The notes beneath the pieces were generated by a model. It was not told the DNA's origin. It worked only from the letters and a program-made list of their open reading frames with translations, and made no database searches. From positions 2,046,001 to 2,110,000 of the forward strand of contig NC_019792.1 of the NCBI RefSeq assembly GCF_000230715.2: a stretch of 64,000 bases of DNA, given 5' to 3'. This DNA comes from Natronobacterium gregoryi SP2 (GTDB lineage: Archaea; Halobacteriota; Halobacteria; Halobacteriales; Natrialbaceae). Both the position numbers and the translations under genes were made by a program. Shown here piece by piece: positions 1-64,000 of the stretch (positions are counted from its first letter, which is position 1; every line of letters begins with the position of its first letter).

Positions 1-1079
1 TCCTCGAGGACATCCGCAACGCCGGCGGTCATTCGAACATCATGGCCTACCACGGTCGGGAACGGGCGAGCGGGACGCCGTTCTTGGTGGTGGCGCTGAT
101 CGACGGCGACGAACTCGGGGAGATCGTGCGGGCCGAGGACCCGATCACCGATCCCGACGAGGTCCGTGAGATCGGTATCGGTATCTGTGATGCGATCTCG
201 TTCTTGCACGATCACGATATCATCTACCGCGATCTGAAACCCGACAACATCATGATCGACGGCTCGAGGGAGCCGAAGATCATCGACTTCACCACGGCCA
301 AGGGATTCGTTCCCGAACACGGTGCTCCCGAGTTTACGACCGAAGGCGAGGGAGAGTCGACCTCGGACGGTGATTCGACGGTTCCCGGTGAGTTCAAGCC
401 GCCGGAGCTGAACCGCGGTTCCAAACAGCGTCAGGGACCGTGGAGCGACGTCTACTCGATCGGAAAGATTCTCTGTTATCTGCTCGTCGGCTGGGTTCCC
501 GAAGATCACGGCGTCTCTCCGGCGGCGTTCGGCGTCGAGAGCGACGACTACGTCGACGAGATCGTCGAAACTGCGACCCAGCACGACCGGGCGGACCGAT
601 ACCCGAACGCGTCGGTGTTGAAACGCGCCCTCGAGGACCGGGACGCGACGATGCCGGCGCAGGCGTCGATCGAATGGCTCGGCCGCGACACACAGTGGAC
701 GATCAGCCCGGGCGACACCATCGGCAGACGGACCGACGACGGCCCTCGCCCATCGCTACTGCTTTCGGACGACCGTCACAAGGCGCTGTCGGCAGTTCAC
801 TGTCGATTCGACGTGGACGACGACGGCAACTGGTACGTGGTCGACACCAGCCTCAACGGGACCTACATCAGCAAACACGACGAACGACAGTGGCGATTCC
901 TGCTGTCAGAAGCGGGCCAGAAACGCCAGCAGCGGGCCGGCGAGTCGGTCCCCGACGACGTCGAAAGCCGGGCTCGCCTCGAGGTCGGCGACACTATCGC
1001 ACTGGTCAGTCCGAGCTATCCCGAACGGTTCTACTTCCAGTTTGACAACCAGCACACCGACACCAATGGAACACGCTAG
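1..1079 (+). CDS. Ser/Thr protein kinase with C-terminal FHA domain (5' end outside window)
   Basis: The frame is open from base 3, so the start and glycine-rich loop lie outside the window. The catalytic loop reads YRDLKPDN (about nt 225-248), a form with Y in place of the usual HRD histidine. The metal-binding motif is DFT rather than DFG. The P+1 region contains PPEL, and DVYSIGKILCYLLVG matches kinase subdomain IX. After the lobe ends, an FHA phosphopeptide-binding domain occupies roughly nt 700-1040 (IGRR, SAVHCRF, DTSLNGTYI). A cytoplasmic Hanks-type kinase that may bind its own or partner phosphosites is the best reading. It overlaps the PP2C gene by 14 nt, so the two are co-transcribed and probably act on the same substrates. 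Confidence 0.88.
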   Translation, partial: LEDIRNAGGHSNIMAYHGRERASGTPFLVVALIDGDELGEIVRAEDPITDPDEVREIGIGICDAISFLHDHDIIYRDLKPDNIMIDGSREPKIIDFTTAKGFVPEHGAPEFTTEGEGESTSDGDSTVPGEFKPPELNRGSKQRQGPWSDVYSIGKILCYLLVGWVPEDHGVSPAAFGVESDDYVDEIVETATQHDRADRYPNASVLKRALEDRDATMPAQASIEWLGRDTQWTISPGDTIGRRTDDGPRPSLLLSDDRHKALSAVHCRFDVDDDGNWYVVDTSLNGTYISKHDERQWRFLLSEAGQKRQQRAGESVPDDVESRARLEVGDTIALVSPSYPERFYFQFDNQHTDTNGTR

Positions 1080-2661
1080 TACAGTCGACATCGGCGAGCG
1101 GAAGCGACGGAGTGGCGGCATCAACGAGGACAGTATCGCGACGGCGGTGCTCGAGAACCACCATCGGTCGGCGTGTCGACCGCTTGGCATCTTCGTCCTC
1201 GGTGACGGCGTCGGTGGTGAAACGAGCGGCGACGTCGCCTCGTTTCTGGCGACGACTGTGGTCCGGAAACGGTTGACGGAGACACTGCTTGGCTCCGGAA
1301 CGGACCTCCTCGAGCGGTTCGATCTCGACGTCTACGGCGGAGAGCCGCCGACTGCTGACGAGAATCCCGCGTCGGCGCTGTCCCCCCGTCGTATCCGGGC
1401 AGCCATCCAGGACGCGGTCGACGACGCTCACCAGCACGTTCAGGAGTACGCCCGACGGATCGACGGACAGCCAGCGACGACGCTCGTCGTGGCCGTCTCC
1501 GTCGACGGACGACTCCACTACGGCTGGGTCGGGGACAGCCGACTCTACCTTGTCAACGAGCGCCACGAACGCATCCAGCAACTGACGACTGATCACGCGG
1601 TCACGAACGACCTGCTCGAGCAAGGCGAGATCGAAGACGAAGTCGGTGCACGCGTCCACGAGAGCGCCACGGCGATCACGAACGCCGTCGGCGGCTCTCC
1701 ACACGGTAAGCCGACCGTCGACGTCGAGTTCGGCTCGACCGACATCTACCGGGAAGACATCGTGTTGCTGACCAGCGACGGGTTGATCGACGCCTATCCA
1801 GACATCGCGCCGCTCCGTGCCGAGTACGAACGCGTCGACGACACCGAAGCGGTCCGTGAAGAGATACTCGAGGCGCTGGTCACGGACGACGAGATCAGAG
1901 ACATCGTCCTCGAGGCCGACGGCCTGCGGGAGGGCGTCGCGGATCTGATCGCGTTCGCCAACGACCGCGGCGGCAAAGACAACCTTTCGGTCACGCTCGC
2001 TCGAGATCCGACGGCCGACCCCTCACCCGAGGATATTTCCAAGCGGAGCGAAGCGATCGAATCCGACGGACTGATCGACCAGGAGACGGTGATCGAGACG
2101 CCAGGCTCCGACGACGGATACGAGAGCACTGACCGGAACGCCTCGGCGAAGAGTCTCGAGTCGGCCGCCGACGTCGTCTCGGCGACCGACACCGATCTGA
2201 CCACCGCGTCGATCAAGATCGCGGGGACGGAGACGATCTACGAGATCGTCGACGGCGTCACGATCGGCCGGGACAACGAGGAAGCCGACGGCGCTGGCCC
2301 GAACATCTGTCTCGTCGTCGAGGACGACGCCGTCGAACGCCACCACACCCGGATCGAACGCGACGACGACGGCAACTGGTGGCTCCGCAACACGAGCGAC
2401 GCAGGGACGTTCGTCGAAGACGACGGCGAGTGGGTCCACCTCCAGTCTGGGGCTGACGACGGAACGACATCTGACTCCCAGTTCGTTCGCGGAGGGCCGG
2501 AAGCGTACCGTCTTCAGGACGGCACGACGTTCACGCTCGAGGACCCCCGCGAGACGGATCCGATCGCGTTTAAATTCTTCAGTTCCGTCGGGTTGGCCCG
2601 GGATCGAATCGACGAGAGCGAGTCGGACGATGCGGGCCTGCTCGACCGGTTCCGATCGTAG
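1066..2661 (+). CDS. PP2C-family protein phosphatase with C-terminal FHA domain
   Basis: Residues 1-300 are a PPM/PP2C phosphatase: NEDS near the start, GDGVGGETSGD (metal-binding Asp), GDSRLYLV, TSDGLIDAYPD and GGKDNLSVTL are the standard motifs with acidic metal ligands. After an acidic linker, residues 375-510 form an FHA domain (TIGRDNEE, VERHHTRIERD, LRNTSDAGTFV). I chose the ATG at 1066, which overlaps the kinase stop at 1079; an in-frame TTG at 1042 is possible. It should remove phosphates placed by the neighbouring kinase. Kinase, phosphatase and FHA modules together form a complete reversible Ser/Thr phosphorylation unit; the substrates are not visible here. Confidence 0.88.
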   Translation: MEHASTVDIGERKRRSGGINEDSIATAVLENHHRSACRPLGIFVLGDGVGGETSGDVASFLATTVVRKRLTETLLGSGTDLLERFDLDVYGGEPPTADENPASALSPRRIRAAIQDAVDDAHQHVQEYARRIDGQPATTLVVAVSVDGRLHYGWVGDSRLYLVNERHERIQQLTTDHAVTNDLLEQGEIEDEVGARVHESATAITNAVGGSPHGKPTVDVEFGSTDIYREDIVLLTSDGLIDAYPDIAPLRAEYERVDDTEAVREEILEALVTDDEIRDIVLEADGLREGVADLIAFANDRGGKDNLSVTLARDPTADPSPEDISKRSEAIESDGLIDQETVIETPGSDDGYESTDRNASAKSLESAADVVSATDTDLTTASIKIAGTETIYEIVDGVTIGRDNEEADGAGPNICLVVEDDAVERHHTRIERDDDGNWWLRNTSDAGTFVEDDGEWVHLQSGADDGTTSDSQFVRGGPEAYRLQDGTTFTLEDPRETDPIAFKFFSSVGLARDRIDESESDDAGLLDRFRS

Positions 2662-2781
2662 CGGGTCGTCATTTTACAGGCTGTCAAGGTGAATTCCCCG
2701 AGGCAGTTCACGGTCTCGACGACAGACGATCGGCTGCTTTCTCGGTAGCTGGTTACGAACGAAAGGGCCTGCGACAAAAAC

Positions 2782-4080
2782 TCACAGCCGACAGCCACAG
2801 AGCGGGCAGAAGGTGTAGGCCCCGTCCGAGGGAATCTCTTCTCCACAGTCCGGACACGTCCCCGTCGGATCGTCGCCTCCGTCGTACTGGTCGAAATCAC
2901 CACCGAAGATGCGCGTGTCCGAGGCGAACTCTTCGGCCGACTCAACTGCTTCGGCCTCGGCCTGCCCGTGAGAGGTCGAGACGACTGCAGATTGAGTCGG
3001 ACTCTCGCTGTCGTCGTCCGCCACAGCCGGTTCGTCGGCGACAGCGTGGCTCTCGTCTTCGCGCTTGCCGACGTCTGTGTCGCCGTCGGCGTCGGTTTCG
3101 GAACTGTCGGTCGAATCGGTATCTGTCTCTGCTGTGCCCTCCTCTGGGCGCGACTCGCGGTCGGACGGACTCGAGGGGACGACCGGTCCCTGTGGGCGTG
3201 CTCGTCTGCCGGTGGTCGACGACTCACTCGCGGGCGACTTCGCCTTCACCTTCTTTGCGTCGTTCGTCGACGACGCGTCTTTCGCGGTCGTCGTCTTCGG
3301 TCGCTCGTTCGCAGAGCCGGTTGTTCGGGAACGAACGCCGGCGCTTCGGGCCGATAGAACGACACCAGCGAGCCATCTGCCGGGTGCCGCGATCGAGCCC
3401 ATCCGGTCCGCGCCGACGAACGCGATCCCGTACGCGATCGCGCTCAGGAGCGGGATTACGACGAGAAACGCCCGATCGAACGGCACGCCCGTCTCGGCGA
3501 CTGCGGCGACCAGGAGATTGCTGATCGGTCCTTCGCCTACGATCGGGTGGTCGCTCGCGTAGACCACGACGACCGTAACTGCTGGCAGCCCCGTGACTAC
3601 GCCGGCTAACGCGCCGACTCGAGTCCAGCCCCTGCGGAGCGATCCGATCGCGATCGTTCGAAACGCGAGCGCGTGGGCGGCGACCGCGACGATCACGAAC
3701 GCCCACATCGGGAGCGAGAGCGTCTCCGTCGTCCACCCCACGTATCCGACGGGTGTGAGAATTCCGACTGCCGGGACGACCGTCATCACCAGCGGCCGAA
3801 CGCCCTCGAACCGCGACGCGAGAACGCGACGATATCCCACCACTGCGAGTGCGCCGCCAGACGCGATCACGAGTCCGGTGACGACGGCGACGGCGACCTG
3901 TCCAGCCTCGAGAGTGACTTCGCTCGCCCCCGCGAGTGCGCCGATGGACTGGACCACGTTGTGTACAGCCGCAGCGAAGAGCAACACGACGACCGTCGCC
4001 AGTATCGCGACGGGCACGGCGATCACCTCGAGGACGGTGAGGACGCCGTGATCAGACACCGATCCATTCACCGGTTCCAT
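2782..4080 (-). CDS. Polytopic membrane protein with C-terminal zinc ribbon
   Basis: A 432-residue protein in three parts. Residues 10-245 contain about six hydrophobic helices. Residues 250-400 are a low-complexity linker, first basic and then rich in Ser, Asp and Glu. The last 25 residues are a CPDCG...CPLCG zinc ribbon on the presumed cytoplasmic side. No family is recognised. It converges on the phosphatase gene with a 120-bp gap, so it is a separate transcription unit, although zinc-ribbon membrane proteins often lie beside FHA/kinase genes and a functional link is possible. A TATA-like box lies 29 nt upstream of the ATG. Confidence 0.75.
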   Translation of the reverse strand: MEPVNGSVSDHGVLTVLEVIAVPVAILATVVVLLFAAAVHNVVQSIGALAGASEVTLEAGQVAVAVVTGLVIASGGALAVVGYRRVLASRFEGVRPLVMTVVPAVGILTPVGYVGWTTETLSLPMWAFVIVAVAAHALAFRTIAIGSLRRGWTRVGALAGVVTGLPAVTVVVVYASDHPIVGEGPISNLLVAAVAETGVPFDRAFLVVIPLLSAIAYGIAFVGADRMGSIAAPGRWLAGVVLSARSAGVRSRTTGSANERPKTTTAKDASSTNDAKKVKAKSPASESSTTGRRARPQGPVVPSSPSDRESRPEEGTAETDTDSTDSSETDADGDTDVGKREDESHAVADEPAVADDDSESPTQSAVVSTSHGQAEAEAVESAEEFASDTRIFGGDFDQYDGGDDPTGTCPDCGEEIPSDGAYTFCPLCGCRL

Positions 4081-4105
4081 ACTATACTAATCGGTAAATA
4101 TGACG

Positions 4106-4112
4106 TAAATAA
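4106..4112 (-). promoter_or_regulatory. TATA box of the zinc-ribbon membrane protein
   Basis: On the minus strand TTATTTA is centred 29 nt before the ATG at 4080, the spacing expected for a haloarchaeal transcript that starts at or within a few bases of the start codon. Confidence 0.45.
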
Positions 4113-4409
4113 GTAGCGGTCAGTTCAGCCACCGTAGTGACCTCCTCCTCGCCGTTCACGGCGAGGTTTCCCACGGCACTGCACCGCTGAGTTGGAATAT
4201 TTGCTGGTTTACGACCTGTCGGCATGACAGGCCGATGGCGTTCACGAGAACGGTGTTCTCGTGCAGCCCATCAGAAATCAACGATTTCTGAGGACGGGGC
4301 CACACCGCCGTTACTCCTCTCTCGGCAGGGGACTCGGAGTTATCTTGACCGAGACATCACAGCAGTTCGAGAGGGTGTCTCGAACGTTCTAGGCCTTGGA
4401 GTCCCGATA
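4113..4409. other. Gene-free stretch with two perfect hairpins, possible transposon remnant
   Basis: No coding potential is seen. Two perfect stem-loops stand out: CCTCGCCG/CGGCGAGG with a TTCA loop at 4147-4166, and TCAGAAATC/GATTTCTGA at 4271-4291. A shorter version of the first (CGCCG, TTCA, CGGCG) occurs at 59894-59907 beside the second IS1595 copy. Hairpins of this sort are common at the ends of haloarchaeal IS200/IS605-type elements, so this may be a decayed end of one. That origin is inference only; no TnpB frame remains. Confidence 0.35.
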
Positions 4410-4446
4410 TTGTCCGATCGCTCTTGTGAAGGACATTGTTGGTGAG

Positions 4447-5331
4447 TCAGAGAACAGTTCGAACGATGTCTTTCAGGGCTTTTCGACCGGGTTTGCGTAG
4501 GATTTTCCGACGAAATTCGAAGAGTCTGAGATACGTGGTGAGTTTGTCCTTCGAGATACCTCGATGCGGCGAGAGCCACCGTCGCGCCAGCGACGCGTGG
4601 CTCTCGCACGTATTCACGTGTACATCTCCATCAACGTACTCTCCCTCGCCGTGAATAACCGCTTCTCGCTGGTACGTTTCGTCCGTCTCTAACGGGTCGT
4701 AGGCACGAAAGCCGTCGGTATAGACTGTCAGCGACTCCTCCTCGTGGGAATCGAGGAGGAGTCGCACAGCCGATTCGTCGGCGGATTTCGACGGGATGAC
4801 GTATCGCTGATCGCTACCGCGATCAACGAGGACAAACACAGGTGGCTTGTCTTCGTCGTAGTTTCCTCTGCCACGTTTCGAGAGACCACGCGAGCGCGAC
4901 TCCTGGTCGCGCTCGCGGCCTTTCTTTCCGGCAGAAACGTAGAACTCATCGATCTCGACGGGGCCAACGAGATCGAGCTGAGGCGCGTCGAGCGTTCTGG
5001 CGAAACGCTCGACGCGCCGGTGAAGCGATCGGTAGGAGACGTCAATTTCAGCGTCTAACTGGCGGATACTCGTGTTGAATCGGAGCAACGAGTAGAACGC
5101 GAACAACAGCTTGTCAAGGCCGATCTTCGCGTGCGCGAAGATCGTGCCGGTCTTGTCGTTGAACGTGCGTCCACAATTTTTACAGCGATACCGCTGATAC
5201 TCTCGATAGCTGCCGTACTTGATCACCGATTCAGACTGGCAGCGCGGGCACTGGAGGCCCTCGCGCCAGCGAACCTGCTCCAGCAGGTTCGCGGCGCTCG
5301 CCTCTGAGCGAAACACTTCAACTGGGAACAT
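4447..5331 (-). CDS. IS1595-family transposase, copy 1
   Basis: The N-terminal zinc ribbon is CPRC...CKNC (residues 27-57), followed by a helical segment and a DDE-type catalytic core: VEIDEFYV (first Asp), TDGFRAYD (second Asp) and NTCESH...SPHRGISKDKL in the third catalytic region. The start at 5331 (MFPVEVF) matches the start of copy 2 (MIPLDVF); an upstream ATG at 5355 would lie inside the 5' hairpin and is less likely. No frameshift or stop is seen, so the protein is probably functional. The two copies share roughly two thirds of their residues. Confidence 0.92.
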   Translation of the reverse strand: MFPVEVFRSEASAANLLEQVRWREGLQCPRCQSESVIKYGSYREYQRYRCKNCGRTFNDKTGTIFAHAKIGLDKLLFAFYSLLRFNTSIRQLDAEIDVSYRSLHRRVERFARTLDAPQLDLVGPVEIDEFYVSAGKKGRERDQESRSRGLSKRGRGNYDEDKPPVFVLVDRGSDQRYVIPSKSADESAVRLLLDSHEEESLTVYTDGFRAYDPLETDETYQREAVIHGEGEYVDGDVHVNTCESHASLARRWLSPHRGISKDKLTTYLRLFEFRRKILRKPGRKALKDIVRTVL

Positions 5332-5335
5332 AGTC

Positions 5336-5357
5336 GGGTGATGCTGACGCATCACCC
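5336..5357 (-). promoter_or_regulatory. 5' stem-loop before the transposase start, copy 1
   Basis: A perfect 9-bp stem (GGGTGATGC/GCATCACCC) with a GTCA loop ends 4 nt before the transposase ATG and is preceded by GCAA. Copy 2 has a hairpin of identical size and loop but different stem sequence at 58931-58952. Compensatory change argues for a structure that matters, probably limiting transposase translation. Confidence 0.6.
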
Positions 5358-5484
5358 TTGCCCGCTACGCTTTCACAGCGCCAGCTCTGTTCGACCAACA
5401 ATCTGCTTCCGAAGAGCGTTGTCCGATTAGGTTGGCGGACGTACCGCCTCGGTGTCTGTCATACTATAATGCGATCCAACGTAA

Positions 5485-6861
5485 CTATCCATCTTGCTGC
5501 TGAGCGTGGTTTGTGTCGGCGGTGTCGGATTCACGCCCGTCGTCAACGACGGGATTCTCTCTCTGTGTAGAAAAATAGACATCGAGGTTTGCCTGTAACC
5601 CGGCCGCAAGCTCTGACTTTCGTTGCAGTCGCTCGTAGGACACCGGCAACTGTTTCGATACCTCTCGAACTGCACCGTGGAACGTCTCCGCCTCCCCGTA
5701 CTCTCCTTCGAAGGCGTTGCGAACGCTCTCGCGGACCTGCCAGACGCCGACCGGTGCCCAGTAGTCGTCCGACACTTCCCGCAAAACGAGACACTTCGCC
5801 TGGCGGCCGATCGACTCGAGGTGCTCTAACACCCCCAGCCGGGTGGCGTAGTAGGCACCCGCGGTCTCCTGGACGTAACTCGAGCGGCCCTCGTAGCCCT
5901 CGCTTGCGGCCTGGAGCCAGACGTCGTCTTCGGGGTTGGGGTTCCAGATGCTGCCGGGGGCTTTCATTTCGACGAGTTCGAACTCCCAGCTGCCTGGAGC
6001 GAGGATCACCCAGTAGCGATTGCCCATGTACTCGTTGGCCCAGACCTGAACCTCGTCGACGCTGGGCTCGTTTCGGATGCGACCCCGGAGGAACTGGCCG
6101 ATCGTGTCGTCGACGGCGGTGATCGACCACCGCGTCGGGACGAGTCGGCGCTGTTCGGTCTCACCTAACGCGCCCGCCGAGAGGATCGAGTTGATATCGT
6201 AGACGTCGAACCCGCGCCGGTACAGGTACGTCATCGCACCCTGGGCCTGCCAGTCGTCGTCCTCGAGGGTCTTCTTGACGGGTCGCGGGACGTAGGGATT
6301 CTCCCGGAGTTCGGCGTTACGAGCGTTCGCACGGGGGCCTCGAGGCGTCGCGACGTCGGTCCCGGCGTCCAGTCCGAGATCGGGCGTGTCGTCGAGCCCG
6401 ATCTCGAGGTCGACGGGGCGGTCGGCGATGGCGACTTCCCGCTGGACGCCGACGAAGCCGTCCCAGGTGTCGTGAACTGACGGCGTCAGCCGACTCGCGA
6501 TCGACGGCGAGTCGACGTTCGCGCGCTTGTTCGAGTTCAGCAGTCTCGTCCGGCGCTGGAGGACATCGTCGATCGCATACCCCTGACGGTACCAGTCGCC
6601 GTCAGTGACGTACTCCTCGGCGTCGCCCTCGTCGCCGACGGGCGAGAGCAGGCCGACGGGGATGTCGGGATAGTTCGACCGTCCGACGAAGATAGAGGGC
6701 GAGGTCGAGCCGACGAGGGTGTCTCCGGAGAGGGCGTCGTCGAACCGGCGCTCGAACGCTTCTAGGTGGTCGGTGATCTCGTAGGATTTCTCCTTGGCCA
6801 GCTGTCGGCGTCTGGCCTCCTCGTCGGGCTCGAGATCCTCGATGTACTCGTCGAGGCGCAT
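5485..6861 (-). CDS. nreA: Nre-family DNA repair protein with PCNA-interacting motif
   Basis: This 458-residue protein matches the archaeal Nre family (FVGRSNYPDIPVGLLSP, NSNKRANVDSPSIASRL, MEVF-type C-terminal half with NRYWVILAPGSWEFELVEMKAPGSIW). A PIP-box QANLDVYF lies at residues 423-430, followed by a 28-residue tail. In Haloferax, NreA binds PCNA through such a motif and takes part in DNA damage repair. No CxxC zinc-finger pair is present at the N terminus, so NreA versus NreB is uncertain. It is divergent from the antiporter gene, with 99 bp between the starts. Confidence 0.85.
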   Translation of the reverse strand: MRLDEYIEDLEPDEEARRRQLAKEKSYEITDHLEAFERRFDDALSGDTLVGSTSPSIFVGRSNYPDIPVGLLSPVGDEGDAEEYVTDGDWYRQGYAIDDVLQRRTRLLNSNKRANVDSPSIASRLTPSVHDTWDGFVGVQREVAIADRPVDLEIGLDDTPDLGLDAGTDVATPRGPRANARNAELRENPYVPRPVKKTLEDDDWQAQGAMTYLYRRGFDVYDINSILSAGALGETEQRRLVPTRWSITAVDDTIGQFLRGRIRNEPSVDEVQVWANEYMGNRYWVILAPGSWEFELVEMKAPGSIWNPNPEDDVWLQAASEGYEGRSSYVQETAGAYYATRLGVLEHLESIGRQAKCLVLREVSDDYWAPVGVWQVRESVRNAFEGEYGEAETFHGAVREVSKQLPVSYERLQRKSELAAGLQANLDVYFSTQRENPVVDDGRESDTADTNHAQQQDG

Positions 6862-6960
6862 TCACCGGACGTTGGTGGGGCGTGGGTTTGAATCTTGAGC
6901 TTCCGTCGACCCCGACGAGTATGGTGGCTGTTACTTGTGGGTGGCCCGTGAAGAGGGCGT

Positions 6961-8808
6961 GTGGACGTCCTGCCCGTCGTCATCGGCATCCTCGCGCTGG
7001 GGATCGGAGCCCAGATAGTCGCAAAGCGGCTTCGGGTTCCGAGCGTCCTCTTTCTGATCGTCATCGGCGTCCTCGTCGGTCCGGAAGGACTCGGCTTCGT
7101 AACGATCGATACCTTCGGCGACGGCCTCGAGACGGTCGTCGGCCTCAGCGTCGCGATCATCATCTTCGATGGGGCCTTTCACCTCCGGCGCGAGAAACTC
7201 GAGCGAGCACCGAAGGCAGTCCGCAGGCTGACGACGATCGGCGCGGGAATCGCCTTCGTCGGCACGGCGGCCGCAGCCTGGCTCTTTCTTGGCACCGACT
7301 GGGAGATCGCGTTGCTTATCGCCTCGCTGCTGATCGCGACCGGACCGACGGTAATCACGCCGATCCTCGACGTCGTCACGGTCCGAGAGCACGTCGAGGC
7401 GGCACTCGAAGCCGAAGGAATCATCAACGACGTCACCGCGGCGGTGCTCGCGATCGTTATCTTCGAGGCCGTCGTCGTCGGGGACGCCCCGGAACTGATT
7501 CCGACCGGGTTCCTGCAGCGGCTCGCTGCCGGGGTCGGCATCGGCGTCGTCGTCGCCGCTATCGTCTGGTTACTGCTGGTCAAGGTCCGGCCGCCGGCCG
7601 GCGATGCGCCGCAGATGGCGCGGCTCACCACGTTGACTGGCGCGCTCGTTTCCTTCGGACTCGCCGAGTCGGTGTTTCCCGAAACCGGCGTCGCTGCCGC
7701 CGCGACGACCGGGATCGTGCTCGGGAACCTCGATCTTCCCCACCGTGAGGAGATCCTCTCGTTCAACCGCGACCTGACGCTCGTGGTGCTCGCGTTCGTG
7801 TTCATCTCGCTGGCGGCGCTGATCGACTTCGACTCGCTGTTCGGTCTCGGGACGGGCGGTATCGCGGTCGTCGTGGCTGTCACACTGTTTATCCGCCCAC
7901 TTCTAGTAGCGCTGTCGGCGACCGACCGTCAGTTCAGTCGTGACGAACGCTTCTTCCTGTCGTTCGTCGGCCCTCGCGGGATCATTCCGGCCTCGGTGGC
8001 GACGCTGTTTGCCTTGCAACTCGAGGCTGCAGGGCAGTTCGAAGCCGCTCGGACGCTCGCGGGGACGGTCTTTCTCGTTATCTTTCTGACTGTGATTCTG
8101 CAGGCGGGCTTTGCCCGCCAGATCGCAGAGTACCTCGAGGTGATACCCATGCCAGCGATCATCGTCGGCGGCGGTCGGATCGGTCGGGCGCTCGCCATGC
8201 GACTGGAGAAACGGGGCGAAAACGTCGTGCTCGTCGACGAAGAGGAAGAAGTCGTCGAACGACTTCGACAGGATGGCTACACTGCGGTCGTCGGTGACGG
8301 CACGAGCCCAGACACGTTACGCGATGCAGATGTCGGGCGGGCGCGGATCGTCGTGGCGACGACCGCCGACGACGACGCCAACCTATTGATCTCGCAACTA
8401 GCACGGACGACTTTCGACGTGGAGACGGTTGTCGCTCGGGTGAACGATCCCGGCAACGTCGACGCATTCGAGACGCTCGGTGTCCGGGCGATCGACGTCG
8501 CGAGCGCGACCGCGTGGTCGATCGACAACGAGATCGAACGACCCGCGCTCGCCCACTGGATGACGGAACTCGGCGAGGGCCACGATGCCCAGGAGATCAC
8601 GGTCACTGCGACGGGGCTCGTCGGTTCGACGATCGCGGAATTGGATGCGGAGATTCCGGACGGCGTCATCGTCGCAGTTATCGCCCGCGACGGTGAAACC
8701 TACGTTCCCGAAGCCGACACGGCTCTCGAGGACGGTGATAAGGTGACGTTTATCGGCCGTGACGACGCCGTCAGAGAAGCAGTACGTCGGTTCCACCCCC
8801 ACGACTGA
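6961..8808 (+). CDS. CPA-type cation:proton antiporter fused to RCK (TrkA-N/TrkA-C) domains
   Basis: Residues 1-385 form 12-13 hydrophobic helices of the CPA1/CPA2 antiporter fold (VPSVLFLIVIGVLVGPEGLG, IFDGAFHLR, ATGPTVITPILD). Residues 397-505 are a Rossmann TrkA-N domain (IIVGGGRIGRALAMRLEKRG; VVGDGTSPDTLRDADV) that binds nucleotide. Residues 525-612 are a TrkA-C domain. It likely exchanges Na+ or K+ for protons under control of a cytoplasmic nucleotide ligand, useful in a salt-in halophile. The start is GTG at 6961. Its closest bacterial counterparts are NhaP/KefC-like transporters with RCK tails. The exact ion cannot be read from the sequence. Confidence 0.88.
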   Translation: MDVLPVVIGILALGIGAQIVAKRLRVPSVLFLIVIGVLVGPEGLGFVTIDTFGDGLETVVGLSVAIIIFDGAFHLRREKLERAPKAVRRLTTIGAGIAFVGTAAAAWLFLGTDWEIALLIASLLIATGPTVITPILDVVTVREHVEAALEAEGIINDVTAAVLAIVIFEAVVVGDAPELIPTGFLQRLAAGVGIGVVVAAIVWLLLVKVRPPAGDAPQMARLTTLTGALVSFGLAESVFPETGVAAAATTGIVLGNLDLPHREEILSFNRDLTLVVLAFVFISLAALIDFDSLFGLGTGGIAVVVAVTLFIRPLLVALSATDRQFSRDERFFLSFVGPRGIIPASVATLFALQLEAAGQFEAARTLAGTVFLVIFLTVILQAGFARQIAEYLEVIPMPAIIVGGGRIGRALAMRLEKRGENVVLVDEEEEVVERLRQDGYTAVVGDGTSPDTLRDADVGRARIVVATTADDDANLLISQLARTTFDVETVVARVNDPGNVDAFETLGVRAIDVASATAWSIDNEIERPALAHWMTELGEGHDAQEITVTATGLVGSTIAELDAEIPDGVIVAVIARDGETYVPEADTALEDGDKVTFIGRDDAVREAVRRFHPHD

Positions 8809-9118
8809 GACCCACTCCTACGAACGGGTGGACGCCGTGAGGCGTCCACGTCGGTTCGCATGTCAGAGGCACGGCCCCGCCGGCGTTCGGGCACTCCATC
8901 GAACTGGACCGTCGGGCCGCACGAGTCCGTTCCACGGTCGGAATAAAATACGTACAAGCGCGTTTTCCGAACGAGAAAACGCCGACGCCTGCCCCAATCG
9001 CTCCTAGACCCCTCGAGACCCCACGTTGTGCGTTCCTCTTCTGTCCGGTCTCGTCGTGTCGCACTCGAGACGGATTGTCCCGGCTTCGTCGACCGCGGAA
9101 GCCGACGAAAGACAACCG
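8809..9118. other. Intergenic stretch without a supported gene
   Basis: About 310 bp between the antiporter and the zinc microprotein. Open frames here lack coding character and run antisense or through low-complexity sequence. A short inverted repeat (GGACGCC/GGCGTCC, around 8829-8848) just after the antiporter stop could help termination. Nothing else is supported. Confidence 0.4.
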
Positions 9119-9124
9119 TTAAAA
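9119..9124 (+). promoter_or_regulatory. TATA-like box for the zinc microprotein/aEF-1B operon
   Basis: TTAAAA centred about 26 nt before the ATG at 9148 fits a leaderless haloarchaeal promoter and supports the short start for the microprotein. Confidence 0.45.
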
Positions 9125-9147
9125 ACGGCGGGCGGGAAGGGGTGGGT

Positions 9148-9327
9148 ATGAGTACGACGAACGACCGAGGGACCGGATCCTGCGTCTCTTGTGGGATCAA
9201 CGTCGCGGGTACGAACGCCGCGTCGTTCAAGTGTCCCGACTGTGGCCAGCAGATTTTCCGCTGTGCCAAGTGTCGCAAGCAGAGCAACCTCTACGAGTGT
9301 CCCGACTGCGGGTTCACCGGTCCCTGA
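9148..9327 (+). CDS. 59-residue two-zinc-finger microprotein (HVO_2753 type)
   Basis: Four CxxC pairs (CVSC, CPDC, CAKC, CPDC), several with the C(P)xCG form, in 59 residues, equivalent to two zinc sites. This matches the haloarchaeal family typified by Haloferax HVO_2753 in length, motif spacing and position directly before aEF-1B. An upstream in-frame GTG would add about 40 residues without family support, whereas the TATA-like box 26 nt before the 9148 ATG favours the short form. It ends 9 nt before the aEF-1B gene, so the two are an operon and a role linked to translation is possible. Confidence 0.88.
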
Positions 9328-9336
9328 TACACAACC

Positions 9337-9603
9337 ATGGGAAAAGTAGCTGCCAAAATCAAGGTCATGCCGAACAGCCCCGAAATCGACCTCGACGCGC
9401 TCCAAGAGCGCCTCGAGACTGCCCTCCCCGAGGGTGCAAAGATCAACGGCGTCGAACGCGAGGAAGTCGCGTTCGGGCTCACTGCACTCTACCCGACCGT
9501 GATCGTTCCTGACGGCGCAGGCGGCACGGAGACGGTCGAAGAGAACTTCGCCGACGTCGACGGCGTCGAGAGCGTCGACGTCGACAACGTCGGCCGCATC
9601 TAA
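9337..9603 (+). CDS. ef1B: Archaeal elongation factor 1-beta (aEF-1B)
   Basis: An 88-residue protein matching the archaeal nucleotide-exchange factor of EF-1alpha in length and sequence ([50 protein letters not shown]). It promotes GDP release from EF-1A during translation elongation in the cytoplasm. It lies directly downstream of the zinc microprotein with which it is co-transcribed. Confidence 0.95.
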
Positions 9604-9925
9604 AAGAGAGCCAGCGCGGGTCCCCGCTCTACAGAGATACAGCGAGAGTACCTCGGCGCTCGACCCCGAGTACTTCACCGAGAGTGAGTTGCGGACACTC
9701 GGCTCCGTCCCTTTTATGAATTGAGGCGCTAAACCACGGAAAGGCTCGGCGCTCGACCCCGAGGCGGTTCACTGTTTTTGCCGTCCCCGTCTCTGCCAAC
9801 GAACGTCTCGGTTTTCACCACCCAGCAAGCCGGCCTCCGAGTCGATCTTGATGCTCGATTCTGACCGTCCTGTCGCTACCAATACCCCGAAGTGTTCAAG
9901 AACGTCGGCTCGAGACCCCTCGAGT
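9604..9925. other. Gene-free stretch with a direct repeat, possible IS remnant
   Basis: No gene is supported. The 19-mer CTCGGCGCTCGACCCCGAG occurs twice, at 9652-9670 and 9745-9763; each copy can fold through CTCGG/CCGAG. The interval between them contains a short AT-richer piece (TTTTATGAATTGAGGCGC). The sequence after the second copy (CCCCGAGGCGGTTCAC) resembles the complement of the hairpin at 14985-15012. Together these look like ends of decayed IS200/IS605-like DNA; that identification is tentative. Confidence 0.35.
9652..9763. repeat. Pair of 19-bp direct repeats, 93 bp apart
   Basis: CTCGGCGCTCGACCCCGAG is present at 9652-9670 and again, base for base, at 9745-9763. Each is partly palindromic. 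Confidence 0.7.
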
Positions 9926-11713
9926 ATGCGACTCGAGGACTACTGGGGCGTCGGTCCGAAGACGCAGGAGACGCTGGTCGCGGACCTGGGCGAGGAACGC
10001 GCGATCCAGGCGATCGAGAACGGCGACGTTCGGGCGCTGACGGGTGCCGGGCTCTCTCGCGGTCGAGCGACGAGCATCCTCCGGCGTGCGACGGGTGGTG
10101 ACGGGATGGAACTGCTGGCGACGAGAGACGCCCGCACGGCGTACAAGGACCTGCTCGAGATTGCGAGCGAACACGCTGTCACCCGGCGTGCTGCGGATCG
10201 CATCCGCGTCCTCACGCCGCGCTCGAGCCGCGAGGCGATGACGGAGCGACTCGACGACGTACTCGCGACACGAGACGCCTGGGACGGTCTCGCAGACGAC
10301 GAGCGCGAAGCCGTCCTCGCGGCCTACGACCGCTACGACGACCGGGAGGAAAGCGAGCGGGCCGCCGTCGAGACCGCGCTCGCGCTCCTCGAGTCAGCCG
10401 TCGACGCCGGCCCGTTCGCAGCGATCGCCGCGCTCGAGTCCGATCGACTCGCGGCCGCCGCCGAGGCGCTCGCGGCGCTCGAGGAAGGCAGCGACGGCGT
10501 CCGCGTCCGAGCGGGTGCCGACGAAGAACTCGATCGACTCCGGGCGACGCTCGGTGCAATCGAGGATGTCAACGCCAACGCCCTCGAGGTGATCGAACAG
10601 CTCCGGTCGGCCGGCGTCCGCGACGTCGCGGAGTTTCGGGAGTCGTTCGCGGACTACCTCGTCGGCGAGACAGACGTGACCGTCGACCGGGTACGAGCGG
10701 CGATGCCGGGTGATGCCGTCGACGCGACAGACTTCGTTCGGGAGACGCTGCGGGCGCTCCGGGACGACCTCGCGGAGGCGATCGGCGAACGCGAGCGAGC
10801 CGTTGCACGCGAATACCGGGGCACACTCGCGGAGAACCGTGACGCCGTCGATCAGGCCGTCGACGCCGTCGACGACGTCGCGTTGCAACTGTCACTCGCG
10901 CGCTTTGCTCTCGAGTACGACTGTACCCGCCCGACGTTCGTCGAGAGCGACGACGTCGCGGTCTCGGTCGTCGACGCACGAAACCTTACTCTCGCAGCCC
11001 GCGACGACGAGTCGGTCCAGCCGGTCACCTACGCGCTCGGCGAGCACGACGTGAGCCTGGCTCCCGGGACGGGAGACGATCCCGGGAGAGAACGCGTCGC
11101 GGTCCTCACCGGAGCCAACAGCGGCGGGAAGACGACACTACTCGAGACGCTGTGTCAGGTCGTCTTGCTCGCCTCGATGGGGCTTCCCGTTCCCGCCGAG
11201 CGGGCCGAAGTGATGCCAGTCGACTCGCTGGTCTTCCACCGTCGACACGCGAGTTTCAACGCTGGCGTCCTCGAGTCGACGCTGCAGTCGATCGTGCCGC
11301 CGCTGTCTTCGGGCGGCCGAACCCTGATGTTGGTCGACGAATTCGAGGCGATCACCGAACCGGGAAGCGCGGCGGATCTGTTGCACGGACTGGTGAACCT
11401 GACCGTCGACCGCGACGCGATGGGCGTGTTCGTCACCCACCTCGCGGACGACCTGGAGCCGCTACCGCCCGATGCCCGGGTCGACGGCATCTTCGCCGAA
11501 GGGTTGAACCCGGACCTCGAGTTGCGCGTCGACTACCAGCCTCGATTCGGCACTGTCGGTCGGTCGACGCCGGAGTTCATCGTCTCGCGTCTGGTCGCAA
11601 ACGCGAGCGACGGCCAGGAACGGGCCGGCTTCGAGACGCTGGGCGAGGCGGTCGGCTCCGAGGTCGTCCAGCGGACGCTCGCTGACGCCCACTGGTGCGA
11701 CGACGGCGACTGA
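9926..11713 (+). CDS. MutS-family ATPase (archaeal MutS5-like)
   Basis: 595 residues from the ATG at 9926. The N terminus (YWGVGPKTQETLVADLG, LTGAGLSRGRATSILRR) resembles paired helix-hairpin-helix DNA-binding motifs. A long helical, Ala/Glu-rich region follows, then the MutS ATPase: Walker A GANSGGKTT near residue 396, Walker B LMLVDEFEAIT near 470, and FVTHLADDL. There is no mismatch-recognition domain and no C-terminal Smr nuclease, so this is not classical MutS1 or bacterial MutS2. It probably acts in recombination or branched-DNA processing. The longer frame from 9848 adds residues unlike the family. Confidence 0.82.
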   Translation: MRLEDYWGVGPKTQETLVADLGEERAIQAIENGDVRALTGAGLSRGRATSILRRATGGDGMELLATRDARTAYKDLLEIASEHAVTRRAADRIRVLTPRSSREAMTERLDDVLATRDAWDGLADDEREAVLAAYDRYDDREESERAAVETALALLESAVDAGPFAAIAALESDRLAAAAEALAALEEGSDGVRVRAGADEELDRLRATLGAIEDVNANALEVIEQLRSAGVRDVAEFRESFADYLVGETDVTVDRVRAAMPGDAVDATDFVRETLRALRDDLAEAIGERERAVAREYRGTLAENRDAVDQAVDAVDDVALQLSLARFALEYDCTRPTFVESDDVAVSVVDARNLTLAARDDESVQPVTYALGEHDVSLAPGTGDDPGRERVAVLTGANSGGKTTLLETLCQVVLLASMGLPVPAERAEVMPVDSLVFHRRHASFNAGVLESTLQSIVPPLSSGGRTLMLVDEFEAITEPGSAADLLHGLVNLTVDRDAMGVFVTHLADDLEPLPPDARVDGIFAEGLNPDLELRVDYQPRFGTVGRSTPEFIVSRLVANASDGQERAGFETLGEAVGSEVVQRTLADAHWCDDGD

Positions 11714-11723
11714 TCACGGTCGC

Positions 11724-12260
11724 TTACCGATCGCCGTTTCTGTCGGCAGGCCAGTAGTCCGGCGGCGGTTCGTACGCTTCGGTTCCGTAGGTGTAGGCCA
11801 TTCCGTCCCGCTCTTCGCAGACGCGTGCCTCGAGGTAGGCCTGTGCCGCACGTCTCGAGAGTGCACCCATGTCGACGATATCACCCAGGGCGGTCTTGAT
11901 CGCACGAAACCAGACGCGAACCGCACGGTCGTCGCGGTCGGCCCTGACAATCGCCCCGCGGCCACCGTCGCGTCCGTTGCCCCACTCGAGCCAGCAGACG
12001 CGGTAGGCCTCGACGGCGTACTCGCTGTCGGGGACGACGAGATACAGCGCCTCGTAGGTGCGGGGATCGAGGTAGTCGGCGAGCAAGCGATCGCGTGCGA
12101 TCGAGTCTACGAGTAGGTCGCCGTCGACGCTGCCGTCTGCAAGCGGGGTATCGGCGTCGATTTCGTCGACGAGCGCGAGGTCGTCGCCGCCCCAGTGACT
12201 GTACCGAAGGTCGTAGAGGTGGTCGGGTCGCCGATAGGCGACGAGCGCTCTATGCCCCAT
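11724..12260 (-). CDS. Haloarchaeal DUF6735-like protein
   Basis: 178 residues beginning MGHRALVAYRRPDHLYDLRYSHWGG, the characteristic start of a haloarchaea-specific family of unknown function (DUF6735, recognised from memory). It is soluble and acidic, with no signal peptide, metal motif or membrane helix. It is convergent with the MutS-like gene (10-bp gap) and divergent from the HAD gene. Confidence 0.7.
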   Translation of the reverse strand: MGHRALVAYRRPDHLYDLRYSHWGGDDLALVDEIDADTPLADGSVDGDLLVDSIARDRLLADYLDPRTYEALYLVVPDSEYAVEAYRVCWLEWGNGRDGGRGAIVRADRDDRAVRVWFRAIKTALGDIVDMGALSRRAAQAYLEARVCEERDGMAYTYGTEAYEPPPDYWPADRNGDR

Positions 12261-12428
12261 CCGTCTCTCCGTACCGAAACTGCCTCCTGACTGTCACACG
12301 CCGACGGCAAGCGAGAGGTCTGTCGTCGGACATCGACGGCATTGGTCGCGTGCCCGTACTTGAACCTGTGGGCCCGGGTCGGTCACAACGACGAAAACCC
12401 CGGCCGGCCTAGACACTCTCGAAAACGA

Positions 12429-13088
12429 ATGGGAACTGCATACGATGCCATCGTCTTCGACAACGACGGCGTGTTGACGACGCCGACGGATTACGACGTC
12501 CTGATCGACGCGGTTCACGATGCCTTCGTGAGCGTCGGCGTCCCGGAACCGCCAACCGACCACGTCGAGACACTCATCAGCCCCGACGTCCCGACGCTTC
12601 GGCGGGTCGCAAACGAGCACGGTCTCGAGCCCAACGAGCTATGGAACGCTCGCGAACGCGCGGCGATCGACGCTCAACTCGAGGAGATGCGCGCCGGCCG
12701 GAAGCGACCGTACGACGACGTCGCGGCCCTCGTAGCGCTCGAGACGCCGACGGCGATCGTCAGCAACAACCAGCACCGAACGATCGAGAACGTCCTCGAA
12801 GAGTTCGAGTTGACCGAATACGGGTTCGATATCTGGTACGGTCGCGAGCCGACGGTCCGTGGTATCGAGCGCAAGAAGCCGACGCCGTACTACCTCGAGT
12901 CGGCGATCGAGGAACTGGGTGCGTCGAATCCGCTGTACGTCGGCGACAGCCAGGTCGACGTGCTGGCGGCCGACAACGCCGGAGTCGACTCGGCGTTTAT
13001 TCGTCGTGACCATCGCCTCGATTACGAGTTGTCGGTCGAACCGGAGTACGAAATCGAGTCGCTCTCGGTGCTGCCAAACCTCGTCTAG
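12429..13088 (+). CDS. HAD-superfamily phosphatase
   Basis: 219 residues. HAD motif I DNDGVLT with nucleophile and acid Asp, motif II serine in IVSNNQ, motif III lysine in ERKKPTP, and motif IV GDSQVDVLAADNAG. The cap is of the phosphoglycolate phosphatase (C1) type. Substrate is unknown. I chose the ATG at 12429 because motif I then lies at residues 10-16. The TAG stop is part of the CTAG that borders palindromic module A, so the repeat begins within the stop codon. Confidence 0.87.
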   Translation: MGTAYDAIVFDNDGVLTTPTDYDVLIDAVHDAFVSVGVPEPPTDHVETLISPDVPTLRRVANEHGLEPNELWNARERAAIDAQLEEMRAGRKRPYDDVAALVALETPTAIVSNNQHRTIENVLEEFELTEYGFDIWYGREPTVRGIERKKPTPYYLESAIEELGASNPLYVGDSQVDVLAADNAGVDSAFIRRDHRLDYELSVEPEYEIESLSVLPNLV

Positions 13089-13256
13089 TGGCGGGCCACG
13101 CCTGAACTGATGGGTCGAATCTGGCGGTGTGGCTCGATTCGACCCGTCAGTCGACGGTTGGGACGGTACTAGTGCTTTGGCAAGCCTGAACGGATGAGTG
13201 AAACCGAATGCGGTCGTCTGGGTTCACTCAGCAGTCGACGCTTGGCGGAGTACTAG
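13085..13256. repeat. CTAG-bounded palindromic module pair, A+ B+
   Basis: Module A (13089-13168) and module B (13173-13252) are each exactly 80 bp and each is bordered by CTAG (13085-13088, 13169-13172, 13253-13256). A and B are diverged relatives that share layout and several blocks (GCCTGAAC, CAGTCGACG). A folds through GGGTCGAAT/ATTCGACCC; B folds through GAGTGAAACC and a near-complement. The first CTAG contains the TAG stop of the HAD gene. Copies at 32166-32337 and 63246-63417 are about 97-99 percent identical but oriented differently. Confidence 0.9.
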
Positions 13257-13393
13257 GTTTCGACGGCGGGCCGTCGCTTTGCCCGTGTCCTGATCGCCTC
13301 GTTCGTCTTCTGTCCTTACACTCGAGTCGCTCTCGGTCGAACAGCAATGCGGAGTGTGCCGGACGAAGCAGGCGAAAACGTGACTGTCGTGAC

Positions 13394-13475
13394 TCATACG
13401 GTTTGCTGTCAGACCGTTCCGGCGCGACCGCAGGAGCGCGGTCGCGCCGGGATACCGGTACAGCAGCCCGTATCA
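13394..13475. repeat. TACGG palindrome, copy 1, on the stop of the ferritin-like gene
   Basis: A 76-bp element (13397-13472) with ends TACGGTTTGCTGTCAG and its near-complement, and a strong inner stem GGCGCGACCGC/GCGGTCGCGCC. TCA flanks both sides (13394-13396 and 13473-13475). On the minus strand the right-hand TCA is the TGA stop of the ferritin-like gene, so the hairpin directly follows the coding region and should act as a terminator. Confidence 0.88.
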
Positions 13476-14132
13476 GGCACTGTCGTTGAACCGACGGTTC
13501 GTCGAGTACGGCGCGTCCCCAGGTTCACCTCGAACGAAGTGGCCTGCGGGGTTGATCTCGCCGTCGCGTTCCATCGAGAGCAACTCGACGAACCAGGCCT
13601 CGTGTTCGATCTCCTCTTGGAGGATGCGCTGGGCCATGTCGTACGTTCGCGGGTCGACGCCGCGAGTCATGTCACAGACCTCCGACCAGGTACGGATCGC
13701 ACAGCGTTCGGCCTCGAGTAGCGTCTCGAGGATCGCTTCGGCGTTCAACTCGTCGACCGCGAATCCGCCCGAGTCGTCCATCGGCGTCGGCAGCTCCGCG
13801 TCGGGACAGGACGCCCGGTCGGCGAACTCCCGGATATCGTTCGGTAACGCGCCGCCGAGTTCGTACACGCGCGGCGCGACCAGTTCGAAATGCGCCCGGT
13901 CCTCGAGGCGGGCGTCCTCGGTGATCTCCTTGTAGTCCTCGTGACCGGCGAGGTGCATCCGCAGGTTGGTGTAGTAGTAGTACGTCGTGAACTCGGCACC
14001 GATGGCGTCGATGAGTTTCTCGCGCAGTTCCTCGGGTTCGAGCCCACGCTCCCTGAGTACGGCCATCCCGACTCGCTCGCTCGTGTCACCGGCGTCGATG
14101 TCTCCTGACGCGTGTGGCTTCTCGTCGGACAT
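13473..14132 (-). CDS. Ferritin-like (Dps-like/DPSL) iron-storage or protection protein
   Basis: 219 residues with a four-helix ferritin-like fold. Carboxylate and His ligands lie in [22 protein letters not shown] and [10 protein letters not shown] pair of cysteines ten residues apart ([10 protein letters not shown]) follows the third ligand helix region, as seen in archaeal Dps-like thioferritins. It probably oxidises and stores iron or protects DNA from peroxide. The stop codon TGA is supplied by the flank of the TACGG palindrome. Confidence 0.8.
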
Positions 14133-14256
14133 GCACCGGTCTACTGCTATAACTCGCCGTATAGTGCTTTGCGTTTATACGCTTTTCAGAGCGTCGTCAC
14201 TGGTGACATGCTCGGCCTCTACGTGGCCCCGTGTGAGATTGCACGCAACACTATCG

Positions 14257-14631
14257 TCAGTCGAGTTTCGACCGCCCCGGTGGTCGGTCGTGGTCGGCCC
14301 GATGCCGGAGCAGTTCGTCGTCTCGTTCGACCTCGAGGACGCAGTCGGATCGTGGCCGGGCAACGCAGGTGAGGACGAATCCAGCCCTCTCGTCTTCGGG
14401 GTAGTAGCGCTTGGCGGTACTGTGGTCGACCTCGCCCTCGAGGAGGCGCGCACCACAGGTGATACACCACCCTTGCTGGCAGTCCGCAGTGAGCCAGATG
14501 CCGGCCGCACGCGCTGCCGAGAGGATGGACTGGTCCTCCGGAACCTCGATAGTCCGACTCTCGCCGGCGGCCTCGAGGTCGGCGTCTTGTGGGACGCGGA
14601 GTTCGACCGTCCAGGTCGTCGCTGCTGTCAC
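14257..14631 (-). CDS. 2Fe-2S plant-type ferredoxin
   Basis: 124 residues with the ligand pattern C-x4-C-x2-C (CQQGWCITC) and a distal Cys in VLTC, the plant/halobacterial-type [2Fe-2S] fold. The SILSAARAAGIWLTADC segment is typical. It carries electrons in the cytoplasm; its partner is not evident. It is shorter than the main haloarchaeal ferredoxin, which has an extra acidic N-terminal insertion, so this is a paralogue. Confidence 0.9.
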   Translation of the reverse strand: MTAATTWTVELRVPQDADLEAAGESRTIEVPEDQSILSAARAAGIWLTADCQQGWCITCGARLLEGEVDHSTAKRYYPEDERAGFVLTCVARPRSDCVLEVERDDELLRHRADHDRPPGRSKLD

Positions 14632-15097
14632 GTCGAGGTGGTCGGGAGCGCCGAGACAAAAAACTGCTGCGTGCAGTGTTCGTCGCGGTGGTGGGTGTCC
14701 AGTAGGCAGTCATAAAGTGCCACGGACCACGACCACTACGAAACCTATCTACTCCCACCCACGCGGCTGGCCGAGCGGGTGACACGTGGACGAAAGAAAC
14801 TCGTCGTGGTGGGTCGGTCCCGGCTCGATCAATGCCGTATTGTCGCGGGCGTAGTCCTGTACTCGTTTATGCGGGTCGTTCCTCGCTCCATATCGGTTTC
14901 AGTTCGCACAATTCTTTGTACGTTTTCTTGATGCTAATAGACACCCTCACCAGCAGTGTCGTGAATTAGGTTCGGCGTCTACCGTGAACCGCCTCGGGGT
15001 CAAGCCCCGGGGCATTCTTCTAGACCGCTTAGAATGGGCGGGGACTCTCTCGTTGTGTAAAGATAGCCCCGATCGGCGCAAGCAGTCGGGATTTCGG
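14632..15097. other. 466-bp gene-free stretch with a stem-loop, possible IS end
   Basis: No coding frame is supported. CCTCGGGG/CCCCGGGG at 14992-15012 (loop TCAAG, one weak pair) follows GTGAACCG and resembles a haloarchaeal IS200/IS605-type right end. An imperfect inverted repeat around CCCACCCACG (about 14756) and CGTGGTGGG (about 14804) is also present. The AT-richer segment near 14880-14945 contains no recognisable promoter for either neighbour. Confidence 0.3.
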
Positions 15098-15751
15098 TCA
15101 CTCGAGTGTCTCCACCGCGACCGCCAGCCCGTCGCGTACCCCTCGAGTCGTCGTCTCGAGTGCGACGCTCGGTTCGCCTTCGTCGCGTCTAGCTGCAGCC
15201 TCGTGAGAGAGGGGCGTGTGGACGAATCCGGCGCGGAACTCGCGGTCGCCGGTTTCGGCGCGGTGACGAGCAGCATAGAGCAAGTCGTTACAGAGGTGGG
15301 TGCCGGCGTCGGTCGACAGCGTCGTCGGGACGCCTGCTTCCTGCATCGTGGACTTCATCTCCCGGAGCGGCAGCGTCGCGAAGTAGGCGTTCGGTCCCTC
15401 GGCGTCGACGGCCTCGTCCGTGACCTCGCGGTCGTCGTTGTCCGGCGTCCCCGCCGTATCTCGGAGGTTGATCCCGACGCGCTCGAGCGCGAGCGCGTTC
15501 CGGCCGGCCGCGAGCCCAAGCCCACAGACGATATCAGGGTCGTACTCCTCGAGGAGTGCCTCGAGTTCGGCTTCCATCTCGTCGAAGACGACGGGGAGGT
15601 CACGGCCGACGACGGTGGCGGTGGCAGTGGCGGTCGTCCCGTCGCCGCCGATCGTTTCCTCGTCGAGTCGCTGTGCGATCCGACGCGTCGGATTGGTTTC
15701 GAACTCGCCGAACGGTTCGTAGCCGGTGACGAGAACGGTGGCATCGCTCAT
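15098..15751 (-). CDS. pcp: Pyroglutamyl-peptidase I (pyrrolidone-carboxylate peptidase)
   Basis: 217 residues of peptidase family C15, which removes N-terminal pyroglutamate from peptides in the cytoplasm. The opening LVTGYEPFGEFETNPT is diagnostic. The catalytic Cys is in AGTHLCNDLLY, the His in FVHTPL, and the Glu region corresponds to GLGLAAGRN...ALERVGINLRD. Length matches the family (about 210-220 residues). It is convergent in layout with no partner and lies 49 bp downstream of kae1-bud32 on the same strand. Confidence 0.93.
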   Translation of the reverse strand: MSDATVLVTGYEPFGEFETNPTRRIAQRLDEETIGGDGTTATATATVVGRDLPVVFDEMEAELEALLEEYDPDIVCGLGLAAGRNALALERVGINLRDTAGTPDNDDREVTDEAVDAEGPNAYFATLPLREMKSTMQEAGVPTTLSTDAGTHLCNDLLYAARHRAETGDREFRAGFVHTPLSHEAAARRDEGEPSVALETTTRGVRDGLAVAVETLE

Positions 15752-15800
15752 ATCGCATCCGTTGGAACGGGTCGGGAAGAACGTTCCCGATTCCGCCCGG

Positions 15801-17429
15801 TCACTCGCCGACGTACCGACCGCGCCCCTCGACGTCTCGCAGGCGCGCTAAGACCTGTTCGTCGCCGACGTCGCGGTAGCCCTCGCGGACAGCCTCGTGC
15901 AGCGGTTCGGGGTCTTCGGCGGTGCCGACGAGGCTCTGGTCGAAGACGTGTAGATCCATCGCGTAGTCTTCGACGTGGTCCGTGTGGTAGCCGAGGCCGA
16001 AGTCGATGAGGTATGTCCTGGTGTCGTCGGCCCGCACGTTCCGCGTCGTCGGATCGCCGTGGACGAACCCGGCCTCGTGGAGTCGTGCGAGATGCCGCCC
16101 GACCTCTCGAACCCGCTCGCTCGTCAGTCCTTCCCGAAGATCGCTGTCGCCGACGTACTCGAGTTCGAGCCGCGACTCGTGTGGGTCCACGTCCGACAGG
16201 ACGGGCGTCGGGACCCCCTCGCGACGGGCGAGGGTCGTCAGGCGCGCCTCGAGTCGGGTCCGTTCGGTCCGGAGTCGCTCGTCGAGCGTGGGGTGGCGGT
16301 ACTCCTTTGGCTCGCGGCGTTTCCTCACGCGCCCCGCGTCGGGTTCGATATCGACGGTCGCTTCGGCTCCCTGGACGGCTTCCTCACCGGTGGTCCGGCC
16401 GAGGTCGAGGTCCGGTTCGTCGGCTCTCCAGGTGACTGGTACCTGATCCGGCCGGAAGTCGGGGTCGACCCGCGAGTCCTCGAGTGCAAGGGTGTCGCCT
16501 GCCTCGTACATCTTCGCGCCGAGGACGGCGATCATGCCTGCGTTGTCCCGCAGGAATCGTGGTTCGGGCGCGTGAAAGGCTGCACCGCGTTGGGTACACA
16601 TCGCCTCGAGCATCTCTCGGAGCCGCGCGTTCTGTCCGACGCCGCCGCCTAACACGAGTTCGTCGCTGCCGGTCAACGAGAGGGCACGTTCGGAGACTTC
16701 GGTCAGCATCCCGAAGATATTCTCCTGCAGGGAGTAACAGACGTCTTCGACCGGCGTTCCGTCGTCGTACTGCTGTTTTGCAGCGCTCATAATCCCCGAA
16801 AACGAGAAATCCATCCCTTTGACGACGTAGGGGAGAGCCACGTACTCGCCGTCTTTCGCAGCCGCTTCGACCTTCGGGCCGCCGGGGTGGGACCAGCCGA
16901 CGTGGCGCGTGAACTTGTCGATGGCGTTGCCGACGCCGGTGTCCATCGTCTCGCCGAGGACGCGATAGCGGCCGTTTCGATACGCCAGCAGGTGGGCGTT
17001 CGCACCGCTTGCGTTCAGACAAACCGGCGAGTCGAACCCCGAGGTATGCCGGCCGATTTCGAGGTGGGCGACCATGTGGTTGACGCCCACCAGCGGTACG
17101 TCGAGCGCCTGGCTCAGGGCTCGTGCGGCCGTGCCGACGGTCCGCAGGCAGGGGCCGAGGCCGGGACCCTGCGAGAACGCGACGGCGTCGACAGGGGTCT
17201 CTTCCGGTGGGCCGTCGTGGGTTTTACGGGCGTGTGCGAGCGCCTGCTCGACGACCTGCGGGACGGCGTCGTGCATGTGCTCGGCGGCTTCACGCGGGTG
17301 AATGCCACCGCTCTCTGGCTGGTAAGCGTCAGTCTCGATAAAAACGTCGGTGGTCCCGGAATCGAACACGGCCGCGCTGGCCGCCCAGGCGGTGCCTTCG
17401 ATGCCGAGTACTCGAGTAGCGGTACTCAC
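15801..17429 (-). CDS. kae1-bud32: Kae1-Bud32 fusion: tRNA t6A threonylcarbamoyltransferase and its kinase/ATPase partner
   Basis: Residues 1-325 are Kae1/OSGEP (MVAHLEIGRH with the metal-binding HxxxH, GPGLGPCLRTVG, LVLGGGVGQNARLREML). Residues 345-542 are the small atypical kinase Bud32 (VHGDPTTRNVRADD, LIDFGLGYHTDHVEDYAMDL). In KEOPS these two make t6A37 in ANN-decoding tRNAs. The fused form is common in Euryarchaeota. The start is GTG at 17429, 15 nt after the rps27ae stop, so rps24e, rps27ae and kae1-bud32 form one operon. Confidence 0.96.
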   Translation of the reverse strand: MSTATRVLGIEGTAWAASAAVFDSGTTDVFIETDAYQPESGGIHPREAAEHMHDAVPQVVEQALAHARKTHDGPPEETPVDAVAFSQGPGLGPCLRTVGTAARALSQALDVPLVGVNHMVAHLEIGRHTSGFDSPVCLNASGANAHLLAYRNGRYRVLGETMDTGVGNAIDKFTRHVGWSHPGGPKVEAAAKDGEYVALPYVVKGMDFSFSGIMSAAKQQYDDGTPVEDVCYSLQENIFGMLTEVSERALSLTGSDELVLGGGVGQNARLREMLEAMCTQRGAAFHAPEPRFLRDNAGMIAVLGAKMYEAGDTLALEDSRVDPDFRPDQVPVTWRADEPDLDLGRTTGEEAVQGAEATVDIEPDAGRVRKRREPKEYRHPTLDERLRTERTRLEARLTTLARREGVPTPVLSDVDPHESRLELEYVGDSDLREGLTSERVREVGRHLARLHEAGFVHGDPTTRNVRADDTRTYLIDFGLGYHTDHVEDYAMDLHVFDQSLVGTAEDPEPLHEAVREGYRDVGDEQVLARLRDVEGRGRYVGE

Positions 17430-17444
17430 GACTTGTCCGTGTCG

Positions 17445-17579
17445 CTACTCCCACTCGGTGTAGCCGCACTTCCCGCAGTGCTTGCGGTCGCCGTGGTCGG
17501 CGAGGAAGACATCACCACAGCGGGGACACTGCTCGCCCTCGGTGCTCCCGTCCTCGCCGTAGTGGTCGTATCGGGCCAT
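17445..17579 (-). CDS. rps27ae: 30S ribosomal protein S27ae
   Basis: 44 residues (MARYDHYG...CGYTEWE) with a four-Cys zinc finger: CPRC and CGKC. It matches the archaeal S27ae in length and position. Its ATG follows the rps24e stop with no gap, so translation is coupled, and the kae1 start comes 15 nt after its stop. Confidence 0.95.
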
Positions 17580-17900
17580 CTATGCTTCCTCCACTTCGGC
17601 GTCCGCGTCGGCTTCCTCGTCGACGCCAATCTTGTTTCGCTCGAGCATGTGGTCTTGCTCGACGTCGCGGGCAGCGTCGGCACTCTCGTAGACCTTGGCC
17701 TCGCCGACGGTCTTTCGCATCCCGAACTTGGTATCGAGCGCGCGGACGACGACCTCGTCGGCGTCCTTGTTGAGTTTGGCGGCGAGGCTGTCACGTACCT
17801 GCAGCCGTTCTGGCGTGGCCTCGTCGTGGGTTAGTTCGAAGGTCACGTCCGTCCGATGCAACATGGGGTTCTCCGTTTCGGAGATGATGTCGACGTCCAT
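17580..17900 (-). CDS. rps24e: 30S ribosomal protein S24e
   Basis: 106 residues matching archaeal S24e (MDVDIISETENPMLHRTDV, RALDTKFGMRKTVGEAKVY), with an acidic C-terminal tail typical of halophiles. First gene of the rps24e-rps27ae-kae1-bud32 operon. A CCTAAAAGG block about 40 nt upstream (17937-17945) may be the promoter, with a short leader. Confidence 0.96.
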   Translation of the reverse strand: MDVDIISETENPMLHRTDVTFELTHDEATPERLQVRDSLAAKLNKDADEVVVRALDTKFGMRKTVGEAKVYESADAARDVEQDHMLERNKIGVDEEADADAEVEEA

Positions 17901-18032
17901 GATATCACTCAGTTACCCTACTATCCCCGTGTAGCGCCTAAAAGGATTTCGAAGCGCCACCCCGCTCGGCCGTGTCGCCAGTGCCGTCCCGAGTTCGATC
18001 CCTTTCTTCCGTACGGCGACTGCCACTGCCGA

Positions 18033-19211
18033 TCAGTCGTCCGTCTTCGACGGTGTCGCGTCATCGGCTGCTGGTTTCGTGCTCTCGAGTTGGCCGGTCT
18101 CGTAGCCACCCCAGTCGAACCGTTCTTGGAAGTAGATCGCGACATAGACTAGTGCGAGCAGGACAGGAACCTCGATCAGTGGGCCGATAACGGTCGCGAA
18201 CGCGGTCGGGTGGGCGACGCCGAAGATAGCGACGGCGACGGCGATTGCGAGTTCGAAGTTGTTCGAGGCAGCGGTGAAGCCGATCGCGGTCGTCGTCGAG
18301 TAGTCGGCACCGATCTCGCGGCCCATCGCAAAACTCACGAGGAACATTACGACGAAGTAGATCGTCAGCGGGACGGCGATCCAGACGACGTCGAGCGGCC
18401 GTGCGAGGATGTTGTCTCCTTGCGTAGCGAACATCACGACCACGGTGAACAGGAGTGCGATCAGCGTGACGGGGCTGATCTTCGGGACGAACTCCGCTTC
18501 GTACCACTCCTCGCTGCGGGCTCGAACCCCACCGAGGCGAGTGAGGATGCCGCCCGCGAACGGAATCCCAAGGAAGATGGCGATCGCCCAGAACACCTGG
18601 CCGACGGTGATGTCGAACGCGTCGATGCCGGCGACCAGCGCGTCCATCCCCAACACCTGCGGGAGATACAGCGCGAAGAACGCGATGTACACACCGTAGG
18701 TCAGGATCTGGAAGACGCTGTTGAACGCAACTAGCCCAGCCGCGTACTCGCTCGAGCCGTCCGCGAGGTCGTTCCAGACCAGCACCATCGCGATACAGCG
18801 AGCCATTCCGATGAAGATCAGTCCGAGGAAATACTCGGGGTGGGCCGGAAACGGCGGGACGAGTCCGCTGAAGAAGATTACCGCGAGGATAAACATCAGC
18901 GTCGGGCCGATCAGCCAGTTCTGGAGCAGGCTCAACGAGAGGACGCGCCACTTGCTGAACACCCGCGGGAGCTGGCCGTAGTTGACCTTCGCCAGCGGCG
19001 GATACATCATCGCGATCAGCCCAATCTCCACGAGGTGGTACTCCTGGATCGGGCCGACGACACCGGGTGCGACGTAGCCGAGACCGACCCCGAGTCCCAT
19101 CGCGAGGAAGATCCAGACGGTCAGATACTTGTCGAGAACGTCCATCGACCGCGGGTCGCCACAGTCCGGACAGCCACAGTCGGGGCCGTGTTCGTGGTCG
19201 AGTTCACTCAT
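18033..19211 (-). CDS. acr3: ACR3-type arsenite efflux permease
   Basis: 392 residues and about ten membrane helices of the bile acid/arsenite transporter fold. ACR3 hallmarks are GMARCIAMVLVWNDLA, with the conserved Cys, and TAASNNFELAIAVAVAIFG. It exports As(III), and possibly Sb(III), using ion gradients. The N terminus carries a Cys/His-rich patch (HEHGPDCGCPDCGD) that could bind metalloid or metal. The start at 19211 is preferred to the ATG at 19220 because the TATA box is then exactly 27 nt upstream. It lies just downstream of arsR on the same strand with its own promoter. Confidence 0.92.
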   Translation of the reverse strand: MSELDHEHGPDCGCPDCGDPRSMDVLDKYLTVWIFLAMGLGVGLGYVAPGVVGPIQEYHLVEIGLIAMMYPPLAKVNYGQLPRVFSKWRVLSLSLLQNWLIGPTLMFILAVIFFSGLVPPFPAHPEYFLGLIFIGMARCIAMVLVWNDLADGSSEYAAGLVAFNSVFQILTYGVYIAFFALYLPQVLGMDALVAGIDAFDITVGQVFWAIAIFLGIPFAGGILTRLGGVRARSEEWYEAEFVPKISPVTLIALLFTVVVMFATQGDNILARPLDVVWIAVPLTIYFVVMFLVSFAMGREIGADYSTTTAIGFTAASNNFELAIAVAVAIFGVAHPTAFATVIGPLIEVPVLLALVYVAIYFQERFDWGGYETGQLESTKPAADDATPSKTDD

Positions 19212-19234
19212 CGTATCCATCTGAACATCTCTTC

Positions 19235-19241
19235 AAATAAA
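19235..19241 (-). promoter_or_regulatory. TATA box of acr3, sharing a motif with the arsR promoter
   Basis: On the plus strand the block reads TTCAAATAAA (19232-19241); the same ten bases occur at the arsR promoter (19705-19714). The centre is 27 nt from the chosen acr3 ATG. The shared block is larger than a TATA box needs and may include an ArsR operator. Confidence 0.55.
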
Positions 19242-19294
19242 AGCCTAGTCATTCGCTCCGGACGAGACTGCGACCTCGACCGACGACGTTCGAG

Positions 19295-19684
19295 TCACCG
19301 AGAACCGTCGAGAACCGTCAGCAGTGCACTTGCACGGTTCGTTGCCCGATACTTTCGCCACCGCCCATCTTTCCGTTTCGTCACGAGGCCGGTGTCGACG
19401 AGCGTCGAGAGGGCGTGGCTGACGGCGCTGTCGCTGACGTCGACCAGCGGCGTAATCTCACAGACGCAAAGTTCGTCGTCCGCTTCGACCAGCAGCCGTA
19501 CGAGCTGGTACCGCGTCTCGTTGCCCAGTGCCGACAGTGTATCGACGTCGTTTTCGACGACGCTCTCGTCGAGCAGCGACTCGAGGTCGTCGAGTTCTTC
19601 GAGTCGCTCCTGCAGGTCTTCGTTGCGACACTCACCGAGTTCGTCCTCGAGATACCGGCGGAGTCGATCGACTGTTTCTGCCAT
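19295..19684 (-). CDS. arsR: ArsR-family metalloregulator
   Basis: 129 residues with a winged helix-turn-helix (SALGNETRYQLVRLLVEADDELCVCEITPLVDVSDSAVSHALSTLVDTGLVTKRKDGRWRKYRA region). The metalloid-sensing motif ELCVCEI matches ELCVCDL of As(III)-responsive ArsR proteins, and an N-terminal helical arm of about 45 residues precedes it. It should repress its own gene and acr3 until arsenite binds. The ATG at 19684 is preferred because a TATA box lies 27 nt upstream; an ATG at 19705 would sit too close to that box. Confidence 0.92.
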   Translation of the reverse strand: MAETVDRLRRYLEDELGECRNEDLQERLEELDDLESLLDESVVENDVDTLSALGNETRYQLVRLLVEADDELCVCEITPLVDVSDSAVSHALSTLVDTGLVTKRKDGRWRKYRATNRASALLTVLDGSR

Positions 19685-19707
19685 CGACAATAATTGCACG
19701 GGCATTC

Positions 19708-19714
19708 AAATAAA
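19708..19714 (-). promoter_or_regulatory. TATA box of arsR
   Basis: TTTATTT on the minus strand, centred 27 nt before the ATG at 19684. It is part of the TTCAAATAAA block shared with the acr3 promoter. Confidence 0.55.
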
Positions 19715-19765
19715 GCTTGTCCGGCTCGTACCGTCCCAAGCGTGGACCGACTAGTCGAGAGTTGG

Positions 19766-19851
19766 CCCAAACCGGGCTGCTGTACCGACGTATCGGCGCG
19801 ACCACAGGAGTTCGCGGTCGCGCCGGCACTGACTGACAGCAAACCGTATCA
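19766..19851. repeat. TACGG palindrome, copy 2, on the stop of the beta-propeller gene
   Basis: The right end reads CTGACAGCAAACCGTA followed by TCA (19849-19851), which on the minus strand is the TGA stop of the beta-propeller gene. The inner stem is GGCGCGACC.C/G.GGTCGCGCC, as in copy 1. The left end (ACCGGGCTGCTGTACC) is degenerate and has lost the outer TACGG, so this copy is older. Confidence 0.8.
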
Positions 19852-20922
19852 CTGCTCGACCACGACCAATCCGCTGGGCGTCTGGCTCTCGTACGCTTCG
19901 CGCCACTCGAGTGGGACGGCCGTCCACGAGTCGCCGAAGTTGCTCGAGCGGTACAGCCCCCGGTTGTTGAGCGCGTAGACGACGCCCGATTCGCCGGTCG
20001 TCGCGAAGACAGCACGAACGACGCCGTCACCGGTCGGAAGTTCGTTCTCGAGTCGTTCCCACCCGTTCTCGCCACCTCGCCGATAGACGTACGATTCCGC
20101 CGTGTCGGACGAGTGAGCCGTTCGTGCACCGCTTGCACTCGAGACGAACACCGTGTCCGGATCGCCGGGATCGCGGGCGAACCCCCAGCAGTAGGTGTGC
20201 TCGAGCCCGTCCTGTGGTCGCGTCCAGCTCTCGCCGCCGTCGTCGCTCTCGGCGTAGCCGTCGCCCGCTGCGGTGTAGACGCGACCCTCGCGGTCGGGGT
20301 GGGTCGCCAACGTATGGTTGTCCCGGCGCGAACCCTCGGGTCGTTCGTGCCAGGTCTCCCCGCCATCGGTGCTGTAGACGAAGGCTCCGGCCTCGATCCC
20401 GACGTACAGCCGGTCCGGATCGAAGGGGTCGACCTCGAGCCAGCGGACGTGGTGGGTGTCGGGCCGGGGTGGGAAGTACCACTCGTCGGCCGACGGAAGG
20501 TCCGTGATCCCCTCGAGGTGGGTCCAGGTGTCGCCGCCGTCGGTGCTGCGATAGACGCGGCTGGGTTCGGTGCCGGCGTAGACGACGTCTGAGTCGTGCG
20601 GGCTCACCGCAAGTGACATCACGGCGTCGCTGACGAAGTCGGGCTCGAGCCGTTGGAAGGAGTCGCCGGCGTCGGTGCTGCGGAAGAGGCCGCCGCTCAC
20701 GGTTTCACCGTTCGCTCTTTTCGAGGCACTGCGTGCCTCGCTCTCCCCGACCGTGCCGACGAACACTCGATCGGGGTCGTCGGTGGCTGCGACGCACTCG
20801 AGGGTGTGGTCCTCGAGGCGAACGGAGGTCTCCCACTCGTTGCCGTTTCGACAGACCAGTAGCCGGTCTCGAAGGGAAGCGTAAGCAGTGGTCACGTCAC
20901 AAGTTACGGGCTGCTCGGACAT
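19849..20922 (-). CDS. BNR/Asp-box (sialidase-like) beta-propeller protein
   Basis: 357 residues made of repeated Asp-box units (STDAGDSFQRL, STDGGDTWTHL, STDGGETWHERP, SDDGGESWTRP, SSNFGDSWTAV), i.e. a six- or seven-bladed propeller of the VPS10/YCF48/WD40-like glycosyl hydrolase-type fold. There is no signal peptide and no sialidase catalytic residues, so an enzymatic role is not supported; it is more likely a binding scaffold. The start at 20922 (MSEQPVTCDVTTAY) is better than the one at 20967, whose extra residues have no coding character. The stop is provided by palindrome copy 2. Confidence 0.78.
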   Translation of the reverse strand: MSEQPVTCDVTTAYASLRDRLLVCRNGNEWETSVRLEDHTLECVAATDDPDRVFVGTVGESEARSASKRANGETVSGGLFRSTDAGDSFQRLEPDFVSDAVMSLAVSPHDSDVVYAGTEPSRVYRSTDGGDTWTHLEGITDLPSADEWYFPPRPDTHHVRWLEVDPFDPDRLYVGIEAGAFVYSTDGGETWHERPEGSRRDNHTLATHPDREGRVYTAAGDGYAESDDGGESWTRPQDGLEHTYCWGFARDPGDPDTVFVSSASGARTAHSSDTAESYVYRRGGENGWERLENELPTGDGVVRAVFATTGESGVVYALNNRGLYRSSNFGDSWTAVPLEWREAYESQTPSGLVVVEQ

Positions 20923-21013
20923 ACGCCTCATGCCGCCATCCACGAAACCAGCACCACGCGACGGCACCCGGAATTGTTAAAAATACCTCACGAGATAATA
21001 ACAGTGGGGTACA

Positions 21014-22243
21014 GTGGTCGACGCAACTGTCACGATCGTCGGCGGCGGCGTACACGGCGTCCACCTCGCGGTTCGACTGCTCGAGGCCGATCTGGTCGCA
21101 CGGGATCGACTTCGTGTCGTCGAGCCGGACGGCCTCCTCGGTGGCTTTCGTCGGAAGTGCAGCCAGTGTGGAGTAACCGAACTGCGATCGCCGTTCGTCC
21201 ATCACGTGGCTCGAGATCCGTTCTCGCTTCGGGACTTCGCTCGGTCCCGCGGTCGCGAAGACGAACTCGTCGCGAGCCAGGTCGGTGCCGACCGGCCGAC
21301 CGTCTCGCTGTTTTTCGATCACGCCGACGCCGTCTGTGATCGTCACGACCTCGAGTCGCTCGTGGTCGAGGCGACGGCGACCGACGTGCAAGATGCGGGC
21401 GACCACGTTCGGATCGAAACCACCGCGGGAACGCTGTCGACTGCGTGGTGTCTGCTGGCCGTCGGCCACGACCGGTCGTACGCGTTTCCGGAGTGGGCCG
21501 AGGAGCTACCGACGAAAGCCCCGGTGACACACGTCTGGGAGCGAGGGTTCGATCCAGAAACGATCGACGAAACGGCGTCGGTTGGCATCGTCGGTGGCGG
21601 GATCACGGCCGCCCAGCTCGCCACGACGCTCGCTCAGCCCGGCCGCGAGGTGACGCTGTTCGCCCGGAGCCCGTTCCAGGTCGAGACGCTCGAGGCGAGC
21701 ACCGACTGGATGCACTTCTCCGGTGCGCTCGAAGCGCTTCGGGAGCTACCGCCGGCATCGCAGGATCGTGCACGGCGTGTCGCCGAGGCACGACGCGATG
21801 GCTCGATGCCACCCTACGCGTTTCGTCGACTCCGGCGAGCCCTCGAGGGCGACTCGCTTTCGCTCGAGCGATCGGAAATCGCGGCTGCAACCGAAGCAGG
21901 TGGCACCGTCGTCGTCACCTGCCGGGACGGGACCGCGTACGTACTCGACGAACTCGTCTGTGCGACGGGCTTCGATACGCCGTACGACGGCACGCTGTTC
22001 CGAGCGATTCGGTCGGATTCGAACCTGGCGACGGGCTACCGTGGCGCACCGGTGCTCGACGACGAGGCGTTGCGATGGTGTCGGACGGACGGCACCCCGT
22101 CACGGGTCGTCGTCTCGGGGGCTGCCACACAGCAGGTGCTCGGGCCCTTCGCCCGCAACGTCGTCGGTGCCAGGCGGGTGGGATCGCTCGTTCTCGAGGA
22201 ACTCGAGTCCGTGCTCTCGCCGGAAGCGAGTGCCGGTGGGTGA
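21014..22243 (+). CDS. FAD/NAD(P)-dependent monooxygenase-like oxidoreductase
   Basis: 409 residues, GTG start. Two Rossmann motifs: [21 protein letters not shown] (residues 5-25, FAD) and [21 protein letters not shown] (about residue 178, NAD(P)H). The late [13 protein letters not shown] motif is the ATGF signature of flavin N-hydroxylating and Baeyer-Villiger type monooxygenases. A RKCSQCG segment near residue 53 is unusual. The closest known group is the SidA/lysine-ornithine N-hydroxylase-like family; the substrate is unknown. It is divergent from the beta-propeller gene. Confidence 0.75.
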
Positions 22244-22328
22244 CGGGACGTGGCAGTCCCTGACCGAATTAACAACTACTGGATTAAATTTAACAACAAC
22301 TATACGGCTTGCACCCCTCGGACTGGAC

Positions 22329-22544
22329 ATGGACCGATCCGAATCGTCCGCGAACGAGGGGACAACCACAACGACCGACTCCGATAATGCCACGGCTGAC
22401 GGAGACGACGAACGAACCGGTCAGACTCGTGTCTGTCGAGACACCGGTCGCAAACAGGGATTGATCGGCAAGTACGACATCTGGCTGTGTCGACAGTCGT
22501 TCCGGGAGATGGCCCACGACATGGGCTTTCGCAAGTACGACTAG
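22329..22544 (+). CDS. Ribosomal protein S14-like paralogue with acidic N-terminal extension
   Basis: 71 residues. The last 38 ([38 protein letters not shown]) clearly match archaeal S14, a 30S head protein with a zinc knuckle. The first 33 residues are a Thr/Asp/Glu-rich extension. The usual CRQC ligand pair is CRQS here, so one zinc Cys is lost. Normal haloarchaeal rps14 lies in the large ribosomal protein cluster, which is not nearby, so this is a stand-alone paralogue. It might be a stress-specific or zinc-independent variant. Confidence 0.78.
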
Positions 22545-22546
22545 GA

Positions 22547-22957
22547 TCACTCCACGACGAACGTCTCCTCGTCCAGTCCGACGCCACCCAACAAGCATTC
22601 GAGCGCACCGAACGCCAGCAGGAGGGCAACGAACAGCGCCAGTCCGACCTGGAGCAGTCCCAGCATCGACGGGTTCGCGAGCAGTTGCAGGAAGCCGAGC
22701 GTACTCGAGCCGACCGCGAGAATCGCGAGGCCGACGGCGGCGACCCGCGGCCAGCCGACGGGGACGACTCCCAGGGGAAGACGCTCGTAGCGACCGGCAA
22801 GCAGCAACGCGACGCCGCCGGCGGCGAGCCACGCGAACGGGAGCAGGTCGACGCCTCGAGTCGGGACGCCGGTCAGAATCGCTAGCAACCCGACCATCAC
22901 CAGCGTGACGACCCCACCGCCGACGAGCCTGCGACGGACTCTTTCCTTGTCGCTCAT
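22547..22957 (-). CDS. Small four-helix membrane protein
   Basis: 136 residues with four predicted helices (about 11-30, 39-56, 70-90, 98-124) and a charged N terminus MSDKERVRRRL. No family is recognised and no catalytic residues are visible. It is convergent with the S14-like gene (2-bp gap). It starts 67 bp before the end of uvrA on the same strand. Confidence 0.7.
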   Translation of the reverse strand: MSDKERVRRRLVGGGVVTLVMVGLLAILTGVPTRGVDLLPFAWLAAGGVALLLAGRYERLPLGVVPVGWPRVAAVGLAILAVGSSTLGFLQLLANPSMLGLLQVGLALFVALLLAFGALECLLGGVGLDEETFVVE

Positions 22958-23024
22958 GGCTCCTCGTTTCGAGTCCGCGTCGGTAACGGTTCGGGTTTCG
23001 ATCGCTCTGGAACAAAGGTCGTCG

Positions 23025-25988
<2,964 letters not shown>

Positions 25989-26074
25989 GTTTCGGCGACG
26001 AACACGGCGGACGTACTCGAACGCGATACACGATTCATTATCCGTAGTCAGGGGTCGGAACGACTTAACGAGCC

Positions 26075-26112
26075 TGATACGGATTGCTGTCCCGACATCC
26101 CGGTGCAACCGC
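26075..26112. repeat. TACGG palindrome, half copy (copy 3)
   Basis: TGATACGGATTGCTGTCCCG followed by CCCGGTGCAACCG matches the left half of the family, but no right half follows. It lies upstream of uvrA and does not touch a stop codon of a supported gene. Confidence 0.65.
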
Positions 26113-26242
26113 TTCGTGGTGGGAGTGTGCCGGCGACGACAGGCAGGCAACTGGACGAGAGAAGACGATGATACGTACTAGCAGATTCTCGGCGATCGTT
26201 TCGGTCCAAAGTATCTTCGGACGGTAGCACGAACGGGCGTGT

Positions 26243-26770
26243 ATGGACGACGCCGACGGGAACGGCGGCCCCACGAACGGAGCTTTACCGATCGACGACC
26301 TCGTCGACTACTGTCACACCCAGGCCGGACTACTCTCCGGCCACGTCGACACGATGGTCTCGGAGGCCGACGAACTGCTCGACGAGATCGACGAACGGAC
26401 CGCAGAGATTCGCTCACGTCTCGAGGGGCTGCCCGAGGACGTCGAAGCTACGGAGACGCCGACATCGGTCACTGCTCCTGCAGGGGCAGAGGTCGATCTG
26501 GCAGAGATCGAGGCCCTACAGGACGACCTCGAGGAGAAGCAGTTGCTCGTCGAGGCCAAACACAGCCGAATGCAGGCGTTCCAGGAATTGGCCGCGGGCT
26601 ACACTGAACTCGCCGACGAGCTCACGGTCGACGTCGACTCGGACCGCGAGGCCGTCGAGCGGATCGTCGAGTTCGAGTCCGAGACCGACGCACCTACGTA
26701 CTTCGACGAGCGGGAGACGCTGCTCGAGGTCGCGGCAAGAGCAAGCGACGAGGGAGCCGACGAACCCTAA
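26243..26770 (+). CDS. Acidic coiled-coil protein of unknown function
   Basis: 175 residues, very acidic, with long amphipathic helices (residues 18-62 and 85-125, rich in Glu, Leu and Ala heptads). No signal peptide, membrane segment or catalytic motif. It is divergent from uvrA with 254 bp between starts. I do not recognise the family; the haloarchaeal amino-acid bias and sustained codon pattern argue that it is a real gene. Confidence 0.65.
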   Translation: MDDADGNGGPTNGALPIDDLVDYCHTQAGLLSGHVDTMVSEADELLDEIDERTAEIRSRLEGLPEDVEATETPTSVTAPAGAEVDLAEIEALQDDLEEKQLLVEAKHSRMQAFQELAAGYTELADELTVDVDSDREAVERIVEFESETDAPTYFDERETLLEVAARASDEGADEP

Positions 26771-26845
26771 CCAGTAGCGGCCACCGCTTTCCGCTTGCTG
26801 GGGACACGAGCCAGGAGTGACTCGTCGCCGGTCCTGCCCGGACGT

Positions 26846-27025
26846 ATGACCGACATCTCGACCCGAGAGAACGACGCAGACGCGTCGACGGAGTCTGGCG
26901 ACGAGACGCGAGTCTGGATGGTCGAACGGATGCTCTCGGCGGGCTCGCCGAACAGCATGGTGATCAGGGACGCCACCATCGACGGCGAGTTCTCTCTCCA
27001 ACAGGAGAGCGTACAACCGCTTTAG
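26846..27025 (+). CDS. Small DUF7331-like haloarchaeal protein
   Basis: 59 residues. The C-terminal part VWMVERMLSAGSPNSMVIR resembles the haloarchaeal DUF7331 family, whose members typically read VWLVERTYSDDEQN and continue with a conserved RYFRKERAL block. That block is replaced by GEFSLQQESVQPL here, so the gene may be diverged or degrading at the 3' end. The region downstream is decayed, which supports this view. Confidence 0.5.
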   Translation: MTDISTRENDADASTESGDETRVWMVERMLSAGSPNSMVIRDATIDGEFSLQQESVQPL

Positions 27026-27282
27026 CACCCGGAGTGCACCGACAGTCACCGCTGCGATCGAGGCCGATCCGGATCGACTCGAGTCGGTCGGAGAACCGGA
27101 GCGAATCGGCCGCTACGCGAACGGGGCACGCCGGAGACGCGAGCGTCACGAGCCCGACGACGCGGTCTAGTCCGCGAGTTCGATCGAGAGCCCCTCGAGT
27201 GCCGATTCCGCAGCGTCGGCGACGCGACGCTGGGGCCGCCTGCACCCCAGTTGCAGTAGGTGGCCGACTCGAGTGCGAGGAC
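27026..27282. other. Decayed stretch with a minus-strand C-terminal gene fragment
   Basis: On the minus strand, a short frame ending with the stop at 27168-27170 reads VADAAESALEGLSIELAD, which looks like the true C terminus of a haloarchaeal protein. Upstream in a shifted frame LALESATYCNWGAGGPSVA continues it, then the fragment meets palindrome copy 4. It appears to be the tail of a gene whose 5' part was lost. The original product is not identifiable. Confidence 0.35.
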
Positions 27283-27368
27283 TGATACGGTTTACTGTAA
27301 GTCATTTCCGGCACAACCGCGACCCGGGCGGCGGTTGCGCCGGTAAATCGTTACAGTAATCCGTATGA
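27283..27368. repeat. TACGG palindrome, copy 4, with TGA on both sides
   Basis: An 80-bp element (27286-27365) with TACGGTTTACTGTAA/TTACAGTAATCCGTA ends, inner stem CAACCGC/GCGGTTG, and flanking TGA at 27283-27285 and 27366-27368. It is nearly identical to the reverse complement of copy 6, differing mainly in the flanking trinucleotide orientation, which defines the element boundary. Confidence 0.88.
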
Positions 27369-27540
27369 CTCGCAAACGTCGATCGGAGTCATCGGCCCCG
27401 TACTCGGGACGGACGGTGTTCGTTCTGGCGACCGGCCCGTGACGTGTCGGCCCGAAAACGCCTCGAGACCGCCGGTCGGCGCAGAGGTGCCCCCGAGCTA
27501 TATGATGGCTGGGGCCGACAGTGCTGTCGAGGTTTTACGC

Positions 27541-27690
27541 ATGACACACACACTCGAGATCGGCGACGACCTCAAAGAACGCATCGAAAGCCACCGCGAC
27601 GAGGGCCAATCCCCCGAGGAGTTCGTCGCGGAACTCGTCGCGATGTACGAGACCGAAGGCACCTTTCTCCAGGAAGGGTACTCCGAGTAG
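27541..27690 (+). CDS. 49-residue antitoxin-like haloarchaeal protein
   Basis: MTHTLEIGDDLKERIESHRD followed by EGQSPEEFVAELVAMYETEG and a short tail. It matches a common small haloarchaeal family (DUF7557-like, recognised from memory) with VapB-like helical character. No partner toxin is adjacent, because the next frame is the tpiA-like pseudogene. Length agrees with the family. Confidence 0.65.
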   Translation: MTHTLEIGDDLKERIESHRDEGQSPEEFVAELVAMYETEGTFLQEGYSE

Positions 27691-27702
27691 CGGCCGATTG
27701 GA

Positions 27703-28370
27703 CTGTCGCATCCGTACTTTCTGGTCAACTGCAAGACCTACGAGGGGACGGTCGGTGCCGACGGACTCGCGTTCGCACGGACAGTCGAACGCGTTGCAAA
27801 CGACGCCGGCCGTCGGTTCGCCGTTGCGCTACAGTCACCCGACCTGCAACTGGTCGCTGACACCGTCGACCTTCCCGTCGTCGCCCAGTCCGCCGTCCGC
27901 CGCGAAGACGCCGGCCTGGGCGCGATCGCGTGCGAAGCCGTCGCCGCGGCAGGTGCCGACGCCGTCTTCGCCAACCACCCCGGGGACGAGAGCGCGTTCG
28001 ACACGGTCGGCCCGCTCGTCGATCGCTGCGGGGAACTCGGCCTCGAGTCGATCGTCTGTGTCGCCCCTCGAGGCGGGACGGGCGGCCCTCGCGTTCGACC
28101 CGGACTGCCTGCTTTTCGAGCAACCGGGGGACATCGCCTCCGACGAGGGGATGACCCGGACACGCCCCGGACGAATCGAGTCGTTCGTCGAGATGGTCGC
28201 CGACGAGTCACCCGAGACGGCGGTGTTCGTCGGTGGAGATCAGGACGGCCGACGATGTCGAACGGGCTTTCGACTGCAGCGTCGACGTCACCGGTGGGGC
28301 CTCCGCGGTAGTCGAAGCCGAGGACCGGGAAACGTGGTTGCGTCCGATTGCGACTGCGATTCCACGGTGA
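27703..28370 (+). pseudogene. Triosephosphate isomerase-like pseudogene (lost start, two frameshifts)
   Basis: Three frames join into one TIM-barrel protein: SHPYFLVNCKTYEGT...LESIVCVA from 27703, then LEAGRAALAFDPDCLLFEQ...ETAVFVGG after a shift near 28062, then IRTADDVERAF...WLRPIATAIP after a shift near 28232, ending at the TGA 28368-28370. The expected ATG is CTG. The parent is a haloarchaeal tpiA-like family (NxK motif, C-terminal phosphate-binding GG...GGAS). Three independent lesions mean no product. A functional tpiA is presumably elsewhere. Confidence 0.82.
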
Positions 28371-28375
28371 AAAGA

Positions 28376-28462
28376 CTACACGGGCCGCTGTAAGTCGTTG
28401 CCGGCGCGATCACGGCACGTCCTGCGGTCGTTGCTGGGCCATCGTTACAGCAGGCCGTCTCA
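28376..28462. repeat. TACGG palindrome, copy 5, between the tpi pseudogene and the nrfD gene
   Basis: Degenerate copy: left CGGGCCGCTGTAAGTCG, right CGTTACAGCAGGCCG followed by TCTCA. The TCA at 28460-28462 is the TGA stop of the NrfD-like gene on the minus strand. Its inner stem is weaker than in other copies. Confidence 0.75.
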
Positions 28463-29794
28463 GTCGTGACTCTCCTCTTCCCCGTGGTCGTCGCGCAGGT
28501 GTTCGATCGCGTGGAGTTCGACAACGGGGACGACCTTCGAGATGCCGAGGAAGAAAAGCGCCACCATTCCGATCGTGCCGGTGATCGAAGCGATTTCGAT
28601 CAGGCTCGGCACGTACGTGCCGGGCGTCGCATAGTAGATTTCGAACGACGGGTGGAGAAAGCCCTCGATGACGAACAGCACCTTCTCGAGCAGTGTCGCG
28701 GTGAGAATCGCCACCGCACAGACGATAGACCGTTCTTTCGAGAACAGCGACGGCCGGATCGTCTGGGCGAAAATGAACGCGAGGACGGCAGTCACGAGCC
28801 CGATCGAGAAGACGTAGACGGGATGTTCGAGCGTCGCGGCCCAGGCGACCTCGAGGTCGACCGGTGGGAAGAACGTCCCGACGGTGACCTGTTGGAGTTG
28901 TAGCCAGAGGAAAAGAAGGGTGAAAAAGCCGAGCCACAGCGTCAGGCCACGGAAGATGTCGTCAGTGATGATGTGTTCCCAGTCGTAGGCCCGGCGGAAG
29001 GCATACGAGAGGATGATGACGCCGCTGATCGCCGACGTGAGCGCGATGGTGAGGAACTGCGGCCCCTGGACGCCGCCGAACCAGCGTGGATACGTCGGCA
29101 ACACTGCGAACAGCCACGGAATGACGCCACCGTGCAAGAGCAGGGGTGCCATGATGATGATCGCCAGCGCGAGCCACCAGACCATCCGCTGGACGACCTG
29201 ATCTTCGCGTTCGCTGTAGCCGAACGTAATGAGGCTATAGATCGGGCTGAAGTGGTCTGGGAGCTGGTCGCGCAGCCGCGAAACGTCGTACCGGAGCGTC
29301 AGTCCGAGGTAGGTTGCGGTCAGGACGAAGTAGGCCGTGATGACCGTCACGTCCCACACTAGCGGCGAGTTGTGGACCGTGATGTGGTAGTGGCCGATGA
29401 CACTCGTGACCATTCGATCGGGACGGCCCATGTGGACGATGACGTAGAAGCCAGCCGCTGAGAGTCCAGCCAGCGTCAGCATCTCGGCGAGTCGAGCGAC
29501 CGGCATGTACCGATCCATCCCGAGCAGACGGACTGCTGCAGAGAGAATGATCCCGCCGTGGGCGATTCCGACCCACCAGATGAACGCACCGATATAGACA
29601 CCCCAGGTGACACCGCCACCAGTCCCCCAGTCCGAGAGGCCAGTGACGATCAACCCCTCCCAGAGCTGGTAGAACCAGCCGACGAGAAAGAGCAGGAACG
29701 CCAACCCGGCGATACCGACAGCTGCGTAGTACTTCGACGACGTGGTCGTTATTGGCCGAAGAATGTCGGCCTCTCGTGGCTCTTTCGTGCTCAT
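28460..29794 (-). CDS. NrfD/PsrC-type membrane quinone oxidoreductase subunit, orphan
   Basis: 444 residues, about ten membrane helices (LGLTLRYD, WWLALAIIIMAPLLLHGGV, PTYPRWFGGVQGPQFLTIAL), the NrfD/polysulfide reductase subunit C family, which exchanges electrons with (mena)quinone in the membrane. These subunits normally sit beside an iron-sulfur protein and a molybdopterin or haem subunit; none is adjacent here, so it is an orphan or the partner genes are elsewhere. I prefer the ATG at 29794 (MSTKEPREADILRPI). The stop overlaps palindrome copy 5. Confidence 0.85.
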   Translation of the reverse strand: MSTKEPREADILRPITTTSSKYYAAVGIAGLAFLLFLVGWFYQLWEGLIVTGLSDWGTGGGVTWGVYIGAFIWWVGIAHGGIILSAAVRLLGMDRYMPVARLAEMLTLAGLSAAGFYVIVHMGRPDRMVTSVIGHYHITVHNSPLVWDVTVITAYFVLTATYLGLTLRYDVSRLRDQLPDHFSPIYSLITFGYSEREDQVVQRMVWWLALAIIIMAPLLLHGGVIPWLFAVLPTYPRWFGGVQGPQFLTIALTSAISGVIILSYAFRRAYDWEHIITDDIFRGLTLWLGFFTLLFLWLQLQQVTVGTFFPPVDLEVAWAATLEHPVYVFSIGLVTAVLAFIFAQTIRPSLFSKERSIVCAVAILTATLLEKVLFVIEGFLHPSFEIYYATPGTYVPSLIEIASITGTIGMVALFFLGISKVVPVVELHAIEHLRDDHGEEESHD

Positions 29795-29919
29795 GAGATG
29801 CTCCCACAAAGCTATCCTGCCGACGTATTTCGTTTCGCAGGGTGACGCTGCAAGCCGTATACCAACCCGGCCCAGTGCCGTCGCTCACACTCAAGTGACT
29901 GTTCTCCGTACTCACGGGT

Positions 29920-30334
29920 ATGTACCTGCTCGTCGCGCTCGCGGACTCCGAACCGGGGTGGGCGGCGCTCGAGCACGCACTCTCGGACCATCCCGACGCC
30001 GAGATCACTGTCGTTCACGTGGTCGACCTCACCGAGAGCAGCGACGGCGAGTTCGCCCATCTCGGCACCGACGCCATGCGCGACCGTCGTCGCGAGGGGC
30101 CGAAGAACTGTTCGAGACTGACTACGACCGCGCCACAACACACGATCTGTCGATCGGGACGGAGCTACTCGAGGGACGGCCTGCCGACGCGGTCGTCGAC
30201 TACGCGACGGAGACTGGCGTCGATCGAATCGTCGTCGGTAGCACGGCCGAACCGGCGTCTCGAGGGTGTTGCTGGGGAGCGTCGCCGAACGGATCGTTCG
30301 CCGTCCACCGGTTCCGGTGACGATCGTTCGGTGA
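29920..30334 (+). pseudogene. Universal stress protein (UspA) pseudogene, two frameshifts
   Basis: Starts MYLLVALADSEPGWAALEHA, breaks near 30095, continues in another frame as EELFETDYDRATTHDLSIGTELLEGRPADAVV...DRIVVGSTAEPAS, breaks again near 30265, and ends SRVLLGSVAERIVRRPPVPVTIVR at the TGA 30332-30334. The pieces join into a normal UspA with the G-x2-G-x9-G-S/T-like ATP-loop region. An intact UspA is encoded at 57115. Confidence 0.82.
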
Positions 30335-30434
30335 CGCCGTCGATCCAGGTCGCCGGGGAAGCAAGACACAGCTGTCGTCGGAAACTCAGAGCCGTCGGAA
30401 CGTCGGGAGAACGAAGGTCTTCGGTTCGTCGGCG

Positions 30435-31673
30435 TTACTTTTCCTGGGTGGGTGCGAGTTCGTCCAGGTCGACGGACTGCTCGAGGAGTACCTCGGTTTG
30501 GTCTGTGACCTCGCGCTGTTCGCGCATGAGTTGCTTGAACTTGCTCTGTGGAGAGAGGTCGCCGATGAGCACGCCGCCGATGATCTTGCCGTCTTTGAAC
30601 GCGATGCGTCGCCACTCGGTGTCGCTGTACTTTCGTTCGGCGTGTTCATCGCCCAGCGTCGGGTGGCCAAAGGAGAGGAAGGGGAACTCGAAGTGCGTGA
30701 TCGAGTACGAGGAAACCCACTCGAAGACCTCTGTCTCGTCGTCGGCGGCCATGTTGACCGCGGCGACCCGACCCTGTTCTTTCGCCGAGCCCCAGGAGCC
30801 GTTCTGGGCGCGCTCGCCGAGCAAGACGTCGTGGAACCGGGTGATATCGCCGGCCGCGTAAACGTCCTCGACGGTGGTCTGCATGTACTCGTCGACGAAG
30901 ATGCCGTCGTCGCGCTCGATGTCCGTTCCGCGGAGGAACTCGGTGTTGAAGCTGAGGCCGATCGCGACGCCAGCGAAATCACACCCGTACCGCTCGCCGT
31001 TCGGGTCGACCGCGGCAGTGACGCAACCGTCGTCGTCGGTCTCGAAACGGTCGACGCCGCTGTTGAGAACTGGTTCGACGCCCATCTCGCGTAGACCGTC
31101 GTGGACGATCTCCGCGCCGTCCTCGCTGAGCGCGTAGCGCCACCAGCAGTCACCACGCATCAGGTACTTCCCCTCGACGTCCTGGGACCCACAGACCGCG
31201 GCGAAGTCGATGCCGAGAAGACCGGCACCGACGACGACGCCCTTGTCGGCGGCTTCGGCACTCTCCCTGATCGCTCGAGCGTCTTGGAAGGTCCAGAAGT
31301 GATGGATGCCGTCGGCGTCGCTGTTCTCGACCGGGAGCTGGGTCGGCGTTCCGCCGGTCGCGACGAGCAGTTTGTCGTAGCCGATCTCCTCGCCCTCGTG
31401 GGTGTGGACGACGTGGGCGTCGGTGTCGACCGAGGTGACGTGTGTATCGAGCGAGAGGTCGATGTCGCGTTCCTCGTACCACGCTTCGTCGTGGATCGAG
31501 ATCGGTGCCTCGGGAAGTTTTCCTTTGGCGTGTTCTTTGATTAGAATCCGATTATACAGTGGCTCCCCCTCATCGGTGATGACGGTAATCTCCGATTCCG
31601 GGTCTTCCTCCCGGAGGGTCTCGGCAGCCGAACTGCCCGAGATCCCGTCACCGATGATGACGTACTCTGTCAT
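30435..31673 (-). CDS. FAD-dependent pyridine nucleotide-disulfide oxidoreductase family protein
   Basis: 412 residues. FAD-binding YVIIGDGISGSSAAETLRE at the N terminus, LLVATGG near residue 105, NAD(P)-binding KGVVVGAGLLGIDFAAVCG near 143, and VYAAGDITRF near 275. The order is that of the nitrite reductase large-subunit/rubredoxin reductase group, without the sirohaem domains. No redox CxxC is present, so disulfide reductase activity is unlikely; electron transfer to an unknown acceptor is the better guess. The minus-strand TATA-like box is 26 nt before the start. Confidence 0.85.
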   Translation of the reverse strand: MTEYVIIGDGISGSSAAETLREEDPESEITVITDEGEPLYNRILIKEHAKGKLPEAPISIHDEAWYEERDIDLSLDTHVTSVDTDAHVVHTHEGEEIGYDKLLVATGGTPTQLPVENSDADGIHHFWTFQDARAIRESAEAADKGVVVGAGLLGIDFAAVCGSQDVEGKYLMRGDCWWRYALSEDGAEIVHDGLREMGVEPVLNSGVDRFETDDDGCVTAAVDPNGERYGCDFAGVAIGLSFNTEFLRGTDIERDDGIFVDEYMQTTVEDVYAAGDITRFHDVLLGERAQNGSWGSAKEQGRVAAVNMAADDETEVFEWVSSYSITHFEFPFLSFGHPTLGDEHAERKYSDTEWRRIAFKDGKIIGGVLIGDLSPQSKFKQLMREQREVTDQTEVLLEQSVDLDELAPTQEK

Positions 31674-31695
31674 ATCCCATCCGTTCGTAATGCGG

Positions 31696-31702
31696 GTTAA
31701 AG
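31696..31702 (-). promoter_or_regulatory. TATA-like box of the FAD oxidoreductase gene
   Basis: CTTTAAC on the minus strand is centred 26 nt upstream of the ATG at 31673, consistent with leaderless transcription. Confidence 0.4.
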
Positions 31703-31888
31703 TGGGTTGCTATCTCGTTCATGTGGTCTGTGGCGCTGAAACACCCCTGGCGTGTCGACTGAGCCCTGAACGGCGGTCTCGAGTCTCTTTTTACGGCTAC
31801 ACGACTCCGTCTTGCCCCGTCATACGTCGGAACGTGAAGCGTCGTCGGACCGAACGCCACCCAGCTTACGGACTCCGGCGAGAGCAAC

Positions 31889-31973
31889 TGATACGATTAC
31901 TGTAACGATTTACCGGCGCAACCGCCGCCCGGGTCGCGGTTGTGCCGAAAATGACTTACAGTAAACCGTATGA
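31889..31973. repeat. TACGG palindrome, copy 6, with TGA on both sides
   Basis: A 79-bp element (31892-31970) almost identical to copy 4 in inverted orientation. TGA occurs on each side (31889-31891 and 31971-31973). One base of the left TACGG is changed or missing (TACGATT). The gene-free sequence to its left, 31674-31888, holds nothing recognisable. Confidence 0.85.
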
Positions 31974-31989
31974 GAACCGATACCGGTCC

Positions 31990-32169
31990 AACTGTCGACT
32001 GGCAGGTCGATACGGCCCAGACGAGCGGTTCGACCCATACTGCCGGACAAAACGACGTGACGTTCGGTCGCTCTGCTGGGGCCACACCGGTGGCGACGGC
32101 CGCGAATCCGCGACCGACTTCGTATTGACTTCTGTCAGTACCAGCAGTGCAGGCTTGGGCCGCCACTAG
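31990..32169. repeat. Degenerate A module interrupted by unrelated sequence
   Basis: Left part (GGTCCAACTGTCGACTGGCAGG ... GTTCGACCCAT, 31992-32045) and right part (TGCAGGCTTGGGCCGCCACTAG, 32147-32169) match the two arms of module A, but about 100 bp of unrelated sequence separates them. It abuts the intact A module through the shared CTAG at 32166. It is an older copy broken by an insertion. Confidence 0.6.
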
Positions 32170-32337
32170 TACCGTCCCAACCGTCGACTGACGGGTCGAA
32201 TCGAGCCACACCGCCAGATTCGACCCATCAGTTCAGGCTTGGCCCGCCACTAGTACTCCGCCAAGCGTCGACTGCTGAGTGAAACCAGACGACTGCATTC
32301 GGTTTCACTCATCCGTTCAGGCTTGCCAAAGCACTAG
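32166..32337. repeat. CTAG-bounded palindromic module pair, A- B-
   Basis: A (32170-32249) and B (32254-32333), each 80 bp, bordered by CTAG at 32166-32169, 32250-32253 and 32334-32337. Both are inverted relative to the copy at 13085, yet A is still on the left. The B stem here is perfect (GAGTGAAACC/GGTTTCACTC). The last CTAG contains, on the minus strand, the TAG stop of the binding-protein gene. Confidence 0.9.
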
Positions 32338-33695
32338 ATCTCCCGGAGCCACGGCGGTACCACGTACTCACTCGTCGCCAGTTCCTCTGGCCAGATAACC
32401 TCCTGGACGCCCTCACCGTCGTCGGTCTCCTGCCACTGGAAAAACGGGAACTGGTCCGATCCGTAGACGAGGTCGTGAGCGAACTCCTCGTCGGCTCCGG
32501 TGAACTCGAGCGTTCCGATAGTGCCGGTAAACGCGATCGACTCGAGTTCGCCGACCAGGTCGTCGGCATCGAACGAGTCCGCTCGTTCGACGGCGTTGGC
32601 GTACAGCGTCACCGCGTCGTAGGTGTGGTAGCCGGTGTAGACGGGGTTCGAGCCGTGTCGCTTCTGGTACTCGTCGACGAACGGCTGGGTCTTCTCTGTG
32701 TTCTGGCTCTGGGCGGTCGCGCTGGTGTGGCCGATCCCGTACCGACAGGCACCGTTCGTCTGCTCGTAGTACGACGGTAACTGCATCGGGACGTGGATAC
32801 CGCCGAAGTCGAACGATCGTGGTTCGGGCGTCGTCCAGTCGAGCAACGCGTCGGTCCCGGTGTGGGCGGTGGTGATGAGCGCGAGGTCGGCCCCGGACCC
32901 GTCGACCAGATCGTAGAGCTCTGTGAAGTCGTCGGTCGCGGGCGGATAACGCTGCTCCACCACGACCTCGAGCCCGGTGTCTTGGAGCTGTTTCTGGTAG
33001 ATCTCCCACGGTCCCTGGGTCCAGTCGTACCCTTCGGCGAGGACGGCGACCGACTCCCAGCCGATCTCCGTCCCCATGTCGTCGAGGAAGTCGACGACCC
33101 CGTGACCGAGGTCGCGATCGTTGGTCGGGCCGACGCGGAAGTGGTACTTGTACTCCTCGTACTCCTGGCTCACCATGCGACTCGCCGCCGAGGTCGCCGC
33201 GCCGGTCGTGAGATGGAGCGTCTCCTGTTGTGCCACGTCGTCCATGACGTTCAGTAACGCGGGGCTGTCGAAGATGCCGACCGTTACGTCTGCGCCGTCC
33301 TCGAGAACCAGTTGCTGGTACTGGCGTCGTGCCTCGAGTGGACTGGCGTTCGTGTCGCGCACTGTCAGTTCGACCGGGAGACCGCCGATCCCACCGTTCT
33401 CGTTGAGTTCGTCGACCGCGATTTCCGCGGATCGAGCCATCGATCGTCCGACGAAGTCGCTCTCGGGATTCGGCGCGAGCAACCCCACGGTCACTGTCTC
33501 GGTCTCGTCGGTCGTGCCGACGACTGTTTCGTACACTTCCGCGCCGACGTCTCCCTGCAGGTCGAGACAGCCCGCACTCGAGACGGCGATCGTGCCGACC
33601 GCCGCCGTCTCGAGAAACCGTCGCCGGTTCGGGCCACCACCGCTCTCGCCGTCGACAGCGTCTCGCCGCCCGCGGCCCCGGGTAGATTCGGCCAT
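32334..33695 (-). CDS. Substrate-binding lipoprotein, branched-chain amino acid (LivK) type
   Basis: 453 residues. A Tat motif RRRFLET and a lipobox SAGC (residues 24-45) target it to the outer face of the membrane. The body is a periplasmic binding protein type I fold (VTVGLLAPNPESDFVGRSM, AEIAVDELNENGGIGGLPVEL, YTGYHTYDAVTLYANAVERA). No permease or ATPase is nearby. It is divergent from a transducer gene, the arrangement of BasB/BasT in Halobacterium, so a sensory rather than transport role is likely. The stop TAG lies in the CTAG of module B. Confidence 0.88.
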   Translation of the reverse strand: MAESTRGRGRRDAVDGESGGGPNRRRFLETAAVGTIAVSSAGCLDLQGDVGAEVYETVVGTTDETETVTVGLLAPNPESDFVGRSMARSAEIAVDELNENGGIGGLPVELTVRDTNASPLEARRQYQQLVLEDGADVTVGIFDSPALLNVMDDVAQQETLHLTTGAATSAASRMVSQEYEEYKYHFRVGPTNDRDLGHGVVDFLDDMGTEIGWESVAVLAEGYDWTQGPWEIYQKQLQDTGLEVVVEQRYPPATDDFTELYDLVDGSGADLALITTAHTGTDALLDWTTPEPRSFDFGGIHVPMQLPSYYEQTNGACRYGIGHTSATAQSQNTEKTQPFVDEYQKRHGSNPVYTGYHTYDAVTLYANAVERADSFDADDLVGELESIAFTGTIGTLEFTGADEEFAHDLVYGSDQFPFFQWQETDDGEGVQEVIWPEELATSEYVVPPWLREI

Positions 33696-33911
33696 AGTGA
33701 TAGTTATTCCGACCATTATTTATTAATAGTTTCGGATAAAAGAGCGATAATTACTACTGTGGGCTGGTGAGACGATCCCACATCTCTCGAGCGACCGATG
33801 TGGCTGTTCTAACAGCGATGACGCGTTACAAGTCCCGCTGTCGGTTTGTTATCGATGCTGATAATCACGGATTACAATTTATGTGGTGAGGACTGTGCAG
33901 GTTGGATAGCC

Positions 33912-36344
33912 ATGGATTTCGTTCGCCGATTGGTGCCGGCAGCCATCCGACGCAGATACGCGGTCAAGTTCGGGATCGCGTTGCTCGTGCTCGGACTGTC
34001 GGTGGGGTTGATTGGGTTCGTTGCGACTGCTGGGATCACTCACGAGGTAGAAGAACGGGTACAGGCGGACCACACCTCGGCTGTCCAGCAGGAGGCACAG
34101 GGGTTACAGATGTGGAACGAGCAGAACGAGCACACGATCGGCGTGATCGCGTTGTCCGACGTCGTCGTCAGCGACGATCCGGACGCGATCGAAGAACGGT
34201 TTCTCGACTGGGAGGAACACTTAGACGCCGACACCGTCGCGATCAGTTACGTCGACACCGGCGGAAACGAGGTGCTCGCGAGTACGAGAGAAGAGTATCG
34301 CGAGGCCTCGATCGACGAGATCGACGAGGTGCCAGCCGAGGCCTACGGAGAGGCCACCGAACAGGTGCCCTGGGTTTCCAGTCCGTCTCTCCTCGAAGGC
34401 GAACTGGGCGAAGAGACCGCCGCCGTGACCTACGTCCTCTCGGTACCCGGAGAAGAGAATCGAGCGATCGTCTACACGGCCGACATCGAGGCATACAGCG
34501 GCCAACTACAGAACAGCGAAGACGTTACGACCGTCGTCGTCGACGAAAACGACGACGTCATGCTCGACGACGTCGGGTACGGGGACGACTACGAGACGCT
34601 CGGCCTCGCCTACGACGGCAACGAGTCGCTTCTCGAGAGTGCACGAACAGCGGGTGCAGACACCGTGGAACTGGAGACGACGAACGCCGTCCTCGAGGCT
34701 CACGGCGTCACGGCCGAAGAGTACGTGGCCAGTTCGGCTCGCGTGGCTGGCACCGACTGGGTCGTCGTCACACACGAACCCACCGAACAGGCCTACGGGT
34801 TCGTGATGGCCGTCAACGAGTGGGGAATGCTCGCGACGGGAGTGGGCGTCTTGTTGATCGGCGCGATCGGTACCGTGCTCGGGCGAAACACGTCAGCGGC
34901 GATCGATCGGCTGACCGACAAAGCCCAGCGGATAGAAGAGGGTGACCTCGAGGTCGACCTCGAGACGAGACGCATCGACAACGTCGGGCGACTCTACGAG
35001 GGCTTCGATTCGATGCGGGTTGCCCTGCGCGAGCAGATCGACGAAGCGGAACGCGCCCGCGAGGAGGCCGAGCGCGAGCGCGAACGGACCGCCGAGATCA
35101 ACGACCACCTCGAGTGTACGGCCGACGACTACAGCGACGTGATGGAGGCCGCAGCGGACGGCGATCTGACGGTTCGGATGGACGCCGATGCCGACAGCGA
35201 GGCGATGGCCGAGATCGCCCGGCAGTTCAACGAGATGCTCGCGGAGATCGAGGCGACCGTCGCCGAACTGAACCGGTTTGCAACGTCTGTCGCGACCGCC
35301 TCCGAGGAGGTGACGGCCTCGAGTGAGGAGGTCCGGTCGGCTTCCCGGCAGGTGACTCAGTCGATCCAGCAAATCGCGGATGGCGCAGAGCGACAAAACG
35401 AGTCACTGCAGTCGGTCAACGGGGAGATGAGTGCGTTGTCGACGACGACCGAGGAGATCGCTTCCTCCTCGAACGAGGTGGCCGACATCGCGGAACGGAC
35501 CGTCGAGACGGGCCGCAACGGTCAGGAGGCTGCCCGTGAGGCGATCGCCGCCATGGACGAAATCGAGGTCGACGCCGACGAGACGATCGAGGAGATTCGC
35601 CGACTCGAGAACGAGGTCCAGCAGATCGACGAACTGCTCGTCTCGATCTCCGAGATCGCCCGCCAGACGAACATGCTGGCGCTGAACGCCAACATCGAGG
35701 CCTCCAGGTCGGCAAGTGCCACGGAGGACGAGGGGTTCGCCGCGGTCGCACAGGAGGTCAAGACCCTCTCGGAGGACGTCGCCGAGGCGGCCGACGAGGC
35801 CGAGGACCGACTGGCGGCGATCCGCGAACGCACCGAACACTCCGTCGACGAGGTCGAGGGGACCAGCACGAAGATCGACGACGCGAGCAAGAAAGTGGCA
35901 GATGTCGTCGACGCCCTCGGAGAGATTGCCGAACTCGCCCAGCAGACCAACGTCGGCGTTCAGGAGATTTCGGCGGCGACCGAAGAGCAGGCGGCCTCCA
36001 CCCAGGAGGTCGTCGCGATGGTCGACGAGGCGGCGACGATCTCCGATTCGACCTCGGACGAGGCCGAGACCGTCACTGCAGCCGCCGAAGAGCAGACTTC
36101 GGCACTGACCGAGGTCACCGAATCCGCGTCGACACTCTCGGGCCAGGCGTCACAGCTGTCGGCAGCCCTCGATCGGTTCGAGACCGACCCCGACGACCTC
36201 GAGGGAACCGTCGCCGTCGGCGACGAGACAGTCGAAGACGTAGGTGGGACCGTACTCGAGGCGGACCGCGATGCCGGGTCAGCCGACGGGGGTGCCGGCG
36301 GTAGCGGCGACGTCTTTACGTTCGACTCCGCCGAGGACGAGTAA
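33912..36344 (+). CDS. Methyl-accepting chemotaxis transducer (Htr/BasT type)
   Basis: 810 residues. TM1 about 18-42, an extracellular Cache-like domain to about residue 300, TM2 about 303-324, then a HAMP domain, a second HAMP-like segment near 405-460 and a long coiled-coil signalling domain. The hairpin tip EIARQTNMLALNANIEASRS is highly conserved and contacts CheA/CheW. Gln/Glu methylation sites lie in the flanking helices. The start at 33912 (MDFVRRLVP) places TM1 properly. With the divergent binding lipoprotein it probably senses a ligand, such as branched-chain amino acids. Confidence 0.92.
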   Translation: MDFVRRLVPAAIRRRYAVKFGIALLVLGLSVGLIGFVATAGITHEVEERVQADHTSAVQQEAQGLQMWNEQNEHTIGVIALSDVVVSDDPDAIEERFLDWEEHLDADTVAISYVDTGGNEVLASTREEYREASIDEIDEVPAEAYGEATEQVPWVSSPSLLEGELGEETAAVTYVLSVPGEENRAIVYTADIEAYSGQLQNSEDVTTVVVDENDDVMLDDVGYGDDYETLGLAYDGNESLLESARTAGADTVELETTNAVLEAHGVTAEEYVASSARVAGTDWVVVTHEPTEQAYGFVMAVNEWGMLATGVGVLLIGAIGTVLGRNTSAAIDRLTDKAQRIEEGDLEVDLETRRIDNVGRLYEGFDSMRVALREQIDEAERAREEAERERERTAEINDHLECTADDYSDVMEAAADGDLTVRMDADADSEAMAEIARQFNEMLAEIEATVAELNRFATSVATASEEVTASSEEVRSASRQVTQSIQQIADGAERQNESLQSVNGEMSALSTTTEEIASSSNEVADIAERTVETGRNGQEAAREAIAAMDEIEVDADETIEEIRRLENEVQQIDELLVSISEIARQTNMLALNANIEASRSASATEDEGFAAVAQEVKTLSEDVAEAADEAEDRLAAIRERTEHSVDEVEGTSTKIDDASKKVADVVDALGEIAELAQQTNVGVQEISAATEEQAASTQEVVAMVDEAATISDSTSDEAETVTAAAEEQTSALTEVTESASTLSGQASQLSAALDRFETDPDDLEGTVAVGDETVEDVGGTVLEADRDAGSADGGAGGSGDVFTFDSAEDE

Positions 36345-36452
36345 GGACGGTGGATCGCCGACCTCGCTTGCGGTGGTGACTCGAGAGCAGTTTCGAGTCA
36401 GTTTTCGTCGTCGTTCGCTACCTTTTTGCCTACAGTCTGGCAAGAAATCGGC

Positions 36453-37334
36453 ATGCTCACCGTGCGGGCTCCGGCGACGAGTGCGAATCTCGGTAGCGGT
36501 TTCGACGTCTTCGGCGTTGCGCTCGGGACGCCCGCCGATGTCGTCCGGGTCGAGCGAGCCTCGGAAACCACGATCACGGTCACCGGAACTGGCAGTCAGT
36601 ACATTCCCGAAGATCCCGCCAAGAACACGGTTGGGGCGGTCGTCGATGCGCTCGACGCACCGGCACGCATTCGAATCGACAAGGGAGTTCGCCCCTCGTC
36701 GGGTCTCGGGTCGTCGGCTGCAAGCGCCGCCGCTGCGGCCGTCGCGCTCAACGAACTCTACGGTCGCGGACTCTCGCGGAACGAACTCGTCCCGATCGCC
36801 GCCGAAGGAGAGGCGATCGTCTCGGGCGAGGCACACTCGGACAACGTCGCACCGTCGCTGCTGGGCGGGTTTACGATCGCCACCGCCGACGGCGTCACGC
36901 AGGTCGACGCGTCGATCCCCCTCGTGGCCTGTCTGCCCGAGACGGTCGTCTCGACGCGAGACGCTCGCGGTGTCGTCCCAGAGCGCGCGAACATGGACGA
37001 CGTCGTCGACACCGTCGGCAGCGCCGCCACGCTCACCGTCGGCATGGCACAGAACGACCCCGAACTCGTCGGTCGCGGGATGGCAGACGAGATCGTCACG
37101 CCCGAGCGCAGCGAGCTCATCGACGGCTACGATCGCGTCCGGGAGGCTGCCCTCGAGGCTGGCGCGACCGGCGTTACGGTAAGCGGTGCGGGTCCAGGGA
37201 TGCTCGCTGCCTGTCACCGTGGCGACCGGAAAGCGATCGCGTCGGCAATGGTCGACGCCTTCGACGAGGTCGGCGTCGAGAGCCGGGCCTATCAGACGGC
37301 CGTCGGGAGCGGTGCACGGCTGTCTCGGAACTGA
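36453..37334 (+). CDS. thrB: Homoserine kinase
   Basis: 293 residues of the GHMP kinase family; phosphorylates homoserine in threonine synthesis. Motif 1 VRAPATSANLGSGFDVFG, the ATP loop PSSGLGSSAASAAAAA (about residues 83-98), SGEAHSDNVAPSLLGG and the C-terminal VSGAGPGMLA are diagnostic. The ATG at 36453 is chosen because family members start with about five residues before APATSANLG. A CTTTTTG block 28 nt upstream may be the promoter. The next gene starts 5 nt after its stop. Confidence 0.95.
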   Translation: MLTVRAPATSANLGSGFDVFGVALGTPADVVRVERASETTITVTGTGSQYIPEDPAKNTVGAVVDALDAPARIRIDKGVRPSSGLGSSAASAAAAAVALNELYGRGLSRNELVPIAAEGEAIVSGEAHSDNVAPSLLGGFTIATADGVTQVDASIPLVACLPETVVSTRDARGVVPERANMDDVVDTVGSAATLTVGMAQNDPELVGRGMADEIVTPERSELIDGYDRVREAALEAGATGVTVSGAGPGMLAACHRGDRKAIASAMVDAFDEVGVESRAYQTAVGSGARLSRN

Positions 37335-37339
37335 ACTGT

Positions 37340-37690
37340 ATGAGTCGTCGCGTCGACGGCGTTCTCGCGGGCGTCTTGCTGTTCGGTCTCCTTGGGGCGT
37401 TCGTGGCCACCGCCGCGACGCTCTCGCTACCGTTATTTTTCCTCGGGAGCGTCCTGACAGCAGTGCTCGAGGCGGTGCTCGCTCTCAGGGCCGAGGCGGT
37501 CGGGCAGTGGTGGGCCCACAGCGTAGTCAGGGGTGGCTCGCTGGTCGTCGCTCTCGCTGTCGTCGTCGCCGGGAGCGTCGTCGCGCCGTCGATCGTACTC
37601 TCGTTCGCGCTCGGAGCGACGGTGACGTACCTCGGCCTGCTCGGACTGGTGGCCACAGGAATCGTACCGACGACGACGGACCGGTGGTAA
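37340..37690 (+). CDS. Small membrane protein downstream of thrB
   Basis: 116 residues with four hydrophobic helices (about 8-28, 32-50, 63-82, 86-108). No family is recognised. It follows thrB by 5 nt, so it is co-transcribed, but no role in threonine synthesis can be inferred. It converges on the radical SAM gene with a 4-bp gap. Confidence 0.68.
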   Translation: MSRRVDGVLAGVLLFGLLGAFVATAATLSLPLFFLGSVLTAVLEAVLALRAEAVGQWWAHSVVRGGSLVVALAVVVAGSVVAPSIVLSFALGATVTYLGLLGLVATGIVPTTTDRW

Positions 37691-37694
37691 CTCG

Positions 37695-38816
37695 CTACGA
37701 TCGACTCGAGGTCTTCGTCGTCTCGGCGAACGGATCTGTCGGTTCGAAGCGATACTCGTGATCGCTCACGGCCCACGGACACAGCGGGTCGCTCCCGGTC
37801 GGGTTCCCGGTCGCGGCGTAGGCACGCGAGCGGGAGCCGCCACAGCTCTCGGTCGCCGGACACTCGCCACAGGGACCGTCGAACGACGACCGGTCTCGGA
37901 GTTGCTGCATCAGGTCAGACTCGCGGTAGATCGAGACCAGCGACTCCTCACGGACGTTGCCCGCAGACAGCGGCATGAATCCCGACGGATAGACGTCACC
38001 TGTCGCGCTGACGAAGACGAACCCGTTGCCCGCACCCGTCGTCCCGACGGTAACCGACCCTTCGTCCGGCTCTCGCATCTCGTTCGCGACGCGGCGATAG
38101 AACGGTGCTTCGACGGTGATGAGCCGATACGGCGCGTCTCTGCTCTGCCGATACAGCCAGCCCGTCACCGCCGCGGCACGCTCTGGCTCGAGTTGTTCGA
38201 GTTCGACGCCTCGGCCGACCGGAACGAGGAAGAACACCTCCCACATCGCGGCACCGAGTTCTTCGACGAGATCGGCGATTGCAGGCAGTTCAGAGACGGT
38301 CTGTGCCGTGACGGTCGTGTTGACCTGGATCGAGAGACCGGCCTCGCGGGCCTGGCGTGCCGCCCGGATCGCCGTCTCGAACGTCCCGGGTTCGCCACGG
38401 AAACTGTCGTGGGTCTTGGCCGACGCGCCGTCGAGACTCACAGCGATTCGATTGACGCCGGCGTCCGAGAGCGCCTCGAGTTGCGCTCGGTCGAGACTGG
38501 GCGTCGTCGCGGGCGTTACAGCGGGCGTCAGTCCCGCCTCGGTCGCACCCTCGAGGAGTTCGAACAGGTCGGGTCGCTCGAGCGGGTCGCCCCCTGAGAG
38601 AACGACCATCGGTGTGCGGTCGCCGAAGTCGGCGATCTGTTCGAACAGGCTGATGCCCTCGCTGATGTCGAGTTCGTTCGGGTCTCGGTCGGGTGTCGCG
38701 TCCGCCCGGCAGTGGTCACAGGCGAGTTCGCAGGCCTGCGTGAGTTCCCAGGTGACCACGAGCGGCGTTCGGTCGTACCTGCGGCCGCCGTGGGGGCTGT
38801 TAGAATGACCAGTCAT
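37695..38816 (-). CDS. Radical SAM/SPASM protein (TIGR04053-like, haem/peptide-modification type)
   Basis: 373 residues. The radical SAM cluster is C-x3-C-x2-C (CELACDHC, residues 29-36). GGDPLERPDLFELL is the SAM-binding region. The C terminus has a SPASM Cys set (PCGECPATESCGGSRSRAY ... CPW) for auxiliary [4Fe-4S] clusters. Relatives include AhbC/AhbD-like haem synthesis enzymes and TIGR04053 proteins. Which reaction it performs is not fixed by sequence or by neighbours. Confidence 0.85.
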   Translation of the reverse strand: MTGHSNSPHGGRRYDRTPLVVTWELTQACELACDHCRADATPDRDPNELDISEGISLFEQIADFGDRTPMVVLSGGDPLERPDLFELLEGATEAGLTPAVTPATTPSLDRAQLEALSDAGVNRIAVSLDGASAKTHDSFRGEPGTFETAIRAARQAREAGLSIQVNTTVTAQTVSELPAIADLVEELGAAMWEVFFLVPVGRGVELEQLEPERAAAVTGWLYRQSRDAPYRLITVEAPFYRRVANEMREPDEGSVTVGTTGAGNGFVFVSATGDVYPSGFMPLSAGNVREESLVSIYRESDLMQQLRDRSSFDGPCGECPATESCGGSRSRAYAATGNPTGSDPLCPWAVSDHEYRFEPTDPFAETTKTSSRS

Positions 38817-38931
38817 GAACGGCCATAGACGCCTCGACGGTGAAAACGAGAGGCTGTATTATCGACCGGTTTTTGAACGCCCGCCGATCGCTCTCGAGAC
38901 TGGCCGTCCAGAAGAGCCGGCGGTGGCGTCG

Positions 38932-39846
38932 TCAGACGCCTCGTCCCTGCATCTGCTCTTCTTCGGGGAGATCGACGTTCGCGTCGCCTTTCATTCCCTT
39001 GCCGAGATTCTTCGAAATATCGACGAGTCTCTCGGGATCGTCCCAGTTGTTGACGGCCTCGACGATCGCTTCGCCCATCGCGGGCGGGTTCTCCGCGCCG
39101 AAAATGCCACTGCCGACGAAGATACCGTCGCACTCGTGGTGCATCATCAGCGCGGCGTCTGCAGGGGTCGCAATGCCGCCGGCGGCGAAGTTGACGACCG
39201 GCAGGCGCCCCATCTCCGCAGTCTCGTGGACCAGTTCGGCGGGGGCTTCGATTTCGCGGGCGTAGGCCTCCCGTTCCTCGTGGGTCATGCCCTCCAACTC
39301 GCGGATTGCGCCTTTGATCGAACGCTGGTGGTGGACGGCCTGATTGACGTCACCCGTGCCGGCTTCGCCCTTCGTGCGAATCATCGCCGCCCCCTCGCCG
39401 ATCCGGCGCAACGCCTCGCCGAGGTTGCGCGCGCCACAGACAAACGGCGCGGTGAACTCGCGTTTATCGATGTGGTAGGCGTCGTCAGCCGGCGTGAGAA
39501 CCTCGCTTTCGTCGATCATGTCGACGCCGACGGCCTCGAGGATCTGGGCCTCTTTCGTGTGGCCGATCCGGGCTTTCCCCATCACCGGGATCGAGACCGA
39601 GTCGACGATCTCCTCGACGTCTGCAGGGTCGGCCATCCGTGCGACACCGCCCCGTTTGCGGATGTCTGCGGGAACTGCTTCTAGGGCCATCACGGCCACA
39701 GCACCGGCCTCCTCGGCGATGCGGGCCTGTTCGGGATCGACGACGTCCATAATGACGCCGCCTTTCTGCATTCGGGCGAACCCCTGCTTGACGAGGTCCG
39801 TCCCGCGTCGTAGCTCCTCGAGATCTGTATCGGCGTTGTCGGCCAT
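38932..39846 (-). CDS. pdxS: Pyridoxal 5'-phosphate synthase subunit PdxS
   Basis: 304 residues of Pdx1, a TIM barrel that makes PLP from ribose 5-phosphate, glyceraldehyde 3-phosphate and ammonia. Signatures are [59 protein letters not shown] and FVGSGIF. The partner glutaminase PdxT is not in the window. Near-universal conservation makes the call firm. A PLP-dependent cystathionine gamma-synthase is encoded at 55847, though not linked. Confidence 0.97.
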
Positions 39847-40163
39847 ATTTCACGGTTAGGAGCCACTGCACTTACGCGTGTCCGTTCCAGTTGTCTTTGC
39901 TGTCGCCTCGGATTCCGGTGTTCCGTTCGGCGACCGAACAGCCACGAGCGCCCGGGAGAAACGTCCACGTTCTCGTCCCGACCCGTCCCCGCGCTGCCGC
40001 CGGCCGCGACGACGCCTGGAGAGAAACGCTACCTCGGAGCCAGTCGAAAGCGGCCGTCCGGTGGCGTCGTCTCGTGGAGCGTCACACGTCGAGAACGGAC
40101 TCTCGGGGGACGACACGGATCGCTACTGTTTTGCGACTGTCGTTCGTTTCGCCCGACAAGACG
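39847..40163. other. Divergent intergenic region without a supported gene
   Basis: 317 bp between the divergent pdxS and DUF1405 genes. Long overlapping frames on the plus strand are GC-driven and Arg-rich, without protein character. No clear TATA box, repeat or hairpin is seen. It must hold both promoters, but I cannot point to them. Confidence 0.35.
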
Positions 40164-40856
40164 ATGGTTTTGTCGCCAGACCTGCCAACGCGTGATCCGT
40201 TGCCGACGTACCTCGCGCCGATTCCGCGCGTGATCGAAGACCTCGGGCTTCGATTCGCGTGGCTAGTCGTCGCGATCAACCTCGCGGGGACGGCTTTCGG
40301 GTTCTGGTACTACTCGCCACAGCTTGCCGACACCGCCGTCGTCATGTGGCCCTGGGTCCCCGACAGTCCGCTGGCGACGCTGTTTATCGCACTGGCGATC
40401 GCCGCCTGGAAACTCGGCTACGAACAGCCCTGGCTCACGTCGCTTGCGTTCTTCGGGAACGTCATTTTGGGCCTGTGGACGCCGTTTACGTTGCTCGCTT
40501 TCGCCGACGCCTACGCGTACCTCCACCCGCTTATGTATCAGTTCCTCTTCTGGAGCCACCTCGCGATGGTCGTCCAGGCGTACGTCCTCCACCGGATCAC
40601 CGACTTTCCCGTCTGGGGCGTCGCCGTCGCGTTCGTCTGGTACACCAGCAACCTGATCGTCGACTACTTTATTCCGATCGTCGGCGAACCCCACCACACG
40701 TTTATTCCCGTCGCACGCGACGAACCGATGTTTCTCGAGGCCGACGCGCTGGGCGTTATCGCCGCCGGCGAAGTGACGTTCACGCTGCTTGCACTGTTTC
40801 TCGCGCTCGCGACTCGAGTCAAGAAGTGCGAACTGGCTCGGGGACGGCCCGGGTGA
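40164..40856 (+). CDS. DUF1405 family membrane protein
   Basis: 230 residues, about six helices. The MWPWVPDSPLATLFIALAIA segment and YLHPLMYQFLFWSHLAMVVQAY are typical of DUF1405 (Bacillus YpjA type). Function is unknown. The frame is open far upstream, but the start at 40164 agrees with the family length. It converges on the Tat protein gene with only 1 nt between the stops. Confidence 0.8.
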   Translation: MVLSPDLPTRDPLPTYLAPIPRVIEDLGLRFAWLVVAINLAGTAFGFWYYSPQLADTAVVMWPWVPDSPLATLFIALAIAAWKLGYEQPWLTSLAFFGNVILGLWTPFTLLAFADAYAYLHPLMYQFLFWSHLAMVVQAYVLHRITDFPVWGVAVAFVWYTSNLIVDYFIPIVGEPHHTFIPVARDEPMFLEADALGVIAAGEVTFTLLALFLALATRVKKCELARGRPG

Positions 40857-40857
40857 C

Positions 40858-41745
40858 CTACGACTCTCGCGTCTCGAGTCGATACGTCGTCCCGTCGTGC
40901 TCGTAGACGCCGGGAAACCGGCTCGCTGACGCCGGCACCGCCCTGACCGGGTCGTCCTCGAGTCGAACGCGGTCGGCGTCGTGCGCTTTGGCCAGCGCGA
41001 CGACGGTCAGGAACTGTTCGTCCCGGCAGACCTGCTCGAGGATCACGCGCTCGGCCGACTCGGACGAGTCAGCGACCTCGAGTTCGTACGCAGTCGGCTG
41101 GTCTGCTTTGCCGGCGCGGTCGGTCCGGGCGACGAGTTCCTCACCGTCTTTCGACTCGTCCCACTCGACGACCTCGACCGCTTTCGAGGGCTCGAGCGAG
41201 AGTTCGGGGGCCTCGAGTTCGAACGTCTCGATCAGGGCCGTCCTCGCGTCGGAACTGCCGTCGCTCGACCAGCCGTCGACGCCGAAGGCGTAGATTCCGG
41301 AGCCGAGGTGTTCTCGGACGATCTCGTCTTCGATCTCGCCGTCTCCGCTACCGTCGGGCTGGACCGCAATCGTCCACGTCATCGATCCGCCGGGATGGAT
41401 CGGGTGCAACGGCATCGGGACGAGTCGCGGACCCAGGTAGAACCAGTCACCGTCGACCAGTTTGTGGAGGTTCCAGTCGTACCAGTTGACCTTGAATCGG
41501 CGATGGGTCCGGTTCCGGAGCGTGAAAGCGATCGACCCTGGCGCGGACAGGGTCGTGGTGGACGGTTCGAGGCTCACGCCGACCCGCTGGTGGTCGTTAC
41601 ACGCAGTCGTCGCCACGTCGTCGCCGTAGTCGGGACAGTCGTCCTCGAGGGCGTCCGGCCGATCCGGGCCGTCGGTCGCCGCGGCGACGCCGCCACCGAT
41701 CGCACCGGCAGAGACGACCGCGAGCAGTTTCCGGCGCGAGAGCAT
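40858..41745 (-). CDS. Exported Tat-dependent protein, paralogue 1
   Basis: 295 residues. SRRKLLAVVSAGAIGGGVAA is a Tat signal with no lipobox Cys, so the product is probably released or anchored otherwise. The mature part contains a predicted beta-rich domain (SIAFTLRNRTHRRFKVNWYD, DGDWFYLGPRLVPMPLHPI, GGSMTWTIAV). It is homologous along its length to the next gene upstream (41749-42726), with matching blocks in the same order. Function unknown; likely a cell-surface protein. Confidence 0.78.
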   Translation of the reverse strand: MLSRRKLLAVVSAGAIGGGVAAATDGPDRPDALEDDCPDYGDDVATTACNDHQRVGVSLEPSTTTLSAPGSIAFTLRNRTHRRFKVNWYDWNLHKLVDGDWFYLGPRLVPMPLHPIHPGGSMTWTIAVQPDGSGDGEIEDEIVREHLGSGIYAFGVDGWSSDGSSDARTALIETFELEAPELSLEPSKAVEVVEWDESKDGEELVARTDRAGKADQPTAYELEVADSSESAERVILEQVCRDEQFLTVVALAKAHDADRVRLEDDPVRAVPASASRFPGVYEHDGTTYRLETRES

Positions 41746-41748
41746 CTG

Positions 41749-42726
41749 TCAGTCCTCGTCCTCGAGTTCGCGCGTCTGCACCCTGTAGTAGGTGTCCTGG
41801 TACTCGTAGACGCCGTCGCTGCGGGAACCGAAGATCGGGTACACCGCGTCGTACTCCTCGAGGTGGACGGTCGAGACGTCGTGGTCGTCTGCGAGGGCGA
41901 TCGCGTCTCGGAGTCGTGGCCGGCGGAGCAGTTGTTCGGTGATCGTGGGCTGTGGCTCGTCCTCGAGATCTCCCGGGGCCGACTCGAGGACTGTGAGTTC
42001 GTAGGCTCCCAGCCGGTGGTGCTCGCCGTTCGGATCTCCCCGACTCGAGCGAGCGACGAGCGTTCCGCCTTTCTCGTCGACTTCCTCGATCGTCTCCGAC
42101 GGCGTCAACTCGAAGGGGTCGCCCTCGAGTTCGACCGGCACGGCGAACGCGAGGATCTCCTCGTCGCGTTCGTCTTCGAACCAACCGCGGGCCCGGAACG
42201 CGTAGTCGCCGGGGCCGAGCGCCGGAACGGTGAGGTCTTCGGTCCCGCCAGAGCCACGTGGGCGGCCGTCCTCGCCGTCGATCTCCTCGTCGGTCGGCGT
42301 GAACGTCCACGTGTGGCTCCCGCCCGGATCGACGTACATCAGCGGCTGGTTGTATCCGAGTGGCGCGACGCGATACCACTCACCGTCGACGCGTTTGTCG
42401 ACCCGCCAGTTGTAGACGTTCGTCGCCAGCCGCTGGTCGCTCTCGTTTCGAAGCGTGAATTCGACCGAGTCCTTCCCGATCGTGGCCGTTCGTGACGAGG
42501 GCTCGAGGAAGACGCGATCGTCGTCTACATCGTCGTAACAGACGACGCGATCGACCCTGTCGCCGTAACCCGGACAGTTCGGCAGATCTTCACCGCCGCT
42601 CGAGACGGGAGCAGTACCCTCACCCCCGCCGCCGGGGGAGGGTTCGTGGTCGAACCCCTCGAGACAGCCCGCGAGCGCGCCGCTCGTTCCAACCAGTGCG
42701 AGCAGGTGCCGCCGGTCGCATGCCAT
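41749..42726 (-). CDS. Exported lipoprotein, paralogue 2
   Basis: 325 residues. The signal has twin arginines (CDRRHLLALVGTSG) and a lipobox LAGC at residues 17-21, so it is a lipid-anchored surface protein. Blocks shared with its neighbour are SVEFTLRNES, VDGEWYRVAP and GGSHTWTFTP. The two genes are 3 nt apart on the same strand, a tandem duplication in one operon with one copy keeping and one losing the lipid anchor. No catalytic motif is seen. Confidence 0.78.
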   Translation of the reverse strand: MACDRRHLLALVGTSGALAGCLEGFDHEPSPGGGGEGTAPVSSGGEDLPNCPGYGDRVDRVVCYDDVDDDRVFLEPSSRTATIGKDSVEFTLRNESDQRLATNVYNWRVDKRVDGEWYRVAPLGYNQPLMYVDPGGSHTWTFTPTDEEIDGEDGRPRGSGGTEDLTVPALGPGDYAFRARGWFEDERDEEILAFAVPVELEGDPFELTPSETIEEVDEKGGTLVARSSRGDPNGEHHRLGAYELTVLESAPGDLEDEPQPTITEQLLRRPRLRDAIALADDHDVSTVHLEEYDAVYPIFGSRSDGVYEYQDTYYRVQTRELEDED

Positions 42727-42833
42727 ACTCGAGCGACGCTCTCGATCGAAAAGAAAGCCGGGAGAGGTGAAACAGCCGTTTGAGCCAAACGCCGATGCGG
42801 TAGGGCTTTTACTGACCGTTTCGAAGTTCCGAT

Positions 42834-42929
42834 ATGTCCGTTCCGCAGCTCATGACGATTGCGCTGTTCGTCGTCGTGATCCTCTGTCTGATCGCGTTGC
42901 TGTACATTTCGATCTATTGGGACGAGTGA
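42834..42929 (+). CDS. 31-residue single-helix membrane microprotein
   Basis: MSVPQLMTIALFVVVILCLI, then ALLYISIYWDE, then stop. A single hydrophobic helix of about 21 residues with an acidic C terminus. It is upstream of, and on the same strand as, the 83-residue gene. Small membrane proteins like this often serve as accessory subunits of oxidases or transporters, but no partner is adjacent. It could be chance, although the clean hydrophobic profile and ATG favour a gene. Confidence 0.45.
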   Translation: MSVPQLMTIALFVVVILCLIALLYISIYWDE

Positions 42930-43042
42930 GCTGACCGATCGTGAGAGCGTCGTCACAGGCCCCGAAAGTCGACGAGCAACGAGAAAAGCGCCCGTCACCT
43001 GACGCCGCGTCGTTTACCCGCGCGGGCGTCGTCGTTCCGACG

Positions 43043-43294
43043 ATGACGCAACTAACGATCCCAGCGGACGTCGACGGCCAAGCGGCTGCGAAACTCGTCC
43101 GCGATCACGTCGAGGTCGGCGAAACAGTCGAAGTCCGTAAGACAGAACGAACTGGCAGTGACGACGTCGAACTCGCTGGTGAGGTGACGGGCATCGAGTC
43201 CGGCTACCTCGAAATCGACGGGCATCCGCCCACCGAGGGTAGTCCACGGTACGACGAGATTCACACGATCGTCAAGGTCGAGACGAAGAAGTAG
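43043..43294 (+). CDS. Conserved-looking 83-residue haloarchaeal protein
   Basis: MTQLTIPADVDGQAAAKLVRD followed by a small beta-rich acidic domain (VEVRKTERTG, GYLEIDGHPPTEG, HTIVKVETKK). The start at 43043 is favoured, since the frame upstream has no protein character. Function is unknown; the fold could be ligand- or RNA-binding (OB- or SH3-like), which is a guess. Confidence 0.6.
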   Translation: MTQLTIPADVDGQAAAKLVRDHVEVGETVEVRKTERTGSDDVELAGEVTGIESGYLEIDGHPPTEGSPRYDEIHTIVKVETKK

Positions 43295-43313
43295 GTCCAG
43301 TCGCCGCCGGCCA

Positions 43314-44531
43314 TTACTCTAGCGTCAGCCACTCGCCGCGCTCGTCGCTCTCGACGACTCGCTCGAGGACGCGCTGGGCTGCGAGCCCATCGGCGAAATT
43401 CGGTTCGAACTCGCCGTCCTCTCCGGCGGTTTCACCGTCCTCGTTTCGAGGCGTCTGTGACGCCTCGCTCCCCGCGACCGCAGCGAGGAACTCGTAGTTC
43501 TCGTGGACGAACGTGTGCTCCCAGCCGATGACGTGTCCCGGTGGCCACCAGTGGTCGACGTACGGATCGTCCGCGTCGGTCACCAGGATCGTCTCGTAGC
43601 CACGGTCGCTCTCGCGGTGGACTTCGAGTTCGTTCAGTCGCTCGAGCGAGAACCGTAGACTGCCCTGCGAGCCGTGGATCTCGATCGTGTGGTCGTTCTT
43701 GTGGCCCGTCGCGTACCGCGATCCCTCGAGCGTGCCGACGGCACCGTTTGCGAACTCGAGCTGGGCAGAGTAGGCGTCGTCGACGGTGACGGGGCGGGTT
43801 TCGACGGCGTCGCCGTCTCCACGAGACTCCTCCGGAGTCTCGGCGCTTCCGTCCTCGACAGGGCGCTCGTCGACGAACGTCTGTAAGTGGCCACTGAGCC
43901 GTTCGATGTCGCCCGCGAGGTCGTCGTCGCCCACCAGAAACCGGACCAGATCGACCGTGTGGGCACCGAGGTCGCCGAGCACGCCCGAGCCAGCCAACTC
44001 CTCGTCGAGTCGCCACGACCACGGCGCGTCGGGATCGACCAGCCAGTCCTGCAGATAGCGACCGTGGACGTGGCGGATCTCGCCGAGTTCGCCGTCCTCG
44101 AGCAGCGCCTTCGCGTACTGGATCGCGGGGACGAACCGGTAGTTGAACGCGGTTCCTGCGGGGACGCCGGCCTCAGCAGCGGCGTCGGCCATCCGCTCGG
44201 CGTCGTCGAGCGTCGGCGCGAGCGGTTTCTCGCAGAAGACGGGGGTGCCCGCCTCGAGCGCCGCGATCGACGGCTCGGGGTGGACGTGGTTCGGCCCGAG
44301 ATTGTAGAAGACGTCGACGTCGTCGACGACCGCCTCCCAGTCGGTCGAAATCGAGTCGAAGCCCAGGCGGTCGGCCGCCTCCTCGAGTGCGTCCTCGTCC
44401 CGGCCGACCAGCACAGAACGGGAGACGTCTGGCGCGTCCGGAAAGAACATCGGCAGCCGTGCCATCGCGTTCGCGTGTGCTTTACCCATGAACCGATAAC
44501 CGAGTACACCGACTTCGAGTGGTTCAGTCAT
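43314..44531 (-). CDS. Gfo/Idh/MocA family NAD(P)-dependent sugar oxidoreductase
   Basis: 405 residues. N-terminal Rossmann fold (VGVLGYRFMGKAHANAMARL), NP/EKP motif CEKPLAPTLDDAERM with the catalytic Lys, and a C-terminal alpha/beta substrate domain (GVLGDLGAHTVDLVRF, His of the active site). It oxidises a sugar or cyclitol. The next gene on the same strand (48 nt upstream boundary) encodes a TIM-barrel sugar isomerase, which suggests an inositol-like or ketosugar catabolic module. The substrate cannot be specified. Confidence 0.9.
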   Translation of the reverse strand: MTEPLEVGVLGYRFMGKAHANAMARLPMFFPDAPDVSRSVLVGRDEDALEEAADRLGFDSISTDWEAVVDDVDVFYNLGPNHVHPEPSIAALEAGTPVFCEKPLAPTLDDAERMADAAAEAGVPAGTAFNYRFVPAIQYAKALLEDGELGEIRHVHGRYLQDWLVDPDAPWSWRLDEELAGSGVLGDLGAHTVDLVRFLVGDDDLAGDIERLSGHLQTFVDERPVEDGSAETPEESRGDGDAVETRPVTVDDAYSAQLEFANGAVGTLEGSRYATGHKNDHTIEIHGSQGSLRFSLERLNELEVHRESDRGYETILVTDADDPYVDHWWPPGHVIGWEHTFVHENYEFLAAVAGSEASQTPRNEDGETAGEDGEFEPNFADGLAAQRVLERVVESDERGEWLTLE

Positions 44532-44578
44532 AGTGTCAGTTGTCGTAGGTAGCGGTTTTCTTCGTCGTGTCTATCGCG

Positions 44579-45547
44579 TCACTCCGCCCAGTAGGCCTCG
44601 CCCGGCTGCGTCCGGAAGACGGCACGCTCGAGCAGTTCGACGGCTTTCTCGAGGCCCTCTCGACTGCTGGTCAGCGAGTCCTCGTGTTCGATGCTCAAGG
44701 TGGCGTCGTAGTCGACCATCCGCAGCGTCGAGACGAGGTCCTTCCAGTGGGACTCGCCGTGGCCGTAACCGACCGAGCGGAACAGCCACGAGCGGTTGGG
44801 TTCGTCGTCGTAGGCGGTCGTGTCGAGGACGCCTTTCTCGCGGGCCTGTTCCTCGTAGACTTTCGTGTCCTTGGCGTGGAAGTGGTGGATCGCGTCGTGC
44901 TCGCCGAGGAAGCGGATCGCGTCGGTGATTGAGATCCCCTGCCAGTACAGGTGCGAGGGGTCGACGTTCGCGCCGACGCGGTCGTTGGTCTCCTCGCGGA
45001 GTCTCGCCATCCCGTGGGGCTCGTAGACGAGCATGTTGGGGTGCATCTCGATGGCGAGGTCGATGCCGTGATCGTCGGCGAACGCCGCCAGGTCAGACCA
45101 GTAGTCGACAGCGACGTCCCACTGGTACTCGTGGGCTTTGGCGTGTTCGGTCGGCCACGGTGCCGTGATCCAGTTGGGAACCTCGTCTTCGGGTCCGCCC
45201 GCGGGCAGCCCGGAAAAACAGGTGACGACGTCGACGTCGATCTGGTCGGCCAGCCGGATCGCCTCCCGGAGTTCCGTATTGGCTTCCGCCGCTCGCTCGT
45301 CGTCGGGATGGAGCGGATTGTTGTGGGTTGCGAGTGCACTGACGTGCATCTCGTACTCCTCGAGCAGGTCGTCGAGTTCGGCCTGGGCGTCCTCGTCGTC
45401 GAGGTACTCCTCGCGTGAGAGGTGGTCCTGCCCCGGGAACCCACCGACGCCGGGTTCGATCGCGTCGACGCCGATCTCCGAGAGGTAGTCGAGTGCACCC
45501 TCGAGCGATTCGTCAGCGAGCGGTGGAGTGTGTACCCCGATATCCAT
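44579..45547 (-). CDS. Sugar phosphate isomerase/epimerase (AP endonuclease 2-like TIM barrel)
   Basis: 322 residues. MDIGVHTPPLADESLEGALD, ATHNNPLHPDD, IDLAIEMHPNMLVYEP, GANVDPSHLYWQG, HHFHAKDTKVYEE and LSIEHEDSL give the metal ligands (Glu, Asp, His) of the xylose-isomerase-like superfamily. It probably interconverts keto sugars or inosose-type compounds with the adjacent Gfo/Idh/MocA enzyme, which follows 47 nt downstream. The start at 45547 is supported by the TATA box 28 nt upstream; the longer frame from 45673 includes that promoter. Confidence 0.9.
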   Translation of the reverse strand: MDIGVHTPPLADESLEGALDYLSEIGVDAIEPGVGGFPGQDHLSREEYLDDEDAQAELDDLLEEYEMHVSALATHNNPLHPDDERAAEANTELREAIRLADQIDVDVVTCFSGLPAGGPEDEVPNWITAPWPTEHAKAHEYQWDVAVDYWSDLAAFADDHGIDLAIEMHPNMLVYEPHGMARLREETNDRVGANVDPSHLYWQGISITDAIRFLGEHDAIHHFHAKDTKVYEEQAREKGVLDTTAYDDEPNRSWLFRSVGYGHGESHWKDLVSTLRMVDYDATLSIEHEDSLTSSREGLEKAVELLERAVFRTQPGEAYWAE

Positions 45548-45570
45548 GCCGGCCGCTAGCACTCCTGCTG

Positions 45571-45580
45571 GTAAATTATT
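45571..45580 (-). promoter_or_regulatory. TATA box of the sugar isomerase/oxidoreductase operon
   Basis: AATAATTTAC on the minus strand, centred about 28 nt before the ATG at 45547, in a locally AT-rich stretch (45571-45583). Confidence 0.5.
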
Positions 45581-45693
45581 TATCACGCCTCGAGTTAATA
45601 GTTGGAAAAAGAGAGTTACTCGCGTCCTTACCGTTGATACCGGCGCGTCGCTGGCAAAGATTCCCTGGAGCAAGGACGGGTCTCCCGCTCGAG

Positions 45694-46465
45694 TCAGTCG
45701 AATTCAGATGTGATCGACGCCACAGCCTTGCGATCCGGCAATGCCGCCATCGCACCGGCCGCGGTCGTCGCCACGGCCCCCACCGCGTTCGCAAACGCGA
45801 GCGTCGACTCGAGAGCCCGACCCTCGTAAAGCCCTGCGATCGCACCGGCGACGAAGGCGTCTCCCGCGCCGGTCGTGTCGACGACGTCCGTATCGAATCC
45901 GGGGTGGATCGCGACGCCAGCCCACTCGCTTCCGTCGGCACCGACGGCGATCGCACCCGCGTCCCCACGGGTGACGAAGGCGACCGCTGGCCCCGCTACC
46001 ATCGCGTCCCGTGCGATCGCTTCGAGGAAGTCGCCCACGAAGCCCAGCCGCTCGAGTTCCCTCACAGTCGTTTTCTGCACGCCGACGGTCGCCAGCGTCT
46101 CGTCGTCGATCCGTCCGGGCTCGAGTCGGGTGTCGGCCGTCCCGTCGCGGTAGAAGGTAAACTCCCGGTCGCCAGTCTCGTCGTGGGTGACGAACGCGAG
46201 ACCCGTCTTCGCCGTCGGATCGGTCTCGAGGCACCGATCCGGGAGGCCGTACTCCTCGAGCGTCTCCAGGAGGTATCGTCCGAAGGGGTCGTCGCCCACG
46301 CGTCCAGAACAGCGGCGTCCGCTCGAGTCGCGAGAGTGCCACGGCGACGTTCGCCGGTGCGCCACCGAGTCGGCGATCGAATCGTTCGACGCTCGAGAAC
46401 GGACCGGGCTCTTCGGGAAGGAAGTCGATTAGCGTCTCGCCGGCGACCCGTATCTCGTAGGTCAT
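45694..46465 (-). pseudogene. PfkB-family sugar kinase pseudogene (frameshift plus internal deletion)
   Basis: The start at 46465 gives VAGETLIDFLPEEPGPF ... GGAPANVAVALSRLERTPLFWTR, the PfkB N terminus. A frameshift near 46295 moves the protein into RVGDDPFGRYLLETLEEYGLP ... FYRDGTADTRL. After DDETLATVG about 60 residues of the central domain are missing before FVGDFLEAIARDA. The C-terminal motif DTTGAGDAFVAGAIAGLY, with the catalytic Asp, is intact. Two independent lesions indicate loss of function. It sits next to the sugar isomerase operon and may have been its kinase. Confidence 0.82.
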
Positions 46466-46578
46466 ACTCGTCGGAGTGCGTTACGGCGATAGTGGGTTCC
46501 GACCGTCGAACTGAGTCGCGTCCGTCCATACGACGCAACCGCAAGAGAAAACGGGGGCGGGCCGGGACAGCGTTCGTC

Positions 46579-46663
46579 TCATACGGATTGCTGTAACTAG
46601 TTACCGCCGATCGCCAGAACGGGGTCGGCGATCGGCGGTAAGTGAATACAGCAAACCGTATCA
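46579..46663. repeat. TACGG palindrome, copy 7, on the stop of the methionine synthase gene
   Basis: A 79-bp element (46582-46660): ends TACGGATTGCTGTAA and its near-complement, with a distinct inner stem TTACCGCCGATCGCC/GGCGATCGGCGGTAA. TCA flanks both sides (46579-46581, 46661-46663). The right TCA is the TGA stop of the methionine synthase gene. The inner stem differs in sequence from the other copies but is still fully paired. Confidence 0.9.
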
Positions 46664-47731
46664 GTCGTCGGCCGGTGCCGGATTCCCGCGTTCGACGTCG
46701 ACGTCGCCCTCGTCCAGTTTCTGCTCGACGTTGCGGGCCGCCTCGACCATGTTCGCCAGCTTGCCGTAGGCGACCTCGCGGGGCAGTAGCTTCACGCCAC
46801 AGTCCGGCGAGACCACGAGCTGTTCCGGCGGGACGACCTCGAGGCCCTTCAAAATGTTCTCCTCGATCTGTTCGACGGACTCGACCTCACCGACGTGGAC
46901 GTCCGTGACGCCCAGCGCGAGGTCGGCCGTGAACTCGGGATCTTTGAAAACCTCGAGTTGGTCGTAGTCGCCGTTTGCCAGTTCGAGGTCGAACTCGTCG
47001 ACGGGGAACTCGAGGAGCTCGGGGTAGATCCGGGAGTAATCGCCGTAACAGACGTGGAGACCGATGCGGACGTCGTCGGGAATGTCGGCGACGATGTGCT
47101 CGAGTGCCTCGCCGACGATGGCGTGGTCGTCGGGTGTCGTTGCGAGTGCGGGTTCGTCGATCTGGATGTAGCGTGCGCCGGCTTCGACGAGTTTTTCGAT
47201 CTCCTCGTTGACGAGGTCGGCGAGCTCGAGTGTGAGTTCGTCGTCGTCCTCGTAGGCCTCGTTGAACGACCAGTTTGCGAGCGTGTACGGGCCGGTGATC
47301 GGTACCTTGACCGGGCGGTCGGTCGCGCTCGCGGTAAACTCGTACTCGTCGACGAGCCAGCTCTCGTCGTATTCGACCTCGCTCACGACGGAGGGCTTGT
47401 CGAAGTAGTTGTGTCCCCACACCTTGACGGGGCCGTTGAACTCGTAGCCCTCGATGCGGTGGGCGAAGAACTCGACCATCTCGTTGCGCCGCATCTCGCC
47501 GTCGACGACGACGTCGAGGCCGGCGCGTTCGTGTTCGTTCGTGATGAGGCGGGCGGCGTCGTCTTTGGCCTCCTGCCAGTCGTCGTCGTCGAACCCGTGA
47601 TCGGGGTCCTGGTAGAGTTCTTTCGCACGATTGAGCCACTTGGGTTTGGGGTAGCTGCCGACGACGGTCGTCAGCAGGAAGTGGTCGTTCTCGTGACCGT
47701 CCGGTCGGAACTGGTCTTTGTTTCGGCTCAT
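46661..47731 (-). CDS. Cobalamin-independent methionine synthase, zinc/catalytic (MetE C-terminal-like) protein
   Basis: 356 residues corresponding to the catalytic half of MetE. Zinc ligands are visible in GLHVCYGDY (His and Cys) and SPDCGVKLLPR (Cys), with IQIDEPALATT as the substrate-binding strand and TTVVGSYPKPKW at the start. It transfers a methyl group to homocysteine; archaeal short MetE proteins may use a methylcorrinoid or methyltetrahydrofolate-type donor. The ATG overlaps the TGA of the preceding gene (ATGA, 47728-47731), so translation is coupled. Confidence 0.9.
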   Translation of the reverse strand: MSRNKDQFRPDGHENDHFLLTTVVGSYPKPKWLNRAKELYQDPDHGFDDDDWQEAKDDAARLITNEHERAGLDVVVDGEMRRNEMVEFFAHRIEGYEFNGPVKVWGHNYFDKPSVVSEVEYDESWLVDEYEFTASATDRPVKVPITGPYTLANWSFNEAYEDDDELTLELADLVNEEIEKLVEAGARYIQIDEPALATTPDDHAIVGEALEHIVADIPDDVRIGLHVCYGDYSRIYPELLEFPVDEFDLELANGDYDQLEVFKDPEFTADLALGVTDVHVGEVESVEQIEENILKGLEVVPPEQLVVSPDCGVKLLPREVAYGKLANMVEAARNVEQKLDEGDVDVERGNPAPADD

Positions 47732-48729
47732 GCTGCTTTCACCTCCGCGAGGTCCGCGGCTTCGGCAAGGACGGCGAGTTTCTCCTCGAACTTGGCGTAA
47801 GGCAGGTAGAACGTCTCCGTGTTCGTCGTCAGGTAGACGGTCTCGAACTCCGAGACGGGAAGCTGGTCGTAGACCCACTCGACCCGATCACGTACCGCTT
47901 CGGGGTCCTCGACGAGGGTGTTCTGGCCGTCGACGAGGCCGAGAGAGATGTCGTCGGTCCCACCGTACTCCTGGACGTTGTACAGGTTGTCCTCTCGGTT
48001 CGTGACGAAGTCGAACCCGACCGCGTCGACGTCTGCGTCCAGCAGGTGCGCGTAGACTTTCTCCTCGAGTGCGCCCCAGTAGGGCTGGACGACGACGTCG
48101 GCGTCCGTGGCGCTCGCGACCCGATCGATCGCGTCGCTGGCTCGTTCGTCCTGGCCGTCTTCGGGAGCCGACTCGACGAGCGACGGCTCGAGCAAGAACA
48201 GCGTCTCGTGTTCGGGGAAGGCGTCGACCTCGCCCGCGAGGAAGTCCGCGATTGCTGCGAGGAAGTCGGCTTCGTCGCCGTAGTGGTCGTCCGTCGCGAG
48301 GTCAGCGAGCGAGAACGGGCCTGGCAGGACGGCCTGCAGGTCGCCGTCCGTTCGCTCGGCCGCGGCCTCGAGTTCGCCCGCGACGTCGCCGGAGAAGTCG
48401 AGGTCGCCCTGGACGACGGGGTCGCGATAGAAGTTGTTGTTGTCGTAGTAGCGGACGATCCCCTGGGTGTCGACGGCGTCGTGGACGGCCAGTGGGTGTG
48501 CGAGCATGTCGTCCCAGCGGAGCTGGCCCTCGGCGATCCGGTCCAGCCCTGCCTCCACCTGGCCGCCGATCACTTCTTCGCGGGCCGCCTCGTAGGCCGC
48601 GGTGATCTCCTCGCCTTCGTCGCCGCTGACGAGGTCGCCTTTCTGGTGGCCTTTCAGGTCCGAGAGGTCGTCTTTCGCCCAGTCCGGGAGCGGAAAAAGT
48701 CCCGGCGTGGTCGAAACGTACTCAGTCAT
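47728..48729 (-). CDS. MetE N-terminal-like partner protein (zinc ligands absent)
   Basis: 333 residues from MTEYVSTTPGLFPLPDWAKDD. It keeps the MetE barrel signature (LPGPFSLADLA, LLEPSLVES, VGFDFVTNRE) but has neither the HxC nor the distal Cys zinc ligands, so it should be non-catalytic in methyl transfer and may bind the folate or corrinoid donor. In many haloarchaea the two short MetE proteins occur in tandem as here. It overlaps the catalytic gene by 4 nt. Confidence 0.85.
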   Translation of the reverse strand: MTEYVSTTPGLFPLPDWAKDDLSDLKGHQKGDLVSGDEGEEITAAYEAAREEVIGGQVEAGLDRIAEGQLRWDDMLAHPLAVHDAVDTQGIVRYYDNNNFYRDPVVQGDLDFSGDVAGELEAAAERTDGDLQAVLPGPFSLADLATDDHYGDEADFLAAIADFLAGEVDAFPEHETLFLLEPSLVESAPEDGQDERASDAIDRVASATDADVVVQPYWGALEEKVYAHLLDADVDAVGFDFVTNREDNLYNVQEYGGTDDISLGLVDGQNTLVEDPEAVRDRVEWVYDQLPVSEFETVYLTTNTETFYLPYAKFEEKLAVLAEAADLAEVKAA

Positions 48730-48883
48730 CGTACGGCGGAGTAGGCTATACCGATGCTTAATATTTACCATCCATATTAATGCTTTATAGTAATCTCCTG
48801 GTCCGGGCTGCTCGAGACCGGCCGATCGCTCGAGCACACACCACCGAGGAATGTTTTTCTGCCGACCCGACAAACGACTGTGT

Positions 48884-49999
48884 ATGTTCGACCGTCCCCT
48901 CTGGTCGCTTCGACTCCGGCTCGCCGGGACGCTCATGGTGCTCCTTCTCGTCGCGACGGGCGTACTCGCGGCCGTCGGCTGGGCGATCTTTGTCGTCACG
49001 AGCGCCGTCAGCGCGTCCGGCTCGCCACTCGAGGTGGCCACGTCCCGCTCCCTGGCCGGTGGCACGGTCGTACTGGCGGCGGGACTGTCGTTGCTCGCAC
49101 ACGGCCGGTACGGCTACCGGCAGACACTCGAGTCGGTCGACGCCAATCCCGTCGAAGACGGCGACCCCCACGGCCTGCGCGAACGCGTCCGTCGGTTCGC
49201 GCTCGCCGCCGGGGTCGAAGAACCGGCAGTCGCGGTCGCCGACACCGACGAGCCGACCAGCTTCACCGTCAGCAACGGCACCGACGCGACGGTCGTCGTG
49301 ACGACCGGCGCACTCGAGGCCCTCTCGGACGCCGAACTCGAGGCCGTCCTCGCCCACGAGGTCGCTCACCTCGCGAACCGAGACGCCACCGTCGCGACCG
49401 TCGCCGCGACGATCGGGTCGATCTCGGACGGGCTGTTCGCCCGCGAGCGTCGACTCGGCGAGTGGATTCGATTCCTCCTCACGATCGGTTCGGTGACGAT
49501 CGTGCTGGCGCTCGTTGCGATTCCGATCGTCGTCCTCTCGGCACTCTACCTGGTCGTCAGCGTCCTCGCCCGAACCGTCCTCGCGATCAACGCTATCTCC
49601 GTCGGCGTTCACGCCCGCGCTCGAGAGTACGCCGCTGACAGGGCCGGCGCGGAACTGGTCGGCGATCCCGCCGCACTCGCCGCTGCCCTCGAGACGCTCG
49701 ACGATGTCGGGCCACCCGACGAAGACGCTCGCCGGCGATCCCACGCGAGCGCGACGCTCGGGATCGTCCCCTACGCGCTGGGGGAGCCGACTGATTCCGA
49801 CCCCCTTGAGGGGTCGTCGCTCTCCCGGTGGATTCCCGACGCGGACAGTGAACTCGACCGCGCCGAGTTCGTGGCACTGCTCTCGAGGGTCTTCGGACGT
49901 CTCGGCCGGGCGCTCGAGTGGCGGCCCGCGACGCATCCGCCGGTCGAGAAACGGATCGAGCGGCTGCGCGAGTACGCCGACGAAATCGACGGCAAATAG
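48884..49999 (+). CDS. htpX: HtpX-like membrane zinc protease (M48 family)
   Basis: 371 residues. Two N-terminal helices (about 12-40 and 56-70), then the zinc motif HEVAH in AVLAHEVAHLANRD (near residue 160), a further pair of helices (about 200-240), and REYAADRAGAEL with the third ligand Glu. It degrades or clips misfolded membrane proteins at the cytoplasmic face. The start at 48884 is preferred over 48851 since the signal-anchor helix follows MFDRPLWSLRLRLAG. Confidence 0.9.
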   Translation: MFDRPLWSLRLRLAGTLMVLLLVATGVLAAVGWAIFVVTSAVSASGSPLEVATSRSLAGGTVVLAAGLSLLAHGRYGYRQTLESVDANPVEDGDPHGLRERVRRFALAAGVEEPAVAVADTDEPTSFTVSNGTDATVVVTTGALEALSDAELEAVLAHEVAHLANRDATVATVAATIGSISDGLFARERRLGEWIRFLLTIGSVTIVLALVAIPIVVLSALYLVVSVLARTVLAINAISVGVHARAREYAADRAGAELVGDPAALAAALETLDDVGPPDEDARRRSHASATLGIVPYALGEPTDSDPLEGSSLSRWIPDADSELDRAEFVALLSRVFGRLGRALEWRPATHPPVEKRIERLREYADEIDGK

Positions 50000-50011
50000 C
50001 AGTGCTCCGAC

Positions 50012-51220
50012 CTACTCGAGTGCGAGCAACGCGTACGCCTCCTCGTCGACTTCGGCGACGACGTAGAGTACGCCGTCGTCGAGCACCGGCCCGGGACCGA
50101 CGCGACCAGCGAACTCGCGTCGGAACCGGACTGCAGGACCGTCCGTGAGAACGCCGGTCGCCGTCGGATCGAGTGCGTACAGGGCGTCGCCACCGACGAA
50201 GACGGTCTCGCGGCTATACGCTGGCGCGGTGTGTTGCCAGTCGCCGACGTCGTGACTCCAGTAGCGGGTCCCATCGTCGGTCCCGAGCGCGTGGAGCGTC
50301 CCGGCACCCCGGAGAAAAACCCGACCGTCCGCGACGCAGATACCGCGTTCCGTCCAGCCGGTGTCGGCCGACCAGTACACCTCGTCCGCGTAGCCGCCCT
50401 CGTCGGTCAGCGCGTACGTCGTCCCGTCCCGACAGCTGACGTAGATCGAGTTCGTGTCCACGCTCGGCGGAGCCATCGGCACGGCCGGGAGTCGCCATCG
50501 CCGTCCTCCCATCCCGCCGTCGCTGAGCAAGTAGACCATCCCCGCTTCGGTGGCAACGACGACCCAGTACCCCAGGAAGAACGCGGCGTGGTCGAGCACC
50601 TGTCCGTAGACGTCGCGTCGCCACGCCTCCTCGCCGGTCTCGGCCTCGAGTGCGACGACCGTCTCGCCCGCGCCACAGATCAGTCGATCCCCGGCGTAGG
50701 TGGCCGGCCCGGTCACTCGCCCCGGCACCTCGAACTCTCGTTCCCACAGTGAATCGCCGGTGTCTGCCTCGAGTGCACGGACGGTATCGGCCGACGAGAT
50801 GTAGACGACGTCGCCCCGGACCAGCGGCACCGCTCTCGCGTCCTCGAGCGTCCACAGCTCGTCGCCGCTGTCGGCATCCAGAGCACGGAGTCGCTGCTGA
50901 GCCTCGAGCAGGTAGACGGTCCCGTCGGCGACGACTGGTTCGTGGTAGGTCGTCTGTGCGGTCTCGACCCGCCAGCGTTCGGACACGCCCTCGACTGGTG
51001 TCTTGCCGTCGGCGACTTCGCGAGTGTTGCCGGCATTACACCCGAAACTGGACCACGAACCGTTCGCTCCGAGGATGTGGCGGTCGGGGTCTGGCAGTGC
51101 GTCGACGCCCGCTGGCGGCGGCTCGTCCGGTGTCGGCGAGCGTGCGACGGTCGAACAGCCAGCGAGGGCAGCGCTTCCGGCGACGATGCTCGTCAGAAAG
51201 GATCGTCTGGTGGAGGGCAT
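50012..51220 (-). CDS. PQQ-like beta-propeller lipoprotein
   Basis: 402 residues. Tat signal STRRSFLTSIVAGSAALAGC with twin arginines and a lipobox ending at about residue 22. The mature part consists of repeats such as VVALEAETGEEAWRRD, VRALEADTGDSLWERE and LRALDADSGDELW, the PQQ/Trp-docking motif of eight-bladed propellers. No quinoprotein Ca2+/PQQ ligands are obvious, so a structural or assembly role on the outer face, BamB-like, is more likely than dehydrogenase activity. It converges on htpX with a 12-bp gap. Confidence 0.85.
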   Translation of the reverse strand: MPSTRRSFLTSIVAGSAALAGCSTVARSPTPDEPPPAGVDALPDPDRHILGANGSWSSFGCNAGNTREVADGKTPVEGVSERWRVETAQTTYHEPVVADGTVYLLEAQQRLRALDADSGDELWTLEDARAVPLVRGDVVYISSADTVRALEADTGDSLWEREFEVPGRVTGPATYAGDRLICGAGETVVALEAETGEEAWRRDVYGQVLDHAAFFLGYWVVVATEAGMVYLLSDGGMGGRRWRLPAVPMAPPSVDTNSIYVSCRDGTTYALTDEGGYADEVYWSADTGWTERGICVADGRVFLRGAGTLHALGTDDGTRYWSHDVGDWQHTAPAYSRETVFVGGDALYALDPTATGVLTDGPAVRFRREFAGRVGPGPVLDDGVLYVVAEVDEEAYALLALE

Positions 51221-51260
51221 CTCCTCAGCTGTTCTAGACGGTTCGAAATGTATCTTCCGC

Positions 51261-51833
51261 TCACCGGAGCAACTCGAGCACCGTCAGCGTCTCGAAGGGA
51301 AACGACTCGTCGGCGAGGGCAACCGCGCTGAACCCCGCTTTTCCCGCTTGCTCGACGACCTCGTCGACCCCCGTCAGGCTGCTGACCAGCAGGTAGACGA
51401 CGCCGCCGGGGGCGAGCACGCGACCGACGGCCTCGAGGAACGGATCGATCACCGCGCGGCCGTCTTCGCCGCCCGACAGCGCCGCCTCCATCCAGTCGTC
51501 CCACTCGTTGTCTGGATCGGTCGGCAGGTACGGCGGATTGAAGAGGACGGCGTCGAACGCCCCGTCGGCAAAGGGGGAGACGAGGTCTGCACGGACTGTC
51601 TCGAGGCCCTCCTCGCGGGCCTGGCGGACGGCGTGGGGGTTCAGGTCCGCGGCGATCACCCGAGCGTCGGTCTCCTCGGCGACCGTGCGGGCGACGTAGC
51701 CCGACCCAGTGCCGACCTCGAGGACGAGTTCGTCGCCCGCAATTCGCTCGCAGGCTGTACTGGCCAGCAACTGCGAGTCCTCTGCCGGCTGGTAGACGTC
51801 CGTTTCCACGTCGCGTTGCTCTCGAAGTTCCAC
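51261..51833 (-). CDS. HemK2/Mtq2-type release factor glutamine methyltransferase
   Basis: 190 residues. SAM-binding LEVGTGSGYVARTVAEE and the catalytic NPPY motif (FNPPYLPTD) for N5-methylation of glutamine in class I release factors. MYQPAEDSQLL-like start (VYQPAEDSQLL) is the archaeal/eukaryal HemK2 signature. It lies one nt after mscS in the rpl21e-rpoF-DUF655-ksgA gene group typical of Euryarchaeota. Confidence 0.9.
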   Translation of the reverse strand: MELREQRDVETDVYQPAEDSQLLASTACERIAGDELVLEVGTGSGYVARTVAEETDARVIAADLNPHAVRQAREEGLETVRADLVSPFADGAFDAVLFNPPYLPTDPDNEWDDWMEAALSGGEDGRAVIDPFLEAVGRVLAPGGVVYLLVSSLTGVDEVVEQAGKAGFSAVALADESFPFETLTVLELLR

Positions 51834-51834
51834 G

Positions 51835-53034
51835 TTAGTTGTCCTCCGGATGGCTCATGCGGTACTCGCGGCCGCCACGATTTCCGTCTTCGGGTTCCGG
51901 ATCGCCGTCCGCGGCCGAACTCGCGTCCGTCTCCTCGTCGACGCTCTCGGTTCTCCCGTCGATCCGCACGTCAGTCTCACCGCGACTCGAGAGCGCTCGC
52001 TGCGGGTACGGGATGTCGACTCCTTCCGAATCGAACTCGCGTTTGATCGCGTTGATCGCTGCCGTCCGTGCCTGCCAGCGCCACTGGGAGCGCGGTTTGT
52101 CGATCCAGAACCGTGCGCCGAGGACGACCGCCGAATCGCCGAACTCCTTCGAAACGACGTCCGGAGCGGGCGTATCGAGGGCGTACTCGAGCTCCGCGAG
52201 GACATCCTCGAGGAGTGTGGTGGCTCGGTCGATGTCGGCGTCGTAGTCGACCCCGACGTCGATCTCGACCCGGAGTCGTCCTCGCTTCGATCGGTTCGTG
52301 ATCGTACTCGAGGAGATAACGTCGTTGGGAATCATGACGTACTCGCCGTCGAACGACTGGATTCGCGTGTTCACGATCGAGATGTCGGTGACGATTCCCT
52401 CCTCGTCTTCGACGGCGACCCAGTCGCCGATCTCGAACGGGCGGGAGAACATCAACACGAAGCCCGAAAGCACCGTTCCGAGCGTCTGTCTGGCGGCCAT
52501 ACCGACGACGATCCCCAAGAAGCCGGCACCCACGAGCAGTCCACTCAGGTCGTCGATCCAGACCCCGAGGACCACTACGATCGCCACCGACCAGATGACT
52601 ACCTGTGCGATACGGTGGGTGATCTCGCGCTGATGGGCCGTGACCGCCGACGCTGAACCGAGGAGTTCGTCGATAAGTCGCCTGACGAATCGCGTCACGA
52701 TCGACGTGCCAATCACGAGAACGAACGAAGCGATCGCGTTTGGCAGGAGGTCCTCGTTGAGATCGTGCTCCGTGAAGACGCTCCAGACGGTCCCGGTGAG
52801 TTCCCATACACCGAGGACGACCGCAAGAGCGATCGCATACGTCCCAACGAGCAATGTCGCCGAAGCTAGATCGCCGTATAGCGGCCGACTCCGGGCGCTA
52901 ATCTGTGTTTGCAGTCGCCGGTAGGAGAGCGAAACGAACAACAGGAGACCGACCGCCACGACGGAGATCGCAATCCGCAATTGTCGTGACTCGATCTCGG
53001 TTGCAAGGAAGTCGAGCCCCACTGCTTCTGACAT
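51835..53034 (-). CDS. mscS: Small-conductance mechanosensitive channel (MscS family)
   Basis: 399 residues. N-terminal helices at about 20-38, 55-80, 90-110 and 145-165, then the pore helix TM3 region GLLVGAGFLGIVVGMAARQTLGTVLSGF followed by the beta domain (FEIGDWVAVEDEEGIVTDISI, PNDVISSSTITNRS). The C-terminal 50 residues are an acidic low-complexity tail. It opens on hypo-osmotic shock to release solutes. It is unusual to find it between ksgA and hemK2, but the order fits one operon. Confidence 0.93.
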   Translation of the reverse strand: MSEAVGLDFLATEIESRQLRIAISVVAVGLLLFVSLSYRRLQTQISARSRPLYGDLASATLLVGTYAIALAVVLGVWELTGTVWSVFTEHDLNEDLLPNAIASFVLVIGTSIVTRFVRRLIDELLGSASAVTAHQREITHRIAQVVIWSVAIVVVLGVWIDDLSGLLVGAGFLGIVVGMAARQTLGTVLSGFVLMFSRPFEIGDWVAVEDEEGIVTDISIVNTRIQSFDGEYVMIPNDVISSSTITNRSKRGRLRVEIDVGVDYDADIDRATTLLEDVLAELEYALDTPAPDVVSKEFGDSAVVLGARFWIDKPRSQWRWQARTAAINAIKREFDSEGVDIPYPQRALSSRGETDVRIDGRTESVDEETDASSAADGDPEPEDGNRGGREYRMSHPEDN

Positions 53035-53149
53035 GAATCGTGGTCTCTCGACCGCTGTCGTTCCCAGAGGTTTGAGTATTCGTTGGTTGCCAGCCAGGGA
53101 ACGCTGCCACGGACACGCACAGAAAGACAGTCCCGGGTAGCAGTCCGTC

Positions 53150-53992
53150 TCACTCGAGGCCGCTCTCTACGAGCGCCAGTTCGGCCAGCGCGGCGAACTC
53201 CGCAGGTGCCATCGCGTCCGCTCGTTTGCGAAGAGTCTCGTCGTCGGCGGCGTCGACGACTGCCTCGGGTTCCTCGAGGCCGGAGATGTGGGCCGTGTTC
53301 CGGATGGCGTTCCGGATCGTTTTCCGCCGCTGCGTGAACAACGCCTTCACGAATCGCAGGAAAAAGTCCTCGTTTTCGACCTCGTATTCGGGCTCGCGGG
53401 GTCGCAGTCGGACGACCGCGCTCTCGACCGCCGGCGGCGGCGAAAACGCCTCCTTCGGGATCGTCTCGACGAGTTCCGCGTCGGCGTAGTGCTGGGTCGA
53501 GACCGACAGCCGCCCGTACTCCGACGTGCCGGGTTCGGCGACCATCCGCTCGGCGAACTCCTGTTGGAACATCAACACGAGCGGCTTCCCTTCGGGGAGC
53601 AACCGGAAGCTAATCTCGCTCGAGACGCCGTAGGGAAGGTTCGAGATCGAGGCCGTGAAGTCGGGTAGGTCGACCTCGAGGGCGTCGCCCTCGATCACGG
53701 TCAACCGGCCGGCGTCGATCGCGTCCGCGAACTCCTCGCGGAGGAAGGCCGCGAGATCGCGGTCGCGTTCGACGACCGTCACCGCGCCGTCCTCGCCCGC
53801 GAGCGCGAGCAGTCGGTCCGTCAGCGCGCCAGTGCCGCCGCCGATCTCGAGCAGGTGGCTGGCATCGGGATCTATCTCTTCAAGATACGTGGGTAGTCGA
53901 TCGAGCACGCGGTCGTCGACGAGGAAGTGCTGGTCGTGGTCCGGATCGCCGCGGACGCCGGCCCGGGCGATCAACGCGTCGGGATCTCTCAT
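53150..53992 (-). CDS. ksgA: 16S rRNA dimethyladenosine transferase KsgA/Dim1
   Basis: 280 residues. SAM motif LEIGGGTGALTDRLL, catalytic NLPY in ISNLPYGVSSEI, and the C-terminal helical domain (FFLRFVKALFTQRRKTIRNAIR). It dimethylates two adjacent adenines in helix 45 of 16S rRNA during small-subunit maturation. Upstream on the same strand are DUF655, rpoF and rpl21e, the classic archaeal cluster. Confidence 0.95.
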   Translation of the reverse strand: MRDPDALIARAGVRGDPDHDQHFLVDDRVLDRLPTYLEEIDPDASHLLEIGGGTGALTDRLLALAGEDGAVTVVERDRDLAAFLREEFADAIDAGRLTVIEGDALEVDLPDFTASISNLPYGVSSEISFRLLPEGKPLVLMFQQEFAERMVAEPGTSEYGRLSVSTQHYADAELVETIPKEAFSPPPAVESAVVRLRPREPEYEVENEDFFLRFVKALFTQRRKTIRNAIRNTAHISGLEEPEAVVDAADDETLRKRADAMAPAEFAALAELALVESGLE

Positions 53993-54047
53993 TGCCGGCG
54001 GTTGGGGGTCGGCGGGTGTAAACGCACCGTCTCGCAGGTGGTGACTG

Positions 54048-54260
54048 TTACTGCCTGCGCGCGAAGACGATCGAGTAGAGGACGAACAGCAGGCCGACGA
54101 ACTCCGTCACTTGCCCGACGAGCGGCGTCATGGCGACCGACCCCGTCTGGGCGACCGTGATCGTGAACACTTCCGAGACGAACGTGAGAAGCGCGATGCC
54201 GACTGCGAGAAGCAACATCGGCTGGCTCCGGTTTCGCCGGTAGCCGAGCGCCGCAAGCAC
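54048..54260 (-). CDS. Small membrane protein, possibly 5'-truncated (DUF7521-like)
   Basis: 70 residues from a GTG at 54260: LAALGYRRNRSQPMLLLAVG, then two hydrophobic helices and YSIVFARRQ at the end. The sequence resembles the C-terminal two thirds of haloarchaeal DUF7521 membrane proteins, in which another helix precedes the ALGYRR-type turn. That helix cannot be found upstream (a stop is present at about 54322), so the gene may be truncated. It interrupts the otherwise compact DUF655-ksgA interval. Confidence 0.5.
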   Translation of the reverse strand: MLAALGYRRNRSQPMLLLAVGIALLTFVSEVFTITVAQTGSVAMTPLVGQVTEFVGLLFVLYSIVFARRQ

Positions 54261-54369
54261 GGTGTTGGCCCCCTCCTGCGCCTGAAGACGCGGGAATCCC
54301 GCCCAGAAGAGTGAGACGCGTCACTGATCGGCCACTGATGTCTTTCGAGAAGCAGACCGCCGGCCGGCG

Positions 54370-54963
54370 TTACTGACCCTGTTCGCGACCGACAAACGTC
54401 TGATACTTCAGGTCGTCTTCCTGGAGTTCCTCGAGAATGCGCTCGACGAGGATTTCGTCGGGATCGTGGAGCCCGGAGACGCGGTCTTCGAGGTCGTCGA
54501 AGCTCTCGAACGGTTTGCGCTTGCGCTCGTCGAGGAGGCTGTTACGGAGTTTCTTCCCGATTCCTGGGAGCAGATTCAACTGGTGGAGTCGCAGCGTGAT
54601 CGGCTGGGCCTCGTTGTAGAAGTCCACGAACCGCTGTTCGTTCTCCTCGACTAGATCCTGGACGACGTACTCGAGTTCGGATCTGGCTCCCGAGGAGAGG
54701 TCCCCGTACTCGACGGCGTTGCACTCGGTGACGATGTCGCGTTCGTCTCGCGGGTCGACGGCGACCTCGGTCCCGATCGTGATCCGTTCGTCCTCGTCGA
54801 ACGCGATCTGGTACAGCGTGAAGTCCTCGACGCCGAGGGCGTATCCTGCCGGGGACTTCTCGTACTGTGGCCGCCCGTCGTCCGACAGGCCGTGGGCGAG
54901 ATAGTCCAGTACCACCGCGCGTCGAGCGTCGTCGTCCGTCCCATCGCTGTCGGCTTCGCTCAT
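54370..54963 (-). CDS. DUF655 protein (HhH-containing, translation/transcription cluster)
   Basis: 197 residues from the ATG at 54963. The N-terminal half is an S1-like beta domain, and the C-terminal half carries a helix-hairpin-helix (LNLLPGIGKKLRNSLLDERK) and a second one in SFDDLEDRVSGLHDPDEIL. DUF655 occurs in archaea between rpoF and ksgA and probably binds RNA or DNA; its exact role is unknown. It lies 76 nt after rpoF on the same strand. Confidence 0.9.
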   Translation of the reverse strand: MSEADSDGTDDDARRAVVLDYLAHGLSDDGRPQYEKSPAGYALGVEDFTLYQIAFDEDERITIGTEVAVDPRDERDIVTECNAVEYGDLSSGARSELEYVVQDLVEENEQRFVDFYNEAQPITLRLHQLNLLPGIGKKLRNSLLDERKRKPFESFDDLEDRVSGLHDPDEILVERILEELQEDDLKYQTFVGREQGQ

Positions 54964-55039
54964 TGCTTGTAGGTATGGGAACGGCACACTTAAAGAATCG
55001 GCCCGCTTTCGGGCGCTGGGTCGTGGCCAGTGACGAAGG

Positions 55040-55396
55040 TTAGGCGTACTTTGCGACGACGTCGAGAATCTCGTCGAGTTCGTCCCCCGACAGCGAGTAC
55101 CGTTGCTGTGCGTACACCGATCGAAGCTCGTCCCGGTTGCGCGGGAGGAGGTTGGTGATCTTGTATGCCGTTGCCTCGTCGACTTTCTCCAGTTCCTGGA
55201 GGTCGTCGGCGAGCTGTTGGGCCTCCGCTGGCTCGAGGACGGTGAATCGGTTGACGTGTTCGATCGCTCGCGCGAGTTCGTAGGGGAGTTCGCGGTCCTC
55301 GTCTAGTGCGCGTTCGGCCTCGATGTCGGCGAGCAGTTCCTTCGTTTCCGAGACCGTGAGGAACTCCTCGTCGACGATCTCTTTGAAGATCGTCAT
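55040..55396 (-). CDS. rpoF: DNA-directed RNA polymerase subunit F (Rpo4)
   Basis: 118 residues of archaeal Rpb4, partner of Rpo7 in the polymerase stalk. MTIFKEIVDEEFLTVSETKELL and the C-terminal HRDC-like region (NLLPRNRDELRSVYAQQRYS) match. It follows rpl21e by 12 nt. Confidence 0.95.
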   Translation of the reverse strand: MTIFKEIVDEEFLTVSETKELLADIEAERALDEDRELPYELARAIEHVNRFTVLEPAEAQQLADDLQELEKVDEATAYKITNLLPRNRDELRSVYAQQRYSLSGDELDEILDVVAKYA

Positions 55397-55408
55397 GTGG
55401 AAGCGGGT

Positions 55409-55717
55409 TCAGACGCGGTCTGCGGCGCGGTCCTGGGCGCGCATGTGGGCCGCGGTCACGATCAGCGTCTTGTCTTTACCGCCGTCGTTGACCTGTACTT
55501 TGAACGCGTTCCCCTGCTTGCCGACGACCTCACCGGTGAGGCCATCGAAGCGTGGGTGGAAGCGACCTTTGTGGATGCTTGGGTCGATCTTGAGGTGGAC
55601 TTTCTCGCCCTCCTCGTACTCCTGAATCGCACGCTGTGGCGGCGACGCCCCGCGTTCTCGGGGATCGTTCGAGAGTTTGTTCCGGGTTCCCTGACGAGGG
55701 CCATTAGAGTTCGGCAT
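55409..55717 (-). CDS. rpl21e: 50S ribosomal protein L21e
   Basis: 102 residues ([57 protein letters not shown]) with the SH3-like fold of archaeal L21e. First gene of the cluster running to hemK2; a TATA box lies about 34 nt upstream. Confidence 0.96.
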
Positions 55718-55747
55718 AGTCGTACGACCCTCTTACTTGGTGACGGT

Positions 55748-55754
55748 TATAAAA
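55748..55754 (-). promoter_or_regulatory. TATA box of the rpl21e-rpoF cluster
   Basis: TTTTATA on the minus strand is centred 34 nt before the rpl21e ATG, implying a leader of about 8 nt. Confidence 0.55.
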
Positions 55755-55846
55755 CGCACGTTCCACGACGGGGCGGCCGTGCCAAGCGAGCACGACTGCC
55801 GGAACAGAAGACAAACGTAACCTACCTCCGCCCCGTCGACCCACGC

Positions 55847-57010
55847 ATGGACGACGACCAGTTCCGGATCGAAACCCGCTCGATTCACGCCGGACAGGAA
55901 CCCGACGAAGAGACGGGCGCGCTGATGACGCCCATTCACGCCAACTCGACGTTCGAGCAAGATGCCCCCGGCGACCACCGCGGCTACGAGTACTCCCGGA
56001 CCGGAAATCCGACACGGACCGACCTCGAGGAGAACCTCGCGAGCCTCGAAGGAGCCGAGTACGGCCGCTGTTTCGCGTCGGGCATGGCCTCGATCAACAC
56101 CGTGCTCAACCTGCTCGAGGCGGGCGACCACGTCGTCACCGGCAACGACGTCTACGGCGGCACCCACCGTATCTTCACGCAGGTCTACGAGGACTACGAC
56201 CTCGAGTTTAGCTTCGTCGATATGACCGACCTCGAGGCGATCGAGGAGGCGTTCCGTCCGGAGACGGAACTGCTGTGGCTCGAGACGCCGACCAATCCGC
56301 TCATGTCGATCGTCGACATCGAGGGGGCAGCCACAATCGCCCACGACCACGACGCCCTGTGTGCGATCGACAACACGTTCGCGACACCGTACCTCCAGAA
56401 CCCGCTCGAATTGGGTGCCGACATCGTCTCCCACTCGCTGACGAAGTATCTCGGCGGTCACTCGGACGTGGTCGGTGGCGCCTTGCTGACCAACGACGAG
56501 GACCTCGACGAGGAGTTTGGCTTCTACCAGAACTCCGTGGGCGCGACGCCCGGTCCCTTCGAGAGTTTCCTCGTGCTTCGGGGGACCAAGACCCTCCCCG
56601 TCCGGATGGATCGTCACTGCAAGAACGCCAGCGCGATCGCGTCGTGGCTCGAGGACCACCCCGACGTCGACCGAGTCTACTACCCCGGTCTCGAGTCCCA
56701 TCCCGGCCACGAGATCGCCCGCAAGCAGATGAACGACTTCGGCGGCATGCTGAGTTTCGAACTCGACGCAAGTCTGGAGGAGGCAAGCGAGGTCGTCTCC
56801 GCGACCGAGGTCTTCACCCTCGCCGAGAGTCTCGGCGGCGTCGAGAGCCTGATCGAACAGCCCGCGCCGATGACCCACGCCGCGATTCCGCGGGAAGAAC
56901 GACTCGAGGCCGGCCTGACCGACAGCCTGATCCGGGTTTCGGTGGGGATCGAACACGTCGACGACCTGATCGGAGATCTCGAGCAGGCGTTCGAGGCGGC
57001 GCTGAACTGA
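55847..57010 (+). CDS. metB: Cystathionine gamma-synthase/lyase family PLP enzyme
   Basis: 387 residues of the Cys/Met metabolism PLP family. Tyr/Arg cofactor contacts are in YEYSRTGNPTR, the PLP aldimine Lys in SHSLTKYLGGHSDVVGG, and the C-terminal SLGGVESLIEQPAPMTHA ... RVSVGIEHVDDLIGDLEQA is diagnostic. Gamma-synthase, gamma-lyase and O-acetylhomoserine sulfhydrylase cannot be separated from sequence alone. It is divergent from rpl21e. With thrB, this window also encodes the two short MetE proteins, so methionine/threonine synthesis is well represented. Confidence 0.88.
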   Translation: MDDDQFRIETRSIHAGQEPDEETGALMTPIHANSTFEQDAPGDHRGYEYSRTGNPTRTDLEENLASLEGAEYGRCFASGMASINTVLNLLEAGDHVVTGNDVYGGTHRIFTQVYEDYDLEFSFVDMTDLEAIEEAFRPETELLWLETPTNPLMSIVDIEGAATIAHDHDALCAIDNTFATPYLQNPLELGADIVSHSLTKYLGGHSDVVGGALLTNDEDLDEEFGFYQNSVGATPGPFESFLVLRGTKTLPVRMDRHCKNASAIASWLEDHPDVDRVYYPGLESHPGHEIARKQMNDFGGMLSFELDASLEEASEVVSATEVFTLAESLGGVESLIEQPAPMTHAAIPREERLEAGLTDSLIRVSVGIEHVDDLIGDLEQAFEAALN

Positions 57011-57083
57011 CCGAACATCGCGGGCTCGAGGTAGCGACGCCGGTCCGAGACGGAGTGAGCGCCGACGACACCAACGGAGTAGA

Positions 57084-57090
57084 TTTATTT
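57084..57090 (+). promoter_or_regulatory. TATA box of the UspA operon
   Basis: TTTATTT centred 28 nt upstream of the ATG at 57115; a leaderless transcript is expected. Confidence 0.55.
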
Positions 57091-57114
57091 TCTCCGACTG
57101 TCAGTGTCCGGACG

Positions 57115-57546
57115 ATGTACGATACGATCGTCGTCCCTGTCGACGGCAGTCCCGAGGCCAGAACTGCCGCCGAACAGGCACGGGACCTCGCTGCCGATCT
57201 CGGCTCGAGCGTCCATCTCTTCTACGTCATTCCCGCGACTGGCTACCTGTTCGGCGTCGATGCGGTCGTCGACGTCGACAAAGCCAGCAGTCGCGTTGCA
57301 GAGCTCGCTACCGACGTCTTCGGTGACTCGAGTGTCGACGTCCAGACCACGGTCAGACGTGGCGACCAGGAGACGCTGACTCTCGCCTTTCTCGAGGAGG
57401 TCGACGCCGATCTCGTCGTCCTGGGTCGCAAAGAGACACCGGAGGTACGGGACTACCTCTTCTGGAGCACTCCCGCACAGATCGTCCGCGAGTCCGAGAT
57501 TTCGGTGCTGCTCGCTCACCCCGATACCGACGGCGGTGATCGATGA
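57115..57546 (+). CDS. Universal stress protein A family
   Basis: 143 residues. MYDTIVVPVDGSPEARTAAE at the start and DLVVLGRKETPEVRDYLFW; the usual GSHG-type ATP loop is GRKETP here, so ATP binding may be altered. A role in stress response or as an accessory to the next gene is likely. The stop TGA overlaps the next ATG (ATGA, 57543-57546), so the pair is translationally coupled. Confidence 0.9.
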   Translation: MYDTIVVPVDGSPEARTAAEQARDLAADLGSSVHLFYVIPATGYLFGVDAVVDVDKASSRVAELATDVFGDSSVDVQTTVRRGDQETLTLAFLEEVDADLVVLGRKETPEVRDYLFWSTPAQIVRESEISVLLAHPDTDGGDR

Positions 57547-58844
57547 TGGAAAACGTCGACAGGCTCGCGGCGATGTTCCCTAGTTCGTCACGGAACGCCG
57601 TTCTCTCGTGGCTTCTCGTGGGTGTCCTCGCCCTGATAGCGATCGGCGGTGGCTGGCTCGAAGCGTACGCGTCGGTGCTGTTCGCCGTCGTCGCGATCGT
57701 GATTGCCACTGCGCCGGCGGTCACGTTCCGCGACCTGACGGTCATGCCGCCGTGGTACTTCCTGTTCCTGATCGCACTCCCCGTCCTCTGGGAAGCGTTC
57801 GGGCCCCAGCCACTCGTCACTGGCATCGTGCCGGCACTCGCAATGGGGACCCTCGGACTCCTCGCCGTCGTCGAACTCCACCGGTTCACGTCGCTTCGGC
57901 TCGTTCCGTGGTTCAGCGTCGTTCTCACCGTCGTCCTCACGCTCGCAATGATCGGCCTGTTGAACGTCCTCTGGTGGTCGTCGGACACGCTGTTCGGAAC
58001 GACGTTTTTGCTCGACGGGCGTAGTCAGGACGCGATCAATGCGGCCGTGATGATCGAGTTCAGCTACGCCGTCGTTGCTGGCCTTCTCGCCGGGCTGGTC
58101 GTCTACGCACACTTCCGTTTCTCCGACGAAACCGTCGGCTCACGGACTGGCACGGCACCGTCGCCCGAGCCTGACGCGGAGGCGGCCCGGTCGGTCGATC
58201 CAGTCGTCTTGAGCGACCGACTCGGCATTCCGACCGACCGACAGCACGCGCTCGTTCGGGCGATGCAACTCGTTTTAGTCGGTATTCTCTTCTACGGATT
58301 GCTCGTCCGTGATCTGCCGGTAATAACGAACGCGGCGCTCGCTCTCGTCATCACGTTTGTGCCCGCGATGTTACGACAGAACTACGCGTTGCCGATCGAG
58401 CCCGGACTCGCGCTCTGGGTCGCAAGCGCGGTGTTCCTGCATACGCTCGGGACGGTGGCACTGTACGATGCCATCGCTCCGTACGACCACCTCACGCATA
58501 CGCTCTCCGCGTCGGTGGTCGCAGCCGGCGGCTACGCCGTGTTACGCGCGATCCAACTCCACGAGCGGTCGATCCACTTCCCTCCCTGGGCCATGTTTTC
58601 GTTCCTGCTCGTGTTCATCCTTGCGATCGGTGTGATCTGGGAAATCCTCGAGTTCGTCGCCGACCAGAGCGCGCTCGCGCTCGGCCTGGACCCGGTGCTC
58701 GCTCAGCACGGCATCGACGATACGATCGTCGACATGATCTTCAACGTCTTCGGAGCGATACTGGTCGCGGCATGGGGAACACTATACCTCGTCGAACTCT
58801 CGGAGGGACTCGCGGACCTGCTCGAGGAGCGACTCGAGACCTGA
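57543..58844 (+). CDS. DUF2238/YjdF-like polytopic membrane protein
   Basis: 433 residues with about eleven helices. The C-terminal third (PYDHLTHTLSASVVAAGGYA, VIWEILEFVAD, DDTIVDMIFNVFGAI) matches the DUF2238/YjdF core with conserved Asp, His and Glu residues; the N-terminal half is less conserved. Function unknown. Coupled to uspA. Its TGA stop is followed by TACGG, a remnant of the TACGG palindrome family. Confidence 0.82.
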   Translation: MMENVDRLAAMFPSSSRNAVLSWLLVGVLALIAIGGGWLEAYASVLFAVVAIVIATAPAVTFRDLTVMPPWYFLFLIALPVLWEAFGPQPLVTGIVPALAMGTLGLLAVVELHRFTSLRLVPWFSVVLTVVLTLAMIGLLNVLWWSSDTLFGTTFLLDGRSQDAINAAVMIEFSYAVVAGLLAGLVVYAHFRFSDETVGSRTGTAPSPEPDAEAARSVDPVVLSDRLGIPTDRQHALVRAMQLVLVGILFYGLLVRDLPVITNAALALVITFVPAMLRQNYALPIEPGLALWVASAVFLHTLGTVALYDAIAPYDHLTHTLSASVVAAGGYAVLRAIQLHERSIHFPPWAMFSFLLVFILAIGVIWEILEFVADQSALALGLDPVLAQHGIDDTIVDMIFNVFGAILVAAWGTLYLVELSEGLADLLEERLET

Positions 58845-58861
58845 TACGGAGTGTTGGTACT
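58842..58861. repeat. TACGG palindrome, end fragment (copy 9), on the stop of the YjdF-like gene
   Basis: TGATACGGAGTGTTGGTACT matches the left end of the family (TGATACGGATTGCTGTAACT) with a few changes. The TGA is the stop of the YjdF-like gene. The rest of the palindrome is absent; the insertion of IS1595 copy 2 begins at 58870, so the element was probably disrupted by the IS nest. Confidence 0.6.
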
Positions 58862-58930
58862 ATCTTCTTCGCTCTTCTGTAGGAGATTGTTGATACTGCT
58901 CAGCTGTCGCTGTAGAATCGAAGAGAGCAA

Positions 58931-58952
58931 GGACACCGCGTCAGCGGTGTCC
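58931..58952 (+). promoter_or_regulatory. 5' stem-loop before the transposase start, copy 2
   Basis: 9-bp stem GGACACCGC/GCGGTGTCC with a GTCA loop, preceded by GCAA and 7 nt before the ATG at 58960. It is the counterpart of the copy 1 hairpin: same loop and stem length, different stem bases that still pair. Confidence 0.6.
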
Positions 58953-58959
58953 GTTAGGC

Positions 58960-59844
58960 ATGATCCCGCTAGATGTGTTTGGGTCGGAATCGGTCGCAGC
59001 GGACCTGTTAGAGCAGGTTCGCTGGCGTAACGGTGTTACTTGCCCTCGCTGCCGTTCTGACCTGACGGTCAAGAACGGCAGCTATGGGCACTTTCAGCGC
59101 TATCTCTGTAAGAATTGCGACCGCACGTTCAACGACAAGACCGGCACAATCTTCGCCCATTCGAAAGTCGCACTCAGAAAGTGGCTGTTCTCGATTTACG
59201 CGTTTCTCCGGTTTAACACGAGTCTTCGTCAACTTCAGATAGAGATCGACGTCCAGTACAAAACGATATATCAGCGCGTCGAGCGCTTCACGAAGGCGCT
59301 TGATGCACCTTCGCTTGACCTTGTCGGACCGGTCGAAATCGATGAAGTCTACGTTTCTGCAGGGCTGAAAGGCCGCGAGCGCGACCAAGAGTCGCGCTCG
59401 CGTGGCCTGTCCACGCGTGGGCGAGGAACGTACGAGAAGGACAAACCGCCGGTGTTCACGATCGTCGATCGTGGCACCGGCGACCGATACGTGATCCCAG
59501 CGAAATCAGCCGACGAATCGACGATTCGGCTCCTTCTCGAAAACCGTCAGAAGGAGCCACTGACCGTCTACACTGACGGATTTCGTGCCTACGATCCACT
59601 GGCCGAGGACGACGCATTCGACCGCGAATACGTCGTCCACGGCGACGGCGAATACGCCAACGAAAACGTACACGTCAACACCTGCGAGAGCCACGGATCG
59701 CTGCTGCGACCGTGGCTCTCGCCTCATCGAGGCATCTCAAAAGACAAGCTCACACAGTATCTCCGAGCGTTCCAACTTCGACGAAAGCTACTGTGGAAAC
59801 CAGGGAGAGAAGCGCTCAAACACGCTATCAAAGCGACGCTATGA
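58960..59844 (+). CDS. IS1595-family transposase, copy 2
   Basis: 294 residues, uninterrupted. Zinc ribbon CPRC...CKNC, catalytic VEIDEVYV, TDGFRAYD and the HVNTCESHGSLLRPWLSPHRG region. It differs at roughly one third of positions from copy 1, so the two entered the genome independently or long ago. The stop lies 2 nt before the right inverted repeat. Confidence 0.93.
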   Translation: MIPLDVFGSESVAADLLEQVRWRNGVTCPRCRSDLTVKNGSYGHFQRYLCKNCDRTFNDKTGTIFAHSKVALRKWLFSIYAFLRFNTSLRQLQIEIDVQYKTIYQRVERFTKALDAPSLDLVGPVEIDEVYVSAGLKGRERDQESRSRGLSTRGRGTYEKDKPPVFTIVDRGTGDRYVIPAKSADESTIRLLLENRQKEPLTVYTDGFRAYDPLAEDDAFDREYVVHGDGEYANENVHVNTCESHGSLLRPWLSPHRGISKDKLTQYLRAFQLRRKLLWKPGREALKHAIKATL

Positions 59845-59921
59845 GATCAACAAAGTGCTACCCAAGAGCGATCTTCTTACAGCGAGAGAATCCCGCCGTT
59901 CACGGCGTTCGCAAGACCATA

Positions 59922-61073
59922 ATGAGTGACAGAAGTTTTGGGCGTGGGCTAAGACGAACGGGGTAATGGGAGGAGACCGGCGGGGCGAGCTCGTTCGTCA
60001 TCTGAGCGAGGAGGAGTTGGATCGTCTGCTGGACGAAGCAGACGATCCAAAGGTCGTCAAGCGGCTCACCTTTGTCAAACGTCTCTACAAGGGTGCAACG
60101 TACGAAGAAGCAGCCGACGACGTTGGGAAATCTGCGTCGACTGGAAGTCGCTGGGCACGTCGATGGAACGATGGCGGGCTGGGTCAGTTGACACCGAACT
60201 TCGGGGGCGGAAGGCCCCCGAAGCTCGGTGACGAGGAACAAGAGTGTCTTCTAGAACTTCTCCGGGAGGGACAGCCCTGGAAAGCACAGGAAGTTCACCA
60301 GCTCTTGGACGAAGAGTTCGATGTTGAGTACCATCCGGATTATCTCGGTCGAGTCCTCCGGAATCTCGGACTGTCTTACGCTAAACCACGTCCAAAACGT
60401 CCCTCACGGCCAGAAAATGCAGATGAAATCCTCGAAGAACGCGTCGCAGACGCGTTCGACGAGGAAACAGAGACAGCACATAACAACCGTCCCGAGGATG
60501 AGGACGAAGGCTGGGTTCTCGACGACAATATCTGTACAGATGGAGGAACTGTCGTCGGTTTTTGTGACGCTTCTCATCCGCAACCATACGACAATTCGCA
60601 TCGACTGTGGTACGTCGATGATCCGACACTCGAACGACCGCTGGTGAAGCTTGACGAACCAGCGGTCGGGTGCTATACGCTCAACGGCGAAAGTGTCCTG
60701 ACCTTTCCTGAAGATCAATCGAAAGAGAACATCTGTGCCCTATTGGAGGAGGTCCGCGAGCAGAATCCGGGAACGCGGATTCTGCTCGTCTTGGACAACT
60801 TCTCGTCTCACATCTGTGAGCACACGCGCAAGCGCGCACATCAACTCGGTATCGATCTCGTCTTTCTTCCGGTCGGTTCACCGCATCTCAATCCAATCGA
60901 GCAGGTCTGGAAAGTGCTCAAACGGAATGCTTCACCAATCGTCGTGGCGAGCGAGAGCGCGTTCCGCACTCTCGCTCGCCGCCTCTTCAACACCCTCACC
61001 GATCGACTTGGATTCGCCAAGTCTTGGATCGACCAGTTCCTCAGTCCATATTTGCAAAAGTTATCTTGATCAT
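59922..61073 (+). mobile_element. IS630-family insertion sequence
   Basis: 1152 bp flanked by TA (59920-59921 and 61074-61075), the TA duplication of IS630/Tc1-mariner elements. The inverted ends ATGAGTGACAGAAGTTTTG and ATGATCAAGATAACTTTTG match at 13 of 19 positions. It inserted into the IS4-like transposase gene on its right. Confidence 0.85.
59966..61069 (+). CDS. IS630-family transposase
   Basis: 367 residues. N-terminal helix-turn-helix (KGATYEEAADDVGKSASTGSRWARRW), GRPPKL linker, and a DDE core: GFCDAS, LVLDNFSSH and LPVGSPHLNPIEQVWKVLKR. No frameshift is seen, so it is probably active. It ends directly inside the right inverted end (stop at 61069). Confidence 0.92.
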   Translation: MGGDRRGELVRHLSEEELDRLLDEADDPKVVKRLTFVKRLYKGATYEEAADDVGKSASTGSRWARRWNDGGLGQLTPNFGGGRPPKLGDEEQECLLELLREGQPWKAQEVHQLLDEEFDVEYHPDYLGRVLRNLGLSYAKPRPKRPSRPENADEILEERVADAFDEETETAHNNRPEDEDEGWVLDDNICTDGGTVVGFCDASHPQPYDNSHRLWYVDDPTLERPLVKLDEPAVGCYTLNGESVLTFPEDQSKENICALLEEVREQNPGTRILLVLDNFSSHICEHTRKRAHQLGIDLVFLPVGSPHLNPIEQVWKVLKRNASPIVVASESAFRTLARRLFNTLTDRLGFAKSWIDQFLSPYLQKLS

Positions 61074-61075
61074 TA

Positions 61076-61815
61076 AGGACGGCCTGCAGCGACTGGCCTT
61101 CTAGCGGAATGCTGTTGCCGCGCCACGTACGGAGTTCCTCGACAATCTCGAAGTCTGCATTTTCCTTGACGCGAGAGACGAACCAGCCGCCATTGGCGTC
61201 AATGCGGTCGAACAGCCAGAAATCGTAGTAGCCGAGATCGAACAGGATGAGGGCGCCAGCTACCCACTCGCCGGTGGGTAGCTGGCTCCGTTCGTGAGTG
61301 CTCGCGTCGGTTGTTTGGAATCGCGTCGGAAGCCCCGTCGAGAGCGATTCGGTGAGATGGAGTTTCGCCCCGGCTCGGTCGTCATCGAGTGCGTAGACAT
61401 CTTTGGCGTCTTGATAAAGCGAGATGATCGTCGCATCAACGATGAGGACGTCTCGAAATCGTTCGAGACGTCCGGTCAGCTCGGTTTGGCCCGTGTCGAG
61501 ATTCTCGATGGCGTCATCGAGAATCTCTCGAAGGAGTGCAACGAATCCCGGTTTGAACCAGCCGTGAAACGTTGCATACGAGAGTTCGTCACAGTCAGCC
61601 ATCTCGACGTAGCGTTCGAGAAACGCCTGAATGGATCGATCAGATCCGGCAGCGAAGCCGAGGGAAAGCGTGTAAAATAGGGCGACGACGTCGAGTTTCC
61701 GCTCTCGCTGGATGAGATTCGTTGCGCGAGCACGCTCGCGCAACTCATCGGATGGAAACGCTCTTTGAATCCGGTTCACAACTACTGAGTCCGGTGGGTT
61801 GTACACACTCCCCAC
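61076..61815 (-). pseudogene. IS4-family transposase, 3' truncated by the IS630 insertion
   Basis: From MGSVYNPPDSVVVNRIQRAF the protein reads as an IS4 (ISH8-type) transposase: first Asp in DVLIVDATIISLYQDAK and second in LILFDLGYYDFWLFDRID with WFVSRVKENAD. It breaks at residue 247 (EGQSLQAVL), where the IS630 begins. The C-terminal third, including the last catalytic Glu, is not found on the other side of IS630; a stop comes within a few codons. It is therefore inactive, and its other end was deleted, perhaps together with the IS1595 insertion. Confidence 0.82.
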
Positions 61816-62013
61816 CGGATTCTCACATTCCTAGTTACTGACGATTCTAGCTTGCGGTCTCTGGATACCGTGATCTGCTAAACTAGAACGGATGCCTGGG
61901 AACCCAACAAACGTGGCCTACCACCAGTCTCGCAGCCGTCCGTCGAAGCCGCTGCCATCGTAATTCGAGCCGGCCGATACCTGAGTGCGGAAGCGAACCG
62001 AAACACATGCCGA

Positions 62014-62685
62014 ATGCGTCGACGGACGCACGTACACGCATTCACTACGGGTCGAGTACGCCGCGACCGCACGACCACAGCGGTAGCCGTCGAAACCGAC
62101 CGCGGACCCGTTCTCGTCGACATCGGCCCAGTTGGCAGCGTCGGTGCGCTCGAGGTGCATCTCGAGGCCCCCAGCTCCGACCTCGAGGACGTCTGGCTGG
62201 TCGTGGTGACTCACAACGACGGCGACCCCGCGGGTGGCCTCGCGGAGTTGCTCGAGCACACCGACGCGGTCGTCGCGGCCCACCGCGAGGAAGCGCCGTA
62301 CGTCGCGGGCGAGCGCGACCCGATCAAGAGCGGCGAGGGCCGCTATCCGCCCGTCGACGTCGACCTCGGGTTCGCAGACGGCGTCCGGATTCCGACGCTC
62401 GCGGGGCCGATGGCAGTCGTCCCGACACTGGGTCACGCGCCCGGGAACGTGTCGCTGTCTGTCTCCGAGAGCGGGGTGTTGCTCGCCGGCGACGCGCTCG
62501 TGGCCGACGGTGAAGCGCCGCTTTCGGGGCCGAAACCCGAGTTCACGCCCGAGATGGCTCGCGCTCTCGAGTCGGTCGGGAAACTAGCAGCCCTCGAGAT
62601 CGAGCACACGCGCTGTTATCACGGTGGGGACGTAGACCGCGGCAGCGATCGGATTAGGGAGATCGACAACGAGCGCCGATCGTAG
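62014..62685 (+). CDS. Metallo-beta-lactamase-fold protein with altered metal motif
   Basis: 223 residues. The fold is visible from LVDIGPVGSV, VVVTHNDGDPAGGL, PTLGHAPGNVSL, LAGDALVADG and CYHGGD. The usual HxHxDH (or the haloarchaeal HxDxDH) is HNDGDP here, so the last His ligand of the motif is Pro. The later His and Asp ligands remain. Metal binding may be one-site or reduced. It is on the same strand as the next gene (51 nt apart). The substrate is unknown. Confidence 0.78.
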   Translation: MRRRTHVHAFTTGRVRRDRTTTAVAVETDRGPVLVDIGPVGSVGALEVHLEAPSSDLEDVWLVVVTHNDGDPAGGLAELLEHTDAVVAAHREEAPYVAGERDPIKSGEGRYPPVDVDLGFADGVRIPTLAGPMAVVPTLGHAPGNVSLSVSESGVLLAGDALVADGEAPLSGPKPEFTPEMARALESVGKLAALEIEHTRCYHGGDVDRGSDRIREIDNERRS

Positions 62686-62736
62686 CCGGCCCAGGAAGCG
62701 GAACGCTCATCGGTCTCCGTCGATAACGAACGGGTA

Positions 62737-63177
62737 ATGCGACTCGAGCTTCGCGTCTGTCAGCACTGTCTCGACGGCGACCACGAGGCAGGAAAGCAAA
62801 AGTCGGCGCTGCTACAGGACATGGTCGCTTGCGCCGAGCGCGTCGAAGAGCACAAGGACGTCCTCGACCTCGAGGAGGTCCACATTCGAAAGGTACGCGA
62901 CGACGAGAAAGGGAAGCCGGCGGCGCTGCCGGTCGTCGCGGCGACGATTCAGAACGATCAGGTAGTCTTGAACGACACGCAACTCGTCGCCGAAGGGCAG
63001 GACGGGACGATGCTCCTGTACGCGAATCCCGACGACATTCTGACGGTGCTTGCCGGTAACGTCGACGAGATCGACAAGGTCGTCCCTGGTGATGCGACCG
63101 TCGACCTCTCGCCGGCTGGTGCCGAGATAATCGCAGATGCCGATCTCGGTGCGGACGGCCCACAGTCCGGCGAGTAG
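62737..63177 (+). CDS. Acidic protein with N-terminal CxxC, function unknown
   Basis: 146 residues. It begins MRLELRVCQHCLDGDHEAGK; the CxxC with HE nearby could bind a metal. The remainder is a beta-rich acidic domain (VDLEEVHIRKVRDDE, VAATIQNDQVVLNDTQLVAE, DTILTVLAGNVDEI-like). I do not recognise the family. Start, codon bias and spacing (51 nt after the MBL gene) support a real gene in the same operon. Confidence 0.6.
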   Translation: MRLELRVCQHCLDGDHEAGKQKSALLQDMVACAERVEEHKDVLDLEEVHIRKVRDDEKGKPAALPVVAATIQNDQVVLNDTQLVAEGQDGTMLLYANPDDILTVLAGNVDEIDKVVPGDATVDLSPAGAEIIADADLGADGPQSGE

Positions 63178-63245
63178 TCGCTGATCTGGGGTCCAGTTGG
63201 GAGTGGCGTTCGAGCCGATTCGACCGGTGATCGTCTCGTCTGTAT

Positions 63246-63417
63246 CTAGTACCGTCCCAACCGTCGACTGACGGGTCGAATCGAGCGACACCGCCAGATT
63301 CGACCCATCAGTGCAGGCTTGGCCCGCCACTAGTGCTTTGGCAAGCCTGAACGGATGAGTGAAACCGAATGCGGTCGTCTGGGTTCACGCAGCAGTCGAC
63401 GCTTGGCGGAGTACTAG
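63246..63417. repeat. CTAG-bounded palindromic module pair, A- B+
   Basis: A (63250-63329) is inverted and B (63334-63413) is direct, each 80 bp, with CTAG at 63246-63249, 63330-63333 and 63414-63417. Compared with copies at 13085 (A+ B+) and 32166 (A- B-), this is a third relative orientation of the same two modules. It does not touch a stop codon; the nearest gene ends 69 bp to the left. Confidence 0.9.
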
Positions 63418-63658
63418 GGTGGCCACTGTGTGTCGGTTTCGGGCGGCCGTGTTCCGGTTTCGGGTTTGCCGAGGCGTCGCTACGGCGGGCCGTGTTAGGC
63501 TGGATCGTCCGTCGTTTCGACCGTGGCGGTTCTCGTTGACATCGATTCGACGTTTCTCCGCCTGGAGGCTTCGTGACGACTGCTCACGACAGCGACCAGT
63601 GATGCGGATTGGGTGCCGTCGTCTCGGTGTGTCTGTTTCGGGTTGTGTGCGTCCGCGC

Positions 63659-63750
63659 TGGTACGGAATGCTGTACCGGTATCGATGTACCGGCGCGACC
63701 GCAGGCGGGCTCGCGGTCGCGCCAGAACTGACTGACAGCAAACCGTATGC
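63659..63750. repeat. TACGG palindrome, copy 8
   Basis: Ends TACGGAATGCTGTACC and the complement of TACGGTTTGCTGTCAG; inner stem GGCGCGACCGC/GCGGTCGCGCC. Flanks are TGG and TGC rather than an exact duplication, so one side may be mutated. No gene abuts it. Confidence 0.8.
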
Positions 63751-63757
63751 CGGCCAC

Positions 63758-63862
63758 TGATAGGGATTATCGTAGCCAACCGGAGGTTTCGAAGCCCGTC
63801 CTTCGACGCTGTGTCGTGGTTCGTCACGGGAAAACTATGAACTCCTACGATAATCCCTATGA
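63758..63862. repeat. 99-bp palindromic element with 16-bp perfect ends and TGA on both sides
   Basis: The ends TAGGGATTATCGTAG (63761-63775) and its exact complement (63845-63859) are perfect, and TGA flanks both (63758-63760 and 63860-63862). No protein is encoded. The architecture matches a MITE with a 3-bp TNA-type duplication but a terminal sequence unlike the TACGG family. Confidence 0.85.
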
Positions 63863-64000
63863 CTTCTCCCACGAGTGAGCTCGTGGGCTTTCGCGCTGTT
63901 CTCGCTGTAACCCGCTCGCCTGTGGCTATTTCTACGACGCCGAGCAATGAACTGCGACGCCCCCACATTCGAGGGTATATAAGCCGCTGGATTATGAGTG
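63863..64000. other. End of window: hairpin and TATA-like box, no complete gene
   Basis: CCCACGAG/CTCGTGGG with a TGAG loop at 63868-63887 is a strong hairpin. GTATATAA at 63975-63982 resembles a TATA box, and an ATG at 63994 lies too close to it to be leaderless. A gene may start beyond the window. Hairpin plus sequence resemble an IS200/IS605-type end, which is only a suggestion. Confidence 0.35.

Follow-up and report, generated by a model that had tools for sequence, protein, structure and literature searches.

Three pairs of short repeats in the window analysed here (64,000 nucleotides, positions 2046001-2110000 of the one-contig, 3,788,356-bp genome of Natronobacterium gregoryi SP2) raise the question of what kind of element is bordered by CTAG on both sides and begins inside the stop codon of a gene. 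CTAG occurs at 13085, 13169 and 13253, and again at 32166, 32250 and 32334, which agrees with the original prediction of 80-bp modules flanked by CTAG and recurring every 84 bp. It had placed the TAG stop of a HAD-family gene in the first CTAG of one pair and that of a binding-protein gene in the last CTAG of the other, and both open reading frames end there (Table 1). The equal phase of the two stops holds as well, but automatically, because an in-frame TAG lying inside CTAG puts C in the third codon position at both. The third pair (63246-63417) lies away from any stop. Module identity among the three pairs is around 91-98%, and the orientation of a module does not depend on that of its neighbour, pair 2 being A-B- and pair 3 A-B+. 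BLAST found the modules at about 72 places in the genome, with E-values down to 1e-85, and CTAG is scarce in the window (45 observed, 97 expected). Given the matches across pairs and genome and the depletion of CTAG, the repeat pattern is not due to chance. The window also holds an inverted pair of 864-nt stretches (4468-5331 and 58960-59823) of 73% identity, probably paralogous genes.

Table 1. Features of the three window pairs, and insertions in C-TGA-G. L and G numbers, here and in the text, are our handles for loci and genomes; positions after an L number refer to that locus.
Feature	Position	Strand	Remarks
HAD-family hydrolase gene, TAG stop is a target site	12342..13088	+	Pfam HAD_2/Hydrolase; start codon uncertain
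Module A, first pair, including both flanking CTAGs	13085..13172	+	Shares a CTAG with module B
Module A, first pair, element proper	13088-13169	+	82 bp, G...C
Probably duplicated TA around module A of the HAD site	13086-13087 and 13170-13171		
Module B, first pair	13169..13256	+	CTAG 13169-13172 common to modules A and B
Module A, second pair, inverted	32166..32253	-	
Module B, second pair, inverted	32250..32337	-	Last CTAG contains the binding-protein TAG stop
Periplasmic-type binding-protein gene, TAG stop is a target site	32334..33716	-	Pfam Peripla_BP_6
Module A, third pair, inverted	63246..63333	-	Intergenic
Module B, third pair	63330..63417	+	Intergenic
Insertions in C-TGA-G	L066 1489-1576; L223 1501-1588; L240 1258-1345		
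Further insertions in C-TGA-G	L288 880-967 and 2613-2700; L262		L066, L223, L240, L288 and L262 together comprise modules and one parent copy, with TGA duplicated

We mapped 169 modules in 80 loci of the genome. They fall into three non-coding types: A and B have a period of 84 bp, and C one of 106 bp with two inner CTAGs, which correspond to elements of 82 and 104 bp. The pair had been regarded as a unit, a view that the genome-wide map does not bear out, since solitary insertions of A, of B and of C all occur. Modules occur alone or in chains of nearly any order and orientation, with one CTAG common to each junction, and the 87 arrays show 46 different arrangements. Like modules are seldom adjacent (5 of 87 adjacencies, around 31 being expected from their frequencies), a rarity that the instability of direct or inverted repeats would explain. 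The mean pairwise identity of copies is 95-96% for A and B and 92% for C, values raised in part by the restriction of the comparison to matches above 90%. Searches of Rfam and of phages with the modules gave no match, and one exact pattern found none in viral contigs. Single modules are present in four plasmid records, among them one at plasmid position 76415-76502 of G001. Modules also lie in or beside the AACTAGTT-like centre of a palindromic repeat, 'TACGG' (L076, L086, L016, L019, L097 and L102), which itself occurs near 46575-46667 of the window; the 'TACGG' family is a target of the CTAG module family.

We consider the modules to be miniature inverted-repeat transposable elements (MITEs) of the IS630/Tc1-mariner kind, with a probability of roughly 0.88. 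They are short and non-coding, exist in many near-identical copies, have the ends of an IS630 element around an unrelated interior, and their sites are found empty in relatives. The ends were traced by searching Pfam DDE_3 in 16 module-bearing relatives and scanning for module arms, which revealed one IS630 lineage with such arms at both ends. This parent, an element of 1217-1218 bp, has two ORFs (160 and 235 aa), whose proteins match NCBIfam transpos_IS630 (NF033545, 150 bits), DDE_3 and HTH_32. Its ends, CTAGTAGCTTCCCAAGCGTCGAGTGACTAG and CTAGTACCGTCCCAACCGTGGACAGCTAG, match the module arms, and a second CTAG lies 26 bp inside its end, exactly as in module C. The element is present in G018, G020, G043, G044 and G064, and by protein search, the element or a close relation of it turned up in 19 of 119 genomes, with CTAG flanking most intact copies at either end. 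None of the other IS630 lineages of the same genomes showed such ends. Modules are commoner where the parent occurs (14/19 genomes vs 20/100, p=1e-5, a value not corrected for phylogeny). In A and B, the right arm resembles the parent ends more closely than the left arm does, and the CCTGAACTG half was found only in a second parent lineage (L271).

Within the genome of the window, the parent matched by its terminal 22-32 bp only, at all 11 places, and such end-only matching of a 1217-bp element is the hallmark of a MITE. No full-length parent occurs in this genome, though the A and B copies are so alike. The IS630 copies that the genome does carry were rejected as parents, their ends (ATGAGTGACAGAAG and GATACTGATGG) being different. 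One of them, intact in the window (59966-61069, DDE match at 60560-60934, ends ATGAGTGACAGAAG), has 8 near-identical copies in the genome (99.3-99.7%) and shows a TA duplication in the middle of its inverted-repeat arms. Another candidate, an IS1595/ISH4-like transposase gene inside a C module (L193, 262-2535), was discarded as a later insertion. That gene is itself split by the window's IS630 element, a nesting three insertions deep. Outside this genome, a fourth module type is represented by a 202-bp element (L070, 1325-1526) that combines the same 28-bp ends with an unrelated interior.

Beyond this genome, BLAST detected modules in 34 of 119 relatives. A covariance model applied to 322 genomes of the class found them in 48, of which 41 belong to the same family. 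Diverged copies almost always retain both borders and the length of 88 nt. Each module folds into an irregular hairpin, and 5 of the 6 window copies do so better than any of 200 shuffles. In the hairpin, position i pairs with 89-i, and the mismatches C.C (18/71) and G.G (20/69) hardly vary. Changes on both sides were seen at 12 hairpin pairs (79 cells, against 32 in shuffles and 4-10 in slid controls). A wobble bias (40 G.T vs 22 A.C) was set aside as a sign of an RNA strand because the signal is weak, arising from few columns and split 8 columns each way. Terminal repeats that are read by one transposase and change together could produce part of the covariation. The inner stem and the fixed mismatches are not accounted for in this way, and the fixed mismatches together with covariation along all 88 nt exceed what terminal recognition needs. 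One speculative reading, which we hold to be rather improbable, is that the A/B hairpin is maintained in folded form for a function of its own, given that the 88-nt register, the 12 covarying pairs and the mismatches (C.C, G.G and A.C) persist across genera; examples would be a structure at the 3' end of transcripts at stops, or a folded or cruciform end for the transposase.

The same folding brings to mind single-strand hairpins of the REP or PATE type, recognised in folded form by a Y1 (HUH) transposase of the IS200/IS605 or RAYT type and inserted beside CTAG with no target duplication. The hairpins that outdo shuffles, the mismatches fixed while stem pairs covary, and the tetranucleotide tags that REPs carry according to the literature would all suit such elements. 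However, the border bases on the outer side vary and TA or TGA is probably duplicated (below), an IS630-family element with matching ends exists, and module orientation has no strand bias along the chromosome, where a replication-linked bias was sought. The only Y1 genes of the genome are broken, and no module ends common to an IS200/IS605 or RAYT locus with an intact enzyme were found in it; the sole module end near the broken genes is a C-type arm. We therefore regard a Y1 origin as very unlikely. One of these Y1 (TnpA) genes, beside a TnpB gene, appears to be interrupted by a 4-kb insertion that leaves its two parts about 4 kb from each other (G000:C1:3034588-3039063; L071, L073).

The original prediction took CTAG for a 4-bp target duplication. 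The ends could be scored in 189 distinct module copies, of which 144 are flanked by CTAG left and right, a pattern that fits a duplication of 2 or 4 bp alike; some loci were fetched by a pattern demanding CTAG at one end, so that counts of end types are biased towards it. More informative are 12 sites other than CTAG, from which the duplicated unit was read: TA lies beside a constant inner G and C while the outer base differs (one further non-CTAG site, L100, is ambiguous). At five sites, the module lies between two TGA in C-TGA-G, again with inner G and C constant, and a parent copy also has a TGA duplication. Two of the five coincide with the TGA stop of an ORF (433 and 280 aa). Since the inner G and C stay constant where TA or TGA flanks the module at non-CTAG sites, they probably belong to the element. 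Judging from these filled sites, the 4-bp duplication is probably only apparent, and it is TA, or TGA, that is duplicated. This is in line with IS630, which is described in a passage of PMC2170065 citing Tenzen and Ohtsubo (1991) as favouring TA in 5'-CTAG-3' and duplicating TA. A 3-bp duplication of TGA is unusual for an IS630-type element.

Elements of the IS5 type, with a true 4-bp CTAG duplication and outer-base differences due to later mutation, would also give CTAG on both sides of most copies, and the passages of PMC3189936 on MITEPsy1 of Pseudomonas describe duplication of CTAG or YTAA. Nevertheless, the parent protein is of IS630 and not IS5, the single-base deviations fall mostly at the outer base, and TGA duplications are incompatible with a 4-bp CTAG. 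The odds of this explanation seem to us slightly poorer still than those of a Y1 origin.

Comparison with relatives identifies the insertion site itself. We joined the flanks of occupied sites and sought them in genomes of the same genus. In G003, the HAD orthologue has CTCGTCTAGGCTTCG and ends in CTCGTCTAGGCTTCGACGG, where a single CTAG stands and the insert is missing; at L039, the stop is TTCTAG with no insert in G001, G002 and G003. Hence, the single CTAG expected at the stops of orthologues was found at both sites, and CTAG stands as the insertion site even if not as the duplicated unit. L009 carries one A module in G003 and B-A in this genome, and at L091 both genomes have an A-type module of differing sequence. 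At further stop sites, the stop of the relatives is other than CTAG; CTAG stops therefore come and go. Modules permuted and independently inverted might also be expected of a shufflon-like system recombining at CTAG, but single modules at scattered sites, absent from relatives, no fixed gene common to the chains, and a 4-bp crossover that to our knowledge is too short for known recombinases make this the least credible explanation.

With a simple codon-based gene caller, 28 of 60 target sites are stops, 30 are intergenic and 2 lie inside genes. For comparison, other CTAGs are at stops in 8 cases (8%), intergenic in 41 and inside genes in 50 (6/26/31 in flanks and 2/15/19 in the window). Stops are over-represented relative to intergenic sites (p=5e-4), and strict gene calls give 22 of 59 targets against 5 of 92 other CTAGs. 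The proposed stop-codon niche is thus borne out as an enrichment, whereas about half of the targets are not stops. That CTAG is rare in coding sequence and arises at stops, as had been suggested, is part of the reason. The inner G is probably the element's own, and would therefore complete the TAG: at the HAD gene, the stop (13086-13088) would consist of the target TA and the element's first G. Insertion after C-TA would be neutral because an element beginning with G rebuilds TAG. Selection removing insertions inside genes accounts for their shortage there; the excess of stops over intergenic CTAGs may again be selection, the rebuilt stop being silent.

For these IS630-type MITEs, the following mechanism may be proposed. 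A transposase acting in trans would bind the imperfect terminal repeats (around 25 bp, CTAGTACCGTCCCAASCGTCGACTG type), excise the modules and insert them at the TA of CTAG, or now and then at the TGA of CTGAG, with duplication of TA or TGA. The target would provide the outer C and G, and the element ends the inner G and C, so that each copy appears bordered by CTAG. Each insertion would make two CTAGs in a CTAG-poor genome and later copies would land in earlier borders; because copies create new targets, A, B and C would come to form chains with no set order or orientation. A gene ending in NNC-TAG would be left unaltered, the element supplying the G of TAG and the protein remaining unchanged. 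Insertions at stops would survive selection, and those inside genes would not. From the sequences, we infer that the parent's IS630 transposase was responsible for moving the copies of this genome, where the parent no longer exists.

Among known systems, IS630 of Shigella and ISY100 come closest in that their family models match the parent and IS630 shares the preference for, and duplication of, TA; the modules differ in being non-coding and only 82-104 bp long, and in that some copies duplicate TGA in C-TGA-G, of which we found no description for IS630 in the literature searched. RUP of Streptococcus pneumoniae, a 107-bp MITE of IS630-Spn1, likewise has terminal repeats common to an IS630 element, and both RUP and Correia/NEMIS elements are of about 100 bp, target TA, favour other mobile elements and form stable stem-loops (PMC2229807). 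Unlike these, the modules are CTAG-specific, archaeal and frequent at stops, and form end-to-end chains in which three types are mixed. MITEPsy1 of Pseudomonas syringae has 100 bp and inserts at CTAG or YTAA, but the passages of PMC3189936 that treat it ascribe it to the IS5-family ISPsy2 with a 4-bp duplication and report no chains. By description only, the SMRs of Haloquadratum walsbyi are similar in size (80-110 bp) and, with PATEs, in their prominent terminal repeats and nesting in other mobile elements and palindromes, whereas SMRs are said to be without target duplication and their mobiliser to be unknown (PMC3119063). BIMEs resemble the chains in being mosaics, arrays in which palindromic units alternate in orientation, but REPs are 20-40 bp long and linked to Y1 transposases. 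Hence, the kind of element, an IS630-type MITE, is already known, while we found no description of the haloarchaeal module family or its shuffled tandem chains in the literature searched, mostly without subscription papers.

These results replace the puzzle of a 4-bp target with a testable mechanism, and give a haloarchaeal repeat family a parent transposase. They also indicate how stop codons can serve as safe harbours for an element whose first base is the right one. Other orphan short repeats of haloarchaea, such as the SMRs, may be resolved in the same way, by seeking the parent in relatives.
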